Shown here one piece after another: positions 1 through 64,000 of a stretch of 64,000 bases of DNA (positions are counted from its first letter, which is position 1; every line of letters starts with the position of its first letter). The stretch is from positions 2,356,001 through 2,420,000 of the forward strand of contig NZ_AP019307.1 of NCBI RefSeq assembly GCF_003945325.1. Direction: 5' to 3'. The DNA is from Nocardioides baekrokdamisoli (lineage in GTDB: Bacteria > Actinomycetota > Actinomycetes > Propionibacteriales > Nocardioidaceae). Position numbers and translations under genes: made by a program. The notes under the pieces are model-generated. The model searched no databases and had not been told where the DNA came from. It saw only the letters and a list, made by a program, of their open reading frames with translations.

Positions 1-488
1 CGGACGCGGAATCGCATCTGCACGCGGCCGGCGGGACCCCGATCGTCATCGACGCCGACGCACTCGTTCACCTTCCCGGCGCAGCCCCGGCCGATGCCGT
101 ACTCACACCGCACGCCGGCGAGTTGGCGACGATGCTGGGCGTGAGCCGGGACGAGATCGAGGCGCGGCCGCTGCACCACGTCCGTCAGGCTGCGGAGGCG
201 TACGACGCCGTCGTGTTGCTCAAGGGGCGGCGGACCCTGATCGCGCGTCCGGACGGTCGGGTGCGCGTGAACACCACGGGTACGCCCTGGCTGGCGACGG
301 CGGGCTCCGGCGACGTGCTCGCGGGCCTGATCGGGTCGCTTCTGGCGACGGGAATGTCGGGATTCGACGCTGCCAGCGTGGGTGCCTGGTTGCACGGCCG
401 GGCCGCCCAAGCATGCGGCGACGGCCCGCTCGTCGCCGGGATGCTCCCCGACGCGATCCGGGCCGTGGTGGAAGACTTGTTCGCATGA
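1..488 (+). CDS. nnrD: ADP-dependent NAD(P)H-hydrate dehydratase, C-terminal part (gene starts before the window)
   Basis: Carbohydrate-kinase-fold enzyme that dehydrates the damaged cofactor NAD(P)HX back to NAD(P)H, using ADP in the bacterial family. The open frame runs from base 3, so the 5' end lies outside the window; the gene may be the usual NnrE-NnrD fusion, but the epimerase half is not visible. Seen: DADAL, the conserved LTPHAGE segment near base 100, and the nucleotide/catalytic loop GSGDVLAG near base 305 with its catalytic Asp. The stop overlaps the start of alr by ATGA, so the two are probably translationally coupled; nnrD-alr adjacency is common in actinobacteria. Confidence 0.93.
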   Translation, partial: DAESHLHAAGGTPIVIDADALVHLPGAAPADAVLTPHAGELATMLGVSRDEIEARPLHHVRQAAEAYDAVVLLKGRRTLIARPDGRVRVNTTGTPWLATAGSGDVLAGLIGSLLATGMSGFDAASVGAWLHGRAAQACGDGPLVAGMLPDAIRAVVEDLFA

Positions 489-1618
489 CCCGCGCCGAGA
501 TCGTCGTCGACCTCGCCGCGATCCGGGACAACGTACGCACCATCGCGGCCTTCACCGGGACGCCGGTCATGCACGTCGTCAAGGCCAACGGGTACGGCCA
601 CGGGCTGCTCGAGAGCGCCCGCGCAGGCCGTGCCGGCGGTGCCACGTGGCTCGGCGTCGCCGGTGTCGAGGAAGCACTCGCGCTGCGTGCGGGCGGCGAC
701 AGCGGACCGATCCTGGCGTGGTTGATCACGGCGTCCGACGATGTCGCCGCAGCGATCGGGGCAGGCGTTGATGTCGCTGCCTACACGGTCGCGGACCTCG
801 ATCGGATCGCGGAGACTGGACTGACAGCCCGCGTCCAGCTCAAGCTCGACACCGGCCTCACTCGCGGAGGTGCCTCGCGTCCCGACTGGACGGCGCTGTT
901 CGAGCGGGCGAGGGCAGGTGAGCTCGACGGCTCCTGGAAGATCACCGGGATCTGGTCGCACTTCGTGGCCAGCGAGGAGCCTGACGAGACGATCAACGAC
1001 GAGCAGGAGAAGGTCTTCCGCGAGGGCGTCGACGAGGCCCGGGCGGCAGGTCTGGCTCCTGAGGTGATCCACCTGGCCAACTCCGCCGGGGCCCTGCTGC
1101 GTCCCAGTAGCCGGTTCGATCTGGTCCGGATCGGGATCGCCTCGTACGGTCTGGAGCCTGCGCGCGGTGTCAGCCCGATCCCGCTTCGACCGGCCATGCG
1201 CGTGGTCGCCGAGGTCGCGCTGGTCAAGGACGTCCCTGCAGGGCAGGGCGTCTCGTACAACCACCGATGGGTGGCGCCCGCCGACACGCGGGTCGCGCTG
1301 GTCCCGGTCGGGTACGCCGACGGCATCCCGCGCGCTGCGAGCAATCGCGCAGACGTCGCCATCTACGGGGGCTACCGGGCGCCGATTCGAGGCACGATCT
1401 GCATGGATCAGTTCGTCGTGGACGTATTCGGCGAGCCAACGATTCTTGTCGGTGACGAAGTCGTTCTGTGGGGCGATCCGGAGCAAGGGGTGCCCTCGGC
1501 CCAGGACTGGGCCGAAGCGGCTGGCACGATCTCGTATGAAGTTGTGACGCGCATCGGCGGACGGTTGTCGAGGCGCTATGAGGATCTGGGGGGAGACAGT
1601 CGTGAGGAACTCGCATGA
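485..1618 (+). CDS. alr: Alanine racemase
   Basis: PLP enzyme interconverting L- and D-alanine for peptidoglycan. Residues 34-42 carry VVKANGYGHG, whose Lys forms the Schiff base with PLP; the C-terminal beta domain has YADGIPR and GTICMDQFVVD. Length is 377 residues, normal for the family. The start chosen is ATG 485, overlapping the nnrD stop; an upstream in-frame ATG at 413 would only add 24 residues that lie inside nnrD and do not look like Alr. The stop again overlaps the next ATG by four bases. Confidence 0.96.
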   Translation: MTRAEIVVDLAAIRDNVRTIAAFTGTPVMHVVKANGYGHGLLESARAGRAGGATWLGVAGVEEALALRAGGDSGPILAWLITASDDVAAAIGAGVDVAAYTVADLDRIAETGLTARVQLKLDTGLTRGGASRPDWTALFERARAGELDGSWKITGIWSHFVASEEPDETINDEQEKVFREGVDEARAAGLAPEVIHLANSAGALLRPSSRFDLVRIGIASYGLEPARGVSPIPLRPAMRVVAEVALVKDVPAGQGVSYNHRWVAPADTRVALVPVGYADGIPRAASNRADVAIYGGYRAPIRGTICMDQFVVDVFGEPTILVGDEVVLWGDPEQGVPSAQDWAEAAGTISYEVVTRIGGRLSRRYEDLGGDSREELA

Positions 1619-2658
1619 GTAGGACACGCACCACGGCGTGGAGCGTGGCGGGTGTCGCCGCGGCTGCGGCAGCAGGCGCCGGCGTACGCGCGGGGATCCG
1701 GGGCCGCCGTCGCCGGCAGTCGGTCGACGTCCCGCTCGATGGCACCGCTCTGGGCACCCTCCACTCCCGTGCGCGGACGGTCGTTGCCAGCGACGGTGTC
1801 CCGCTGCATGTCGAGGTGGACGAGGCGGACAGCGAGATCACCCTGGTCTTCATCCACGGCTACTGCCTCAACCTGGACTGCTGGCACTTCCAGCGCGCGG
1901 CGTACCGCGGACTTGTCCGGAGCGTGTTCTACGACCAGCGCAGCCACGGACGCAGCGGCCGATCGAGCGCGACCGGTACCACGATTGATCAGCTCGGCCG
2001 TGACCTGCTCGACGTGCTCCATGCGGTCGTTCCCGAGGGCCCGATCGTCCTGGTCGGACACTCGATGGGTGGCATGACGATCATCGCCCTGGCCGAGCAG
2101 CACCCGGAGTTGTTCGGCGATCGCATCGTCGGCGTCGGGCTGGTCTCGACCACCGCCGGCGGCCTGGACCCGGCGAAGTTGCTGCTGCCGATGGTGCCGA
2201 TGCGACTGAGCCGACCGCTGTCGAACTCGGCGGTCAAGACCTTGGCTGTCGGGCACAAGGCGGTCGATGGTGCCCGTCGTCTCGGTCGCAACCTCGCCGT
2301 CGCGATGACCGACCTGTTCGCCTTCGGCGATGAGGTGCCGGCGGAGTTCGTCGCCTTCGTCGACGAGATGCTGTCAGCCACGTCGTTCTCGGTGATCGCG
2401 GACTTCTTCCCGACGTTCCGGACGCTCGACAAGTTCGACGCGCTCGGCCCCCTCGCGAAGGTGCCGACCACGATCATCTGTGGCACCGGTGATCGGCTCA
2501 CGTCGGTCGGCCACAGCCGCAAGCTTGAGTCGCGCATCCCCCGCTCCGTACTCATCGAGTGCCCGGGAGCCGGTCACATGGTGATCATGGAGCGGCATGG
2601 CCAGGTCAATGCCGCCCTCGATCAGTTGATCGCGTCGGCTTCACGTTCCCGCGCCTGA
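1615..2658 (+). CDS. Alpha/beta hydrolase, membrane-anchored
   Basis: 347-residue hydrolase with an N-terminal Ala-rich hydrophobic stretch (residues about 9-25) followed by an Arg cluster, which looks like a signal anchor. Core features: FIHGYCLNLD near residue 78 (oxyanion HG), GHSMGG near residue 149 (nucleophile Ser), and a late GAGHMV supplying the His. The substrate is unknown. It is the third gene of the nnrD-alr-tsaE string and overlaps alr by ATGA. Hydrolases at this position are seen in other actinobacteria, but nothing in the sequence links it to wall or tRNA chemistry. Confidence 0.85.
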   Translation: MSRTRTTAWSVAGVAAAAAAGAGVRAGIRGRRRRQSVDVPLDGTALGTLHSRARTVVASDGVPLHVEVDEADSEITLVFIHGYCLNLDCWHFQRAAYRGLVRSVFYDQRSHGRSGRSSATGTTIDQLGRDLLDVLHAVVPEGPIVLVGHSMGGMTIIALAEQHPELFGDRIVGVGLVSTTAGGLDPAKLLLPMVPMRLSRPLSNSAVKTLAVGHKAVDGARRLGRNLAVAMTDLFAFGDEVPAEFVAFVDEMLSATSFSVIADFFPTFRTLDKFDALGPLAKVPTTIICGTGDRLTSVGHSRKLESRIPRSVLIECPGAGHMVIMERHGQVNAALDQLIASASRSRA

Positions 2659-2659
2659 C

Positions 2660-3565
2660 GTGCTCACCGTCCGCACCGCGGGCGTCGAGGACGCCGCCCA
2701 GATCCATCAGGTCGTGATCGCCGCCTTTGCGGCACGGCCCCGCCTTGATCCACCGGCGGACGCGCTCTCCGAGACGCCGGAGTCACTCGCGATGGCCCTC
2801 GCCGCTCACGGTGGAGTCCTGGCCCTGGTCGACGGCCATCCCGCAGGCGCGTTGATCCTCGACCCCGTGGGACGCACGCTGTTCCTGCGCCGCGTGGCCG
2901 TCTCTCCGTCGGCGCAGGGCCACGGGGTTGCCGCCGCCATGCTCTTCCACGTTCTTCGTACCGCGACCGCCGACATCGATGACGTCGCCGTCCTCGCCCG
3001 TGAGGAACTGCCCTCCACGGTGGCCTTCTGGGAGCACGAAGGCTTCGTCGAGGTCGGACGCCGGTCGCCGTTGATCGAGTTGCGGCGTTCGGCACGCGCG
3101 GAGTCCGCCGTCGCTGAGGACGCGGACGAGATGCGGGGGATTGGCAAGCGCATCGGTCGTCAGCTCAGGGCCGGCGACCTGCTGATCCTCACCGGCGAAC
3201 TCGGTGCAGGGAAGACCACGATCACCCAGGGCATCGCCGAGGGCCTCGGCGTACGCGGTCCCGTCACGTCGCCCACGTTCGTACTCGCACGTGTGCACCC
3301 GTCCCTGGTCGGCGGCCCGCCGCTGGTGCACGTGGATGCCTATCGGTTGGGTTCGCTTGATGAGCTCGACGACCTCGATCTCGACACCGACCTCGACCTG
3401 GCCGTGACGATCGTCGAATGGGGCCACGGCGTCGCCGAGGGCCTGTCCGAGTCGCGTCTGGACGTACGCATCACCCGCGCCGTGGCCGATGAGGTGGGGG
3501 AGACGCGTCGCGTGGACGTGACCGGCACCGGCCCGCGCTGGCGCGAACGACCGCCGCAGATCTGA
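2660..3565 (+). CDS. tsaE: GNAT acetyltransferase - TsaE fusion protein
   Basis: 301-residue two-domain protein. Residues 1-140 form a GNAT fold (RRVAVSPSAQGHGVAAAML is the acetyl-CoA loop, then FWEHEGFVEVG). Residues 145-301 are TsaE, the ATPase of the t6A37 tRNA-modification complex, with Walker A GELGAGKTT, TSPTF, HVDAYRL and VEWG. TsaE works with TsaB and TsaD, both encoded just downstream. GTG start one base after the hydrolase stop. The GNAT part is extra: stand-alone TsaE is about 150 residues. It is distinct from the RimI encoded two genes later, so this operon has two GNAT domains. Whether the domain is active on a protein, an antibiotic or nothing cannot be told. Confidence 0.92.
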   Translation: MLTVRTAGVEDAAQIHQVVIAAFAARPRLDPPADALSETPESLAMALAAHGGVLALVDGHPAGALILDPVGRTLFLRRVAVSPSAQGHGVAAAMLFHVLRTATADIDDVAVLAREELPSTVAFWEHEGFVEVGRRSPLIELRRSARAESAVAEDADEMRGIGKRIGRQLRAGDLLILTGELGAGKTTITQGIAEGLGVRGPVTSPTFVLARVHPSLVGGPPLVHVDAYRLGSLDELDDLDLDTDLDLAVTIVEWGHGVAEGLSESRLDVRITRAVADEVGETRRVDVTGTGPRWRERPPQI

Positions 3566-3624
3566 GGCCCAGGGAAGGTCTCGGGGTTGGGCACCCAACC
3601 CCGAGACCCTCCCTGGACCCCAGA
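3561..3624 (+). terminator. Long hairpin starting in the tsaE stop codon
   Basis: Bases 3569-3591 and 3594-3616 are inverted copies with one mismatch in 23, separated by two bases; a further seven-base pairing (3561-3567 with 3618-3624) extends the stem into the tsaE stop codon. No T-run follows. Position inside the operon, 26 bases before the tsaB start, suggests attenuation, processing or partial termination rather than a simple end of transcript. Confidence 0.7.
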
Positions 3625-3641
3625 CACGCGAGACTGGTGCC

Positions 3642-4271
3642 GTGAAGCTTCTCGCCCTCGACACCGCCACACCCTTCGTGGTCGTGGCGGCGTACGACGG
3701 TGACCGAGGTTTCGAGCGGGTGTGCGAGACGCCGATGAAGCACGGCGAACAGGTCGCACCGCTCATCCAGCAGGTGCTGGCGGACGCCGGCTGGTCACCT
3801 GCGGATCTGACCGGGATCGTGGTCGGTGTCGGTCCCGGCCCGTTCACGGGACTCCGGGTCGGCCTGGTCACCGCGCGGACGATGGGTTTCGCCCTCGACA
3901 TCCCGGTGCACGGCCTGTGCACCTTGGATGCCTTCGCGATCGACGCGGGCATCGACGAGCCGTTCACCGTGGTGACCGACGCACGCCGCCGCGAGGTCTA
4001 TCTGGCCACCTACGAAGCGGCAGAGCCGCGACGGAGCGTTCGCAGGACCTCCGGTCCTGAGGTCGTACGCCCCGCCGAAGCTGTCACGGTCGGGACGGTG
4101 GTGGGCCCAGGCACCGAGCTCTACCCCGACACGTTCGGCGACGCACGAGGACCGATGCGGCCTTCGGCGATCACGATGGCTCGTGCCGTCGCTGAGAACC
4201 TGGTCGAGGTACTGCCGCCGGAGCCGCTCTACCTGCGTCGCCCCGACGCCGTCGAAATGGCGAGCCGATGA
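3642..4271 (+). CDS. tsaB: tRNA threonylcarbamoyladenosine biosynthesis protein TsaB
   Basis: 209-residue ASKHA-fold scaffold of the t6A machinery; it dimerises with TsaD and recruits TsaE. Seen: LLALDTATPF at the N terminus and GVGPGPFTGLRVGL near residue 65, both hallmark TsaB segments. GTG start, separated from tsaE by the large hairpin at 3561-3624, so its expression may be set partly by read-through. The stop overlaps the rimI start (ATGA). Confidence 0.95.
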   Translation: MKLLALDTATPFVVVAAYDGDRGFERVCETPMKHGEQVAPLIQQVLADAGWSPADLTGIVVGVGPGPFTGLRVGLVTARTMGFALDIPVHGLCTLDAFAIDAGIDEPFTVVTDARRREVYLATYEAAEPRRSVRRTSGPEVVRPAEAVTVGTVVGPGTELYPDTFGDARGPMRPSAITMARAVAENLVEVLPPEPLYLRRPDAVEMASR

Positions 4272-4699
4272 CGCGGCTGGCGCTTCCCGATGACCTGCCG
4301 CTGGTGGCCGCTCTCGAGGTCGAGTCGCTTCCTGCGGACGCCTGGTCGTCTGACTACCTCGGCCGCGCGATCGCAGGCGAACTGCCGACGATCGAGGTCT
4401 GGGTCAGCGAGGACCTGACTGCATATGCCGTGGTGTCGGTGCTCTACGACGTCACCGAACTCCAGCGGCTCGGTGTCCGACAGGACGCTCGACGATCCGG
4501 TGCGGCGACGCGTCTCGTACGCGACCTGGCTGCTGATCTGGCAGCGCGCGACGTCGAACGCATGGTGCTCGAGGTACGGGTCGACAACATCGGGGCACGG
4601 GCCTTCTACGACCGCCTCGGCTTCCGCGAACTCTCGCAGCGGGCCGGCTACTACGCCGACGGCACCGACGCGTACGTCCTGGAATGGGTGATCCGATGA
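4268..4699 (+). CDS. rimI: Ribosomal protein S18-alanine N-acetyltransferase
   Basis: 143-residue single-domain GNAT. Seen: [19 protein letters not shown] (acetyl-CoA pyrophosphate loop) and [17 protein letters not shown], the pattern shared by RimI proteins. The tsaB-rimI-tsaD order is the usual actinobacterial arrangement, which supports the RimI name over a generic GNAT. Four-base overlaps on both sides indicate coupled translation. Confidence 0.9.
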
Positions 4700-5739
4700 G
4701 CGAGCCCTTGGTCCTCGGTATCGAGACCTCGTGCGACGAGACGGGGGTCGGCATCGTCCGCGGCAACACGTTGCTCGCCGACGCCGTCGCCAGCAGCGTC
4801 ACCGAGCACGAGCGCTTCGGTGGCGTGGTGCCTGAGGTGGCCAGTCGTGCTCACCTCGAGGCGATGGTTCCGACCATCCAGCGGGCCTGCGAGACGGCCG
4901 GCGTCACGCTCAAGGACGTCGACGCGATCGCCGTGACCGCCGGCCCCGGGCTGGCCGGCGCCCTGCTGGTCGGTGTGGCCAGCGCGAAGGCTCTGGCGCT
5001 GTCGCTCGACAAACCTCTCTACGGGGTCAACCATCTCGCCGCGCACGTCGCGGTGGACCAGTTGCAGCACGGCCCCTTGCCCGAGCCGTGTCTGGCCCTG
5101 TTGGTGAGCGGCGGGCACTCGAGCCTGCTCAGGGTCACCGACATCACCACCGGGGTGGACCCGCTGGGTGCGACCATCGACGACGCCGCCGGCGAGGCCT
5201 TCGACAAGGTCGCCAGATTGCTGGGGCTGGGATTCCCGGGCGGGCCGGCGATCGACCGGACGGCCGCCTCGGGCAATAGCGTCGCGATCGACTTCCCGCG
5301 GGGTCTGACCTCGAGGAAGGACATCGAACGGCATCGCTTCGACTTCTCCTTCAGCGGCCTCAAGACGGCGGTCGCGCGCTGGATCGAAGCCCGCGAGCGA
5401 GCCGGCGAATCGGTGCCGGTCGCGGATGTCGCAGCGTCGTTCCAGGAGGCCGTGGCTGACGTGCTCGTACGCAAGGCCCTCGATGCTGCGACCAGCGAGG
5501 GCATCGACTCGATCGTCCTGGGCGGCGGAGTCGCAGCGAACAGTCGACTGCGCGCGATGCTCGAGGAGCGGGCCACTGCGGTGGGCGTCCGGGTACGCGT
5601 CCCGCGCCCCGGTCTGTGCACCGACAACGGTGCGATGGTGGCTGCGCTGGGCTCCGAGATGGTGTCCCGAGGCCGCGCACCCAGTGCGCTGGACATCCCG
5701 GCCGACTCGAGTCAACCGGTCACCCACGTTCTCTGGTGA
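4696..5739 (+). CDS. tsaD: tRNA N6-adenosine threonylcarbamoyltransferase TsaD
   Basis: 347-residue ASKHA metalloprotein that transfers threonylcarbamoyl from TC-AMP to A37 of ANN-decoding tRNAs. Seen: [11 protein letters not shown] at the N terminus, VNHLAAHVA (metal-binding HxxxH) near residue 112, and the late [11 protein letters not shown]. The start is ATG 4696, overlapping the rimI stop; ATG 4684 is in frame but lies inside rimI. Last gene of the operon. Confidence 0.96.
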
Positions 5740-5876
5740 GACGGTCGTCGTCGACGGGTAGTTCTTAGGGGCCATGCGGTCGTGACGCGGGCGCGGACGC
5801 TGCCGAACGCGGTTCAAACCTAAGTTCGGATGCGGGGAACAGTCCCTTTCTCGGGGGTCTGGCAAGGGGAAAGAAA

Positions 5877-6740
5877 ATGAAAATGGTCGTCAGGGCCGTG
5901 GCCGCAATGTCGGTCACCGCCGCAGTGTGTGTGGTTTCGCCGGCTGCGCAGGCGATCGGATCCGTGAACGGCGGATCCTCAGCGTGTGGCTACAACATCA
6001 TCAACTCGCGTTTGTACAAGTGCACGTTCGACGACGAGTTCAACTCGACGAAGCTCGACACCAGCAAGTGGGTTGTCAGCACCGGGTTCGTGACCGGCGA
6101 CGCATCTGCGTACGCCTGCACCGTCAATGACCCGCGGTACATCAACGTGAGCGGCGGGTCGTTGCACCTGACCGCTGCGCAGGTGAGCACGCCGGTCCCG
6201 TGCAACGGCTACCCGGCCTCCAACTACGAGGCTCCGACGGTGTCGACCTGGCACTTGTTCAGCCAGCAGTACGGCCACTACGAGATCAAGATGCGTACGA
6301 CGGCCACCACCGCTCCGGGACTCCAGGAGTCGGTGTGGATGTGGCCGGACGACCGCTACAGCGCCGTGAACTGGCCAGTCAGCGGTGAGATCGATGTCGC
6401 GGAGACGTACTCGAACTACCCGGGTCTCGCGATCCCGTACCTGCACTACTCGGCCACCGACAACGGTGGTGCTGTCCCGGGCACGAACACGGCCTGGAAC
6501 TGCAACGCGCAGCGCGGTGTCTGGAACACCTACACCGTGGACTGGACCGCGACGTCCATCACAGTCGGCATCAATGGCACGACCTGCCTGGTGAACACCT
6601 CCGCCGACCCGGCCTTCCAGAAGCGCTACATCATGGCGATCTCGCAGGCGCTCGGTTCCGGCACCGATGCACTTACCTCGGGGACGCCGCTTCCGGCCAC
6701 CACGGACGTCGACTACGTCCGGGTCTGGGCGCCGATGTAA
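5877..6740 (+). CDS. Secreted glycoside hydrolase family 16-like protein
   Basis: 287 residues with a clear signal peptide (hydrophobic 5-20, cleavage near AQA). The mature part is a single jelly-roll domain without a carbohydrate-binding module. The GH16 active-site signature is present as GEIDVAE, giving the nucleophile Glu, the assisting Asp and the acid/base Glu; aromatic residues around it (VWMWPDD, WPVSG) fit a sugar cleft. Known GH16 enzymes cut beta-1,3- or beta-1,3/1,4-glucans, and that is the likely substrate class. A strong purine-rich ribosome site precedes ATG 5877. Transcribed alone, convergent with the next gene. Confidence 0.85.
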   Translation: MKMVVRAVAAMSVTAAVCVVSPAAQAIGSVNGGSSACGYNIINSRLYKCTFDDEFNSTKLDTSKWVVSTGFVTGDASAYACTVNDPRYINVSGGSLHLTAAQVSTPVPCNGYPASNYEAPTVSTWHLFSQQYGHYEIKMRTTATTAPGLQESVWMWPDDRYSAVNWPVSGEIDVAETYSNYPGLAIPYLHYSATDNGGAVPGTNTAWNCNAQRGVWNTYTVDWTATSITVGINGTTCLVNTSADPAFQKRYIMAISQALGSGTDALTSGTPLPATTDVDYVRVWAPM

Positions 6741-6778
6741 CAACCGGCGGGAGTAGGTCAGCTGGGAGACGGAATTCG

Positions 6779-7960
6779 TCAGAACGGTTCGACCAACCAA
6801 CAACTTCCACCATCGCGGACCCGAGTGAGGACAATCGTGCCCTCCTCGGGTCCGCTCAGTTGCAGGCGCTTGCGCAGCGTCTCGGGCACGATGTCGACGC
6901 CGCGCTTCTTGATGGTCAGTCGGCCGATGCCGCGTTCACGCAACGCAGCCTTCAGCTGCTTCTCGCGATAGGGCAGTTCCTCGATCACGCGGTACCCGCG
7001 GGCGAAGGGCGTACGGAAGGACGAGTCCGAGGTGACGTACGCGATCTGCGCATCGATCAGTCCGCCGCCGACACCGGCCGCGACCGCGGTCACCAGGCCT
7101 GCGCGGATCACAGCACCGTCGGGTTCGTAGAGATACTCGCCCACGTCGCGTACCAGGGACTCGTTGGTCGAGCCCGTCGGGACCGGATCGTCCTCATCGG
7201 TCAGGGTGGCGAGTCCGCCGTCGCCGAGCACGGTCGCCCGTCGGCGTACGGTCGCCAATCCGCCCGACCACAGCGCAGCCTCCTTCACCTCGCCGCGGTC
7301 GGAGACCCACTCGGCCTCCACGCCGTCCGGGATCAGGTCGTGCGGGATCCCCGGCGCGACCTTGACACAGGACGTCCGTCGCAGCAGGGACTCGACGAAG
7401 GGCCAGGGCGGTTCCCAGCCGTCGGCGTTGAACACGCGGCCGCGAGCGCCTCGTCGTGCGGGATCGGCAAAGGCGACCGAGAACGGAGAGGTGTCGACGG
7501 TGGTGGCGTCGGCGACCATCACGGCGCCCGCCAACCCGAGCGCGTCGAGGTTGGCTTGTGCGACCGCGACCCGGACGGGATCGAGGTCGACGCCGGCCAC
7601 GGTGATGCCCTGTTCGGCGGATGCGATCAGGTCGCCTCCGATGCTGCACCCCAAGTCGATCAGGGACTGGGTCACGAAGGCGTTCAGTCGTCCCGCGCGG
7701 TGCCGAGCGACCGCAAGACGAGTCGCCTGTTCAAGACCGTCGGGGGTGAAGTACATCCGGCCCGCCAGGTCGCCGAACTTCGCGACCGCCTTCTCTCGGA
7801 GCACGACCTGGGTCAGCGTCACTGCCACCTGTTCGGCGGAAGCCTCGCGGCGGAGCAGGTCGTGGGCCCGCAGATCCCCCTGAGTACGCACCTCGGCGGC
7901 CCGGACCAGCAACCGCTGCCCGGGCTCGGTGAGCAACCAGCCGAAGGTGTCGAGGTCCAT
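6779..7960 (-). CDS. Class I SAM-dependent methyltransferase with C-terminal THUMP-like domain
   Basis: 393 residues. N-terminal helical part, then a Rossmann methyltransferase: DLGCSIGGDLIASA (SAM motif I) and AGVDLDP, followed by FADPARR where N6-A or RNA methylases carry D/N-P-P-F/Y. The C-terminal about 80 residues (FRTPFARGYRVIEELPY onward, ending CWLVEPF) match the THUMP-like extension seen in an actinobacterial family. The substrate is unknown; nucleic acid is likely. The start chosen is ATG 7960, because an earlier ATG at 8038 would put 26 residues across a 22-base tandem repeat. Convergent with the GH16 gene, divergent from groES. Confidence 0.82.
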   Translation of the reverse strand: MDLDTFGWLLTEPGQRLLVRAAEVRTQGDLRAHDLLRREASAEQVAVTLTQVVLREKAVAKFGDLAGRMYFTPDGLEQATRLAVARHRAGRLNAFVTQSLIDLGCSIGGDLIASAEQGITVAGVDLDPVRVAVAQANLDALGLAGAVMVADATTVDTSPFSVAFADPARRGARGRVFNADGWEPPWPFVESLLRRTSCVKVAPGIPHDLIPDGVEAEWVSDRGEVKEAALWSGGLATVRRRATVLGDGGLATLTDEDDPVPTGSTNESLVRDVGEYLYEPDGAVIRAGLVTAVAAGVGGGLIDAQIAYVTSDSSFRTPFARGYRVIEELPYREKQLKAALRERGIGRLTIKKRGVDIVPETLRKRLQLSGPEEGTIVLTRVRDGGSCWLVEPF

Positions 7961-7978
7961 CCGCCCATCCTCGCAGCC

Positions 7979-8044
7979 CGCCGAAACTCGGCATCCGTCA
8001 CGCCGAAACCCGGCATCCGTCACGCCGAAACCCGACATCCGTCA
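7979..8044 (+). repeat. Three tandem 22-base repeats upstream of groES
   Basis: Copies at 7979-8000, 8001-8022 and 8023-8044, each beginning CGCCGAAAC and ending CATCCGTCA, with one or two differences per copy. They fill the gap between the methyltransferase start and the groES CIRCE operators. A 22-base period is about two DNA turns. The same period and the same CGCCGAAA start are seen at the clpX-valS junction. Confidence 0.9.
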
Positions 8045-8062
8045 GTTCGAGGACGTACGCCG

Positions 8063-8089
8063 CTGGCACTCGGTTTGGGTGAGTGCTAA
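8063..8089 (+). promoter_or_regulatory. CIRCE operator (HrcA site) of groESL
   Basis: CTGGCACTC, nine bases, GAGTGCTAA: seven of nine positions of the left arm and all nine of the right arm match the CIRCE consensus TTAGCACTC-N9-GAGTGCTAA. HrcA repression of groESL is therefore expected; hrcA is not in the window. Confidence 0.92.
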
Positions 8090-8096
8090 CGTCGCT

Positions 8097-8125
8097 GTTG
8101 GCACTCTCGACCGGAGTGTGCCAAC
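8097..8125 (+). promoter_or_regulatory. Second, degenerate CIRCE-like inverted repeat
   Basis: GTTGGCAC at 8097-8104 and GTGCCAAC at 8118-8125 form a perfect 8-base inverted repeat and share GGCACTC with the first site, but the spacing and right arm differ from CIRCE. It may be a second weak HrcA site or a structure in the 5' UTR. Lies 35 bases before the groES start. Confidence 0.55.
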
Positions 8126-8159
8126 ACCAGACATCTGATTCATATGAGGAGTCGGCATC

Positions 8160-10078
<1,919 letters not shown>

Positions 10079-10120
10079 CCTCTGAGGCTGGCGGACGACA
10101 AATCCGTAACTGCTAACAAC

Positions 10121-10161
10121 GACGAAATCCTGCCGCAACGAATGCGCGGCAGGATTTCGTC
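10121..10161 (+). terminator. groESL terminator abutting the next start codon
   Basis: Perfect 16-base arms (10121-10136 and 10146-10161) with a nine-base loop. The last stem base is immediately followed by the ATG of the ACT-GNAT gene at 10162, so the hairpin would hide any ribosome site of that gene in a read-through message. Confidence 0.85.
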
Positions 10162-11034
10162 ATGTTGTGGCGCGTACGAACGACCCTGCCGGATCGGCCG
10201 GGCTCCCTGGCGGCGTTCGCCCTGCGCTGCGGCGGGTCCGGCGTCAACATCCTCGGGCTGCAGATCTTCCCGGGCGGCGACGACGTGGTTGACGAGTTCA
10301 TCCTCGAGACGCCGTCCGGCTGGTCTCCGGTCGAGGTACGCGTCCTCGCGGAAGCTGCGGGCGGAACGGACGTCGTCGTCCAGACGGCCACGAAGGCGAC
10401 ACTGGCTGATCAGCCGACCCGCTACGCCGAAGCTGCGCGGGCGATCATCGCCCGCCCCATGGGATACCCCGAGATCATCGCGGAGCTCTTCGACGCTGAT
10501 GCGGAGTCGGCAGGCGGGGACGGTGACGTACTCGAGACGGTCGTTGCGGGTGTCGTGGTCCAGGTCCACCGTGAAGCAGCCTTCACGGCCACCGAGCGCG
10601 CGCGAGGGGGAGCCCTGGCCTCCCTGGTCAACGACGTCCTCGGTATGCGTCCCGACGCTCCGGTGAGCTACGCGGCGGCCGATCCGGAGTACGTCGTGGA
10701 GGACTCGGTCGTCTGCGCATGGATCGGAGGATCGGTCGTCGGCTCGGTGATCGTCGAGCCGCGCCTGGCCGATCCCGACGGCGACGTACGTCCGTTGCGG
10801 CTGAGTGTGGAGGACGCCTGGCAGCGTCGTGGCATCGGTCGTCACCTGCTCGTCGAGGGCGCTCGGCTGGCCAGACGGCTCGGCGCGGACGAGATCTTGC
10901 TCACAACCCATGCGGGCAATCAGGCGGTTCTTCCCATGGTCCTCGCGGCTGGCGTGCGGGGAAGGATCCGGATGGCAGGGGATCGGCTCACGGTCCGAGT
11001 GCCGGTGAAGGAGTTCGGGTCTCCGCCGGGCCCG

Positions 11035-11037
<3 letters not shown>
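10162..11037 (+). CDS. ACT domain - GNAT acetyltransferase fusion
   Basis: 291 residues. Residues 1-75 are an ACT domain (LPDRPGSLAAFA, then GVNILGLQIF), a fold that usually binds an amino acid. Residues about 130-285 are a GNAT domain with the loop EDAWQRRGIGRHLLVEGARLARRLGADE. The expected activity is acetylation gated by an amino acid, but substrate and ligand are unknown. The ACT fold begins at residue 2, so ATG 10162 must be close to the true start although no ribosome site is possible (a terminator stem ends one base before). A leaderless message is the simplest explanation. The stop codon is part of the guaB -10 element. Confidence 0.8.
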
Positions 11038-12665
<1,628 letters not shown>

Positions 12666-12684
12666 CCTCAGCGCTGCAATTCCG

Positions 12685-13086
12685 TCACGACTTCACTGCG
12701 CCGGTGATGATCCCGCGTACGTCCGCGGGCTGCCAGCCTTCCGGCTTGAGTTGCTTGCCGTCCTCACGCTTGGGGCCGGTCAGTTTCAGCATGTTCGCGT
12801 CGTGGATGGCGCCGAAGATCTGCTCGGTGGGGACTCCCATGGCCGACAGTGCTCCGTAGGTGACGTAGAGGAGGTCGACCAACTCCGATGCCAGGTCGGT
12901 GAGGTCCTCGGCGGTCGGCTCGGAGTGCGTACGCAGGGCCGCGATCGCTGCTTTGACCTCGGCGTACTCCTCGTCGATCAGCGCCTCGCGCAGAGCCAAC
13001 GCCTCGTCCGAGGGGATCGTCGGGGTGTCGGGGTGGATCGCGCCGATCCCGTCGTGGAACGCCCGAACCTTCTCGCTGTTGCGCAT
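12685..13086 (-). CDS. MazG-like / PRA-PH-like nucleoside triphosphate pyrophosphohydrolase
   Basis: 133-residue all-alpha NTP pyrophosphohydrolase. Seen: LIDEEYAEVKAAI (metal-binding Glu pairs) and DLASELVDLLYVTYG (ELVD motif), the two acidic helices that hold Mg. It is too short for full MazG and lacks HisE context. Likely cleans non-canonical or phage-derived NTPs, or degrades another nucleotide. Convergent with guaB, which makes the precursor of GTP, but a functional link is only suggestive. A TAGGGT hexamer seven bases before the ATG (minus strand) indicates a leaderless message. Confidence 0.82.
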   Translation of the reverse strand: MRNSEKVRAFHDGIGAIHPDTPTIPSDEALALREALIDEEYAEVKAAIAALRTHSEPTAEDLTDLASELVDLLYVTYGALSAMGVPTEQIFGAIHDANMLKLTGPKREDGKQLKPEGWQPADVRGIITGAVKS

Positions 13087-13093
13087 GGCCCAA

Positions 13094-13099
13094 ACCCTA
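13094..13099 (-). promoter_or_regulatory. -10 element of the MazG-like gene (leaderless)
   Basis: On the minus strand TAGGGT, seven bases, ATG (13086). Same layout as guaB and ndk. Confidence 0.6.
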
Positions 13100-13178
13100 A
13101 CCGCGGGTGCGGTTGCCGGTTGGGGGAGTCCGCCCCGGATGTGGCACGATGCTCGGGTTGCCCGAGGACGGGCGGCGC

Positions 13179-13252
13179 GGGGATGTAGCTCAATGGTAGA
13201 GCCTCAGTCTTCCAAACTGATTACGCGGGTTCGATTCCCGTCATCCCCTCCA
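13179..13252 (+). tRNA. tRNA-Gly (anticodon TCC)
   Basis: 74 bases including an encoded CCA. Acceptor GGGGATG pairs with CATCCCC, D-arm GCTC/GAGC, anticodon stem TCAGT/ACTGA with loop CTTCCAA (anticodon TCC, reads GGA and GGG), T-arm GCGGG/CCCGT with TTCGATT, discriminator T. No neighbouring tRNA. Confidence 0.96.
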
Positions 13253-13303
13253 GTGTGACTCCCTGACCGCGTTTCCGCAGGTCAGAGGCAAACAGCGACC
13301 CGG

Positions 13304-13957
13304 TCAGTGAGCGTCGCGTACGACTGCGAGGACCTTGGGCGACGGGCTCGCCCGGAGGATTGCCACCAGCACGTCCACGATGTTCGCGGTGGCCGCCTCG
13401 GCCTCGGTCGCGTCGAGGTCGCCAGCCTCGAGTTCGCGTTCGCGATTGGCCAGCAGGGCGAACATCGCCGTGGCCATCGAGGTGAGCCGCATCCGGCGCA
13501 GTGCCGCGGTCTGGGTGCCCGCGAGGGCGCGATCCAGCCGCGCCATGATGATCCGCATCGCGGGCGACTCGAGGGTCCAGTGCGCGGTGTCGCCGAGCAC
13601 TGCGGGGTGGTTGCGTACCTGTTCCAGGAAGCGTGCGTAGTGCGTGGAGCCGCCCTCGTAGGGGATCTCCGCGATCGGGCGCACGATCAGCTCGACCAAC
13701 GTACGCACCTCGTCGCCACCGGCCTGCGTCTCGGCCTCGGCGAGGAGTTCGAGCCGGCGTGCCTCCGGGGCCGCGTTGCCCTCCTCGACGATGGCCGTGA
13801 TCAGTCGGTCCCTGGTGCCGAAGTGATACTGCACCGCGGAGTTGTTGCGCTGATGCGCCGCAGCCGCGATGTCGCGAAGCGGGACGTCGATGCCGCGCTC
13901 GGCGATCAGTCTCTCCGCTGCGGCGCGGATGAGGGCAGCGCCGTCGCGTCGGGTCAT
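13304..13957 (-). CDS. TetR family transcriptional regulator
   Basis: 217 residues. The N-terminal helix-turn-helix is GIDVPLRDIAAAAHQRNNSAVQYHFGTRDRL in style (TetR residues 25-55); the C-terminal helical domain would bind the effector. Start taken as ATG 13957, which begins MTRRDGAALIRAAAERL; an ATG seven codons earlier is possible. It is divergent from the lipase-SDR-VOC-secreted operon, with two inverted repeats in the shared gap, so it is probably their local repressor. The effector is unknown, but the neighbouring lipase suggests an ester, a fatty acid or a steroid-like compound. Confidence 0.9.
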   Translation of the reverse strand: MTRRDGAALIRAAAERLIAERGIDVPLRDIAAAAHQRNNSAVQYHFGTRDRLITAIVEEGNAAPEARRLELLAEAETQAGGDEVRTLVELIVRPIAEIPYEGGSTHYARFLEQVRNHPAVLGDTAHWTLESPAMRIIMARLDRALAGTQTAALRRMRLTSMATAMFALLANRERELEAGDLDATEAEAATANIVDVLVAILRASPSPKVLAVVRDAH

Positions 13958-13986
13958 GGCGCGAATTCTACAGAGCATGTCTCTCT

Positions 13987-14004
13987 GATTGAAGAATCAA
14001 TCCT
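13987..14004 (+). promoter_or_regulatory. Putative TetR operator 1
   Basis: TGATTGA, four bases, TCAATCC: a near-perfect inverted repeat 30 bases before the tetR start codon, where autorepression would act. Confidence 0.5.
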
Positions 14005-14019
14005 TGTGGAATTAAGAAC

Positions 14020-14034
14020 AAACGCTTAGTTTGA
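14020..14034 (+). promoter_or_regulatory. Putative TetR operator 2
   Basis: CAAAC, five bases, GTTTG: a perfect inverted repeat of typical TetR-operator size in the AT-rich gap between tetR and the lipase gene. Confidence 0.6.
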
Positions 14035-14079
14035 GCGAGATGCCACCGCGCGTCGTCCCGAGCCCTGAAAGGGATCCCC

Positions 14080-14979
14080 ATGCAGATGTTGAAGAGAGTG
14101 GCCGGAATTGCCGGCGCCGGTGTTGTCGTCCTCGGTGTTGTCGCCGGTCCTGCGCACGCGACGCCGACCTACCCTGTCGCGTCCTCGGAGGCGCAGATGG
14201 AATACAACGAGGCGACGTTCTACGCCACCGGACAGGACCCGGCGCAGTCGGCGCCCGGCGTCAACGTCGCGTGTACGCCGTCCGCCGCGCATCCGTACCC
14301 GGTCGTCCTCGTCCACGGGCTGAACGGCAACCAGTACAACGGCTGGGCGAACATCGGACCCTCGTTGGCCAACCTCGGCTACTGCGTCTATTCGCTGAAC
14401 TACGTGAGCACCGATCGCATCGCGGCCTCCTCCCAGCAGATCGCGTCCTTCATCAATCAGGTGATGAGCACCACCAGGGCCGCCAAGGTCGACCTCGTCG
14501 GCCACTCGGAGGGCGGCTTCCAGGTCGAGTACGTCCCGAAGATGATCCCGGGGATGGCGGCGAAGGTGCACGCCGTGGTCGCGCTCGCGCCCCCGAGCCA
14601 TGGGACCACCCTGTGGGGTCTGTCGGCTCTGATCCAGGCCGTGGGCCTCAACTCGACGGTGGCTTCCGGATGCGGCGCGTGCGCCGACCTGTTGGCGGGA
14701 TCGAGCGCTGTGCAGGCCCTCGACAACGGACCCATCGCGCAGCCGGGCATCGCGTACACCACCATCATCAGCAAGTACGACGAGGCGATCACGCCGTACA
14801 CGTCGGCCGCGATCAACGAGCCGGGTGTCACGAACATCGTCGTCCAGGACCTCTGCCCCGCGGACCCGGTGGGCCACACCGGTCTTGCGTACGACTCCGG
14901 GCCGCTCAGCATGATCGAGAACGCCCTCGATCCGGCCCATGCGATTGCCGTGGCCTGTGGCATCGGGCCGGTCGGCTGA
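14080..14979 (+). CDS. Secreted lipase/esterase (class 2 lipase, EstA/LipA-like)
   Basis: 299 residues with a signal peptide (hydrophobic 8-24, cleavage after AHA). Alpha/beta hydrolase with VVLVHGLNGN (oxyanion HG) near residue 76, VDLVGHSEGG (nucleophile Ser) near residue 142, and DPVGHTGLAYD late, giving the His. Four Cys residues (CTPSA, GYC, GCGAC) may form disulfides, as expected outside the cell. First gene of a tight four-gene operon; ribosome site AAAGGGA upstream. Confidence 0.88.
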   Translation: MQMLKRVAGIAGAGVVVLGVVAGPAHATPTYPVASSEAQMEYNEATFYATGQDPAQSAPGVNVACTPSAAHPYPVVLVHGLNGNQYNGWANIGPSLANLGYCVYSLNYVSTDRIAASSQQIASFINQVMSTTRAAKVDLVGHSEGGFQVEYVPKMIPGMAAKVHAVVALAPPSHGTTLWGLSALIQAVGLNSTVASGCGACADLLAGSSAVQALDNGPIAQPGIAYTTIISKYDEAITPYTSAAINEPGVTNIVVQDLCPADPVGHTGLAYDSGPLSMIENALDPAHAIAVACGIGPVG

Positions 14980-14983
14980 TCTG

Positions 14984-15751
14984 ATGACTGGGTTCGACGG
15001 CCAGGTCGCCGTCGTCACGGGCGCTGCATCGGGGATCGGTGCAGCGCTCGTTCGGGCCCTGATGGCGAAGGGCGCTGAGGTGGTGGCCCTCGATCGCGAT
15101 GCTGAGGGACTGCGCGAGCTCGGGCCGGCCGTCGACCAGGTTGCCGTCGACGTGGGTGACGCCAGTTCCTTCGAAGCGGCGATCGATGCCGTCATCGAAC
15201 GCCACGGCCGCATCGACCTGTTCATCAACAACGCCGGCATCGTCGTGGGAGGCGACTTCGAACTCACTGACCTCAGTTCCTGGGAGCGCGTGGTCGACGT
15301 CAACATGTGGGGCGTCATTCACGGCACCCGAGCGGCTTACCTGCACATGCGTACGCAGCGCTCCGGCCACATCGTCAACGTGGCCAGCACCGCCGGCGTC
15401 ATGCCGGTCGCTCGATCGGTCGCGTACGCGACGACGAAGCACGCCGTGGTCGGACTGACTGCCTCACTGCGTGCCGAGGCGCGGGGGACCGGTGTCGACG
15501 TCAGCGTCGTGATCCCCGGTGTGGTGGACACGGCCATCTTCGGTCGCGCGATCAACGTCGGCGGGTACGACTACGCGAGGGCCATGGAACGCGTTCCGTT
15601 CACTCGAGTGAGTCCGGACCGGGCGGCGGCGTACATCCTCGACGGTGTGAGCCGGCGACGTGCCGTGATCACCTTCCCGGCGTACAACCGGATGCTGGTC
15701 GGGCTCCACCGGATGGCGCCGGCGCTGACCAGTCAGTTGGTGAACCGATGA
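14984..15751 (+). CDS. Short-chain dehydrogenase/reductase
   Basis: 255-residue classical SDR. Seen: VVTGAASGIG (cofactor loop), FINNAGIVVGG, the catalytic Ser in NVASTAG, and YATTK (Tyr and Lys of the active site). The Asp-Arg after the second strand (ALDRD) favours NAD(H). Start set at ATG 14984, four bases after the lipase stop; upstream ATG 14939 lies inside the lipase. The substrate is unknown, perhaps an alcohol released by the lipase. Confidence 0.9.
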   Translation: MTGFDGQVAVVTGAASGIGAALVRALMAKGAEVVALDRDAEGLRELGPAVDQVAVDVGDASSFEAAIDAVIERHGRIDLFINNAGIVVGGDFELTDLSSWERVVDVNMWGVIHGTRAAYLHMRTQRSGHIVNVASTAGVMPVARSVAYATTKHAVVGLTASLRAEARGTGVDVSVVIPGVVDTAIFGRAINVGGYDYARAMERVPFTRVSPDRAAAYILDGVSRRRAVITFPAYNRMLVGLHRMAPALTSQLVNR

Positions 15752-16233
15752 GCGCGATGAAGCTGGCGCACGCTCCGATGACCCAACTCGCGTGGGTTGT
15801 CGAGGACATCGAGATGGCCGAGAAGGAACTCGCCACGGGACTTGCCGGCGTCCGGTGGACGAGGTTGGAATCGGTCCATTTCGGTCCGGAGGGCAGTACG
15901 TACCGCGGCGCTCCCGCCGACTTCGTCGCCCACATCTCGCTCGGCTACGTCGGGGAGTTGCAGCTCGAACTCATCCAGCCGGTGCGCGGCGAGAGCATCT
16001 ACTCGGAATTCCTGTTCGAGCACGGGCCCGGGTTGCACCACGCGTGCTGGGAGGTCGACGACATCGCGACCGCCCTGGGTGACCTGACGCCCGTGCAGGC
16101 AGGCTCGATGGCGGGCGGCGACCTCGAGTTCGCCTACGTGGATCTCGGTCTACCGGGGATACCGCTGGCCGAGTTCGTACGCGTCGGACCCGGCATGCGC
16201 GCCTTCTTCAACTCTCTCAAGGAGACGTCATGA
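15748..16233 (+). CDS. VOC (glyoxalase/bleomycin resistance fold) family protein
   Basis: 161 residues with two beta-alpha-beta-beta-beta modules: TQLAWVVEDIEMAEKEL at the start and GPGLHHACWEVDDIATAL near residue 97, the latter with the metal-ligand HH. ELQLELIQPV supplies a Glu. Members act as glyoxalases, dioxygenases, epimerases or binding proteins; the specific reaction cannot be read. ATG 15748 overlaps the SDR stop (ATGA), and the gene overlaps the next one by four bases too. Confidence 0.85.
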   Translation: MSAMKLAHAPMTQLAWVVEDIEMAEKELATGLAGVRWTRLESVHFGPEGSTYRGAPADFVAHISLGYVGELQLELIQPVRGESIYSEFLFEHGPGLHHACWEVDDIATALGDLTPVQAGSMAGGDLEFAYVDLGLPGIPLAEFVRVGPGMRAFFNSLKETS

Positions 16234-17450
16234 TTCGACCACTGATTCCCCTCGCCGCGTTTGTCTCCAGCCTGACCGCGATCGCAGCGACGAGCCTTCC
16301 GGCCGCGCCGGCGCACGCCGACGCCTTCACGCCCCCTCGCGTCGGCTGGTGGGGCGGCCAGGCTGTCTCGCTGTGCGGTGCCGCCGACCCCACCTCGTGT
16401 CCACGTGACACGAGCGCATACACGCCGGCGGTCTGGGACGCGATGGTCGCCGGGCACGGATTCCTCGACTACGACGTCGAGTACCACTCCGACTTCGGTC
16501 CCGCGATGGCCGGCGTCAACCAGCGGACCGACGCGATCCCGGTCGTACGCGAGGCCAACGCGAGGAACGTCCCGATCAACGCCTGGATCACCGTGCCGCT
16601 CGCGTACGGCACCTTCGCGAACGAGAACAACGCCGTCGAGATCCAGCACGCCGTCCAGGACTTCGCCGCATGGGCACAGGACAACAGTCTCCACTTCGGC
16701 CAGGCGATCCTCGACCTGGAGTTCCCCGCCGGCTACCAGCCGATCTATCAGGCCGCGATGGCCGCCGGGAATCCAGCGGGGCTCCAGTCGCTCCTCCAGG
16801 GGAACTTCGACCCGTCCCACCAGTGCGCTGCTGCGGCCACGTACGCGGCGACCATCATGTGGGCGCATCAACACGGACTGACGCTCTCGGGGACCCCGAT
16901 CCTCTTCGCCCTCGACGATCTGGAGCACAACGGCAGCGTCGCCCTGCAGGACGGACTCGACATGGCGCCGATGCCACCCTCGGGGTACGACACCCTCTAC
17001 CTGCAGGCGTATCGCGCCTTCACGGTGGATCTGGGATCCGGCCTGGTTGCCGCGTACTACCGCGAGATGCAGTCGCACTTCGGTGCGAAGGGGCAAGTGA
17101 GCCTCGGCAACACCGGGATGAACCCGTACACGACCACCGGTCCGCTCGTCGCTGACATCAGGATGCTCGCGGCCATGGGTGCGAGCGAGATCCCGATCTT
17201 CGACTTCGACAGCACCATCAAGAACTGGGGTGCTGCCGGGATCGCTCAGATCCTCGATGCCGCGAACCACCCGATGTCACCCGTGGAGCTCGCCACTGCC
17301 GAACAGATGTCCCCGACCGGCACTGCTGCCCGCGCGATGTTCGCCACGCTGGATGACGTGGCCACTGCTGCGACCCCGTTGGCGACACTCGCGACCGGAC
17401 ACCCGCAACGTCCGAACGCGTACCCAGGTGGGTGCACGTCCGGACGTTGA
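16230..17450 (+). CDS. Secreted protein of unknown function, possible TIM-barrel hydrolase
   Basis: 406 residues with a signal peptide (cleavage near AHA). I do not recognise a family. The mature part opens GWWGGQAVSLCG and shows alternating strand/helix segments; several strands end in acidic residues (FLDYDVEYH, AILDLEFPAG, LFALDDLEHNG, IPIFDFDS), which is how glycosidase-type TIM barrels present catalytic acids. Cys residues near 48 and 56 may pair. Fourth gene of the lipase operon, overlapping the VOC gene by ATGA. A secreted enzyme acting on the same extracellular polymer or lipid as the lipase is a fair guess only. Confidence 0.7.
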   Translation: MIRPLIPLAAFVSSLTAIAATSLPAAPAHADAFTPPRVGWWGGQAVSLCGAADPTSCPRDTSAYTPAVWDAMVAGHGFLDYDVEYHSDFGPAMAGVNQRTDAIPVVREANARNVPINAWITVPLAYGTFANENNAVEIQHAVQDFAAWAQDNSLHFGQAILDLEFPAGYQPIYQAAMAAGNPAGLQSLLQGNFDPSHQCAAAATYAATIMWAHQHGLTLSGTPILFALDDLEHNGSVALQDGLDMAPMPPSGYDTLYLQAYRAFTVDLGSGLVAAYYREMQSHFGAKGQVSLGNTGMNPYTTTGPLVADIRMLAAMGASEIPIFDFDSTIKNWGAAGIAQILDAANHPMSPVELATAEQMSPTGTAARAMFATLDDVATAATPLATLATGHPQRPNAYPGGCTSGR

Positions 17451-17480
17451 AGGTTCCGGGGAGGGTTGTTCCCGGCGGGC

Positions 17481-18284
17481 CTACTTCACCTCGGCACGGA
17501 GTACGCGGCGCAGCCCGAAGGCGAACGGAATCGCCAACCAGATCGTTGCGGAGACCAGGAGGTGTGCCCAGTCGGAACCGCTGAGTGACAGGTCAGCCAA
17601 CGGCCGCTGCGCTGACTCGAAGTCGAACCATGCCGACGCGTCCTTGAAGCCGCCGAACGCGTTCCCGAGCATCGCGAAGATGGTGGGAACGATGAACCGG
17701 TACACGAAGAACAGCACGATCGCGGCGGGCGAGTTCAGTAGTAGCGCGGCGAAGGCGAAGCCCCCGAGCATTGTCAGGATCTGCGTGATCACGAACCCGA
17801 CGAGATGGTTGAACCCGAAGCTCCACGAATGCGAGTCGGCCACCAGGGTGTTGATCGCATTCGCGCCGGCTCCTACGACCACCGCGAATGCGGCGACCGC
17901 GAACGTCAAGACGATGCCCGTGGCGAGCTTCGCAGCCAGGACCCGGGCTCGGTTCGGCTCGAGTGCGAACGTGGTGAGCGTGGTGCGTTGGCTCCATTCG
18001 CTGGTCACCAGGAGGATCCCCATCACCGGAAGCAGCACGGACGTGCCGAATGCGGCTGCCGCGGCGAAGTCGCCGTAGTTCAGGGTGGTCTTGCCGAGCG
18101 CCGACACGATGAGCAGCACCGCGTAGATGACGCTGGTCAGCAGCCCCATGCTGACCAGCAGCCAGAACCCCGAGCGGGTGTCGTACGACTTGCGCAGCTC
18201 GACCTTGACCAGGCGCGAGAACGGGATCGGCGGGGTCCGGCGTACGTCGAAGTCCAGTGGGGTCATGGTTGCGGTGGCGCTCAT
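17481..18284 (-). CDS. ABC transporter permease (ABC-2 type)
   Basis: 267 residues with six predicted membrane segments (around residues 42-62, 75-97, 120-142, 165-190, 190-215 and 240-258). Cytoplasmic start LVKVELRKSYDTRSGFWLL is typical of single-gene ABC-2 permeases. Pairs with the ATPase encoded just upstream (four-base overlap). The cargo is unknown; ABC-2 exporters of this size move drugs, lipids or peptides. Confidence 0.88.
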   Translation of the reverse strand: MSATATMTPLDFDVRRTPPIPFSRLVKVELRKSYDTRSGFWLLVSMGLLTSVIYAVLLIVSALGKTTLNYGDFAAAAAFGTSVLLPVMGILLVTSEWSQRTTLTTFALEPNRARVLAAKLATGIVLTFAVAAFAVVVGAGANAINTLVADSHSWSFGFNHLVGFVITQILTMLGGFAFAALLLNSPAAIVLFFVYRFIVPTIFAMLGNAFGGFKDASAWFDFESAQRPLADLSLSGSDWAHLLVSATIWLAIPFAFGLRRVLRAEVK

Positions 18285-19186
18285 GCCAGCGCTCCTTCCG
18301 TGAGGGCGTCACGCTGGGTGCCGGCCGTGAGTTCGAGGAACAGGTCTTCGAGGCCGCCGTCGGCGGGGCGAAGTTCGAGCAGAGTGATCTGCGCAGATGC
18401 GGCGAGCGTGCCGATCTGCAGGGCCTCGGCGTCGACCCGGAAGCCGTCCCCGACGGCGTTCATCGCGAGGCCGGCGCTGTCGAGTGCGGCCGCGAGCACG
18501 GTGTTGTCGACCGCTCGGACGAAGGTGCCGGTGTCCTGCATCAGTGACTGCGGCGATCCCTGCGCAACGATCTCGCCACGGCCGATCATGACGATGTCAT
18601 CGGCAATCAACTCGACCTCATTGAGGAGGTGGCTCGACAGCAGCACCGTGCCGCCGCGCTCGGCGTGGTTGCGGAGCAAGCCACGCATCCAGCGGATGCC
18701 GGCCGGGTCCAGGCCGTTCGCCGGCTCATCGAGGATGAGGACCGCCGGGTCCCCGAGGAGCGCATTGGCGATGCCGAGGCGCTGGCGCATTCCGAGCGAG
18801 TAGTTGCGTACGCGGCGGTCGCCCTCCTCGTTGTCCAGCGCGACCAGAGCGAGCATCTCGTCGATGCGCGATGCTGGCAGGCCCATCATCTGTGCGCTGA
18901 CGGTCAGCACCTCGCGGCCCGTGCGGCCGGCATGCTGGGCACTCGCGTCGAGGAGCACGCCCACGTGACGACCCGGGTTCGGAAGGTCGGCGAACCTGTG
19001 TCCGCCGATCGTGACCGACCCGGAGGTCGGCGTGGCCAGACCGACCATGATCCGCATGGTGGTCGTCTTGCCGGCGCCGTTCGGGCCGAGGAATCCGGTG
19101 ACCTTTCCCGGCTGGCATTCGAATGAGACGTCATTGAGCGCCCGGAAGGCCCCGTACGTCTGAGTGAGGTGTTCGACTTTGATCAT
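18281..19186 (-). CDS. ABC transporter ATP-binding protein
   Basis: 301 residues: Walker A GPNGAGKTT, signature LGMRQRLGIANALLG, Walker B VLILDEP, then a 70-residue C-terminal extension as in drug/lantibiotic-type exporters. Start taken at ATG 19186 (MIKVEHLTQTYGAF); an in-frame ATG at 19222 adds 12 residues with no ABC character. Divergent from a histidine kinase and response regulator, a common pairing in which the regulator turns on the exporter. Confidence 0.93.
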   Translation of the reverse strand: MIKVEHLTQTYGAFRALNDVSFECQPGKVTGFLGPNGAGKTTTMRIMVGLATPTSGSVTIGGHRFADLPNPGRHVGVLLDASAQHAGRTGREVLTVSAQMMGLPASRIDEMLALVALDNEEGDRRVRNYSLGMRQRLGIANALLGDPAVLILDEPANGLDPAGIRWMRGLLRNHAERGGTVLLSSHLLNEVELIADDIVMIGRGEIVAQGSPQSLMQDTGTFVRAVDNTVLAAALDSAGLAMNAVGDGFRVDAEALQIGTLAASAQITLLELRPADGGLEDLFLELTAGTQRDALTEGALA

Positions 19187-19306
19187 GTGGACGAGTCTGC
19201 TCGCGAAGGTCGGCGGACACATTGGTCGCGGGTCGACACCCGACCCCGACCAAAGTAGGGGGTCCCGACGAACTCCGGGAGGGTACGGCGGGGCGGCGAG
19301 CGGCTC

Positions 19307-19312
19307 TACAGT
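19307..19312 (+). promoter_or_regulatory. -10 element of the sensor kinase gene (leaderless)
   Basis: TACAGT, six bases, then GTG 19319. Supports the GTG over an in-frame ATG seven codons later. Confidence 0.65.
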
Positions 19313-19318
19313 GACCGG

Positions 19319-20530
19319 GTGCCAACGCCCGGGAGATACATGCCGACGCTACGAATGCGCTCGCATCTCTGGCGGTTCGTGCTCTGTCTGCTGATGTCTC
19401 TCGGAGCGTGGCAGTCCTCCTGGTCAGGCCAGTGGCATCACCACCGCGCCCTGTTCTGGATCGATCTCGCGGCCGGGATCGGTGCCTTCGTCCTGTGCGG
19501 ATTCCGGCGTCGCCATCCGCTCGCGATCGCGCTGGCGCTCGCCGCCCTGTTGTCGGTCTCCGCTCTCGCGACAGGCCCGGCCATCCTGGCTGCGGTGTCG
19601 TTCGCCGCGCGGCGGAACTTCGGCCAGATCGTCCTCCTCGGTGCCCTGATGGTCATCGCAAGCCAGGCGTACGCGGACACGCAGACGATCGATGGCCATC
19701 ACGGCCTCTTTGTGTCGACCAGTTCAGGGAACCAGAAGGAGTCCCCCAACCAGCCGGTGGTGTTGGAGATCCTCGGCAACGTCATCTTCTGTGCCGGCGC
19801 GCTCGGCTGGGGGATGTACCTGGGGTCCCGGCGAGAGCTGTTGTGGACGCTGAGGGCTCGGGTGGCGAGCGCCGAGGCCGAGCATGAGTTGCGCGAGTCC
19901 AACGCCCGGGTCACCGAGCGGTCGCGCATCGCGCGCGAGATGCACGACGTACTGGCTCATCGGATCTCGCAGGTCTCGATGCATGCAGGCGCGATGGCCT
20001 TTCGGGACGACCTCACCGCTGAACAGTTGAGGTCCGGCATCGCGCTGATCCAGTCCCAGGCCAATCACGCGCTGGATGAGCTGCGGTCCGTGTTGGGGGT
20101 GCTGCGCGATCCCGAGACGGGCGCACCCGCCGATGCACCGCAACCGACGTACCGGGACATCGCCGCCTTGGTCGACGACGCTGTGAGCAGCGGGATGTCG
20201 ATCGAGTGCGTGGATGAGGTCACGCGGTCGTCTGACGTGCCCGATTCCGTCGGTCGGACGGTCTACCGGATCGTTCAGGAAGGCCTGACCAACGCTCGCA
20301 AACACGCCCCGCGGGCAGTCGTACGCGTGGTGCTCACCGGCTCGCGGGCCGACGGCGTCTCGGTCGAGATTCGGAATGCCCTCGGCTTTGCGACTGTGTC
20401 CGCGGCGCCCGGGTCGGGCCTCGGACTCGTCGGGCTCGCCGAGCGGGCCGCCCTGAGCGGCGGCCGGTTGACGCATCGCCGCGAGGCGGACGCATTCGTA
20501 CTGACGGCGTGGATACCGTGGGAGACGTGA
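19319..20530 (+). CDS. Two-component sensor histidine kinase (NarL/HisKA_3 type)
   Basis: 403 residues. N-terminal block of about four to five membrane helices (residues 15-150), then a coiled linker (ARVASAEAEHELRESNARV), the HisKA_3 phospho-acceptor helix RSRIAREMHDVLAHRIS (His), and an HATPase domain with VQEGLTNARKHAP (N box) and GSGLGLVGLAERA (G box). Little extracellular sequence, so it probably senses within the membrane. Regulator gene follows after seven bases; divergent from the ABC exporter. Confidence 0.93.
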   Translation: MPTPGRYMPTLRMRSHLWRFVLCLLMSLGAWQSSWSGQWHHHRALFWIDLAAGIGAFVLCGFRRRHPLAIALALAALLSVSALATGPAILAAVSFAARRNFGQIVLLGALMVIASQAYADTQTIDGHHGLFVSTSSGNQKESPNQPVVLEILGNVIFCAGALGWGMYLGSRRELLWTLRARVASAEAEHELRESNARVTERSRIAREMHDVLAHRISQVSMHAGAMAFRDDLTAEQLRSGIALIQSQANHALDELRSVLGVLRDPETGAPADAPQPTYRDIAALVDDAVSSGMSIECVDEVTRSSDVPDSVGRTVYRIVQEGLTNARKHAPRAVVRVVLTGSRADGVSVEIRNALGFATVSAAPGSGLGLVGLAERAALSGGRLTHRREADAFVLTAWIPWET

Positions 20531-20537
20531 TCAGGTC

Positions 20538-21191
20538 GTGACGATTCGCGTGCTCCTCGTCGATGACGACCCCTTGGTCCGGTCGGCGCTTGCGTTGATG
20601 TTCGGTGGACAGCGCGACCTCGAGGTTGTCGGCGAAGCAGCCAATGGTCGGGCGGGCGTCGATCAGGCACGTGCACTGCGCCCGGATGTGGTGCTCATGG
20701 ACATCCGGATGCCGGTGCTCAACGGGCTGGAGGCCACGCGCATCCTGCATGCCGACGCGGTACCGCCCCGGATCATCGTGCTGACGACCTTCGACGCCGA
20801 CGCATACGTGGTCGAGGCGGTTGCTGCTGGGGCTGATGGCTTCCTGCTCAAGGACACCCCGCCGGCCGAGATCGTTGCTGCCATCCTCAAGGTCGCCGAT
20901 GGCGACGCGATGCTGTCACCGTCCGCGGTAGCCAGCCTGATCCGCGAGGTACGCGCGAGGGTGGACAGTCCGCGCGCCGGCGAGGCCGAGCAGCGGCTCG
21001 CGGCGCTGACGGAGCGAGAGCTGGAGGTGGCGTTGGCGGTGGCCCGCGGGCTGTCGAACTCGGAGATCGCGCGTGAGCTCTACCTGTCCATCCCCACGGT
21101 CAAGGCGCATGTGTCCCGGCTGTTCGAGAAACTGTCGACGACCAATCGCGTCCAGATCGCCATCTGTGTCCACGATGCCGGCCTGCTGTAG
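20538..21191 (+). CDS. Response regulator, NarL/LuxR type
   Basis: 217 residues: receiver with VDDDPLVR (acid pocket), Asp in VVLMDIRMP (phosphorylation site), LTTF and Lys in LLKDTP; then a LuxR helix-turn-helix with LTERELEVALAVARGLSNSEIA. GTG start. Likely controls the divergent ABC exporter genes. Confidence 0.95.
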   Translation: MTIRVLLVDDDPLVRSALALMFGGQRDLEVVGEAANGRAGVDQARALRPDVVLMDIRMPVLNGLEATRILHADAVPPRIIVLTTFDADAYVVEAVAAGADGFLLKDTPPAEIVAAILKVADGDAMLSPSAVASLIREVRARVDSPRAGEAEQRLAALTERELEVALAVARGLSNSEIARELYLSIPTVKAHVSRLFEKLSTTNRVQIAICVHDAGLL

Positions 21192-21200
21192 CCGGGCCGT

Positions 21201-21230
21201 TTAGCAGGCTCCGGGGCCGCTCACTACACT
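21201..21230 (+). promoter_or_regulatory. Putative tRNA-Pro promoter
   Basis: TTAGCA (21201-21206), 18 bases, TACACT (21225-21230), 40 bases before the tRNA. Confidence 0.45.
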
Positions 21231-21270
21231 CGCCCGAGTTGGGCTGCACACGGCGACGTGAGTGGTCTCG

Positions 21271-21347
21271 CGGGCTGTAGCGCAGCTTGGTAGCGCGCCT
21301 GCTTTGGGAGCAGGATGTCGCAGGTTCAAATCCTGTCAGCCCGACCA
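21271..21347 (+). tRNA. tRNA-Pro (anticodon TGG)
   Basis: 77 bases with encoded CCA. Acceptor CGGGCTG/CAGCCCG, D-arm GCGC/GCGC, anticodon stem CCTGC/GCAGG with loop TTTGGGA (anticodon TGG), T-arm GCAGG/CCTGT with TTCAAAT, discriminator A. Directly precedes tig. Confidence 0.96.
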
Positions 21348-21489
21348 TCGGACGTGCGGTGTGATCCGAGGCCGTCCACGGCCACGGCTCGGATTCGGTC
21401 GCGCGTACGCACCGAAGTAGGCTTGCGCGGTCCGAGCCCAGCGCCCACTCGGGGCGCGGAGGACGTACGAGCCGCACCGAGGAGAACCT

Positions 21490-22851
21490 GTGAAGAGCGT
21501 CGTCGAGACCCTGAGCCCGACCCGCGTGAAGCTGACCGTCGAGGTTCCCTTCGACGAGATCAAGCCGAGCCTGGACAAGGCCTACAAGACGATCGCGCAG
21601 CAGGTGAACGTCCCCGGCTTCCGCCGCGGCAAGGTTCCGCCGCAGGTCATCGACCGCCAGGTCGGCCGTGAGGCCGTCCTCGACCAGGCCATCAACGAGG
21701 TCCTGCCGGAGGCGTACACCAACGCCCTCGCCGAGAACGACCTGCAGCCGCTGGCGCAGCCGGACATCGACGTGACCAAGTTCGAGGACAACGACGTACT
21801 CGAGTTCACCGCCGAGGTGGACGTGAAGCCGCAGTTCGACCTGCCCGCGTACGAGGGTCTCAAGGCCGAGGTCGCCGACGCCGTCGTCAGCGACGAGGAC
21901 GTCGACACCCAGCTCGACGCCATGCGCGAGCGCTTCGGCACCCTGAAGGACGTCGAGCGCGCCGCCGCTGAGGGCGATTTCGTGGTGCTCGACCTGCTGG
22001 CCACCAAGGACGGCGAGGCGATCGAGAACGCTGAGGCCACCGGGCTGAGCTACAAGGTCGGCACCGACGGTCTGGTCCCCGGCATCGACGCCGCGGTCAC
22101 CGGCCTGAGCGCCGGCGACTCGAAGGACTTCACCAGCCAGCTGGTCGGTGGCGACCTGATCGGCGAGGACGTCGACATCAAGGTCACCGTCACCCAGGTC
22201 CAGGAGCAGGAGCTCCCGGCGCTGGACGACGAGTTCGCGCAGATGGCCTCGGAGTTCGACACGCTTGACGAGTTCAAGGGTGACGTCAAGGAGCGCCTCG
22301 GCCGCGGCAAGCGCCTCGAGCAGGCCGCCGAGGCCCGCGACGCGGTCCTGCAGGTCCTCCTCGACCAGCTCGACATCCCGCTCCCGGAGGGCATCGTCAC
22401 CGACGAGCTCAACGGCCGCCGCCAGATGCTCGAGCAGCAGCTCGCGTACGCCGGCCTGACGCTGACGAACTACCTCGAGGACGAGAAGCAGACCGTCGAG
22501 GAGTTCGAAGCCGACCTCGAGCGCCGTACGCGCGACTCGATCGCCGCCCAGATGATCCTCGACGAGATCGTCAAGAAGGAGGGCTTCGAGCCCACCCAGG
22601 CCGAGCTCTCGCAGGGCATCATCCGTCGGGCTCAGCAGGCCGGTCAGGACCCGCAGGAGTACGCGAACCACCTCTCCGAGCACCCGCATCACGTGCCGGA
22701 GATCATCGGCGAGGTGCTGCGCGGCAAGGCCCTGGCCAAGATCGTGGAGTCCGCTGAGGTCAAGGACAAGTCGGGCAACGTACTCGACCTGGCCAACCTG
22801 CGTCCCGACGGCACCATCGGTGAGCTGGCCGCCGAGGGCGACGAGGCCTGA
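21490..22851 (+). CDS. tig: Trigger factor
   Basis: 453-residue ribosome-associated chaperone and prolyl isomerase. Seen: the ribosome-binding signature GFRRGKVP near residue 39, an FKBP-like PPIase domain at about 155-245 (GDFVVLDLLATKDG, YKVGTDGLVPGIDAAV), and a long helical C-terminal chaperone arm ending in an acidic stretch. GTG start with GGAG upstream. The tRNA-Pro to tig to clp order is usual in this phylum. Confidence 0.96.
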   Translation: MKSVVETLSPTRVKLTVEVPFDEIKPSLDKAYKTIAQQVNVPGFRRGKVPPQVIDRQVGREAVLDQAINEVLPEAYTNALAENDLQPLAQPDIDVTKFEDNDVLEFTAEVDVKPQFDLPAYEGLKAEVADAVVSDEDVDTQLDAMRERFGTLKDVERAAAEGDFVVLDLLATKDGEAIENAEATGLSYKVGTDGLVPGIDAAVTGLSAGDSKDFTSQLVGGDLIGEDVDIKVTVTQVQEQELPALDDEFAQMASEFDTLDEFKGDVKERLGRGKRLEQAAEARDAVLQVLLDQLDIPLPEGIVTDELNGRRQMLEQQLAYAGLTLTNYLEDEKQTVEEFEADLERRTRDSIAAQMILDEIVKKEGFEPTQAELSQGIIRRAQQAGQDPQEYANHLSEHPHHVPEIIGEVLRGKALAKIVESAEVKDKSGNVLDLANLRPDGTIGELAAEGDEA

Positions 22852-22866
22852 TCCTCAGAATGCTCG

Positions 22867-22898
22867 AACAGCGTCCGACCTCACGGTCGGGCGCTGTT
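22867..22898 (+). terminator. tig terminator
   Basis: 14-base arms (22867-22880, 22885-22898) with a TCAC loop and one G-T pair, followed by CTGTTTTC; a near-canonical intrinsic terminator. Confidence 0.85.
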
Positions 22899-22968
22899 CT
22901 GTTTTCGGTCCTGTTTTCTCCATCACATTGAGTGCACAAGTGTTCACTGAGCGTGTTAGGGTCCGCGC

Positions 22969-24099
22969 ATGCGTACGACTCCGACCGTGCTCGACGGCCT
23001 GGCACTGCTGACGGCGACGGCCGATGACCTCGTCGTGGCCACGGTCCGCGACACGCATCTCGCGCTCGTCGATCGCGTCACGACGCCGTTGCGAGCAGCT
23101 GCGGGTCTACAGCAGCGCCAGCCGGGCATCTCGGACTTGGTGTACGCGATCATCGGAGGTTCACTCCGCGGTGCGAGCAGGGGTCTCGGTGCCGTGGCGT
23201 CCACCGGCATCGGGCCGCGACTCGAAGGACACGCGAGCGGCCGATTCGTCAATGCGGCCGTCAACGGACTCATCGGCGACGAGTTGGCCGCTGACCGCCC
23301 GGCTCTGGGCATCCAGATGGCCGTACGCCTCGACGGCCGCGACCTCACCTGGACCGACCTCCGTACCGCCTTCCCGGCGGCAACAGGCAGGGTCGCGGTC
23401 TTCCTGCACGGACTGTGCGAGGACGAGTCCGCATGGTCAGCCCATCGTGACCGCCTCGGCACCACGTACGCCGAGGAACTGACCGCGTCCGGCTGGACCG
23501 TGTTGATGCTACGTGCGAACAGCGGCCTCCCGGTGGCGACCAACGCCGGGACTTTCGACCATCTGATGGATCGGGTGCACGCCCACTGGCCGGTCGATAT
23601 CGAGCGGATCGCGCTGGTGGGCCATTCTCAGGGCGGGCTGGTCATGCGTACCGCCACCGCGATGTCTGCCGCACCCTGGGTCGGCGACGTCACCGATCTG
23701 ATCACCCTTGGTACGCCGCACCAGGGCTCGCACGTGGCCCGGGCCGCGACGGCCGGTAGTGCTGCACTCCGTCGCCTGCCCGAGACGGCTGCCCTCGGTC
23801 GCATCCTCGAGCGACGCTCGATCGGCATCAGGGATCTGGACAAGGGACTTCCGTACGACGTGGCCGTCCCCGATCACGTGCGAGTGCGCCTCGTATCGGC
23901 GTCGCTCGGCGAGCGCCCGTCGGGTTGGGTGGCGACGGCGGTGGGGGATCTGCTCGTCCAGCCGCAGTCGGCGTTGGGGGCTCGGCGGGGGCGGCGGAGG
24001 GTGGAGGCCGCGAACACGCTTCACCTCGCGCGGTCCCACCATTTCACCTTGCTCAATGACCCGCGGATCCTCGCTGCGCTCAAGGACTGGCTGCGTTAG
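22969..24099 (+). CDS. Alpha/beta hydrolase, PGAP1/lipase-like, with intact triad
   Basis: 376 residues. The first 110 form a helical, amphipathic lead region (IGGSLRGASRGLGAVASTG) without a signal peptide. The hydrolase core has VAVFLHGLCEDESAW near residue 142, IALVGHSQGGLVMR with Ser220, LGTPHQGS, and a late ARSHHFTLLNDP giving the His. The next gene is a diverged copy with the same layout but no nucleophile. The substrate is unknown; the GTPHQGS segment is typical of PGAP1/lecithin acyltransferase-type lipases. Confidence 0.83.
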   Translation: MRTTPTVLDGLALLTATADDLVVATVRDTHLALVDRVTTPLRAAAGLQQRQPGISDLVYAIIGGSLRGASRGLGAVASTGIGPRLEGHASGRFVNAAVNGLIGDELAADRPALGIQMAVRLDGRDLTWTDLRTAFPAATGRVAVFLHGLCEDESAWSAHRDRLGTTYAEELTASGWTVLMLRANSGLPVATNAGTFDHLMDRVHAHWPVDIERIALVGHSQGGLVMRTATAMSAAPWVGDVTDLITLGTPHQGSHVARAATAGSAALRRLPETAALGRILERRSIGIRDLDKGLPYDVAVPDHVRVRLVSASLGERPSGWVATAVGDLLVQPQSALGARRGRRRVEAANTLHLARSHHFTLLNDPRILAALKDWLR

Positions 24100-25311
24100 G
24101 TGGTGTTCGACACAGTCCAAACCAGGCCCCAGGACGTTGAATCGGGGCCCGGGGCAGTGGAAACTATCCGGGTGCCGTCCACCACCCTCGTCCCGTCCGA
24201 CGGCCGGTCCGAGGCGGCGAGGGTTGAGCGCACCACCCCGCGACGTCGGCTGATCAACATCGCCCGCCGTCTGGCTGGCATGACGACGAAGCCCGTGCCG
24301 AAGCCGGTCGTCAAGGTTGTCACCACGACCGCGCGCTCCACGTTCGCTGCAGCCGCCCCGATCGTGGAGAAGGCCGTCAGCCAGGCCGTGTCCGCCGCGG
24401 CACCGGTGGTCGAGAAGGCGGCCGCACAGGCCGTCGACGCGATGCTTCCGGTTGCTGAGCGGCTCGCTGCACCCGTGATGGATCGGATCCCGGATGCGCT
24501 GTCCGGACCGCTGACCAAGCAGGTCGCCCGCCTTGCCGGTCCCGCCACCGGCCGAGCGGTGCGCCGCGGCTTCGCGGTACGGATCAACGGTCACGATGTC
24601 GCCATCACCTCCGATGATCTCGCCGACGCCTTCCCGAAGGCCAGCGATCGACTCCTGATCTGCATCCCTGCCGCAGGCGAGGACGAGAAGATCTGGAGCA
24701 AGGGTGCCGAGCGCATGGGCGGCTCGTACGCCGACCGCGTCGCGGCGGTGAACAACTGGACGCCTGTCATGCTCCGCAACGACAGCGGCGAGGTCATGGA
24801 TGCGGGCGTCGCCCTTGGCGCGCTCATCCAACAAGTCATCGACCACTGGCCGGTTCCGGTCTCCCGGGTGGTGCTTCTGGCCCACGGCGACGGCGGTCTT
24901 GCTGTGCGTACGGGCTCCGCCATCCGGCCGATGGGGGAGCGCCCCTGGACCTCCCTGGTCACCGAGGTCATCGCTCTTGCGACGCCTCATCTGGCGGTCG
25001 CCGATCTCGCCACCTTCGTGGGGGCGCGCCTGGAGGCGAACCTTTCGGGCATCGTCCACCTAGACGAGCGGGTCACCGATCTGCCGATGCTCGACCGTGC
25101 CGCGTACCTGCTCATCGGCGATGACGTCACCACGCAGGACAACCCGTTCGGCAAGGCGTTGGGCGGTGCGATGAAGGTCGGCCGGCGCGGAAGCAGGCGC
25201 CGGGTCGTGGAGATCTTCCCCGGTGCGGAGCGATTCGTGCTCTCCACCGCGCAGGAGCCACTCGTGAACCATCGGTCGGTGCACGACGCGCTGCTGCGCT
25301 GGCTGCGCTGA
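24100..25311 (+). CDS. Alpha/beta hydrolase paralog with lost nucleophile (probable pseudoenzyme)
   Basis: 403 residues counted from GTG 24100. The core aligns with the preceding gene product, but the elbow GHSQGG reads AHGDGG (residues 261-266), so Gly263 sits where Ser should be, and the oxyanion HG is replaced by IPAAGEDEKIW. The His region (VNHRSVHDALLRWLR) is kept. The lead region carries internal repeats (APIVEKAVSQAV, APVVEKAAAQAV). The frame is intact and codon use is normal, so it is not a decaying gene. The start is uncertain: GTG 24172 is as good, since the first 24 codons cover a TTGAAT promoter-like hexamer. Role may be binding, membrane scaffolding or partner of its active sister. 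Confidence 0.78.
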   Translation: MVFDTVQTRPQDVESGPGAVETIRVPSTTLVPSDGRSEAARVERTTPRRRLINIARRLAGMTTKPVPKPVVKVVTTTARSTFAAAAPIVEKAVSQAVSAAAPVVEKAAAQAVDAMLPVAERLAAPVMDRIPDALSGPLTKQVARLAGPATGRAVRRGFAVRINGHDVAITSDDLADAFPKASDRLLICIPAAGEDEKIWSKGAERMGGSYADRVAAVNNWTPVMLRNDSGEVMDAGVALGALIQQVIDHWPVPVSRVVLLAHGDGGLAVRTGSAIRPMGERPWTSLVTEVIALATPHLAVADLATFVGARLEANLSGIVHLDERVTDLPMLDRAAYLLIGDDVTTQDNPFGKALGGAMKVGRRGSRRRVVEIFPGAERFVLSTAQEPLVNHRSVHDALLRWLR

Positions 25312-25351
25312 TTGCGCGAAACTCTCAGCCACTCTTGGCAGGATCTGGGGC

Positions 25352-26326
25352 GTGACCTCCGACATCCTGTATCTGCACAGCGGCCCCGAGGCCAAGATGT
25401 CGCCCGAGCGGGTGAGGCAACTGCTCGATTCCGGGGAGTTCTTCTGGCTCTCGCTCGACGGCGACGACGACACGGACCTCCTGCGGCAGACCTTCGGCTT
25501 CCACCCCCTTGCGGTCGAGGACGCCGTACGCGGTGGCCAGCGCCCCAAGATCGACCAGTACGACGGGTACACCTTCTGGGTGGCTCACGGGGTGAACACG
25601 CAGGGCGATCTCGCCGAGGTGCACATCTTCTTCACGGCTCAGTACGTCGTGACCGTCGGTGCGGACTGCGAGGCCTTGTTCGCCGAGGTGCACCGGCGGC
25701 TGGAGATGCACCCGCCGAAACTGACGTCGGCGCCATCGGTCACCGCCGTCTACCTGATGCTGGACGCACTGGTGGACAGCTTCTTCCCCAGGCTGGCCGA
25801 GCTCGACGAGCGCATCGACGAGCTCGAGGACGCGATTCTCAAGGCGCCGACCCAGGACCAACTCGGTGAACTCTTCGGGCTGAAGCGGCGGCTGGTGACC
25901 TATCGCAAGACCATCACTCCGCAGCGCGACCTGATGGCGCGCGTGCTCAGCGGCGTCGACACCCTCGAGGGGATGACCGATGAGGACCTGCGCTATTTCC
26001 GGGACCTCTACGACCACCTGATCCGGATCAGTGACATGGTCGACTCCTACCGCGATCTGGTCAGTGGTGCGGTCGACACGCACATCTCGATGGTCTCGAA
26101 CCGGATGAACGTGATCATGAAGCAACTGACGATCATCGCGACGGTTTTCCTGCCGCTCACCTTCCTCACCGGCTTCTTCGGCCAGAACTTCAGCTTCCTG
26201 GTCAATCACGTCATCTCCGCGACGTGGACGTTCTGGGTGTACGGCATCGGGCTGAACTTCGGCGCGATCATCGGGTTGGTCTGGTACGGCCGACGCAGTG
26301 GGTGGTTCGGCGGCCCGAGCGCGTAG
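25352..26326 (+). CDS. corA: CorA-like magnesium/divalent cation channel (copy 1, GQN variant)
   Basis: 324 residues: large cytoplasmic N-terminal domain with a long helix (LAELDERIDELEDAI), then two C-terminal membrane helices. The signature that closes helix 1 reads TGFFGQNF where CorA has YGMNF, so the Met of GMN is Gln. The second CorA-type protein in the window has the same change. Positive tail after helix 2 is present. Transport of Mg2+, Co2+ or Zn2+ is expected from the family; the exact ion cannot be stated. GTG start, apparently its own transcript. Confidence 0.85.
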   Translation: MTSDILYLHSGPEAKMSPERVRQLLDSGEFFWLSLDGDDDTDLLRQTFGFHPLAVEDAVRGGQRPKIDQYDGYTFWVAHGVNTQGDLAEVHIFFTAQYVVTVGADCEALFAEVHRRLEMHPPKLTSAPSVTAVYLMLDALVDSFFPRLAELDERIDELEDAILKAPTQDQLGELFGLKRRLVTYRKTITPQRDLMARVLSGVDTLEGMTDEDLRYFRDLYDHLIRISDMVDSYRDLVSGAVDTHISMVSNRMNVIMKQLTIIATVFLPLTFLTGFFGQNFSFLVNHVISATWTFWVYGIGLNFGAIIGLVWYGRRSGWFGGPSA

Positions 26327-26362
26327 GGCCATCTGGGACCCGCCCCGGGTCGACGGAAAATC

Positions 26363-26376
26363 CGCTGTCGGCGAAC
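26363..26376 (+). promoter_or_regulatory. Putative ClgR activator site for clpP1P2
   Basis: CGCTGTCGGCGAAC resembles the actinobacterial ClgR box (CGCY-N-A-N-RGCG-WW-S) with one mismatch. It lies about 40 bases before the clpP1 -10, where an activator would sit, and the promoter has no good -35. ClgR is known to activate clpP1P2 in this phylum. Confidence 0.5.
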
Positions 26377-26414
26377 AGGCGTCCCGACGCCCTGGTTTTG
26401 GGGGTTGCTGAGGC

Positions 26415-26420
26415 TAATCT
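26415..26420 (+). promoter_or_regulatory. clpP1 -10 element (leaderless)
   Basis: TAATCT, seven bases, GTG 26428. This sets the clpP1 start, which is inside a longer open frame. Confidence 0.7.
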
Positions 26421-26427
26421 CGACCGC

Positions 26428-27000
26428 GTGACTGCATCCGCTGCCTTCCTCGAAGAGGATCTCGACAACCGTCTGCTCAAGGAGCGCATCGTCTTCCTCG
26501 CCGGGGAGGTGCGCGATGAGAACACCATGAAGCTGCACAAGCAGCTCCTGCTGCTCTCCGCGGCGGACCCGGAGGCCGACATCTACCTCCACATCCACTC
26601 ACCGGGCGGTTCCGTGGACGCCGGGATGATGGTCTACGACACGATGAACTACATCCCCAACGACGTCGTCACGATCTCGGTGGGCATGGCCGCGTCGATG
26701 GGTCAGTTCCTGCTCTGCGCGGGTGCTCCGGGCAAGCGCTTCGCGCTGCCGCACAGCCGGATCATGATGCACCAGACCTCGTCGGGCATCGGCGGGTCCG
26801 CCTCGGACATCAAGATCCAGGCCGAGGAGTCCAAGAAGCTGAAGTCGACGCTGATCGAGTTGATCGCCCAGCGTGCCGGCAAGGACGTCGAGCAGGTACG
26901 CGCCGATGCCGAGCGCGACCGCTGGTTCTCGGCCGACGAGGCGAAGGCGTACGGCTTGGTCGACCACGTGGTTGCCAGCTCCCGCGAAGCGATGATCTAA
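26428..27000 (+). CDS. clpP1: ATP-dependent Clp protease proteolytic subunit 1
   Basis: 190 residues. Serine protease subunit; the nucleophile is Ser in SVGMAASMGQF, the His is in SRIMMHQTSSG, the Asp in AERDRWFSADEAK. Start at GTG 26428 (MTASAAFLEEDLDN), fixed by the -10 and by the lack of any ClpP similarity upstream. In actinobacteria ClpP1 and ClpP2 rings stack into a mixed tetradecamer; both genes are here, with a 10-base gap, so they are made together. Confidence 0.95.
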   Translation: MTASAAFLEEDLDNRLLKERIVFLAGEVRDENTMKLHKQLLLLSAADPEADIYLHIHSPGGSVDAGMMVYDTMNYIPNDVVTISVGMAASMGQFLLCAGAPGKRFALPHSRIMMHQTSSGIGGSASDIKIQAEESKKLKSTLIELIAQRAGKDVEQVRADAERDRWFSADEAKAYGLVDHVVASSREAMI

Positions 27001-27010
27001 GGACACTGAC

Positions 27011-27616
27011 ATGAACTACTACATCCCGCAGTGGGAAGAGCGCACTTCGTACGGCTTCCGCCGGATCGACCCGTACGCGAAGTTGTTCGAGGAGCGGATC
27101 ATCTACCTCGGCACCCCGATCAGTGACGACGTCGCCAACGCGGTGATCGCCCAGCTGCTGTGCCTGCAGTCGATGAACCCCGATCAGGACATCAGCATCT
27201 ACATCAACTCCCCGGGCGGCTCGTTCACGGCGCTGACCGCGATCTACGACACGATCCAGTTCATCAAGCCGGACGTCCAGACGGTGTGCATGGGTCAGGC
27301 CGCGTCTGCGGCCGCGGTCCTGCTCGCCTCCGGCGCCAAGGGCAAGCGACTGGCTCTGCCGAACAGCCGGATCCTGATCCACCAGCCGTACACCGAGGGC
27401 ACCTTCGGCCAGACGACCGACATCGAGATCCAGGCCAACGAGATCCTTCGCATGCGTGATCTGCTGGAGAAGATGATCAGCGACCACAGCGGCAAGACGA
27501 TCGAGGAGGTCTCGCACGACATCGAGCGCGACAAGATCCTCACCGCCGAGCAGGCTGTGGAGTACGGCATCGTCGACGCCGTACTCACTTCGCTCAAGAC
27601 TCCAGTCCTGGCCTGA
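27011..27616 (+). CDS. clpP2: ATP-dependent Clp protease proteolytic subunit 2
   Basis: 201 residues with MGQAASAAAVLLASGA (Ser), SRILIHQPY (His) and ERDKILTAEQA (Asp). The N-terminal extension MNYYIPQWEERTSYGF is typical of ClpP2. In known mixed complexes the ClpP2 face docks ClpX or ClpC. Followed 94 bases later by clpX. Confidence 0.96.
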   Translation: MNYYIPQWEERTSYGFRRIDPYAKLFEERIIYLGTPISDDVANAVIAQLLCLQSMNPDQDISIYINSPGGSFTALTAIYDTIQFIKPDVQTVCMGQAASAAAVLLASGAKGKRLALPNSRILIHQPYTEGTFGQTTDIEIQANEILRMRDLLEKMISDHSGKTIEEVSHDIERDKILTAEQAVEYGIVDAVLTSLKTPVLA

Positions 27617-27710
27617 TCCCGGGCTCCATCTCCCACACCGATCGGACTTTTCGGAGTACGTTCGGAATCGTCGGACTCGCACTCCGGCCACCACGATCTA
27701 GGAGGAACGC

Positions 27711-28991
27711 ATGGCTCGCATCTCTGACGGTGCAGACCTGCTCAAATGCTCCTTCTGCGGCAAGAGCCAGAAGCAGGTCAAGAAGCTCATCGCTGGTCCG
27801 GGTGTCTACATCTGTGACGAGTGCATCGATCTGTGCAACGAGATCATCGAGGAGGAGCTCGCCGAGGGCTCCGAGGTGGGCTTGGGCGAGCTGCCGAAGC
27901 CGAAGGAGATCTTCGAGTTCCTGAACGCGTACGTGATCGGCCAGGAGCAGGCGAAGAAGTCGCTCGCAGTCGCGGTGTACAACCACTACAAGCGCGTCCA
28001 GGCCGGGCTTCAGCCGCAGCATGTCTCCGGCAAGCACTCCAAGGACGAGCAGGTCGAGGTCGCGAAGTCGAACATCCTCGTGATCGGCCCGACCGGTTGC
28101 GGCAAGACGTACCTGGCACAGACGCTCGCGCGGATGCTCAATGTGCCGTTCGCGATCGCGGACGCCACGGCGCTCACCGAAGCCGGCTATGTCGGTGAGG
28201 ACGTCGAGAACATCCTGCTCAAGCTGATCCAGGCTGCTGACTACGACGTCAAGAAGGCCGAGACCGGGATCATCTACATCGACGAGATCGACAAGGTCGC
28301 CCGCAAGGCGGAGAACCCGTCGATCACGCGCGACGTGTCCGGCGAGGGTGTGCAGCAGGCACTACTGAAGATCATCGAAGGAACGACCGCGTCCGTCCCG
28401 CCGCAGGGCGGTCGCAAGCACCCGCACCAGGAGTTCATCCAGATCGACACCACGAACGTGCTGTTCATCGTGGGTGGTGCCTTCGCGGGGCTGGAGAAGA
28501 TCATCGAGAAGCGGGCGAGCAAGAAGACGCTCGGCTTCGGGATCGAGACGAATGCCTGGGGCGAGCCCGGTGGCGATGATCTGCTGGCGCAGGTCCGGCC
28601 CGAGGACCTGGTCAACTTCGGCCTGATCCCGGAGTTCATCGGCCGCCTGCCGCTGATCGCGAGCGTGTCGCCCCTCGACCAGGCTGCGCTCGTGCAGATC
28701 CTGGTGGAGCCGCGCAACGCGCTCGTCAAGCAGTACCAGAAGCTCTTCGAACTCGACGGTGTCGAGTTGGAGTTCACCGAGGACGCCGTTCAAGCGATCG
28801 CCGATCGAGCGCTCGAGCGCAAGACCGGCGCACGAGGCCTCCGCTCGATCATCGAGGAGGTCCTGCTGCACGCGATGTACGACGTCCCGAGCCGCGGTGA
28901 CGTCGCCAAGGTGATCGTCAACGCGGACGTGATCCTGAACGACGGTGCGCCGGAGCTCATCCTCATCGACGAGAAGAAGAAGTCAGCCTGA
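27711..28991 (+). CDS. clpX: ATP-dependent Clp protease ATP-binding subunit ClpX
   Basis: 426-residue AAA+ unfoldase. N-terminal four-Cys zinc finger ([17 protein letters not shown]), Walker A GPTGCGKT, Walker [10 protein letters not shown], pore loop GYVGEDVE, sensor-type FIGRLPL and arginine sensor [12 protein letters not shown]-type loop for ClpP docking (TLGFGIETN). Ribosome site AGGAGGA seven bases before the ATG, in contrast to leaderless clpP1, so clpX has its own translation signal. Ends in a mirrored 22-base repeat array. Confidence 0.97.
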
Positions 28992-29248
28992 GCGCCGAAA
29001 GGTGAGGATTTCACCGCCGAAAGGTGAGGAAATCCCGCCCGAGATGTGAAGAAGTCCCGGCTGAACCGTGAGGTTCGCCGGGACTTCTTCGTACGCTGCT
29101 GTGGCTCAGGCCGGAAGGACCGACCGCTCCGCCGCCGGCGCCCGCGGCCGCTCGAGAAGGATGAGGTCCACCTCTCGGGCAGGAAATCCTCACCTCTCGG
29201 CTCGGATTGCTTCACCTTTCGGCGGTGAAAACCTCACCTTTCGGCTCA
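28989..29248. repeat. Mirrored 22-base repeat array between clpX and valS
   Basis: From the clpX stop, four plus-strand units start at 28993, 29015, 29036 and 29058 (period 21-22); the first two share CGCCGAAAGGTGAGGA, the last two are diverged. From the valS stop, read on the minus strand, four units cover 29245-29228, 29223-29206, 29201-29184 and 29180-29163, again with GCCGAAAGGTGA-type cores. The two arms are inverted copies over at least three units and each begins at the stop codon of its gene. A strong hairpin and about 70 bases of GC-rich spacer lie in the middle. Confidence 0.85.
29048..29090. terminator. Central hairpin between convergent clpX and valS
   Basis: 13-base perfect arms (29048-29060, 29078-29090: GAAGAAGTCCCGG and its complement) enclose a second stem GAACC/GGTTC with loop GTGA. 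No T-run in either direction. Likely bidirectional terminator. Confidence 0.85.
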
Positions 29249-31840
29249 GGCCTCGGCGGGGACGAGCTCCGCGGTGACGGTGATCTCGGCGGCATCCGTC
29301 GCCTCGAAGACGAGCGAGCCGACGATCTTGCCGGTACGTCGAAGATCACCCTCGGCAGCCTGCGCGCCGGCCAGCAGGGCAGCCGGTCCGGACACCACCG
29401 CTGACGACACCTCCGTGCGCTGTGACACCTTGGCCGTCGACTTGGCGCCGCGTACGCCGGCGAGCGCAGCTGCCACGCCGACGAGGAGGGTCGGGTCCGC
29501 ACCGATCGATGGGAGTTCCGATTCGGTCGGCCACGTCGCGAGGTGGACCGAGCCGTCCTGCCACCACGACCACACCTCTTCGGTGGCGTACGGCAGGAAG
29601 GGCGCCAGCAGGCGTAGGAGTGTGTGCAACGCCTGCGCCAGGGCAGCCTTCGCCGAGGCCTGACCCGCGGCGCCGATCGTGCCGTCACGGTCGTACGCGC
29701 GCTCCTTGACGAGTTCGAGGTAATCGTCGCAGAAGGCCCAGAAGAACCTCTCCGCGATCTCGAGCGCGGTCGTGTAGTCGTACGCCTCGAACGCCTCGGT
29801 TGCCTTGGCCACGACGACCGCGAGATCACCCAGCAGGGCGAGGTCGATCGGCTCCGTGATCGCCGCCGGGTCGAGCGTACGAGCGCCGACACCGAACTCG
29901 TCGTCGAGGACGAATCGAGCTGCGTTGAGGACCTTGAGCGCGAGCCGTCGGCCGACCTTCATCTGGGTCTCGTCGAACGGCGAGTCCAGGCCGGAACGAG
30001 TCATCGCTGCGCGCCAACGGACGGCGTCCGCGCCGTACTTCTCGAGGATCTCCGTCGGGACGACGACGTTGCCCTTGGACTTCGACATCTTCTTGCGGTC
30101 CGGGTCGAGGATCCAGCCGGAGAGCATCGCGTGCGACCACGGCACCACGCCGTGTTCGAGGTGCGAACGCACGACCCGACTGAAGAGCCAGGTCCGGATG
30201 ATGTCGTGGCCCTGGGTGCACAGGTCCATCGGGAAGACCCGCGCAAACAGGTCCGGGTCGGTCTCCCAGCCGCCTGCGAGTTGAGGCGTCAGCGACGAGG
30301 TGGCCCAGGTGTCCATCACGTCCGGGTCGCCGATGAAACCACCGGGGACGCCGCGCTGGTCGGCTGTGTAGCCAGCCGGCACGTCGGTCGACGGATCGAC
30401 CGGGAGCTCCGCCTCGGTCGGCACGAGCGGGGTGGCGTAGTTCGGCTCGCCATCGGCGTCCAGGGCGTACCAGATCGGGAACGGGATGCCGAAGTAGCGC
30501 TGGCGACTGATCAGCCAGTCGCCGTTGAGGCCGCTGACCCAGTTGTCGTAGCGGTGTTTCATGTGCTCCGGCAGCCAGGTGAGCTTGCCGCCGTCGGCCA
30601 CCAGATCCGCGCGCAGGTCGGCGTTGCGACCGCCGTTGGTGATATACCACTGACGGGTCGCCACGATCTCGAGCGGTTTGTCGCCCTTCTCGAAGAAGTT
30701 CGCCATGCGCTGCGTCGGCTTCGGCTCGCCATCCAGGTCGCCGGTCTCGCGCAGTTTGGCAACCGTCGCCTCGCGGGCCGAGTGCGCGGTCTTGCCCTTG
30801 AGGTCCTCGTACGCCGCCACGCCGTCGGTGGACGTCACCCATCCGGGGGTCTCGCCCGAGAAGCGACCGTCGCGGCCGATGACCGTACGCACCGGCAACT
30901 GCAACTCACGCCACCACTGGACATCGGTCAGGTCGCCGAAGGTGCAGGACATCGCGATGCCGGCGCCCTTGTCGGGCTCGGCGGCCGGGTGGGCGAGCAC
31001 CGGGACCTCGACTCCGAAGATCGGCGAGGTGACCGTCGTACCAAAGAGGGGCTGGTAGCGCTCGTCGTCGGGGTGCGCGATCAGTGCGACGACCGAGACG
31101 ATCAATTCGGGACGGGTCGTCTCGATGAAGATCGGGGTGCCGTCGGCCTGGTGGAAGGCGACCCGGTGATACGCCCCCGGGTACTCGCGAGCCTCGAGCT
31201 CGGCCTGGGCGACGGCTGTCTGGAAGGTGACGTCCCACAGCGTCGGCGCCTCCTGCAGGTACGCCTCCCCGCGGGAGAAGTTGCGCAGGAAGGCGCGTTG
31301 GCTGGCGGTCTGGGCTGTCCGGCCGATCGTCGTGTACTGGTAGGACCAGTCGTACGAGACGCCCAGAGTGCGCCAGAGCGACTCGAAGACCTTCTCGTCC
31401 TCCTCGACCAACTGGGCACACAACTCAATGAAGTTCGGTCGCGAGATCGGGATCTGCTGAGCCTTCGGGTCAACCGTGGCCGGCGGGGTGAAGTCCGGGT
31501 CGTACGGCAGCGTCGGGTCGCAGCGGACGCCGAAGTAGTTCTGCACCCGGCGCTCGGTCGGCAGACCGTTGTCGTCCCAGCCGATCGGGTAGAAGACGGC
31601 CTTGCCGCGCATCCGCTGGAAGCGGGCGATGACGTCCGGGTGCGTGTAGGAGAACACGTGTCCCACGTGCAGCGAACCGGAGACGGTCGGCGGGGGAGTG
31701 TCGATCGAATAGACGTTCTCGCGCGGCTGGGTGCGGTCGAAGGCGTACGTGTCGTCGGCCTGCCACTGTGCCGACCACTTCGCCTCGAGGCCCTCGAGGG
31801 CTGGCTTCTCGGGGACGTTCACCGCGCGCGCGTCAGACAT
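29246..31840 (-). CDS. valS: Valine--tRNA ligase
   Basis: 864-residue class Ia synthetase. HIGH motif as [10 protein letters not shown] near residue 56, KMSKS motif [11 protein letters not shown] near residue 595, CP1 editing domain between them, then the anticodon-binding helical domain. Opening residues [10 protein letters not shown] and [21 protein letters not shown] are those of the ValS form without the long C-terminal coiled coil of the E. coli enzyme, which explains the shorter length. TAGGAT, seven bases, ATG on the minus strand indicates a leaderless message. Convergent with clpX; valS next to folC is usual. Confidence 0.96.
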
Positions 31841-31847
31841 GTGCTGA

Positions 31848-31853
31848 ATCCTA
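31848..31853 (-). promoter_or_regulatory. valS -10 element (leaderless)
   Basis: On the minus strand TAGGAT followed by seven bases and the valS ATG at 31840. No T-box riboswitch leader can fit, as there is no 5' UTR. Confidence 0.65.
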
Positions 31854-31890
31854 AGGACTGTCCCGGCCTGTGAGGAAAAGCCCGCTACGA

Positions 31891-31937
31891 TTGTGCTATC
31901 ACGTATGCTTGCACAATGATAGCAACAACGCTAGCAT
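31891..31937 (+). promoter_or_regulatory. vapBC promoter with two interlocked operators
   Basis: Promoter TTGCAC (31909-31914), 17 bases, TAGCAT (31932-31937), then six bases to ATG 31944. Two inverted repeats overlap it: TTGTGC/GCACAA (31891-31896, 31911-31916) and TGCTATCA/TGATAGCA (31894-31901, 31917-31924). This fits autorepression by the VapB-VapC complex. Confidence 0.75.
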
Positions 31938-31943
31938 CATGTG

Positions 31944-32171
31944 ATGGCTGCCGTGCACATCAGGAACGTTCCCGACGAGACGGTCGCGCTGCTGAAGAAG
32001 CGCGCCGCCGATGAAGGACGCTCGCTGGAAGCGGAGTTGAGGATCGTGCTGGATCACGCGGCGTACGAGGCTGGTCGGCGGGGTTCGATCCTGGACGAGA
32101 TCATCCAAAGCGATGCCCCGGGCGACTGGGAGTTCTCGCGAGAAGACGAATACGCGGATCGCGGACTATGA
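31944..32171 (+). CDS. vapB: VapB/FitA-like ribbon-helix-helix antitoxin
   Basis: 75 residues. N-terminal ribbon-helix-helix (AVHIRNVPDETVALLKKRA then EGRSLEAELRIVL) binds the operator; the acidic C-terminal tail (DAPGDWEFSREDEYADRGL) would wrap around the toxin active site. Start ATG 31944 is set by the -10 six bases before it; GTG 31941 is directly in front. Overlaps vapC by ATGA, the normal antitoxin-toxin order. Confidence 0.9.
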   Translation: MAAVHIRNVPDETVALLKKRAADEGRSLEAELRIVLDHAAYEAGRRGSILDEIIQSDAPGDWEFSREDEYADRGL

Positions 32172-32602
32172 CGTACGCGATCCTGGACAGCAATGTCATC
32201 TTGACGCTCCTCGACGGTCGCGCTGGTGCCGAGGCGGCTCGCTCCTGGCTGGACGGAGAACGAGGCCCGCTCGCCACGACGCCTCAAGTTCTGCGCGAAG
32301 TGCTGGCGGTGTCGACTCGGCCCCGTGACCGGAATGGGCTCGGGCATTCCCACGAGCGGGCTGTCGGCAATGTCGGGGCGGTCTCCCGTCGGCTGAAGCT
32401 GCTTCCTGACACCGCCGCGGTGGCGTCACGACTGCGTGCGCTGGTGGCTGAGGGCCGCGCCGCGGGCAACCAGATCCATGACGCCAACATCGTCGCGAGC
32501 GCGCTCGTCCATGACGCTGAACGCATTGTCACTGCCAATGTGAAGCATTTCGCACGCTTCGCCGATCTGATCGAGATCGTCCCCCTCGCGGAGCGCGTGT
32601 GA
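32168..32602 (+). CDS. vapC: VapC-type PIN-domain ribonuclease toxin
   Basis: 144 residues with the PIN acidic set: Asp in ILDSNVIL, Glu in LREVLAV, Asp in QIHDANIVASA and the late TANVKHF. These hold Mg2+ for RNA cleavage, typically of tRNA or rRNA loops. A run between residues 50 and 68 (RPRDRNGLGHSHERAVG) is unusually polar for the helix that normally sits there. Ends in a hairpin that contains its own stop codon. Confidence 0.9.
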   Translation: MTYAILDSNVILTLLDGRAGAEAARSWLDGERGPLATTPQVLREVLAVSTRPRDRNGLGHSHERAVGNVGAVSRRLKLLPDTAAVASRLRALVAEGRAAGNQIHDANIVASALVHDAERIVTANVKHFARFADLIEIVPLAERV

Positions 32603-32609
32603 CGCGCTC
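32591..32609 (+). terminator. Hairpin enclosing the vapC stop codon
   Basis: GAGCGCGT, GTG, ACGCGCTC: perfect 8-base arms with a three-base loop; the stop codon TGA lies at 32600-32602 in the loop and right arm. The following 75 bases before folC are GC-rich with no other clear element. Confidence 0.6.
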
Positions 32610-32679
32610 GCTCCCTCGCTCGGCACAAGCCCACGTGAACGCGGCTCGGCCGCGCTCGGTCGCGTAGCCTCGACCCGAC

Positions 32680-34032
32680 ATGACTGAGATCCCGATGGGC
32701 CGCCCCGCACAGACCGTTGCCGAGGTTGAGGACGCGTTGCTGTCCCGCTGGCCCGAGACCCGCCTTGAGCCGAGCCTGGACCGAATCCGGGCCTTCGTCG
32801 ACTATCTGGGCGACCCGCAGCACCAGTACGACGTCCTTCACATCACCGGCACCAACGGCAAGACCTCCACCTCGCGGATCATCGACTCGCTCCTGCGCAC
32901 GATGAACCTGCGTACCGGCCGGTTCACCTCGCCGCACCTCCAGCGGATCAACGAACGCATCTCTGTCGACGGGGAGCCGCTGTCCGACGAGGACTTCGTC
33001 TTCGCGTTCAACGACATCGCGCCGTACACCCATCTGGTCGACGCCGATCAGCCGTACCCGCTGAGCTTCTTCGAGACCGTTGTCGGCATGGCGTACGCGG
33101 CCTTCGCCGACAAGCCGGTTGATGTGGCCATCGTCGAGGTCGGCATGGGTGGCAGTTGGGACGCGACGAACGTCGCCGACGGCAGGGTCGCGGTGATCAC
33201 CCCGGTCGGGATGGACCACGCGGACTACCTCGGCTCGACGCTGGCTGCGATCGCGCGCGAAAAGGCGGGGATCATCAAGCCGGGCGCCATTGTCGTCACG
33301 GCCAAGCAGGACCCCGACGTCCTGGAAGTCCTCCGCGAGCAGGCGCGCGAGGTCGGTGCCACCATCCTTGAGGAAGGCGTCGACTTCGAAGTCGTCTCCT
33401 CCACGGCGGCCGTCGGCGGCCAGATGATCGGCGTACGCCTCGGCACGACCGTGTACGACGAGATCTTCCTGCCGTTGTACGGCGAGCACCAGGCGCAGAA
33501 TGCGGCGCTGGCGATGGCTGCCGTTCGTGCGCTCGTCGAGACCGATCTTGAGGGGGAGATCGTGGGTGAGGGTCTTGCCAACGCCACCTCCCCCGGCCGC
33601 CTCGAGATCGTCCGGAGCTCACCGACGATCATTCTGGACTCGGCGCACAACCCGGCCGGCGCCATCGCGACGGCCGCGGCTCTCGAGGAGTCGTTCAACT
33701 TCGACCCGGTGATCGGTGTGCTGAGCGCGATGGCGGACAAGGACGTCGAAGGCATCCTGGTCGCGCTGGAACCCGTTCTTCAGCACGTGGTCGTCACGCA
33801 GAATTCGCAGGACCGCGCCATGCGTGCCGAGAGGCTCGGAGCCAAGGCGGTCGAGGTGTTCGGCGAGGACCGGGTAACGGTCGTCCCCGAGCTCGGGAAC
33901 GCGCTCGACGCAGCGATTGCACTCTCGGAATCTGACGGCAACGACTCGATCAGCTCCGGTGCGGTCCTGGTCATCGGCTCGGTTGTCACCGCAGGCGAGG
34001 CACGTACGTTGACGGCGAGGCGGCAGCGATGA
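32680..34032 (+). CDS. folC: Bifunctional dihydrofolate synthase / folylpolyglutamate synthase
   Basis: 450 residues. Adds the first glutamate to dihydropteroate and then the polyglutamate tail. Seen: P-loop VLHITGTNGKTSTSR near residue 50, TGRFTSPHL, the omega-loop region VEVGMGGSWDATN, and the C-terminal domain start LDSAHNPAG. The Mur-ligase fold is complete. Start ATG 32680; TAGCCT lies nine bases ahead, so at most a very short leader. Coupled to DUF4233 (ATGA). Confidence 0.95.
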   Translation: MTEIPMGRPAQTVAEVEDALLSRWPETRLEPSLDRIRAFVDYLGDPQHQYDVLHITGTNGKTSTSRIIDSLLRTMNLRTGRFTSPHLQRINERISVDGEPLSDEDFVFAFNDIAPYTHLVDADQPYPLSFFETVVGMAYAAFADKPVDVAIVEVGMGGSWDATNVADGRVAVITPVGMDHADYLGSTLAAIAREKAGIIKPGAIVVTAKQDPDVLEVLREQAREVGATILEEGVDFEVVSSTAAVGGQMIGVRLGTTVYDEIFLPLYGEHQAQNAALAMAAVRALVETDLEGEIVGEGLANATSPGRLEIVRSSPTIILDSAHNPAGAIATAAALEESFNFDPVIGVLSAMADKDVEGILVALEPVLQHVVVTQNSQDRAMRAERLGAKAVEVFGEDRVTVVPELGNALDAAIALSESDGNDSISSGAVLVIGSVVTAGEARTLTARRQR

Positions 34033-34409
34033 CCGAGATGGTGGAGAAGTCGCCCCGGCGCCCGATGGCGTCCGCGATCCTGACGCTCGAGGCGATCGTG
34101 CTCGGGCTGACCGCTCCGGTCCTGATCCGGATCTCGCACGTGTCCGCCGGCCGCGCCATTCCGATCGCGCTGGGGCTCTGTGTCGCCTGCATTCTGACGG
34201 CTGGCCTGCTCAAGCGGCCCTGGGCGTACGCCCTCGGCTGGACGATCCAGATCGCGGCGATCGCGCTCGGGTTCCTGGTGACCACCATGTTCACTCTGGG
34301 CATCATCTTCGGCGTGCTGTGGTGGGGTGCGCTGGCGCTGAGCAACAAGATCGACCGTGAGCGCGAGGCCGCGTACGCCGCACACGACCGCGCCACCGTC
34401 GACCGATAG
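34029..34409 (+). CDS. DUF4233 family membrane protein
   Basis: 126 residues with four membrane helices (about 16-35, 40-60, 65-85, 87-105) and a charged tail. Sits between folC and ndk, where this small actinobacterial family is normally found; the function is unknown. Its stop TAG forms part of the ndk -10 hexamer. Confidence 0.85.
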   Translation: MTEMVEKSPRRPMASAILTLEAIVLGLTAPVLIRISHVSAGRAIPIALGLCVACILTAGLLKRPWAYALGWTIQIAAIALGFLVTTMFTLGIIFGVLWWGALALSNKIDREREAAYAAHDRATVDR

Positions 34410-34412
34410 GGT
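34407..34412 (+). promoter_or_regulatory. ndk -10 element (leaderless)
   Basis: TAGGGT, six bases, ATG 34419; overlaps the stop of the upstream gene. Confidence 0.65.
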
Positions 34413-34418
34413 CGAGCC

Positions 34419-34844
34419 ATGACTCAGCGCTCCCTCGTCCTCGTCAAGCCTGACGGCGTACGCCGCGGCCTCACCGGCGAGATCCTGCGTCGGATCGAGG
34501 GCAAGGGCTACACGTTGGTCGCGCTCGAGCTGCGTCAGGCCGCCGCCGAGCTCCTCGCGCAGCACTACGCCGAGCACGAGGGCAAGCCGTTCTACGGTCC
34601 GCTCGTGGAATTCATGCTGTCCGGTCCCGTCGCCGCCCTGGTCATCGAGGGCGAGCGTGTCATCGAGGGCTTCCGCTCGTTGGCCGGCGCCACCGATCCC
34701 ACGATGGCTGCTCCCGGCACCATCCGCGGCGATCTCGGTCGCGACTGGGGCCTGGCGGTGCAGCAGAACCTGGTGCACGGCTCTGACGCCGTGGAATCGG
34801 CGGAGCGCGAAATCGCCATCTGGTTCCCGAATCTGGCCAACTGA
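34419..34844 (+). CDS. ndk: Nucleoside diphosphate kinase
   Basis: 141 residues, the normal size. Balances NTP and dNTP pools by a phospho-His intermediate: His in [14 protein letters not shown]. Also [12 protein letters not shown] at the start, [15 protein letters not shown] and [10 protein letters not shown]. Ends in the second copy of the compound palindrome seen behind guaB. Confidence 0.97.
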
Positions 34845-34934
34845 CGGCGCGTTCGCTTCGTTGCTCTTCGGTCGCGGGCCGCGAGGCCCGCTTCTCTCCG
34901 GCGCCTCGCGACCGCGCGCGTCATTGGCCAGATT
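34830..34934 (+). terminator. Compound palindrome at the ndk 3' end (repeat family, copy 2)
   Basis: Outer arms 34830-34840 and 34924-34934 (AATCTGGCCAA and its complement) are perfect; the left one is the end of ndk. A single unpaired C follows, then TGACGGCGCGTTCGC (from the stop) against GCGACCGCGCGCGTCA, with inner GCGGGCC and GGCCCGC blocks. Bases of the core match the guaB copy; only the outer arms and loop differ. Confidence 0.85.
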
Positions 34935-35023
34935 TAGGTTGCCGGATCCTGTGATCTGACCAAGAATCCCACCAGTCACACCAGTCACGGCGTGGCGGCC
35001 ATTTCAGGCGTGCGAGCCCGGCA

Positions 35024-35029
35024 TAACCT
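35024..35029 (+). promoter_or_regulatory. mreB -10 element (leaderless)
   Basis: TAACCT, six bases, GTG 35036. A nine-base direct repeat ACCAGTCAC occurs twice at about 34970-34989, where an activator or -35 region might be. Confidence 0.65.
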
Positions 35030-35035
35030 CAGGCC

Positions 35036-36082
<1,047 letters not shown>

Positions 36083-36087
36083 GCCCG

Positions 36088-37014
36088 ATGATGCTGCAGC
36101 GCACCCACATCCGTCTAAGCCGCCGCTCGCGGCTGGAGATGTCGAGCAACCGGATGCCGCCCAAGGGCATCGTGGCGGCTCTCGTCTTCGCCTCAGCTTC
36201 CCTGATGGCGCTGAGCAGCACCGGGGCGATCGATCCACTCAGGAGCGCGACCGCCGACTTCTTCGGCCCGGCCGAGTCGACCGTGAGTGCCATGGCGCGA
36301 CCGATCACCGCGCTTCCGCGGTACCTCAAGAGCAAGTCCCAGCTCGAGAACCAGGTCGCCTCGCTCTCCGCGCAGAACACCAACCTCCAGGCGCAGGTCA
36401 ACCGCGGTGGGTACGACCGCAACCGCCTCAACGAGTACGTCGGCCTCAGCAGCATGGCCGCGAACCTCGGCTACAACCTGGTGCCCGCGCACGTCATCGC
36501 GTACGGCCCCGCGCAGTCGTTCACGCGCACGGTCACCATCGATGCCGGCACCGACAGCGGGATCAAGCCGGGCGAGACCGTGGTCGCTGCCCAGGGGCTG
36601 GTCGGTCGGGTCGTCTCGGTGACCGCAGGCACGGCCACGGTCCTGCTGGCGGCCGACAGCGACTCCTATGTCGGGGCCCGGCTCAGTGATTCGATGAAAC
36701 TCGGCTTCGTACGCGGCAACGGGTCGCTGTCGGGCGGCGGCACCCTCAACCTCCAACTGCTCGACCAGTCCGCAGTCCCGCGTGCCGGCGACATCGTGAT
36801 GACGTGGGGCGACGGCCGCAGCGGCCCGTACATCTCCGGTGTACCGATCGGCACCGTCGCCAACGTGTACGCCAGCCTCACGAACAGCCTCCGATCCGCG
36901 GTCGTGGTGCCGTACGTGGACTTCAGCGCGCTCGATGAGGTCGGTGTCGCCGTCCCGGTCGGCACCCCGACCGTGGGCGACATCTTCCGGGCCGACGGGA
37001 AGGTCGGACGATGA
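36088..37014 (+). CDS. mreC: Cell shape-determining protein MreC
   Basis: 308 residues: cytoplasmic start, one membrane helix (about 22-42), a coiled coil (LKSKSQLENQVASLSAQNTNLQAQV), then two beta-barrel domains with AQGLVGRVVSV and LLDQSAVPRAGDIVMTWGDG. Bridges MreB/MreD to periplasmic or extracytoplasmic synthases. Start ATG 36088, five bases after mreB; ATG 36091 follows directly. Confidence 0.94.
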   Translation: MMLQRTHIRLSRRSRLEMSSNRMPPKGIVAALVFASASLMALSSTGAIDPLRSATADFFGPAESTVSAMARPITALPRYLKSKSQLENQVASLSAQNTNLQAQVNRGGYDRNRLNEYVGLSSMAANLGYNLVPAHVIAYGPAQSFTRTVTIDAGTDSGIKPGETVVAAQGLVGRVVSVTAGTATVLLAADSDSYVGARLSDSMKLGFVRGNGSLSGGGTLNLQLLDQSAVPRAGDIVMTWGDGRSGPYISGVPIGTVANVYASLTNSLRSAVVVPYVDFSALDEVGVAVPVGTPTVGDIFRADGKVGR

Positions 37015-37502
37015 AGTCGACACTCGCGTACATCGTCCTCTGCGCAGCCGCCGTGGTGCTCCAGGTGAGCGTGTTCTCGCCGTGGGCGTGGAACGGCATC
37101 GCCGCCGACCTCGTACTCCTGATGGTGGTGGCGATCGGACTCGCTCGCGGAGGCACGTACGCCGTGGTCTGCGGCTTCGGCGCCGGTCTGCTGCTCGACC
37201 TCGTCCCGCCGTCCACCGATGAGACCGGCCGCTGGGCGATGGCGATGATCGTGGTCGCGCTCCTGGCCAGTGCGATCCAACCGACCTCGCGGCGCTCGAT
37301 GGTGGCCACCGCGGCCGTGTGCTCGTTCGTGGGCACCAGCCTGTACGCCCTGATCGGGGTCGTCCTGGGAGACCACCTGCCGTCCTTCGGGTCGATGCTC
37401 GGCGCGATCCTTCTCGGTGTCCTGTGGGACAGCGCCGTCGCGGCGCTGCTGATGCCACGGATCGTGCGTCTGTTCACCCGCTTGCAGCCACACCGGGTGT
37501 GA
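37011..37502 (+). CDS. mreD: Rod shape-determining protein MreD
   Basis: 163 residues, five or six membrane helices, few conserved motifs; assigned by size, topology and position (ATGA overlap with mreC, next to pbp2). Confidence 0.92.
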   Translation: MKSTLAYIVLCAAAVVLQVSVFSPWAWNGIAADLVLLMVVAIGLARGGTYAVVCGFGAGLLLDLVPPSTDETGRWAMAMIVVALLASAIQPTSRRSMVATAAVCSFVGTSLYALIGVVLGDHLPSFGSMLGAILLGVLWDSAVAALLMPRIVRLFTRLQPHRV

Positions 37503-37505
37503 GGC

Positions 37506-39611
37506 GTGAGCTCGGCCGCTGAAACCTCCAGCCGGTTGCGACTGGTGGTCATCGCAACGCTCCTCGGATCGCTGTTCGTCACCCTCGGGGTGCGTCTCTA
37601 CTACGTGCAGGTCGTACGCGGCGACACCTATCAGACAGTCGCCAAGGACGAGTCGATGCGCAAGATCATCCTGCAGCCGGCGCGGGGCCTGATCGTCGAC
37701 GACCGTGGTGTGCCGCTGGCGAACAACCGCTCCGTGGTCGACATCAGCCTCGACCGGGCCGTCCTGGCCAAGATGCCCACCGCGGACCGTGCGACCGCAC
37801 TCAAACGCGCCAGCCAGGCGCTGCACCTCTCCACCAGTGTGATCGAGAAGAAGATCCGCACCTTCCGCGGTGGCACCGTCGAGCCTGTCCCGTTGGTCAG
37901 CGATGCTGCTGCGAACGTGTGGATCCCGATCCAGGAGCAGCCGGAGGTCTACAAGGAACTGGTCGTCAACACGAGCGACACCGCGCGCAACTACCCTGCG
38001 CCGGGCGGAGTGAACGCCGCCGACATCCTCGGCTACATCTCCTCGATCACGTCGGCGGAGTACGCGAAGGCCCAGGCCTCGAATGATCCGACACTCAATG
38101 CGACCTCGGTCGTCGGTCGCGCGGGCGTCGAGCAGACCTACGACAAGTGGTTGCGCGGCGTACCGGGCTATCGCGCGTTCGCCGTCGACCCGAACGGTCA
38201 ACCGATCGGCGGCGAGGGCGGCGAGGAGATCGTTCAGCCTCAGGCGGGTGACACCTTGGTGACCAGCATCGACAGCAGGGTGCAGGCGCTGGCCGAGCAG
38301 CAGCTGAACCAGGCCATCCAGACCGCTCGCAACACGGTCGACACCAAGGTGACGCACCGGAAGTTCGTCGCGGACTGGGGTGCGGTCGTCGTCATGCAGG
38401 CCAAGACGGGGCGCATCGTGGCGATGGCCCAGCAGCCGACGTACGACCCGAACATGTGGGTCGGCGGGATCTCGACCCGGAACTACACCCAACTGCAGTC
38501 CTCGGGCGCGTTGCTGTCACGTGCGCTGCAGGCGCAGTTCCCGCCCGGCTCGACCTGGAAGCCGTTCATGACGGTGGGAGCGCTGTCGGCCGGCATGGCC
38601 GGCTCCGACAAACTCGACTGTTCCAGTGGGCTCATGATCGGCAACCGGAACTTCGGGAACTTCGACGGTGAATCGCTGGGCTACATCGACTTCGGCGAGG
38701 CTCTGGCAGCCTCCTGCGACACCTTCTTCTACCGCGTGGGCCTGCACTTCTGGAACCAGTACGGCTCCAACCCCGCCGACCAGAACGCCAAGGACCCGCT
38801 CGGCGCGATGGCGCGCCAGTTCGGCTTCGGGACACCGACCGGTGTCGACATCCCGGGCGAATCGACCGGCCTGGTCGGCGACCGCCAGGGCAAGTACGCG
38901 TACTGGAAGCAGCTCAAGAACTACTACTGCGGCGTGTACGCGAAGAACCCGACTGCCTGGGACGCGCGCGACTTCTGCATCGAGGGCAACTACTTCCGTC
39001 AGGGCGACGCGGCCAACTTCACCATCGGACAGGGTGAGAACGCCGTGACGCCGATGCAGTTGGCGCGGGCGTACGCGGCTCTCTCGAACGGCGGCACTGT
39101 CTTCGAGCCGACCGTCGGCAAGGCCATCGTCGGGCCCAACGGCACAGTGATCCAGGCGATCAAGCCCAAGGTCGTACGCCACGTCAACGGGAGCGCGGGC
39201 GCGATCGACTACGTCAACAACGCCCTGATCGGCACGTTGAAGGGCCAGCCTGCGCAGCCGTTCAACGGCACGCTGGCCTGGAAGTTCGGCGGATTCCCGG
39301 TCGATCAACTCGGCATCCGTGGCAAGACCGGATCGGCCGAGGGTGGAGTCGGCAAGAGCTCGACGGGTTGGGTCGCGACGTACAACAAGGACTACGTGGT
39401 CGTGATGGTGATCGACCAGGCCGGAACCGGCTCGGGCTCATCGGGTGATGCGGTCCGCGCGATCTGGTCGGCGCTGTACGGAGTCGGTGGACCGGCGAAT
39501 GCGCAGACGGTCGACCCGAAGAACGCGATCTTCCCGAACGGCATCCCCACCGCACTCCCCAAGATCCCCGCAGACGGCGGCCTCCAGCCTGCGAAGGGGA
39601 CGCAGCCGTGA
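37506..39611 (+). CDS. mrdA: Penicillin-binding protein 2 (elongation transpeptidase)
   Basis: 701 residues: short cytoplasmic tail, one membrane helix (about 11-30), dimerisation domain with VARRQ-type segment replaced by PARGLIVDDRGVPLANN, and the transpeptidase domain. Active-site motifs: PPGSTWKPF (SxxK nucleophile), AASCDTFFY (SxN box as SCD), and GKTGSAEG (KTG). Cross-links the lateral wall with RodA as partner glycosyltransferase. An insertion near residues 470-500 (KNYYCGVYAKNPTAWDARDFC) with two Cys may form a disulfide loop, not found in E. coli PBP2. GTG start. Confidence 0.95.
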   Translation: MSSAAETSSRLRLVVIATLLGSLFVTLGVRLYYVQVVRGDTYQTVAKDESMRKIILQPARGLIVDDRGVPLANNRSVVDISLDRAVLAKMPTADRATALKRASQALHLSTSVIEKKIRTFRGGTVEPVPLVSDAAANVWIPIQEQPEVYKELVVNTSDTARNYPAPGGVNAADILGYISSITSAEYAKAQASNDPTLNATSVVGRAGVEQTYDKWLRGVPGYRAFAVDPNGQPIGGEGGEEIVQPQAGDTLVTSIDSRVQALAEQQLNQAIQTARNTVDTKVTHRKFVADWGAVVVMQAKTGRIVAMAQQPTYDPNMWVGGISTRNYTQLQSSGALLSRALQAQFPPGSTWKPFMTVGALSAGMAGSDKLDCSSGLMIGNRNFGNFDGESLGYIDFGEALAASCDTFFYRVGLHFWNQYGSNPADQNAKDPLGAMARQFGFGTPTGVDIPGESTGLVGDRQGKYAYWKQLKNYYCGVYAKNPTAWDARDFCIEGNYFRQGDAANFTIGQGENAVTPMQLARAYAALSNGGTVFEPTVGKAIVGPNGTVIQAIKPKVVRHVNGSAGAIDYVNNALIGTLKGQPAQPFNGTLAWKFGGFPVDQLGIRGKTGSAEGGVGKSSTGWVATYNKDYVVVMVIDQAGTGSGSSGDAVRAIWSALYGVGGPANAQTVDPKNAIFPNGIPTALPKIPADGGLQPAKGTQP

Positions 39612-40732
39612 TCCGGGCCGGGCGCCGCGGCGGCGCGGACTGGTGGCTGTTCGCCGCAGTCGGAGGACTGATGGTGATCAGCCCGTTGGTGGTGTGGTCG
39701 GCGACCCAGAACGGGCAGGCAGACGGCGGAGCGGGCGGGGTCACGTACCTGGTCAAGCAGCTCATCAACATCGCCATCGGACTGGTCCTGATGGTCGTCG
39801 CGATGCGTACCGACTACCGCATGATCCGGCTGTTGACGCCGATCGTGTACCTCGGATCCGTCCTCGGTCTGATCCTGGTCCTCGCCATCGGCACCAACGT
39901 CAACGGACACAAGGCCTGGATCCAGTTCGGACCTGTCTCGATCCAGCCGGCCGAGTTCGCCAAGCTCGCAGTGGTGGTGTCGATGGCACTCGTCATAGCC
40001 GAGCGCAGCGAGCGTCGTGGTCGCACCATGCACGTCGTCACGCCGAGGGACCTCCTGGCGATGCTTGCGTTGGTCGTGCCTCCGGCGTTGCTGATCATCC
40101 TGCAGCCGGACCTCGGGACCGAGATCGTGCTGGGTGTCACCGTGTTCGGCGTGCTGGCTGTCGCCGGGACACCCGCGAAATGGCTCGCCGGGATGGCTGC
40201 GACAACTCTTGTGGGCATCGCCGTCGTGGTTCAGGCACACGTCCTCAAGCAGTACCAGATCGACCGCTTCATGGCCTTCACCAACCCGAACCTCGACCGT
40301 CAGGGCGCCGGCTTCAACGTCCAGCAGGCCAAGATCGCGATCGGTGACGGCGGCTGGTTCGGTCAGGGGCTCTTCCATGGCCAGGTCACCCGCTCAGGGC
40401 TGGTTCCGGAGCAGCACACGGACTTCATCTTCACCGTCGTCGGCGAGGAACTCGGCCTGATCGGCGCGCTGGTCGTCGTCGGGCTGCTCGGCGTGATCCT
40501 GTGGCGTTGCCTGGTGATCGCGAGGAACTCACCCGACATGTTCGGCCGGGTCTGCGCCGCCGGTTTTGCGACCTGGTTCGGGTTCGAGGCGTTTGAGAAC
40601 GCCGGCATGTGCGTGGGCATCATGCCTGTCACCGGCGTGCCGATGCCGTTCGTGTCATACGGGGGATCGGCGATGTTCGCCTGTCTCGCCGCAGTGGGGC
40701 TGCTTCAGAACTTCCACCGGCGCACGTCGTGA
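39608..40732 (+). CDS. rodA: Peptidoglycan glycosyltransferase RodA
   Basis: 374 residues, about ten membrane helices. SEDS signature near the end: PVTGVPMPFVSYGGSAMFA. Also GHKAWIQFGPVSIQPAEFAKLA and the catalytic-loop Asp in QPDLGTEIV. Polymerises lipid II for side-wall growth with PBP2, whose stop it overlaps (GTGA). End of the mre operon; a convergent lipoprotein gene begins 15 bases on. Confidence 0.96.
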   Translation: MIRAGRRGGADWWLFAAVGGLMVISPLVVWSATQNGQADGGAGGVTYLVKQLINIAIGLVLMVVAMRTDYRMIRLLTPIVYLGSVLGLILVLAIGTNVNGHKAWIQFGPVSIQPAEFAKLAVVVSMALVIAERSERRGRTMHVVTPRDLLAMLALVVPPALLIILQPDLGTEIVLGVTVFGVLAVAGTPAKWLAGMAATTLVGIAVVVQAHVLKQYQIDRFMAFTNPNLDRQGAGFNVQQAKIAIGDGGWFGQGLFHGQVTRSGLVPEQHTDFIFTVVGEELGLIGALVVVGLLGVILWRCLVIARNSPDMFGRVCAAGFATWFGFEAFENAGMCVGIMPVTGVPMPFVSYGGSAMFACLAAVGLLQNFHRRTS

Positions 40733-40747
40733 AGCGCACTGAGTCGA

Positions 40748-41380
40748 TCAGCGGATCCCGCACCCGGGTGCCGCCGAGGTGAGCAGGCTCTGGAAGGCCG
40801 CCTGTCCCGCCGCTGCCTTTCCGTCGTACTCCGACGTGAGGAGTTTGATGCTGACATCTCGGGTCACGACCCGGTCCATGCAGGCCTTCTGCGTGGCGGT
40901 GATCTTGGTGCCGAACCCGTCGTTCAGCCGCTGACGGAAGAACTGCACGACGCTGTTGTCGGGGGCGCAGTCCACCAACTGGGTCGCGAGGTAGGTCGCG
41001 TCGTCGACAGACCACGTCACCTTCTCGCCGAGTACGTGCTGCACGCCGACCCTCTCCATTCTCGCCACGCCTACGTGGTCGACCAGGTGGTCCGCGACGC
41101 ACTGGGCTCCGGCGGCGTCGTACGGGATCGGCGGCGACTGCGATGTCAGGCTGTGCAACAGCGAGGCCTTGAATGCCGCCTTGAGTGCGCTCGCCGTCGC
41201 CGCGGTGTCGCTGGCGCTCGCGTCCGCGGACGGCGTGGACGGCGTCACGGAGGCTGACGTACTCGTTGCCACGGGAGCCGAGGAGTTCGACGGACTTGCG
41301 GGATGTGCGGAGCCGCACGCGGTGAGTGCCGCAGCCGAAACACCGGCGGCAAGGACGAGAGCGACGCGACTCAGAGCCAT
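40748..41380 (-). CDS. Lipoprotein of unknown function
   Basis: 210 residues. Signal peptide with lipobox LTAC (Cys about residue 22), then a Ser/Thr/Pro/Ala-rich linker to about residue 60 and a helical domain with four Cys. Start at ATG 41380, which opens the signal peptide directly; an earlier ATG at 41452 would add 24 polar residues. The two similar segments (QCVADHLVDHVG and ACMDRVVTRDVS) suggest an internal duplication. No family recognised. Convergent with rodA. Confidence 0.75.
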   Translation of the reverse strand: MALSRVALVLAAGVSAAALTACGSAHPASPSNSSAPVATSTSASVTPSTPSADASASDTAATASALKAAFKASLLHSLTSQSPPIPYDAAGAQCVADHLVDHVGVARMERVGVQHVLGEKVTWSVDDATYLATQLVDCAPDNSVVQFFRQRLNDGFGTKITATQKACMDRVVTRDVSIKLLTSEYDGKAAAGQAAFQSLLTSAAPGCGIR

Positions 41381-41436
41381 GGTCGTCAGGCTAGAGGTCA
41401 CGCGCGGGGCACGCACTCGAGGTGCATGGAGAAGGT

Positions 41437-41456
41437 GTGAGCGAGCACTCACTCAC
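41437..41456 (+). promoter_or_regulatory. Inverted repeat upstream of the efflux gene
   Basis: GTGAGCGAG, CA, CTCACTCAC: nine-base arms with one mismatch, 45 bases before the start codon; operator-like (TetR or MarR size). The same ACTCAC half-site occurs in the palindrome at 45105-45118. Confidence 0.5.
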
Positions 41457-41480
41457 GATAGTTAGGGAACCTATGCATCG

Positions 41481-41500
41481 CGGGAGTAGGGTGACTCCCG
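41481..41500 (+). promoter_or_regulatory. Palindrome over the -10 and start of the efflux gene
   Basis: CGGGAGT, six bases, ACTCCCG ends exactly one base before ATG 41501 and contains TAGGGT (41487-41492), a -10 candidate. A repressor here, or a hairpin if transcribed, would control the pump. Confidence 0.5.
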
Positions 41501-43108
41501 ATGAGCGAGCAGGCGAGCCCCGACAGCATCGGCACGGGCGAATACACCCACCAGCAGATCCTCACGATCATGTCCGGGCTGATGCTCGGGATGTTCCTCG
41601 GATCCCTCGATCAGACCATCGTGAGTACGTCCATCCGGACGATTTCGGATGATCTCCACGGTCTGTCCGCGCAGGCCTGGGTGACCACCGCGTACTTGGT
41701 GACCTCGACGATCACGACGCCGATCTACGGCAAGCTCGGCGACCTGTGGGGCCGCAAGAAACTCTTCATGTTCGCGATCTCGATCTTCATCCTCGGGTCG
41801 CTGCTGTGCACGCTGTCCACGTCCATGTACGAACTTGCGGCCTTCCGTGCCTTCCAGGGACTCGGCGCGGGCGGCCTCTTCACCCTCGTGCTGGCCATCA
41901 TCGGCGACATCGTCCCGCCGCTGCAGCGCGCCAAGTACACGGGCTACTTCATGGCTTCATTCGGGTCCGCGAGCGTGCTCGGTCCGGTCATCGGAGGTCT
42001 GCTCGCCGGTACGACCTCCATCCTCGGTGTCGCGGGCTGGCGTTGGGTCTTCCTGGTCAACGTGCCGATCGGCCTGATCGCTCTTGTCGTCGTCTACCGC
42101 ACGTTGCACGTCCATCACGTCCGCCGCGATGCGAAGGTTGACTGGCGGGGCGCCGTGGCGCTCGTCGTCTGCCTCGTCCCGCTGCTCGTGGTGCTGGAGC
42201 AGGGCCGGTCGTGGGGCTGGACCTCGGGCCGTTCACTCGGCGCCTTCGCGATCGCCGCCGTCGGCCTGGTCGCGTTCCTCTGGGCCGAGAACCGGGCTGG
42301 TCTGACCGCACTGATCCCGCTCAAGTTGTTCACCATCCGCCCGGCCGCGGTCACCATCGTCGCCAGCGTCATCGTGGGCGCCGGGATGTTCGGCGGAATG
42401 ATGCTGCTGCCGCTGTACATGCAGATCGTCCACGGTGCCTCGCCGACCCGGTCAGGCTTCCTGATGCTGCCGATGGTGGCGGGCCTGATGCTCGCCTCGA
42501 CAGTCGCCGGCCAGGTGATCTCGCGGACCGGCCGGACGAGGATCTTCCCGATCCTCGGAGCCACCCTGATGGCACTGGCCCTGTTCTTGTTGACCCAGAT
42601 CTCGGCGGACACGCCGCTGTGGCAGGTCGACGTGATGATGTTCGTCCTCGGCTACGGGGTGGGCAACTGCATGCAGCCGCTGATCCTCACGGTGCAGTCA
42701 GCGGTGCCGCCGCAGGCGATCGGTGTCGCGACGTCGTCGGCGACCTTCTTCCGGCAGATCGGCGGCACCATCGGTGTCGCGGTGTTCCTGTCGATCATGT
42801 TCGGCGGGGTGTCCACCAACATGTCGAAGGAGTTCGCTGCCACCCCGGCGGCGGCGATCCAAGCCAAGCAGCATGCCAGTCAGCTGGCGGGGATCACGGA
42901 CGACTCCGCGGTCATCAACACCATGCCGCAGCCGCTCCAGCACGCGGTGAAGCAAGCCTTCGCGGAATCGATGACCCCGGTCTTCTGGATCGCGGGCGGA
43001 CTGGGCATCCTCGCCATCGGCGTACTCCTGCTGATGCCGGAGGTGGAGCTCCGCAAGACCTCTGCCAACGCGGCCGTACGCCAGGCTGCGGCTGCGGCGA
43101 GCGAATAG
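41501..43108 (+). CDS. MFS multidrug efflux transporter, DHA2 (14-helix, EmrB/QacA-like)
   Basis: 535 residues, 14 membrane helices. DHA2 marks: LDQTIVSTSIRTISDDL (motif D1), GKLGDLWGRKKLF (motif A), and GSASVLGPVIGGLLAG (motif C, antiporter). Proton-driven export of drugs or lipophilic cations is expected. Transcribed alone, with two inverted repeats in front suggesting tight repression; no adjacent regulator gene. Confidence 0.9.
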   Translation: MSEQASPDSIGTGEYTHQQILTIMSGLMLGMFLGSLDQTIVSTSIRTISDDLHGLSAQAWVTTAYLVTSTITTPIYGKLGDLWGRKKLFMFAISIFILGSLLCTLSTSMYELAAFRAFQGLGAGGLFTLVLAIIGDIVPPLQRAKYTGYFMASFGSASVLGPVIGGLLAGTTSILGVAGWRWVFLVNVPIGLIALVVVYRTLHVHHVRRDAKVDWRGAVALVVCLVPLLVVLEQGRSWGWTSGRSLGAFAIAAVGLVAFLWAENRAGLTALIPLKLFTIRPAAVTIVASVIVGAGMFGGMMLLPLYMQIVHGASPTRSGFLMLPMVAGLMLASTVAGQVISRTGRTRIFPILGATLMALALFLLTQISADTPLWQVDVMMFVLGYGVGNCMQPLILTVQSAVPPQAIGVATSSATFFRQIGGTIGVAVFLSIMFGGVSTNMSKEFAATPAAAIQAKQHASQLAGITDDSAVINTMPQPLQHAVKQAFAESMTPVFWIAGGLGILAIGVLLLMPEVELRKTSANAAVRQAAAAASE

Positions 43109-43128
43109 GTAGCCCTGCGTACGCGTCG

Positions 43129-43134
43129 TAGGCT
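43129..43134 (+). promoter_or_regulatory. -10 element of the radical SAM gene (leaderless)
   Basis: TAGGCT, seven bases, ATG 43142. Confidence 0.6.
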
Positions 43135-43141
43135 TGTCCTC

Positions 43142-45100
43142 ATGCCTGCGGACGTGATCAGCCCCGAACCGGCGTCGGTCTTCCCGCTGTTGGAGCCACG
43201 CCTGTCGTTGGTGTCCAAGCCGATCCAGTACGTCGGCGGCGAGCTGAACTCCACCGTCAAGGAATGGTCCAGTGCCGATGTGCGCTGGGCGCTGATGTAC
43301 CCGGACGCCTACGAGGTCGGGCTGCCCAACCAGGGCGTCCAGATCCTGTACGAGATCCTCAACGAGCGCGACGGGATCCTGGCAGAGCGGACCTATTCGG
43401 TCTGGCCGGACCTCGAGGCGATCATGCGCAAGGACGGGATCCCGCAGTTCACCGTCGACTCGCACCGTCCGGTGCGCGCCTTCGACCTGTTCGGTCTGAG
43501 CTTCTCCACTGAGCTCGGCTACACGAACATGCTCAACGCGCTCGATCTGGCTGGCATCCCGCTGCACGCCGTCGATCGGACCGAAGAGGACCCGATCGTC
43601 ATCGCCGGCGGCCATGCGGCGTTCAACCCCGAGCCGATCGCCGACTTCATCGACGCCGCCGTCCTCGGCGACGGCGAAGAGGCCGTGCTGGCGATCACCG
43701 AGGTCGTACGCGAGTGGAAGGCCGAGGGTCGCCCGGGCGGCCGCGATGAACTCCTGCGCCGACTGGCGATCAGCGGCAACATCTACGTCCCGAAGTTCTA
43801 CGACGTCACGTACGCCGCCGACGGTCATATCGAGGCCGTCGTCCCGAACCACCCGGACGCTCCGTGGCGCGTACGCAAGCACACGCTGATGGACCTCGAT
43901 GCCTGGCCGTACCCGGCCAAGCCGCTGGTGCCGCTCGCCGAGACCGTGCACGAGCGCTTCTCGGTCGAGATCTTCCGTGGTTGCACCCGCGGCTGCCGCT
44001 TCTGCCAGGCCGGGATGATCACCCGCCCGGTGCGAGAGCGGTCGATCAACACGATCGGCGACATGATCGAGAACGGCATCCGCAAGTCCGGCTTCGAGGA
44101 GGTCGGTCTGCTGTCCCTCAGCAGCGCGGACCACACCGAGATCGGCGACCTCGCCAAGGGCCTGGCGGACCGGTACGAAGGCTCGAACGTCTCGCTGTCG
44201 CTGCCCTCGACCCGCGTCGACGCGTTCAACATCACGTTGGCGAACGAATTCTCGCGCAACGGCCGCCGCAGCGGTCTGACGTTCGCGCCCGAGGGTGGCA
44301 GCGAGCGGATGCGCAAGGTGATCAACAAGATGGTCACTGAAGATGACCTCATCCAGACGGTCTCCGCCGCGTACAGCCATGGCTGGCGCCAGGTGAAGCT
44401 CTACTTCATGTGCGGCCTCCCGGAGGAGACCGACGACGACGTCCTGCAGATCGCGGAGTTGGCCAAGAAGGTCATCGCCAAGGGCCGCGAGGTCACCGGC
44501 CACAACGACATCCGCTGCACCGTCTCGATCGGCGGGTTCGTACCGAAGCCGCACACCCCGTTCCAGTGGGCCGCGCAGCTGGATCACGAGACGACCGATG
44601 AGCGCCTGAAGAAGTTGCGCGACACCGTCCGCGACGACCGCCGTTACGGCCGCGCGATCGGTTTCCGCTACCACGACGGCAAGCCGGGCATCATCGAAGG
44701 CCTGTTGTCGCGCGGTGACCGTCGCGTAGGCGGGATCATCGAGCAGGTCTGGCGCGAGGGGGGCCGTTTCGACGGCTGGAGCGAGCATTTCTCGTACGCC
44801 CGCTGGGCCGAGGCCGCGGGCGTCGCGCTGGACGGGACCGGTGTCGATCTCGACTGGTACACGACTCGCAGCCGCGCCTACGACGAGATCCTGCCGTGGG
44901 ACCACCTGGACTCGGGCCTCGACAAGGATTGGCTCTGGGCCGACTGGGAGGACGCCCTCGCGGTCGCCAACGGCGAGGACATCGAGGTCGAGGACTGCCG
45001 CTGGACGCCGTGCTACGACTGTGGTGTCTGTCCGGAAATGGGCACGGAGATCCAGGTCGGCCCGACGGGCCAGAAGCTGCTGCCGCTCCAGGTCGTTTGA
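43142..45100 (+). CDS. TIGR03960-family B12-binding-domain radical SAM protein
   Basis: 652 residues. N-terminal cobalamin-binding-like Rossmann domain (ALMYPDAYEVGLPNQGVQILYEIL), then the radical SAM barrel with RGCTRGCRFCQAGMI (C-x3-C-x2-C for the 4Fe-4S cluster), APEGGSERMRKVINK and YFMCGLPEETDDD, and a C-terminal Cys set CYDCGVC. The reaction is unknown. This family is normally directly followed by a TIGR03936/DUF2344 gene and rne-rplU-rpmA; here the partner is 4.4 kb further on, beyond a glycan locus. Confidence 0.9.
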   Translation: MPADVISPEPASVFPLLEPRLSLVSKPIQYVGGELNSTVKEWSSADVRWALMYPDAYEVGLPNQGVQILYEILNERDGILAERTYSVWPDLEAIMRKDGIPQFTVDSHRPVRAFDLFGLSFSTELGYTNMLNALDLAGIPLHAVDRTEEDPIVIAGGHAAFNPEPIADFIDAAVLGDGEEAVLAITEVVREWKAEGRPGGRDELLRRLAISGNIYVPKFYDVTYAADGHIEAVVPNHPDAPWRVRKHTLMDLDAWPYPAKPLVPLAETVHERFSVEIFRGCTRGCRFCQAGMITRPVRERSINTIGDMIENGIRKSGFEEVGLLSLSSADHTEIGDLAKGLADRYEGSNVSLSLPSTRVDAFNITLANEFSRNGRRSGLTFAPEGGSERMRKVINKMVTEDDLIQTVSAAYSHGWRQVKLYFMCGLPEETDDDVLQIAELAKKVIAKGREVTGHNDIRCTVSIGGFVPKPHTPFQWAAQLDHETTDERLKKLRDTVRDDRRYGRAIGFRYHDGKPGIIEGLLSRGDRRVGGIIEQVWREGGRFDGWSEHFSYARWAEAAGVALDGTGVDLDWYTTRSRAYDEILPWDHLDSGLDKDWLWADWEDALAVANGEDIEVEDCRWTPCYDCGVCPEMGTEIQVGPTGQKLLPLQVV

Positions 45101-45104
45101 ACTA

Positions 45105-45118
45105 ACTCACATGTGAGT
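45105..45118 (+). promoter_or_regulatory. 14-base perfect palindrome ACTCACATGTGAGT
   Basis: Lies four bases after the radical SAM stop and 16 before the convergent lipoprotein stop. Could be a protein-binding site or a small terminator stem; half-site similar to the repeat at 41437. Confidence 0.4.
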
Positions 45119-45134
45119 GAGCTGGGGGATCGCC

Positions 45135-45632
45135 TCACTGCTCGCCGTTGATCGTTCCGACTGCAGTGATCAGATAGCCGGCCGGCGTGCGCTGGAGCGT
45201 GAATGCACGCGGTGCCCACCGTGGGACAGTCGCGTCAGCCGTCTGGTCCTTCGTGATGTGCAACTCCACGGCGTACGCGACGCAGCACGACGGTGAAGGC
45301 ATCGCGAGCGGATTGCGCCACTGGTCGAACCCGAGTGGACCGATGCCCTGCGTGCCCACGCAGAGGTCCCCGTTGACGAAGGCCGACCGCAGCGCGAAGC
45401 GCTCAGCCGTCGCGCAGTCGCCGTTCCCGGCTGCGGTCAGGTAGGCGCTGAGCGCACCGAGCGGGGTGGCGGCGCGGCTGTCAGGACCGGCTGGATTGGC
45501 TGGGCCGTCCGCACAGGAGGCATCGCCACCGCACTCGGAGGATCCGGAGGTTGCGTTCGCGGAGCCTCCGCATCCGGTGAGGCCGGCCAGGATGAGTGCC
45601 ACCGCTGCGAGCGTCACCCCAGATGAAGCCAT
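45135..45632 (-). CDS. Small lipoprotein of unknown function
   Basis: 165 residues. Signal peptide MASSGVTLAAVALILAGL with lipobox LTGC, a Cys/Gly-rich linker, then a compact domain (LSAYLTAAGNGDCATAERFA to the end) resembling the NTF2-like or mce-associated small domains, with paired Cys (PSCCVA). Ribosome site AGAGGAGAG before the ATG. Upstream is the glycosyltransferase operon in the same direction, 48 bases away, so read-through is possible. No family assigned. Confidence 0.72.
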   Translation of the reverse strand: MASSGVTLAAVALILAGLTGCGGSANATSGSSECGGDASCADGPANPAGPDSRAATPLGALSAYLTAAGNGDCATAERFALRSAFVNGDLCVGTQGIGPLGFDQWRNPLAMPSPSCCVAYAVELHITKDQTADATVPRWAPRAFTLQRTPAGYLITAVGTINGEQ

Positions 45633-45679
45633 GATCGAACTCTCCTCTGGCCCGGCGGAATTGGACAGCGGGCGCGCCG

Positions 45680-46690
45680 TCAGATCAGGCGCTTGGCGAG
45701 GTTCCAGTACGTCCGCGAGATCGCTCGCGGAGCGTTGCCGACCGTCATGCCGCTGCCCTCGCCGGGGTTGAGGTCGCCGGTGATCAACCACGCCAGATCG
45801 CGGTCGCTGACCTTCCGGCGGGCCTGGAGTTCGCGGCGACGATCGCGGATGAGCTGACGGTTCTGCCACAGCCACTTCCAGCCGTTGACCTTCTGCGTCG
45901 CCCAGCCGTCCTTCTTGGCCATCAGCAGGATCGCCAGTTCCAGCCCGCACAATGCCGGGGCGAGGACGAGGAGCGTACGCAGCTGGAACAACGTCAGGAT
46001 CATGAAGAGCCGGTTGCGCTCGAGCAGGTAGTACTTGAGGTCGTTGCGGGAGAACTCGTAGAAGTGCAGCACGATCGCGTCCGGGACGTACGCCACCCGC
46101 CAGCCGTGCTGCCAGGCGCGGAGCGACAGGTCGGTGTCCTCGCAGTACGCGAACATCGGTTCGCAGAATCCGCCGAGCTCGGCGAAGCGGTCGGCGCGCA
46201 TGGCCGTGGCGGCCCCGGTGGCCGACGGGATGTCGCGCGGCTCGGCCCACGAGGTCGCCGGCTCGTCGCAGCCACCGGCCCAGCTCAGGCCGGTGTAGTG
46301 CACCGGGTTGCCGGCGGAGTTCATCAGCTCCGGCGACTGGAAGAGCCGAAGCGACGCGCTGGTGATCCCGACCTCGTCGGTCAGGCCCGCGGCGAGATGG
46401 GCGAGAGCGAAGGGGTCCACGACGGCATCGCTGTTGATGAACGCCAGGACGTCGCCCGAGGCATGGCGGGCACCGAAGTTGCAACCTGCAGCGAAGCCGA
46501 GGTTCGAGCCGGGGTCGACGACGACCACGCCCGGACGGTCGCGGACACGGTCCACCCCGTCGTCGGTGCAGCCGTTGTCGACGAGGACGACCTCGACGGC
46601 GACCTCGCGCGAGGCGAGAGCAGCGTCGACTGCCTCCACCAACAACGGCTCGTCGCCCCAGGCCAACATGACCACGGAGACGCGGGTCAT
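45680..46690 (-). CDS. Family 2 glycosyltransferase (rhamnosyltransferase WbbL-like)
   Basis: 336 residues. GT-A fold: VSVVMLAWGDEPLLVEAV, VVLVDNGCTDDG, NLGFAAGCNFGA and the metal site DVLAFINSDA; acceptor region MFAYCEDTDLSLRAWQHGW, as in WbbL-type enzymes. C-terminal hydrophobic stretch (residues 235-260) for membrane contact. Overlaps the DUF2304 gene by ATGA. Adds a sugar, perhaps rhamnose, to a lipid-linked glycan. Confidence 0.87.
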   Translation of the reverse strand: MTRVSVVMLAWGDEPLLVEAVDAALASREVAVEVVLVDNGCTDDGVDRVRDRPGVVVVDPGSNLGFAAGCNFGARHASGDVLAFINSDAVVDPFALAHLAAGLTDEVGITSASLRLFQSPELMNSAGNPVHYTGLSWAGGCDEPATSWAEPRDIPSATGAATAMRADRFAELGGFCEPMFAYCEDTDLSLRAWQHGWRVAYVPDAIVLHFYEFSRNDLKYYLLERNRLFMILTLFQLRTLLVLAPALCGLELAILLMAKKDGWATQKVNGWKWLWQNRQLIRDRRRELQARRKVSDRDLAWLITGDLNPGEGSGMTVGNAPRAISRTYWNLAKRLI

Positions 46691-47073
46691 GGGGCCTCGT
46701 CAGACTCGACAGCGGGCTCGACGGGCTCGCCGTTGATGTGCTCGTCGATCTCGAGGCGGATCAATGCCACTTCCTCGGCCAGCGCCCGGGTCCGGTCCTC
46801 TGCGAGCCCGAGCTCATAGCTCAGCTGCGAGGTGAGCCCGAGCAGCACGATCAGGCCGACGAAGAACACCAGGTTGATCGGTAGGACCAGCCCGACAGCG
46901 CGAGTGGCCTCGCCGAGCAGGCCGGGGAACACCCCGATCAGCATCGACCCGATGCCGATGACCAGCCACGCCATCGCGTACCGCTCGCGCATCCGGCGCC
47001 GGCGCAGGAGTTCGAACAGGATGACGATGATCGCGATGCCGACGATCAGTCCGATGGCGTGGGCGCCGGTCAT
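46687..47073 (-). CDS. DUF2304 family membrane protein
   Basis: 128 residues, three membrane helices (about 5-22, 34-52, 64-84) and a coiled-coil tail (AEDRTRALAEEVALIRLEI). DUF2304 proteins are found next to GT2 enzymes and are thought to assist them; here it lies between two. Start ATG 47073 shares one base with the upstream stop (TGATG). Confidence 0.85.
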   Translation of the reverse strand: MTGAHAIGLIVGIAIIVILFELLRRRRMRERYAMAWLVIGIGSMLIGVFPGLLGEATRAVGLVLPINLVFFVGLIVLLGLTSQLSYELGLAEDRTRALAEEVALIRLEIDEHINGEPVEPAVESDEAP

Positions 47074-47834
47074 CAGGCCGCCTTCCTCAGGGCCTCGGCC
47101 AGGCCTTGTTCGAAGTCGGCCGGCCAGCGACGTACGAGTGCCAAGAAGAGCGCCACGACGGCCCGGAAGAGGTAGATCGCCGCCCGGATCGGGGACTGGC
47201 TGGGCGTGCCGCCGGCGCGTACACGCATGTCGACCGGCACCTGGGTGATCTTGCAGCCCAGTCGGACCGCGATCACGAGCGATTCGACCGTGTCGCCGAG
47301 GTATTCGGCGGGGTAGTGCTCGGCGAAGATGTGGATCGCGCGCCGTCCGGCCACCCGGTAGCCCGAGGTGGCGTCGGTGAGGCGCGTACCCGCCACCGCC
47401 GAGAGCACCGCTGCGAGCAGGACCATCGCCCACCGGCGCGGCCCACGAGCGACGTAGGTGTCTCCCTTGTGCGCGAAGCGTGCTCCGATGACCACGTCGG
47501 ACGTCTCCAACTCGGCGACGAGTTGAGGGAGGAAACGCGGATCGTGCTGGCCGTCCGCATCGATCTGCGCGGCCACGTCGTAGCCGTTGCGCAGCGCGTA
47601 CCGGAAACCGGTCCGCATCGCGCCCCCGACACCGACGTTGAAGGGGAGGATGGCGACCCGGGCGCCGGCTTCGCGAGCACGGGCCGCGGTCTGGTCCGCG
47701 GAGCCGTCGTCCACGACCAGGACGTCAACCGACGGGTTCGTGGCCCTGATCTCGGCGATGGTGTCAGCAATGCACGCCTCCTCGTTCCACGCGGGAACGA
47801 TGACCAAGACGCGCGGTCCTGCAGGGCTATCCAC
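47073..47834 (-). CDS. Family 2 glycosyltransferase (dolichyl/polyprenyl-phosphate sugar synthase-like)
   Basis: 253 residues: VLVIVPAWNEEACI, VDVLVVDDGSADQT, GVGGAMRTGFRYA and the DXD-type site QIDADGQHDP; one hydrophobic C-terminal segment. This is the DPM1-like layout that loads a sugar onto polyprenyl phosphate, giving donors for membrane glycosyltransferases. GTG start with TAATCT six bases before it on the minus strand (leaderless). First gene of the GT-DUF2304-GT operon. Confidence 0.88.
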   Translation of the reverse strand: MDSPAGPRVLVIVPAWNEEACIADTIAEIRATNPSVDVLVVDDGSADQTAARAREAGARVAILPFNVGVGGAMRTGFRYALRNGYDVAAQIDADGQHDPRFLPQLVAELETSDVVIGARFAHKGDTYVARGPRRWAMVLLAAVLSAVAGTRLTDATSGYRVAGRRAIHIFAEHYPAEYLGDTVESLVIAVRLGCKITQVPVDMRVRAGGTPSQSPIRAAIYLFRAVVALFLALVRRWPADFEQGLAEALRKAA

Positions 47835-47840
47835 TCGCGC

Positions 47841-47881
47841 AGATTAGCAAGGAGCGAGCCGGATTCCGGCTCTGGCATGAT
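47841..47881. promoter_or_regulatory. Divergent leaderless promoters of the glycan locus
   Basis: Minus strand: TAATCT (47846-47841), six bases, GTG 47834. Plus strand: CATGAT (47876-47881), six bases, GTG 47888. The two -10 hexamers are 29 bases apart, so the polymerase sites must overlap. Confidence 0.55.
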
Positions 47882-47887
47882 GCCCCC

Positions 47888-49510
47888 GTGCCGAGGACTG
47901 GAGCAGAACAGCGTGCCCAGGGCCCTCTTGTGTGGGTGTTGTTGGTCGTCTCGGCCGGCCTTGCCTGGGCAGCCTGGGCGGTGAGTTCGCCTGCCGGGTC
48001 CAGCCCGGATGACGATTTCCACCTCGCCAGCATCTGGTGCGCGGACGGTCCGTCCGCCGGTGCCGCCAGAGGAGATGTCTGTACGCCCGCCGACGGCCCG
48101 CCGACGTCAGGAGCCATCAATCGGGTGGTGCCGAATGACGTCCTGGTGGTCGGTCAGCACGGGCCGGACTGTTTCCGGTTCATGAGCCAGGTCTCGGCCG
48201 TGTGCGTACGCCTCGTGCCGCCCGGCACGACCGTGCACGTCACCAACGCGGGGCTCTACCCCCAGGGCTTCTACAAGGTCACGCATCAGTTCGTGTCGTC
48301 GTCGGTCACCACGACGGTCATGTGGATCCGCGGGTTGAACATCGTGCTCGCGCTCGTCGTCTTCGGTCTGGCCTTCCTGGTCAGCGGGCGCCGCACCCGG
48401 GCTGCGCTAGCGCTCACCCTCGGCTTGGCGATGTGTACGCCGATCGGACTGTTCTTCATCCCCTCCACCAATCCGACGGCGTGGAGCACGATCGGCATCG
48501 GCAGTCTGTGGGTCTTCGTGGTGGCCTACATGGACGCTGACGTCGCCTGGCGGCGTTGGACTGCGGCAGGCGGGGGATTCCTGGCGTGGCTCATCGCGGT
48601 GATGGCCCGCGCCGACGCCCCCGTGTACGCGGCTCTGACCGTGCTCGCCGCCGCGGCTATCGGTACCGAGCGCGGCCGGCTCATCACCACCAAACTGATC
48701 ATGCCCGGCGCGCTCGTCGCGCTCTCGATCGGAGCGTTCTTCGCAGGCTCCGGTGGGTCAGTGGCGTCCAAGGGAGTTGCACCGACCGCCGCCGGCGCGA
48801 CGCAAGGAGCGCCAGACTTCATCCTCCAGCAGATCGCGTACAACACGGCGCACCCGTTGCACCTGTTGCTGAGCAACATTCCGGGTTTGTGGGAGTACGA
48901 GCGAAAGCTGTTCTACACCGGTCCACTCGGGTGGGGCGACACCCCGATGAGCGAGCAGGGGTTCATCATCCCGGTGGTGCTGCTCGTGATCATGGTCACC
49001 GCGATCCTGCGTTACCGCGGATGGCATCGGACCGCGTACGTGTGCCTGTTCCTCGCCGCCCTCGTCATTCCGCTGGCCGTGCTTCAGCAGAGCCATCTCA
49101 GCGTGCACTCCGGCTACGTGCAGCCGCGTTACCTCTATCCGTTGATGTTGGGACTCCTCGGCCTTGGTCTGTCGGCGCACATCGGGTCGGGCCGATTCGA
49201 CCGTATTGCCCGCAATCGTTGGGTCCTCGTCCTCACCTGGGCGGTGATCTCCGGGTTCGCCTCGCTGGCTCTGCACATCGAACTGCGTCGGTATGTCAGC
49301 GGTATCGATGTGAGCGACCTGAACCTCGACAGCCATCGTGAGTGGTGGTGGGTCGATTGGCCGCTGTCCCCGATGGGTGTGTGGGTGATCGGCACGGTCG
49401 CGATGGCGGTGAGCGTCGGGTTGCTTCTCCGGATCGCGCTGGTGAACGCCCGTTCGGTCGAACCAGTTCTCGACGCCTACGATCACTCCCGTGAGTCGTC
49501 AGCCGCCTGA
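47888..49510 (+). CDS. DUF2142 family membrane protein
   Basis: 540 residues: helix at 12-32, an extracellular loop with SSPDDDFHLASIWC and four Cys, then about ten more helices. The Asp pair right after helix 1 and the overall layout are those of GT-C type transferases, and DUF2142 members occur in polysaccharide loci. It may use the polyprenyl-linked sugar made by the divergent GT2. The end overlaps the next gene by 20 bases. Confidence 0.82.
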   Translation: MPRTGAEQRAQGPLVWVLLVVSAGLAWAAWAVSSPAGSSPDDDFHLASIWCADGPSAGAARGDVCTPADGPPTSGAINRVVPNDVLVVGQHGPDCFRFMSQVSAVCVRLVPPGTTVHVTNAGLYPQGFYKVTHQFVSSSVTTTVMWIRGLNIVLALVVFGLAFLVSGRRTRAALALTLGLAMCTPIGLFFIPSTNPTAWSTIGIGSLWVFVVAYMDADVAWRRWTAAGGGFLAWLIAVMARADAPVYAALTVLAAAAIGTERGRLITTKLIMPGALVALSIGAFFAGSGGSVASKGVAPTAAGATQGAPDFILQQIAYNTAHPLHLLLSNIPGLWEYERKLFYTGPLGWGDTPMSEQGFIIPVVLLVIMVTAILRYRGWHRTAYVCLFLAALVIPLAVLQQSHLSVHSGYVQPRYLYPLMLGLLGLGLSAHIGSGRFDRIARNRWVLVLTWAVISGFASLALHIELRRYVSGIDVSDLNLDSHREWWWVDWPLSPMGVWVIGTVAMAVSVGLLLRIALVNARSVEPVLDAYDHSRESSAA

Positions 49511-50186
49511 ACAACAGGCACCGCCTGTCCAGCGTCTGCGGATGCGGTACGCGAAGCGTGGCCGGCTCCGTTTCACCTCCCACCGCGACTTCTCCCGCGC
49601 GTTCGAGCGGGCGATCTTCCGCGCGCGTGTGCCGATGGCGTACTCGTCCGGCTTCAACCCGCACCCGCGGATCTCGTACGCCGGTGCAGCTCCCACCGGC
49701 GCGGCTTCCGAGGCTGAGTACGTCGAGATCATGCTGCGTGAGATCGTCGATCCGGCAGCAACGATGGCGCTCCTCGACGATGCCCTGCCGGACGGCCTCG
49801 ATCTGGTCGACGTGGTCGTGTCCGAGGGTGGCTCGCTCGCGGACCGTCTGCAGGCCTCGTCGTGGCGGATCGACATCGATGCGCCCGCCGAGCAGATCGT
49901 GGCATCGGTGGCTTCCTTCCTGGCGGCCGACGAGGTCACTGTCGAGCGGATGACCAAGCGCGGGCTGCGTACCTTCGATGCGCGCGCTGCCGTGGTGTCG
50001 TTGGTCGCCGAGGACGGGGGAGTCGCGCTCGTCCTGCGACACCAGGAGTTGGCCGTACGCGCCGACGACGTCATCAACGGCCTGAAGTCGTACGGACTCG
50101 AGCCGATCACCGTGCCGCTCCTGACCCGCCTCTCGCAGGGACCGTTCGACGACGCCACCGGTGCGATCGGCGACCCACTGCGCTGA
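49491..50186 (+). CDS. TIGR03936-family (DUF2344) radical SAM-associated protein
   Basis: 231 residues: RLRMRYAKRGRLRFTSHRDFSRAFERA, then SSGFNPHPRISYAGAAPTGAASEAEY, the family hallmarks. The companion of the TIGR03960 protein (43142-45100), with which it is usually adjacent or fused. Assigned GTG 49491; it starts within the DUF2142 frame, so expression may depend on that gene's transcript. Confidence 0.9.
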   Translation: MSRQPPEQQAPPVQRLRMRYAKRGRLRFTSHRDFSRAFERAIFRARVPMAYSSGFNPHPRISYAGAAPTGAASEAEYVEIMLREIVDPAATMALLDDALPDGLDLVDVVVSEGGSLADRLQASSWRIDIDAPAEQIVASVASFLAADEVTVERMTKRGLRTFDARAAVVSLVAEDGGVALVLRHQELAVRADDVINGLKSYGLEPITVPLLTRLSQGPFDDATGAIGDPLR

Positions 50187-50555
50187 GGTCCTCACGTTCG
50201 GGCCCACCCCGCGGCACTGCGGGATCAGCCCGGAAGCGTGTGATGTGCGATACTCAACGCGGTAGCCGATCCGCGGCGGTCACCCGACCGCCAGGTGAAA
50301 CTCCCGACGACGTTCTCGCCGGACACCTGAGTTCTTGAGGTGGTCGGCACAGGAAACGGTTCCGGTCGACCCGACCGCGACGCGGCCCACACACGGGCAA
50401 GCGACCGCGGTGAGGCAGATTGAGCCGCTTGTTGACGCTCCGCGGTGGGCGTCGTCGAATCGATCAGGCTTTGCGCCCGTACGGCGTCGATTTCGGCGTA
50501 CGCGGGACAACGACACGAGTTCGCCCGGTGTGTCGCGGCGGACGTAGGAGTTGGC
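50187..50555 (+). promoter_or_regulatory. Long rne leader region
   Basis: 369 bases without a gene. A GATACT hexamer at 50249-50254 is the best -10, which would give a 5' UTR of about 295 bases. A perfect seven-base hairpin (GGCGGTC/GACCGCC, 50275-50292) lies near the predicted 5' end, and several GC-rich stems follow. RNase E autoregulates through its leader in enterics; the same could apply here, without homology. Ends with TAGGAG before the rne ATG. Confidence 0.45.
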
Positions 50556-53411
50556 ATGACCAACGACAGCAGCACCACGCCCGAAGCAACCACCGACGTC
50601 ACCGTCGAGGAGTCCTCCGCTCCGGCGAAGAAGGCTCCCGCCAAGAAGGCAGCAGCCAAGAAGGCGACGACGTCGGCGCCCGCCAAGAAGGCAGCAGCGA
50701 AGAAGGCCCCGGCGAAGAAGGCCGCAGCAGCGGCCGAGGACGACGAATCCGCCGCTCCGGCGAAGAAGGCTCCCGCGAAGAAGGCTGCTGCCAAGAAGGC
50801 GCCGGCGAAGAAAGCCGCCGCGAAGCGACCGGCGAAGAAGGCAGCAGCGGCTCCCGTCGAGCCGCTCGAGGTCGAGGCAGCCGACGAGACGTCTGCCCCC
50901 GCAGCGCCTGCGGCTCTGTTCCAGGTCCCGGAGAAGGCCCCTGCCGCGAAGCGTCGCTCGAAGGCTGTTGCCAAGCCGGCTCCGGAGCCCGCGGAGGACG
51001 ACGAGCTCGAGCTCGACGCCGAGGACGGCGACGCGGCCGGCACCGATGACGAGGTCGTCGAGGCAGACATCGACGCGGACGACGCCGAGGACGAGGACGC
51101 CGAGGAGAACGAGGACGGTTCGCCGACCCCCGCACGCCGTCGCCGTCGTCGTGGTGGCCGCCGTCGCCGCAAGGGCCCGAACTCCGGTGGCAACGCCCAG
51201 GCCGGTGACGACGACGCCGAGGACGACGAGGACGAGACCGACCCCGAGAACATTGAGAGCGACGACCAGGTCGACGGCGAGGAGACCGAGGGCGAAGGCG
51301 GTTCGGCCAACTCGCGTCGCCGTCGCCGTCGCCGTCGTGCCGGGGAGTCCGGTGGCACCTCGGACGATGACCCGGAGAACACCGTCACCCGAGTACGCGA
51401 GACTCGTACGGCGGAGCAGCAGATCACCTCGATCTCGGGCTCGACCCGTCTCGAGGCGAAGAAGCAGCGTCGACGCGAGGGCCGTGAGGCCGGCCGTCGT
51501 CGCGCCCCGATCGTGTCCGAGGCTGAGTTCCTGGCCCGCCGCGAGTCGGTCGACCGCGTCATGGTCATCCGCCAGCGCGAGGACCTCACTCAGATCGCTG
51601 TGCTCGAGGACAAGGTCCTCGTCGAGCACTACGTCGCCCGCGAGTCTCAGACCTCGATGATCGGCGACATCTACCTCGGTCGCGTCCAGAACGTGCTGCC
51701 CAGCATGGAGGCTGCGTTCGTCGACATCGGCAAGGGCCGCAACGCGGTGCTGTACGCCGGTGAGGTGAACTGGCCCTCGCTGGGCTGGAAGGACGGCCAG
51801 CCGCGCAAGATCGAGTCGGTGCTGTCAGCCGGCCAGACGATCCTGGTCCAGGTCACCAAGGACCCGATCGGACACAAGGGTGCCCGCCTGACCTCGCAGA
51901 TCAGCCTCGCCGGCCGCTTCCTCGTGTACGTACCCGACGGCACCACCTCCGGTATCTCCCGCAAGCTCCCGGACACCGAGCGCAACCGTCTCAAGGCGCT
52001 GCTCAAGGAGATCGTTCCGGACACCGCCGGCGTCATCGTGCGTACGGCTGCCGAGGGCGCTTCGGAGGAGGAGCTGACCCGCGACGTCGAGCGCCTGAAG
52101 GCCCGTTGGGCCGACATCGAGGCCAAGGTCGGCGGCAATGCGCCGCAGCAGTTGCACGGTGAGCCGGACCTGACCCTGAAGGTCGTGCGCGACCTGTTCA
52201 CCGAGGACTTCTCCAAGCTTGTCGTCCAGGGCGATGACGCGTGGGCGACGGTCCAGGGCTACGTCCAGCACGTCGCGCCGGATCTCGAGGAGCGCCTGGA
52301 GCGCTTCGCGGTCGGCGACAGTGCCGGTTCGAACAACGGCAAGGACGCGTTCCAGACGTACCGCATCGACGAGCAGATCTCGAAGGGCCTGGACCGCAAG
52401 GTCTGGCTCCCGTCCGGCGGCTCGCTGATCATCGATCGCACCGAGGCGATGACCGTCATCGACGTCAACACGGGCAAGTTCACCGGCTCCGGGGGCAACC
52501 TCGAGGAGACGGTCACGCGCAACAACCTCGAAGCCGCCGAGGAGGTCGTACGCCAGCTCCGGCTGCGCGACATCGGCGGCATCATCGTCGTCGACTTCAT
52601 CGACATGGTCCTCGAGTCGAACCGTGATCTCGTCCTGCGCCGCATGGTCGAGTGCCTCGGCCGGGACCGTACCCGCCACCAGGTCGCCGAGGTCACCTCT
52701 CTCGGACTGGTCCAGATGACCCGCAAGCGGATCGGTACCGGTTTGCTCGAGGCGTTCTCCAGCAACTGCACCCACTGTCAGGGACGCGGCGTCGTGGTCC
52801 ATGACCACCCGGTCGAGGACAGGGGCGGCAACTCCGGCAGCGGGGCTGGTGGCGAGGAGCGGCGTCCGCGCCGTTCACGTGGTGGTCGGGCCGCAACGGT
52901 CGTTGCCGAGGTTGACGGCGACCACAAGATCCCGTCGCCGGCGACCTTCGCCGCAATGGCCCGCCACGAGGGCGAGGATGGTGAACTCACCGACTCCGTC
53001 GAGGGCGATGCCGTCGTCGCGGTGGAGCCAGAGACCGAGGTCGTGGAGACTCCTGCCCAGGCAGAGGTCGAGGCCGTGACGGTCGAGGCTGAGCAGTCCG
53101 AGGCGCCGACGGAGGAGTTCGTGGCCGCCGTTGTGGACGAGCCGGTCACTGAGACCGCTGTGGAGGTCGTTGAGGCTGCGCCTGAGACCCCCAGCGTGCC
53201 GGAAGCGCCGAAGGTATTGACGCGTACGCGCGGCGGTGCCCGTCGCGCTGTCGTATCGACCGGTGAGGCGGTCTCGCTGGTCGCGGACGACGTCGCACCC
53301 GCGGTGATCGAGACGCCGGCAGTCTCGGCGGTGACGACGCGTACGCGTGGTGCGAAAGCGCCCGCAGCCGAGTCGCCGGTCGCTCACGTCCCGGTCAAGA
53401 AGAAGCGCTAG
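50556..53411 (+). CDS. rne: Ribonuclease E/G with basic AKK-repeat N-terminal tail
   Basis: 951 residues. Residues about 23-100 are Ala-Lys repeats (APAKKAPAKKAAAKK) like the tails of actinobacterial HU or histone H1; then acidic and Arg-rich blocks to about 265. The catalytic part has an S1 domain (MIGDIYLGRVQNVLPSMEAAFVDIG), DNase-I-like Mg site VIDVNTGKF and VDFIDM, and the zinc-link CTHCQGRG. A Glu/Val-rich acidic tail follows to the end. Central enzyme for mRNA decay and rRNA/tRNA maturation. Start ATG 50556 by ribosome site TAGGAG. Confidence 0.93.
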   Translation: MTNDSSTTPEATTDVTVEESSAPAKKAPAKKAAAKKATTSAPAKKAAAKKAPAKKAAAAAEDDESAAPAKKAPAKKAAAKKAPAKKAAAKRPAKKAAAAPVEPLEVEAADETSAPAAPAALFQVPEKAPAAKRRSKAVAKPAPEPAEDDELELDAEDGDAAGTDDEVVEADIDADDAEDEDAEENEDGSPTPARRRRRRGGRRRRKGPNSGGNAQAGDDDAEDDEDETDPENIESDDQVDGEETEGEGGSANSRRRRRRRRAGESGGTSDDDPENTVTRVRETRTAEQQITSISGSTRLEAKKQRRREGREAGRRRAPIVSEAEFLARRESVDRVMVIRQREDLTQIAVLEDKVLVEHYVARESQTSMIGDIYLGRVQNVLPSMEAAFVDIGKGRNAVLYAGEVNWPSLGWKDGQPRKIESVLSAGQTILVQVTKDPIGHKGARLTSQISLAGRFLVYVPDGTTSGISRKLPDTERNRLKALLKEIVPDTAGVIVRTAAEGASEEELTRDVERLKARWADIEAKVGGNAPQQLHGEPDLTLKVVRDLFTEDFSKLVVQGDDAWATVQGYVQHVAPDLEERLERFAVGDSAGSNNGKDAFQTYRIDEQISKGLDRKVWLPSGGSLIIDRTEAMTVIDVNTGKFTGSGGNLEETVTRNNLEAAEEVVRQLRLRDIGGIIVVDFIDMVLESNRDLVLRRMVECLGRDRTRHQVAEVTSLGLVQMTRKRIGTGLLEAFSSNCTHCQGRGVVVHDHPVEDRGGNSGSGAGGEERRPRRSRGGRAATVVAEVDGDHKIPSPATFAAMARHEGEDGELTDSVEGDAVVAVEPETEVVETPAQAEVEAVTVEAEQSEAPTEEFVAAVVDEPVTETAVEVVEAAPETPSVPEAPKVLTRTRGGARRAVVSTGEAVSLVADDVAPAVIETPAVSAVTTRTRGAKAPAAESPVAHVPVKKKR

Positions 53412-53418
53412 ATCCTTT

Positions 53419-53454
53419 CCGGCTCAACGGTTGTCGTCGCGACCGTTGAGCCGG
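53419..53454 (+). terminator. rne terminator
   Basis: CCGGCTCAACGGT, ten bases, and its complement: perfect 13-base arms (53419-53431, 53442-53454), seven bases after the stop. No T-run. Confidence 0.8.
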
Positions 53455-53610
53455 AGAGGTCGGCCGGTGCCCGTGGTTTTGCGGGGGAGAGGCCGCTCCC
53501 GTACTCTTGACCCTCGGCGCGTAACCCGTGCCAATCTGCCGGCACCAACCCATCCCTGGATGGATTGCCGTGCTGCAGACGAGACGTTGAAACAGACAAA
53601 GGAGACCGCG

Positions 53611-53913
53611 GTGTACGCGATCGTGAAGGCTGGCAGCAAGCAGCAGAAGGTTGCCGTCGGCGACGTCATCCAGATCGACCTCGTCGCTGGCGACGAGGGT
53701 TCGTCGGTGACCCTCCCGGTCGTCATGCTCGTGGACGGCGAGAAGGTTTCGGCCTCGGGTCTCGACAAGGCCTCGGTCACCGCTGAGATCCTCGGCGGCA
53801 CCAAGGGCCCGAAGATCATCATCCAGAAGTACAAGAACAAGACCGGCTACAAGAAGCGCCAGGGTCACCGTCAGAAGTACACCCAGGTCAAGGTCACCGC
53901 AATCAACGCGTGA
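53611..53913 (+). CDS. rplU: 50S ribosomal protein L21
   Basis: 100 residues: YAIVKAGSKQQKVAVGD at the start, KGPKIIIQKYKNKTGYKKRQGHRQ late. GTG start at 53611 with AGGAGA six bases upstream; the frame is open further upstream but that part overlaps rne and its terminator. Always followed by rpmA. Confidence 0.97.
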   Translation: MYAIVKAGSKQQKVAVGDVIQIDLVAGDEGSSVTLPVVMLVDGEKVSASGLDKASVTAEILGGTKGPKIIIQKYKNKTGYKKRQGHRQKYTQVKVTAINA

Positions 53914-53960
53914 GCGTTGTAGCGATATCCGAAACTTCAGAGATCCAGAGGGACTGAACA

Positions 53961-54215
53961 ATGGCACACAAGAAGGGCGCATCGTCCTCCAAGAACGGTC
54001 GTGACTCGAACGCTCAGCGCCTCGGCGTGAAGCGCTTCGGCGGCCAGACGGTCAACGCCGGCGAGATCATCGTCCGCCAGCGTGGTACGCACTTCCACCC
54101 GGGCGCCAACATGGGCATCGGTCGCGACGACACGCTGTTCGCGCTGGCCGCCGGTGCGGTCGAGTTCGGCACCAAGCGTGGTCGCCGTGTTGTGAACATC
54201 GTCGTTCCGGAGTGA
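53961..54215 (+). CDS. rpmA: 50S ribosomal protein L27
   Basis: 84 residues: [21 protein letters not shown] then [22 protein letters not shown]. The N-terminal tail reaches the peptidyl-transferase centre; there is no firmicute-type cleaved extension. Confidence 0.98.
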
Positions 54216-54236
54216 ACTGACGACTTCGAGTTTGTC

Positions 54237-54274
54237 CGAAGGGCGTCCCGTTTTGGGGCGCCCTTCGTGTTTTT
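54237..54274 (+). terminator. rplU-rpmA terminator
   Basis: CGAAGGGCGTCCC, loop GTTTT, GGGGCGCCCTTCG (one G-T), then TGTTTTT: canonical intrinsic terminator between rpmA and obg. Confidence 0.88.
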
Positions 54275-54299
54275 CCCACCCACCTGAGAGGCTGACCTC

Positions 54300-55850
54300 A
54301 TGGCAGTGCCCACCTTCGTCGACCGCGTCACGCTGCATGTGGCGGGCGGTCGTGGCGGGCACGGCGTCGCGTCAGTGCACCGGGAGAAGTTCAAGCCGCT
54401 CGGTGGTCCCGACGGTGGCAACGGGGGCACCGGAGGGTCCGTGATCCTGCGGGTCGACCCCGACGTGACCACCCTCATCGACTATCACCACAGCCCCAAG
54501 CGCAAGGCAGCCAACGGCGGCCAGGCGGCGGGTGACTTCCGCAACGGTGGCCGGGGTGCCGACATCGTCCTCTCGGTGCCCGAGGGCACCGTCGTCACCG
54601 ACATGCAGGGCAACGTCCTGGCCGACATGATCGGCGTCGGTACCGAACTCGTCGTCGCCCAGGGCGGCGCCGGTGGCCTCGGCAACGCTGCGCTGGCGAA
54701 CTCCAAGCGGAAGGCGCCCGGCTTCGCCCTCCTCGGCGAGCCCGGGGAGGAGCGGGAGATCGGCCTTGAACTCAAGGTCGTGGCCGACATCGGTCTGGTC
54801 GGTTTCCCCAGCGCCGGCAAGTCGTCGCTGATCGCCGCCATCTCGCGGGCCCGCCCGAAGATCGCCAACTACCCCTTCACCACGCTCGTCCCCAACCTCG
54901 GGGTCGTACGCGCCGGCGACATGGTCTTCACCGTCGCCGATGTCCCGGGCCTCATCGAGGGTGCTGCGGAGGGACGTGGCCTCGGACACGAGTTCCTCCG
55001 CCACATCGAACGCTGTGCCGCGCTCGTACACGTCGTGGACGCCGCCTCGATCGAGCCCGGGCGCAACCCGGTGGACGACCTCGCGGTCATCGAGAACGAG
55101 CTGGCGCGTTACGGAGGTCTTGAGGACCGCCCCCGGCTCGTTGCGCTGAACAAGATCGATGTCCCCGATGGGCGGGACCTGGCCGAGATCACCCGCGCCG
55201 ACATCGAGGCGCAGGGCTACCGCGTCTTTGAGATCTCGGCCGCCTCCACCGAGGGCACCAAGGAACTCATCTTCGCGATGGCCGAACTGGTCACCGCCGC
55301 GCGCGTGGAGAACCCGGACGCGGCTCCCGCACAGCGGATCGTGCTTCGCCCCGCCAGTGTCACCGGCGGCAAGGACTTCACGATCACGCCGACCGCCGAC
55401 GGCTTCGTCGTACGCGGCGACAAGCCGGAGCGCTGGGTGCGTCAGACCGACTTCGGCAATGAAGAGGCGGTCGGCTACCTGGCCGACCGGCTCGATCGTC
55501 TCGGAGTGGAGGCGCGGCTCCTCGAGCTCGGCGCCGACGAGGGCGACACCGTCATCATCGGGCCTCCCGAGAACGCCGTTGTGTTCGACTTCAAGCCGTC
55601 GGTCCAGGCTGGTGCCGAGATGCTCGGTCGTCGTGGCGAGGACCAGCGCTTCTACGAGGAGCGCCCGGCTGCGACCCGTCGCAAGGAGATCGACGCGTTG
55701 ATGCCGACCCGTGCCGAGACCGAGACCCGCGCCGATGTGGCCCGTCGGCTGGATGCTGAACAGGCCGCAGAATCGGTCGAGGTCGGCCCCACCAGCTATG
55801 TGATCGGCTCGGAGGACGACCCCGACTGGGACGGCCGCGATGACGCGTAG
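54300..55850 (+). CDS. obgE: GTPase Obg/CgtA
   Basis: 516 residues: glycine-rich Obg fold (1-158, [13 protein letters not shown]), G domain (160-335) with GFPSAGKSS (G1), the FTTLVPNLG switch, DVPGLIEGA (G3) and [10 protein letters not shown] (G4), then an OCT domain (about 355-430) and an actinobacterial tail of about 80 residues. Links 50S assembly with growth and stress signals. Overlaps proB by 11 bases. Confidence 0.96.
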
Positions 55851-56916
55851 TGAGGTTCTCGACGCCCGCCGTGTGGTCGTCAAGGTCGGTTCGTCGTCAC
55901 TGACGACCGCCGCTGGCGGCATCGATCCCGAGCGGGTCTCTCGCCTCGTCGATGTGCTGGCGGACGTACGCGCCCGTGGCATCGAGGTGGTGCTGGTGTC
56001 ATCCGGTGCGATCGCTGCCGGTCTGGCTCCGCTGGGCCTGTCGGCACGTCCGAAGGCCCTGGCGGCCCAGCAGGCCGCAGCCTCGGTCGGGCAGGGCCTC
56101 CTGGTCCACCGCTACACCGAGGAACTCGCTCGCCACGGCCTCGTCGCCGGTCAGGTCCTGCTGACCGTGGATGACGTCTCCCGGCGTGCTCACTACCGCA
56201 ACGCCACCCAGACGCTGTCCACGTTGCTGGACCTGGGCGTACTCCCCATCGTCAACGAGAACGACACCGTCGCCACCTCGGAGATCCGGTTCGGTGACAA
56301 CGATCGGCTCGCCGCGCTGGTCGCGCACCTGGTCAGTGCGGATCTTCTCGTGCTGTTGAGCGACATCGACGGGCTCTACGACGCGCCTCCTGCCACACCC
56401 GGTGCCACCCGGATCGCCGAGGTCGCCGACATCGACGCCCTCGAGGTCGAGGTCGGCTCGGTCGGGGCTGCCGGTGTCGGCACCGGTGGCATGGTGACGA
56501 AACTCGACGCCGCCCGGATCGCGTGCTCGTCAGGGATCCCGGTGGTCCTTGCCGCCGCCGATGACGCCGCAGATGCGCTCGTCGGGAAGCCGGTCGGCAC
56601 GCTGTTCCATGCAGCCGGACGCCGCCGACCCCGGCGACTGCTCTGGCTGGCCCACGCCACCGAGACACTCGGCACCGTGACCGTCGACGCCGGGGCTGCC
56701 CGCGCCCTCGTCGAACGCGGCGCATCCCTGCTGGCCGCCGGGCTGATCGGCGTACGCGGTTCCTTCGTGGCCGGCGACCCGATCGCCGTCGAAGGGCCCG
56801 ACGGGGTCGCCATCGCCCGAGGCCTGGTCAACTACGACGCCGAGGAGCTTGCCGATCTCGTCGGGGCCCAGGGCGTACGCGAAGTCGTCCACCGCGACGA
56901 TCTGATTCTTCTCTGA
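55840..56916 (+). CDS. proB: Glutamate 5-kinase
   Basis: 358 residues: amino-acid-kinase domain ([53 protein letters not shown]) and a C-terminal PUA domain from about residue 275. Phosphorylates glutamate for proline synthesis and is feedback-inhibited by proline. proA, often next, is not here: a convergent corA follows. Its last codons and stop form half of a perfect palindrome. Confidence 0.96.
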
Positions 56917-56934
56917 CGCGTCAGAGAAGAATCA
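56903..56934. terminator. Stop-to-stop palindrome between proB and corA
   Basis: Perfect 32-base palindrome: arm 56903-56918, arm 56919-56934, centre CGCG. It contains the proB stop (56914-56916) and ends on the corA stop (56932-56934 on the minus strand). A bidirectional terminator built from coding sequence. Confidence 0.85.
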
Positions 56935-57924
56935 CGGGTGCGAGGAGTCCTTGCGGAGCCAGACCCAGAGTGCGACCAGCGGCACGATCAGGCCGCCGAG
57001 GCCGAGGATCAGGAACGCCCAGAGCCCCGTGACGTTCTCGACGAGCCACGAGAAGTTCTGTCCGAAGAAGCCGGTGATGAAGGTCAACGGCAGGAACACG
57101 GTCGCCAGGACCGTGAGCCGTTCCATGGTGGCGTTCTGGCGTACGCCGACCCGTGTCTGTTCGACCGAGATCACCGACAGGTTTGCGTCGAGGATGGTGC
57201 TGAGCAGGTCCCGCTGGGCCGCGACCTCATCGTTGATCAGGGCCAGGTGGTCACCGACGTCGCGCAGGTACGGCTGCAGAACCCCGTCCTCGATCGCGCG
57301 TTGAAGGCCGTTGATGACCGCGATCAACGGGTGCACGGCGCGATAGAAGTCCGTGGCTTCCCGACGCAGGGAGTAGATCCGTTCAGTCGGAGCTGAGCTG
57401 CCGGAGAACACGGTCGCCTCGAGCTGGTCGATGTCGTTCTCGAGACCGGCGACGACCGGCCCGTAGTCGTCGACCACATGGTCGAGGATTGCCCACAGCA
57501 CGGCGGCCGGGCCGGCCCTGAGCAGTTCCGGTCGCTGCTCGAGACGCAGCCGCGCCTCATGCAGTTCGCTCGCGATGCCCTGCCGGACGGTGATCACGAA
57601 CGTCGGAGCCAGGAACACGCTGATCTCACCGAAGTCGATCTCCTCGGTGGCGTCGTCGTACCGGGCCGTACGCAGGATGACGAGTTGGACGTCCCCGTCG
57701 TACGCCTCCAGTTTGGGGCGCATGTGGAACGTCTGCGCGTCCTCGACGGCGAGCTCGTGCAGGTTGAAGGCCTCGCGTACGCGGCTCAGCTCATCGGGAG
57801 TGGGTTCGAGGAGACCGAGCCAACTGAACCCCTCCGCCTGGCACAACGTCGAGGCGTCGTGCAGGTCCATCGGACCGGAGCCCTGGCGTTGGCCGTCCAC
57901 GTAGTGGGCGCAATCGACGATCAT
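56932..57924 (-). CDS. CorA-like magnesium/divalent cation channel (copy 2, GQN variant)
   Basis: 330 residues, same architecture as the product at 25352: cytoplasmic funnel, long helix, two C-terminal membrane helices. The signature is TGFFGQNF (GMN changed to GQN), as in copy 1, but the rest of the sequence differs well beyond strain variation, so this is an old paralog. Ribosome site GGAGG before the ATG. Transport of Mg2+ or another divalent ion is likely. Confidence 0.84.
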   Translation of the reverse strand: MIVDCAHYVDGQRQGSGPMDLHDASTLCQAEGFSWLGLLEPTPDELSRVREAFNLHELAVEDAQTFHMRPKLEAYDGDVQLVILRTARYDDATEEIDFGEISVFLAPTFVITVRQGIASELHEARLRLEQRPELLRAGPAAVLWAILDHVVDDYGPVVAGLENDIDQLEATVFSGSSAPTERIYSLRREATDFYRAVHPLIAVINGLQRAIEDGVLQPYLRDVGDHLALINDEVAAQRDLLSTILDANLSVISVEQTRVGVRQNATMERLTVLATVFLPLTFITGFFGQNFSWLVENVTGLWAFLILGLGGLIVPLVALWVWLRKDSSHP

Positions 57925-58006
57925 TTGTCCTCCAGGTGCGGAGCCGATCCGGTGCGGATGGGACCACGGTATTCCGTGCGGCGCCGAGAGCGTCGCGCCG
58001 AGCCGG

Positions 58007-58897
58007 TCAGTCGCCGATGGCGGACTTGCCGCGCTGGACGATCAGGGGATCGGGTTGACCGACGACCGAGTGGTCCTTCCCGTCGTACTCGACGGTGGAG
58101 AGGAAGTAGCGCATGGCGCTCAGCCGCGCACGTTTCTTGTCGTTGGACTTGATCGTCGTCCACGGCGCGGTCTTGGAGTCGGTGCGGTAGAGCATCTCCT
58201 CCTTGGCAGAGGTGTACGCACTCCACTTGTCGAGTGATTCCAGATCCATCGGCGACAGCTTCCACTGCCGTACGGGGTCGATCTGACGAATGATGAACCG
58301 CGTGCGCTGCTCCGACTGCGTCACCGAGAACCAGAACTTCGTCACGTGGATGTCGGACTCGATCAACATCTTCTCGAAGCGTGGAGCCTGCTCCATGAAG
58401 GTCTCGTACTCGTCGTCGGAGCAGAAGCCCATCACACGCTCGACTCCGGCCCGGTTGTACCAACTCCGGTCGAAGAGGACGAGTTCGCCCGCGGCCGGCA
58501 GGTGGTTGACGTACCGCTGGAAGTACCACTGCGTCCGTTCGCGTTCGGTCGGCTTCACCAGCGCCACCGTGCGCGCGTACCGCGGGTTGAGGTGCTCCAT
58601 GAAGCGCTTGATCGTGCCGCCCTTGCCGGCTGCATCGCGACCTTCGAAGACGATCACGTGTCGAGCGCCGGTCTTCTGCTGCCAGTTCTGGAACTTGATC
58701 AGCTCGACCTGCAGTTGGTACTTCTCGATGTCGTACACGTGACGGTCGAGCCGTTCCTCGTACGGGTAGTTCTCCCGCCAGGTGTCGACGGCGTTGCCGT
58801 GCCGGTCGATCAGGATCGGGTCGTCGTCGTGGTCGTCGCCGATGTGGTGACCGTCGATGTTGAGGCTGTCGATGTACGCACGCAGGTCCTCGATCAC
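58007..58897 (-). CDS. ppk2: Polyphosphate kinase 2 family protein
   Basis: 296 residues from GTG 58897. PPK2 domain: IVFEGRDAAGKGGTIKR (Walker A), VLFDRSWYNRAGVE (Walker B), lid MGFCSDDEYETFM, and the substrate loop TSAKEEML. Transfers phosphate from polyphosphate to a nucleotide (NDP or NMP). The start is chosen because TACGTT ends six bases before this GTG on the minus strand. ATG 58942, in frame, would add 15 residues and leave only 23 bases to the divergent start at 58966; it cannot be excluded. Confidence 0.88.
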   Translation of the reverse strand: MIEDLRAYIDSLNIDGHHIGDDHDDDPILIDRHGNAVDTWRENYPYEERLDRHVYDIEKYQLQVELIKFQNWQQKTGARHVIVFEGRDAAGKGGTIKRFMEHLNPRYARTVALVKPTERERTQWYFQRYVNHLPAAGELVLFDRSWYNRAGVERVMGFCSDDEYETFMEQAPRFEKMLIESDIHVTKFWFSVTQSEQRTRFIIRQIDPVRQWKLSPMDLESLDKWSAYTSAKEEMLYRTDSKTAPWTTIKSNDKKRARLSAMRYFLSTVEYDGKDHSVVGQPDPLIVQRGKSAIGD

Positions 58898-58903
58898 GCG
58901 GCG

Positions 58904-58909
58904 AACGTA
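58904..58909 (-). promoter_or_regulatory. Putative ppk2 -10 element (leaderless)
   Basis: Minus strand TACGTT, six bases, GTG 58897. On the plus strand TACGCT (58950-58955) serves the divergent cysteine desulfurase gene, with ten bases to its ATG. Confidence 0.5.
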
Positions 58910-58965
58910 CGGGCCGCAGTTGAACGCCGGGTTAATCGGCATCGCGCCGTACGCTGGGCGACGCC

Positions 58966-60105
58966 ATGACCCGTGTCTATCTCGATCACGCCGCTTCCAC
59001 GCCGATGATTCCGGCGGCGCTACAGACGTTGCTCGAGTTGTCGGGTCAGGTGGGCAACTCGGCCTCCTTGCACGGCTCGGGACGTGCCGCGCGCCGTGTT
59101 GTCGAGGAGAGTCGTGAACAGGTCGCGGCGGCTCTGGGAGCGCACCCGACCGAGGTGATCTTCACCTCCGGGGGGACGGAGTCGGACAACCTCGCGATCA
59201 AGGGAATGGCCTGGGCTGCGCGGGCCGCCGATCCGGCCCGCAACCGAGTCGTGGTGAGTGCTGTCGAGCACCACGCGATCCTGGATCCGGCGCACTGGCT
59301 GCACTCGGCGCAGGGCTTCGAGGTTGATGAGATTCCGGTTGACGGCGACGGCCGACCGGACATCCATATGCCGTTCCTCGGGCCGGACGTCGCTGTCGCG
59401 AGCCTGATGTGGGCCAACAACGAGACCGGCACGCTCCAGCCGATCGAGGACCTGGTCGACGCCGCCCGGACGACGGGGGTGCTCACCCATTCGGATGCCG
59501 TCCAGGCGGTCGGATCGGTACCGGTCGATTTCGGGGCGTCGGGCCTGGACGCGTTGACGGTGTCCGGTCACAAGCTCGGCGGGCCGATCGGGGTGGGCGC
59601 CCTTCTCGCACGGCGCGGCCTCGCCCTCACTGAACTTGCGCACGGAGGTGCCCAGGAGCGAGCCCGCAGCGGCACGATGAATGCGCCGGCCATCGGGGCC
59701 TTCGCGGTGGCCGTCGAAGCCGCAGTGGCGGACCAGTCCACCTTCGCCGCACGGGTCGGCGCGCTGCGCGACCACCTGGTCGCCGGGATCCTGGCGTCGG
59801 TCCCGGACGCGACGCTCAACGGCGGTTCGGACCGCCTCCCGACCCATGCCAACATCACCTTCCCCGGTTGCGGTTCCGATGACCTGCTGATGCTGCTCGA
59901 CGCCTCGGGCGTGGAGGTCTCTACGGGGTCGGCCTGTACCGCCGGAGTGCCCCAGCCCTCGCACGTCCTGCTGGCGATGGGCCGCTCCGAGTCGGACGCC
60001 AGTTCGAGCCTGCGTTTCAGTCTTGGGCGCACCACGAGGGCAGACGACATCGAGCGCGCCGTCGCGGCCGCGGCCGACGCCGTTCGCCGACTTCGGCACC
60101 AGTAG
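58966..60105 (+). CDS. iscS: Cysteine desulfurase (IscS/NifS type)
   Basis: 379 residues. PLP enzyme releasing sulfur from cysteine as a protein persulfide. Seen: [26 protein letters not shown], the PLP Lys in [13 protein letters not shown], and the persulfide Cys in STGSACTAG. Next to mnmA, so it most likely feeds tRNA 2-thiouridylation; Fe-S assembly probably has a separate SufS. Confidence 0.94.
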
Positions 60106-60130
60106 CCACGCCCGTAGGCTTGCCTGCGTT

Positions 60131-61234
60131 ATGAGAGTGATCGCGGCAATGTCAGGCGGAGTCGACTCCGCCGTCGCCGCGGCCCGCGCCGTCGAGGCCG
60201 GGCACGACGTCACCGGCATCCACCTGGCGCTCTCCCGCAACCCGGCGTCCTACCGGTCCGGTGCGCGCGGGTGCTGCACGATCGAGGACTCCAACGACGC
60301 CCGCCGCGCCGCAGACGTGATCGGCATCCCGTTCTACGTCTGGGACCTCAGCGACCGGTTCCACGAGGACGTGGTCGTCGACTTCATGGACGAGTACGCC
60401 GCCGGGCGTACGCCCAATCCTTGCCTGCGGTGCAACGAGAAGATCAAGTTCGCCGCGGTACTCGACCGAGCGCTGAACCTCGGCTTCGACGCAGTCGCGA
60501 CCGGGCACTACGCGGTCCTCAAGGACGGCCCGGACGGTGTCGAACTGCACCGCGCCAACGACCAGGCCAAGGACCAGTCGTACGTCCTCGGCGTGCTCAC
60601 CCAGGACCAGTTGAAGCATTCGCTCTTCCCGCTCGGCGACACTCCGAAGCCGCTCGTCCGCGAGGAGGCGGCTCGCCGCGGCCTGCTGGTCGCCGACAAG
60701 CCGGACAGCCACGACATCTGTTTCGTCGCCGACGGCGACAATGCCGGTTGGCTGAAGGAGAAGCTGGGCGAACGTCAGCCCAACACGGGTGGGTCAATCG
60801 TCGACGAGTCCGGAGTTGAGCTCGGTACGCACACCGGCACGGTCGGATTCACGATCGGTCAGCGCAAGGGCCTGCGGATCGGGGTTCCGGCGGCGGACGG
60901 CAGGCCCCGGTTCGTGCTCGACATCGAGCCGGTCAGTGGGACCGTCACCGTGGGCCCGAAGGAACACCTCGCGATCGACCACATCTCCGGGATCCGTCCG
61001 CTGTGGGCAGGATCTGCACCGACCACCCTCGACGGCTCGGTCCAACTCCGCGCGCACGGTGACGAACACCGAGCGAGGATCACGGTTTCGAGCTCAACCA
61101 ACGAACCGTCGGTGGAGATCGACCTGCACGACGTCGCGTACGGGATTGCCCCGGGTCAGGCAGCCGTGATCTACGACGGCACGCGGGTCGTGGGTTCCGC
61201 GACGATCGCGTCCACTCGTCGGGTGTCGCAGTGA
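60131..61234 (+). CDS. mnmA: tRNA-specific 2-thiouridylase MnmA
   Basis: 367 residues: PP-loop [13 protein letters not shown], catalytic Cys in [12 protein letters not shown], second Cys in [11 protein letters not shown]. Thiolates U34 of Lys, Glu and Gln tRNAs with sulfur from the desulfurase encoded upstream. ATG 60131; TAGGCT lies ten bases before, so the leader is very short. GTGA overlap with the next gene. Confidence 0.95.
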
Positions 61235-62214
61235 CGATCGCGACCGGTATCGGCTCGATGCCCGGTGAGGACATCGCCGAATCGATCCGGGTCGTCCTCG
61301 GCGAGCTCCCCGAGCTGCCGTACCTGCCGGAACTTCCCGCGCGTGGTGCGGGCGCGCACATGATCGGGCGTGCGCTCGCACTGGTCGACCTGGACGCCGA
61401 CCTCCAACCGGCCGGGTGGCGACTCACCGGCACCGCAGGGGGCCGGGGCCGCGATCAGCGGCGAGCGCAGAGCCGGTTGGCGCAGGACCTCGACGTCCTG
61501 GAGGAACAGACGCAGGACTACACCGGAGCCTTCAAGGTCCAGGTCACCGGACCGTGGACATTGGCCGCGACTGTGGAGCGCCCTCGCGGGGACCGCCTCC
61601 TCGCTGATCACGGAGCGCGTCGCGAGCTCGCCGAAGCACTGGCCGACGGCCTGACCAGCCACATCCACGACGTACACAAGCGCGTGCGCGGCATCACCCG
61701 GCTCGTCGTCCAGGTCGATGAGCCCTCGCTGGCCGGAGTGCTTGCCGGCGCGATCCCGACGGCGTCGGGGTACGGACGACACCGCTCGGTCGACCTTCCG
61801 GAGGCCTCTGCGCTTCTCGAAATCGTCCTGGGTGCGGTCACCGCCGAAGGTGCCGAACCCTGGGTGCACAGCTGCGCACCGCGTACGCCCTGGTCGCTCG
61901 TCCGCGGTGCCGGCGCACGCGGCCTGTCGGTGGACCTGAGCCTGATGTCGCCTGCCGATCACGACGTGCTCGCCACCGCACTCGAGGCGGGGGAGACGGT
62001 GGCGTTGGGCGTGGTGCCGAGCCTCGACGCCACGATCAGCGACAAGCAGGTCGTGACCTCAGTGCTCAGGTGGCTGGACATGCTGGGACTCGACCCCGAG
62101 GAGCTCGGTCCTCGACTGATCGTGACGCCGACCTGCGGCCTGGCGGGTGCGAGCCCTGCGTACGCGCGAACGGCGCTCGCCCAGTTGAGGACGAGCGCCG
62201 CTGCGCTGAGTTGA
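61231..62214 (+). CDS. MetE-like (cobalamin-independent methionine synthase C-terminal) family protein
   Basis: 327 residues: one MetE-type barrel only. [16 protein letters not shown] at the start, [15 protein letters not shown] and VTPTCGLAG supply the zinc Cys ligands. The N-terminal half of true MetE, needed for the folate tail, is absent, so methyl donor and product are unclear. In mycobacteria a similar gene also lies near mnmA. Overlaps mnmA by GTGA, so both are expressed together. Confidence 0.85.
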
Positions 62215-62229
62215 TCGACGCGATCAGCT
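62209..62229. terminator. Stop-to-stop palindrome between the MetE-like and DUF2853 genes
   Basis: TGATCG, ACG, CGATCA (62212-62226) with three more pairs outside (one G-T). It starts at one stop codon and ends at the other, like the proB-corA palindrome. Confidence 0.65.
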
Positions 62230-62541
62230 GAAGAGGCCGAGCTTTCCGTACTTCTCCGCCAGCAAGTAGTAGACCGTGATACGCGACTTGGTGCGGTCGG
62301 CCTTCATCGTCTCCGCGACCTCGTCAAGGTCGGCGTCGGCGTCAGCGTCCGACAGCTCCAGGCCCAGCTTCTTCGTGAGGAAGTTGGCCTTGACGGTCGC
62401 GCGCTCCTCGGCGTCGGACAGTGCGACGTAGCGCGAGTCCGCATCGGTCATCACCAAGCGGTAGTTCTTCTCCAGACCCGCGATCGCGGCGTCGTCCGCA
62501 TCCGGACGGTAGATCTTGACGTCAGCTGCCCAGTCGGCCAT
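62224..62541 (-). CDS. DUF2853 family protein
   Basis: 105 residues, acidic and helical, no membrane segment. The stretch YRLVMTDADSRYVALSDAEE identifies DUF2853, a small cytoplasmic family of unknown role. Ribosome site GAGGGAG upstream. The 177 bases before the next gene hold nothing recognisable. Confidence 0.85.
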   Translation of the reverse strand: MADWAADVKIYRPDADDAAIAGLEKNYRLVMTDADSRYVALSDAEERATVKANFLTKKLGLELSDADADADLDEVAETMKADRTKSRITVYYLLAEKYGKLGLFS

Positions 62542-62718
62542 GTCAGTGCTCCCTCTGTGAATGGCGCCGCCGAGATCGGGCGCTCTGCTCGATCGTAGGC
62601 ACGGATCTCACCGAGGCATAGAGCGATCGGTGAAGTCGTAGGTGAACAACAGGCAGCCCACAACGACGACGCGGCGCCCGCCCCGGAGGGCGAACGCCGC
62701 GTACTCAGTCGTGCTGGA

Positions 62719-64000
62719 TCACGCCATCGCGCCGGGTGCGGTGTGATCGCCCTGGATCTCGGAGTGCTTGACATTGAGCACGATCCACAGCAGAGCCGAG
62801 GCGCCCCACATCATGAACGCGCCGACCAGGAAGGCCGTCGTGGAGCCGTGCGTGAACGCCGCCTGACCGACCGGGGAGACGGTCATTTGTGCTGGCGTCA
62901 GAGCGGCCCCGTGACCAGCGGGCAACTGGGCGACGAGCGCGTTGGCCTTGGACGTGATCGCGTTCACGGCGATGGTCGACAGGATGGCGAGCCCCAGGGC
63001 ACCACCGAGCTGCTGAGCGGTGTTGAGCACGCCCGAGCCGACACCCGCGTCCCGCTCGTCGACACCGTGCAACGCGGTGAGCATCATCGGGATGAACGTC
63101 AGAGCCATGCCGAACGCCATCACAGCGATGTACGGGAAGATCTGCGTCCAGTAGTTCACGCCGTCGACGTACACCGGTGACATGCCACCACCGACCCAGC
63201 GGTGGGTCAGGTCGGCGAGGTTGGCCGCGGAGTCATTCACGTGCAGTCGGCTGAACATGAACAGCGACAGGCCGGCAAGCGCGGTGCCGGTGCCGGAGAT
63301 GAATCGGGGATCGACCTTCGCGACCAGCTTCGAGGAGATGACGGCGCCGAACACCATCGCGAACGGGAACGGCAGGAATGCCAGGCCTGCCTGCAGCGGC
63401 GAGTAGCCCATCACGTTCTGGATGAACTGGGACAGGAAGTAGAACATCGCGAACATCGCGGCCGGCACGATGAACATGGTCGTGAATGCGACTCCGCGTG
63501 TCCGGTTGGTCAGGATCCGGATCGGAAGGAGCGGGTGCTTCATGCGTCGTTCGACGACGAAGAACGCAACAAGTAGAGCGGCTCCGACGATCAGGAAGGC
63601 GAGCGTCTCGCCCGACCCCCAGTGTGTGTGTCCGCTGGTGTCCGGGACGCCGCCGTGCTCCACGCCGTACACGATCGAGACGAGCCCGAGGGTGACGGTG
63701 AGGGCGCCGAAGACGTCGAGGCTGTTGCGGCTCTTCTCCGACTCCGCGAGTACGCGGGTTGCCAGGAAGGCCGCCACCAACCCGATCGGGACGTTGATGA
63801 AGAACGTCAGCCGCCAGCCGTGGACGCTGCCGATGTCCAACCCGGTAAGCCAGCCGCCGAGCAGGAGGCCGATCGCCGCCCCGACGCCGGAGAGCATCGC
63901 GAAGATCGAGAAGGCGCGGTTGCGCAGCGGACCGGCCGGGAAGTTCGTGGTGATCAGAGCGAGCGCGGTGGGGGAGGCCAGTGCTGCCCCGACGCCCTGG
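62719..64000 (-). CDS. MFS efflux transporter, DHA2 family (5' part beyond the window)
   Basis: The frame is open to the window end on the minus strand (QGVGAALASPTALALI just inside 64000), so at least 427 residues are present and the N terminus is missing. Seen: FAMLSGVGAAIGLLLGGWL (motif C), WRLTFFINVPIG, then eight or more membrane helices and the C-terminal tail. Family role is proton-driven drug or metabolite export. Only distantly like the pump at 41501. Confidence 0.88.
   Translation of the reverse strand, partial: QGVGAALASPTALALITTNFPAGPLRNRAFSIFAMLSGVGAAIGLLLGGWLTGLDIGSVHGWRLTFFINVPIGLVAAFLATRVLAESEKSRNSLDVFGALTVTLGLVSIVYGVEHGGVPDTSGHTHWGSGETLAFLIVGAALLVAFFVVERRMKHPLLPIRILTNRTRGVAFTTMFIVPAAMFAMFYFLSQFIQNVMGYSPLQAGLAFLPFPFAMVFGAVISSKLVAKVDPRFISGTGTALAGLSLFMFSRLHVNDSAANLADLTHRWVGGGMSPVYVDGVNYWTQIFPYIAVMAFGMALTFIPMMLTALHGVDERDAGVGSGVLNTAQQLGGALGLAILSTIAVNAITSKANALVAQLPAGHGAALTPAQMTVSPVGQAAFTHGSTTAFLVGAFMMWGASALLWIVLNVKHSEIQGDHTAPGAMA

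Follow-up and report, generated by a model that had tools for sequence, protein, structure and literature searches.

The described systems closest to the repeat array analysed here are the REP and BIME elements, dispersed intergenic families that lie mostly downstream of ORFs and occur as inverted pairs. The available excerpt of one study locates REPs mainly behind ORFs, where the adjoining genes are convergent or unidirectional, states that they may supply stop codons, and gives their tag as GTAG or CGTC (PMC3733652). According to a partial text of another, REPs within 15 nt of a stop stall ribosomes, a distance within which 446 of the 4,072 E. coli REPs fall (PMC12306157). The REP/BIME unit itself is a palindromic stem-loop. 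Tandem repeats at gene ends are also represented by the mycobacterial MIRUs and intergenic VNTRs, which follow gene orientation and vary in unit number, as do the arrays described below; their unit measures about 50-100 nt against 22 nt here, and the mirrored subclass that we describe is a further difference. Plasmid iterons are 22-bp direct repeats as well, but our arrays are chromosomal, at some fifty sites that mostly follow stop codons. Likely plasmid iterons did appear in one contig of our searches (L061, positions 1-130), where 22-nt repeats built on a CGAAAGGTGAA core are lined up immediately ahead of a gene that we take, from the way it reads, to encode a replication initiator.

The locus under study lies between clpX and valS of Nocardioides baekrokdamisoli, within the 64,000-nt stretch of DNA that was analysed (the window). 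The two genes are convergent, their stop codons are 254 nt apart, and a row of 22-nt units runs inward from each stop. The features are listed below in window coordinates; families A and B are the two groups of 22-nt repeats found in the genome.

27711..28991, plus strand: clpX, the gene upstream of the plus arm, stop TGA at 28989-28991; ClpX confirmed by NCBIfam.
28996..29083, plus strand: plus arm, four 22-nt family A units, CGARA starts at 28996, 29018, 29040 and 29062; units 3-4 degenerate.
29048..29090, no strand: inner hairpin of 14 perfect base pairs and a 15-nt loop, overlapping plus units 3 and 4.
29156..29243, minus strand: minus arm, four 22-nt family A units, 5' ends at 29243, 29221, 29199 and 29177; the fourth degenerate.
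29246..31840, minus strand: valS, the gene upstream of the minus arm, stop (complement) at 29246-29248; a ValS per NCBIfam.
7979..8044, plus strand: three-unit array of family B between divergent genes, upstream of a groES-like gene that we presume to be groES; an exception in placement.

An earlier note on this DNA had proposed mirrored arms of four units in opposite orientation, each beginning at the stop codon of its gene, and this layout was borne out. A chain scan detected four units per arm in 22-nt steps, with the first CGARA 4 nt past the clpX stop and 2 nt past the valS stop. The match is good in units 1-2 of the plus arm and in units 1-3 of the minus arm; plus units 3-4 are degenerate, and unit 4 of the minus arm consists of the core only, with one mismatch. 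Repeat finding returned inverted arms at 28994-29064 and 29175-29245 (71 nt, 82% complementary) and placed the hairpin strands at 29048-29061 and 29077-29090. A hairpin between the arms had been claimed with 13 bp; it is present, one base pair longer. The long stem expected in read-through RNA is strongly predicted: the locus folds at -165.6 (plus strand) and -166.6 kcal/mol (minus strand), with z-scores of -12.5 and -11.3, and 0 of 200 shuffles folded equally well on either strand. Outer stem and inner hairpin coexist in the predicted fold, and since the hairpin uses bases of plus units 3 and 4, the outer stem is not a clean pairing of four units with four. The note's two exclusions are also supported. 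Coding is unlikely because a 22-nt period keeps no reading frame, and CRISPR is rejected by sequence because the whole 22-nt unit repeats without unique spacers. The immediate neighbours are clpX and valS.

A strong predicted stem past the stop is what mirrored loci have in common with intrinsic terminators, from which the arrays differ in that single arms are unstructured, units occur genome-wide and no clear U-tract follows. A terminator scan restricted to loops of 3-8 nt, with the long stem outside its reach, gave no U-tract site after the stem on the plus strand of the locus; with the same loop limit it gave one weak site on the minus strand (28998-28983, 5 pairs, tail CTTCTTCTTC; 0.4 expected), which is the outer edge of the plus arm read from the valS side. 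Rfam at gathering scores returned two tRNAs only from the 64-kb window. Separately, the valS product is better fitted by the NCBIfam exception model 'alt_ValS' (1451 bits) and misses the cut-off of the common valS model.

The genome (2,965,302 bases, 2.97 Mb, one contig) contains two families of head-to-tail 22-nt repeats: family A, the type found at clpX–valS, and family B, the type at 7979-8044. Counts vary with the pattern chosen: GCCGAAAGGTGA has 23 copies (reversed control 1); CGARAGGTGA-N12-CGARAGGTGA at up to 3 mismatches has 38 matches (control 0), of which that at position 2523691 resembles chance; and, when up to 3 mismatches are allowed, the family B unit is matched 95 times (control 0). 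We sampled 222,507 bases in 48 segments chosen around pattern matches of this genome, called genes with a codon-usage script that reproduces the clpX and valS stops, and called arms with a gene-blind chain rule. This yielded 78 arms. Six fall within called genes and were excluded from locus counts; the other 72 are distributed over 51 loci. Arms contain 2-6 units, spaced by 22 nt in 130 cases, 21 in 11 and 23 in 4 under a rule that permits only 21-23. Both families start with CGARA. Among family A first units (n=26), positions 1-10 are conserved at 81-100%, nine of positions 11-22 at 42-69% and three at 92-96%; in family B (n=46) most of the first unit is conserved. Further copies were present when the genome was searched, so that the local accident which the earlier note had allowed for did not materialise: the clpX–valS array is one of about fifty arrays in the genome.

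Most arrays sit directly behind a gene. In the sample, 42 of the 72 arms begin 1-8 nt past a same-strand stop, the commonest offsets being 4 nt (15 arms) and 3 nt (11), against a null of 5.1% for a random intergenic base and strand to fall within 12 nt of a same-strand stop. The stops beside arrays (TGA 31, TAG 8, TAA 3), compared with all called stops in the sample (TGA 180, TAG 30, TAA 8), indicate that no single stop codon is targeted. Thirty loci lie between convergent genes (13 mirrored), 19 between co-directional genes (7 mirrored) and two between divergent genes. Since any array between convergent genes is sense for one of them, orientation is informative only between co-directional genes, where all 12 single arms point in the sense direction; two of these (1056157, 1931644) have a degenerate second arm. 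A called stop lies 2-13 nt upstream in 8 of the 12, and in 7 of those 8 it is closer than the next gene. Mirrored loci (20 of 51) face inward in 20 of 20 cases, plus arm before minus arm, the seven co-directional ones being the informative ones; the scan counts 31 of 51 loci as single-armed, or 29 once the two with a degenerate second arm are set aside. The reading as a 3'-end element stands insofar as the array adjoins both genes at their 3' ends, and fails as a rule of one arm per gene, 7 of the 20 mirrored loci being co-directional. For thirty of the 72 arms, no stop was called in the 0-12 nt upstream: five of these have a called stop 10-20 nt within the chain, and the others are missed small genes, far stops or real exceptions. 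Only one of the eight called convergent pairs in the window has an array, which is thus no general terminator.

The predicted structure is confined to part of the set. Over 150 nt from the array start, the mean fold z is -6.29 for mirrored arms (n=41), -0.73 for single arms (n=31) and -1.27 for other gene ends in the window (n=54). Folded as three-unit arrays, 25 unit families have a mean z of 0.09 against shuffled units, though a few, such as those of genomes G666 (z -3.6) and G202 (z -1.8), do fold. A hairpin per unit is thereby rejected as a common feature. A stem as the general rule fails too: the 31 single arms (z -0.73) have no RNA structure beyond that of ordinary gene ends, which excludes a stem as the shared function of all loci. 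As modelled by folding, it is the mirrored subclass, the clpX–valS locus included, that has the stem.

The two arms of a mirrored locus resemble each other more than they resemble arms elsewhere. Identity of the outermost unit is 84.1% within against 69.1% between loci for family A (12 loci, p 2e-5) and 86.9% against 79.6% for family B (9 loci, p 0.002), and the likeness is weaker at the second unit (A p 0.007, B p 0.27), all p-values treating loci as independent. Locus 1616973 has a spacer variant common to both its arms. Sense-arm spacers come in two forms, GGAAATCC and GGATTTCC. In yeast, template switching homogenises the arms of inverted repeats and inverts their spacers, and it can do so to the arms without selection, as described in the part of the source available (PMC8604942); the presence of both spacer forms in sense arms is what such an inversion would give. 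The likeness reflects either selection for pairing or copying between the arms, and the data fit both.

When relatives are compared, the strict family A pattern (1 mismatch) occurs in 1 of 149 family genomes, that of N. baekrokdamisoli itself. Pairs of CGARAGGT at 22 nt are present in 8 of the 118 genomes of the genus; class-wide they turned up in 3 of 394, one of these perhaps by chance. Of 294 family genomes, 57 contain three CGARA at 22-nt steps, and 18 of the 57 do so at least 10 times; the reversed control gave 9 genomes with at most 2 matches each. Outside the family, this pattern occurs 1-4 times in each of 26 genomes out of 314 (control 11), a weak excess with dense arrays absent. Genomes with listed CGARA matches differ in the remainder of the unit. 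Placement recurs: in four relatives 33 of 44 arms begin within 12 nt of a stop, and among 27 single loci of relatives a same-strand stop lies within 20 nt in 8 by script and in more by eye, with at least one array (L220) antisense to the preceding gene. In named genomes the family A two-unit pattern gave 18 stretches; by eye, among the stretches listed, only that of Nocardioides sp. Iso805N is alike, with perhaps those of Leekyejoonella and Streptomyces, and the remaining listed ones resemble other tandem repeats, iterons or coding sequence. A single-copy stretch was the one family B match in viral contigs and was rejected as chance. Short 22-nt arrays of another kind, with CGAAAGGTGAC cores, occur on four contigs of the Prevotella MAG SC0317_S2_2 (L053, L055, L062, L064).

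We also scanned 1478 post-stop regions of 12 genomes, our own included, for blocks with at least 15 of 20 matches at a given lag, independently of any motif. Lag 22 was found in 21 post-stop regions, against 1 of 1476 in-CDS and 0 of 1470 regions upstream of starts; the 21 correspond to 18 separate gaps, as three pairs are two sides of one gap. Lags 44 (11/1/1 post-stop/CDS/upstream), 26 (7/0/0) and 16 (7/0/0) are likewise specific to post-stop regions, and lag 41 (10/0/4) reflects a different element in G131. Ten of the 21 regions belong to G146, where some arrays have the opposite orientation, and five to G029, which the CGARA pattern had missed. CGAR was present at that phase in sense in 6 of the 21 and as the reverse complement in 7, with about 30% expected by chance for each; CGARA as a universal tag was therefore rejected, being imposed by the search patterns and near chance in the motif-free set. 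At a stricter threshold in four 200-kb regions, period 22 made up 4 of 13 post-stop matches, none of them in the region from our own genome. Thus 22 is the commonest period but not the sole one, and what the species have in common is period and position, not the motif. Two further kinds of repeat were seen in these genomes: post-stop tandem repeats with 26-nt and 16-nt periods in G079 and G168 (L316-L325, L341-L345), and, in nine post-stop regions of G131 (L336-L340), a REP-like, 41-nt spaced palindromic element, CCGTTTGGTCCCAAACCG.

Matched sites show how fast the arrays turn over. Behind clpX, a 22-nt CGARA array is present in 0 of 28 readable relatives (of 29), some of which have other repeats by eye. 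Behind fumC, where the N. baekrokdamisoli genome has none, arrays of 22-nt period were seen by eye in 6 of 19 genomes (G190, G199, G202, G130, G029 and, degenerate, G666), each with its own unit. A third site is a convergent pair that we take, by sequence, to be an ABC-F ATPase gene and a MarR-like gene; in 14 of 20 genomes the neighbour is MarR-like as judged by its C-terminus. The stop-to-stop gap is 6 (our own genome), 3, 10 and 14 nt in four genomes that lack an array, 31 nt with one unit in G199, 75 nt with three units in G190, 64 nt with three units in G666, and 45 nt with two units of another sequence in G202; the other six of the 14 have gaps of 30, 102, 112, 193, 265 and 539 nt without such an array. 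Identity between G190 and G199 at clpX is 92.6% across 3,088 nt, with another 483 nt at 86.1%, and their gaps at the ABC-F/MarR pair differ by 44 nt, that is 2x22, which shows that whole units were gained or lost at an otherwise tiny gap. Together with the further copies in the genome, these sister-species lengths fit the repeat-amplifying process that had been offered as one origin of the clpX–valS array.

Like REPs and BIMEs, the arrays form dispersed intergenic families, mostly downstream of ORFs and with inverted pairs (20 of 51 loci). They differ in the unit, which is not palindromic and runs head to tail (mean z 0.09), in lacking the GTAG or CGTC tag (families A and B begin CGARA), and in starting most often 3-4 nt behind the stop. 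RAYT mobilisation was also rejected: none of 40 genomes gave a match to the Y1_Tnp domain, neither the 20 with abundant CGARA arrays nor the 20 lacking a CGARA match (two of the latter, G029 and G079, have other arrays), in a search that was positive in 5 of 14 known genomes used as control. With palindrome, tag and transposase all failing, the arrays are REP-like in position and may act like REPs, but are not REPs.

We consider it about an even chance (probability roughly 0.5) that the clpX–valS element belongs to a dispersed, species-specific set of 3'-end intergenic repeats with REP/BIME-like placement and a non-palindromic, head-to-tail 22-nt unit. Copies would spread to gene ends and there grow or shrink by whole units. 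Template switching at the inverted repeat would keep mirrored arms complementary, and selection for pairing may contribute. Transcripts of clpX and valS that run past the stop would fold into a stem starting a few nt behind it, and the stem could set the 3' end of the mRNA or shield it, and reduce read-through towards the opposite gene; such effects have been discussed for REPs. The set may serve to define or protect 3' ends, to stall ribosomes or to bind a protein, or may have no function. If this reading is right, a bacterial family has a class of gene-end repeats whose 22-nt spacing and post-stop position last while the sequence turns over between species, a class of which we found no description in the open-licence papers searched. 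REP-like gene-end repeats would then be possible without RAYT transposases, and sister species with one and three units at a single site make spread, growth and the effect on mRNA 3' ends directly testable.

A possible but doubtful alternative is that the repeats are selfish or purely mutational, without host function: copied to gene ends, amplified by slippage, and homogenised by template switching, with gene ends simply the places that tolerate them. Patchy distribution and fast turnover, as behind clpX, are expected of such repeats, as are length shifts by whole units. The far end of an array seems to provide the stop codon of some convergent genes, and the next-gene distance is exactly -5 at nine convergent arms, which fits as well. 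The two sense-arm spacer forms agree with the inversion described in the excerpt cited above (PMC8604942). Tolerance alone does not, however, predict the sense orientation of 12 of 12 single arms between co-directional genes, or the upstream stop being nearer than the next gene in 7 of 8 loci.

That orientation would suit a directional protein-binding DNA array, a reading that we regard as unlikely. A protein on each 22-bp unit, about two helical turns and hence nearly one face of the helix, would turn gene ends into polar roadblocks or nucleoid sites. The head-to-tail units with a step nearly fixed at 22 bp fit such an array, as does the contrast in family A first units between positions 1-10 and the nine variable positions among 11-22, and single arms would need no RNA structure if a protein reads them. 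Against it, the unit sequence varies between species and CGARA is not general, its frequency in the motif-free set (6 of 21 sense, 7 of 21 reverse complement) being near the 30% of chance; the likeness of arms within a locus is also left unexplained.

It is rather improbable that Nocardioidaceae-like bacteria possess a dedicated trans-acting system which recognises the 22-nt unit, adds mostly sense copies close behind stops and homogenises them genome-wide, so that each species would have its own version at dozens of gene ends, with period and position conserved and sequence free.

The ends of IS21, Tn7 and Mu carry repeated transposase sites, and inward inverted arms with repeated sites are reminiscent of them, but remains of a transposon or MITE ending in repeated 22-bp transposase sites are very improbable, since 29 of 51 loci have one arm where two inverted ends are expected at every copy, arms vary from 2 to 6 units, central sequences differ by eye among ten loci that revealed no common internal gene, and sister species have unequal unit numbers at one site. 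No target-site duplication was seen by eye in the flanks of these ten loci.

Tandem repeats of another type occur elsewhere in the window. Positions 50622-50840 hold 15-base repeats, CCGGCGAAGAAGGCC, perhaps the tail of an alanine/lysine-rich protein, and GAC/GAG repeats lie at 51071-51242.
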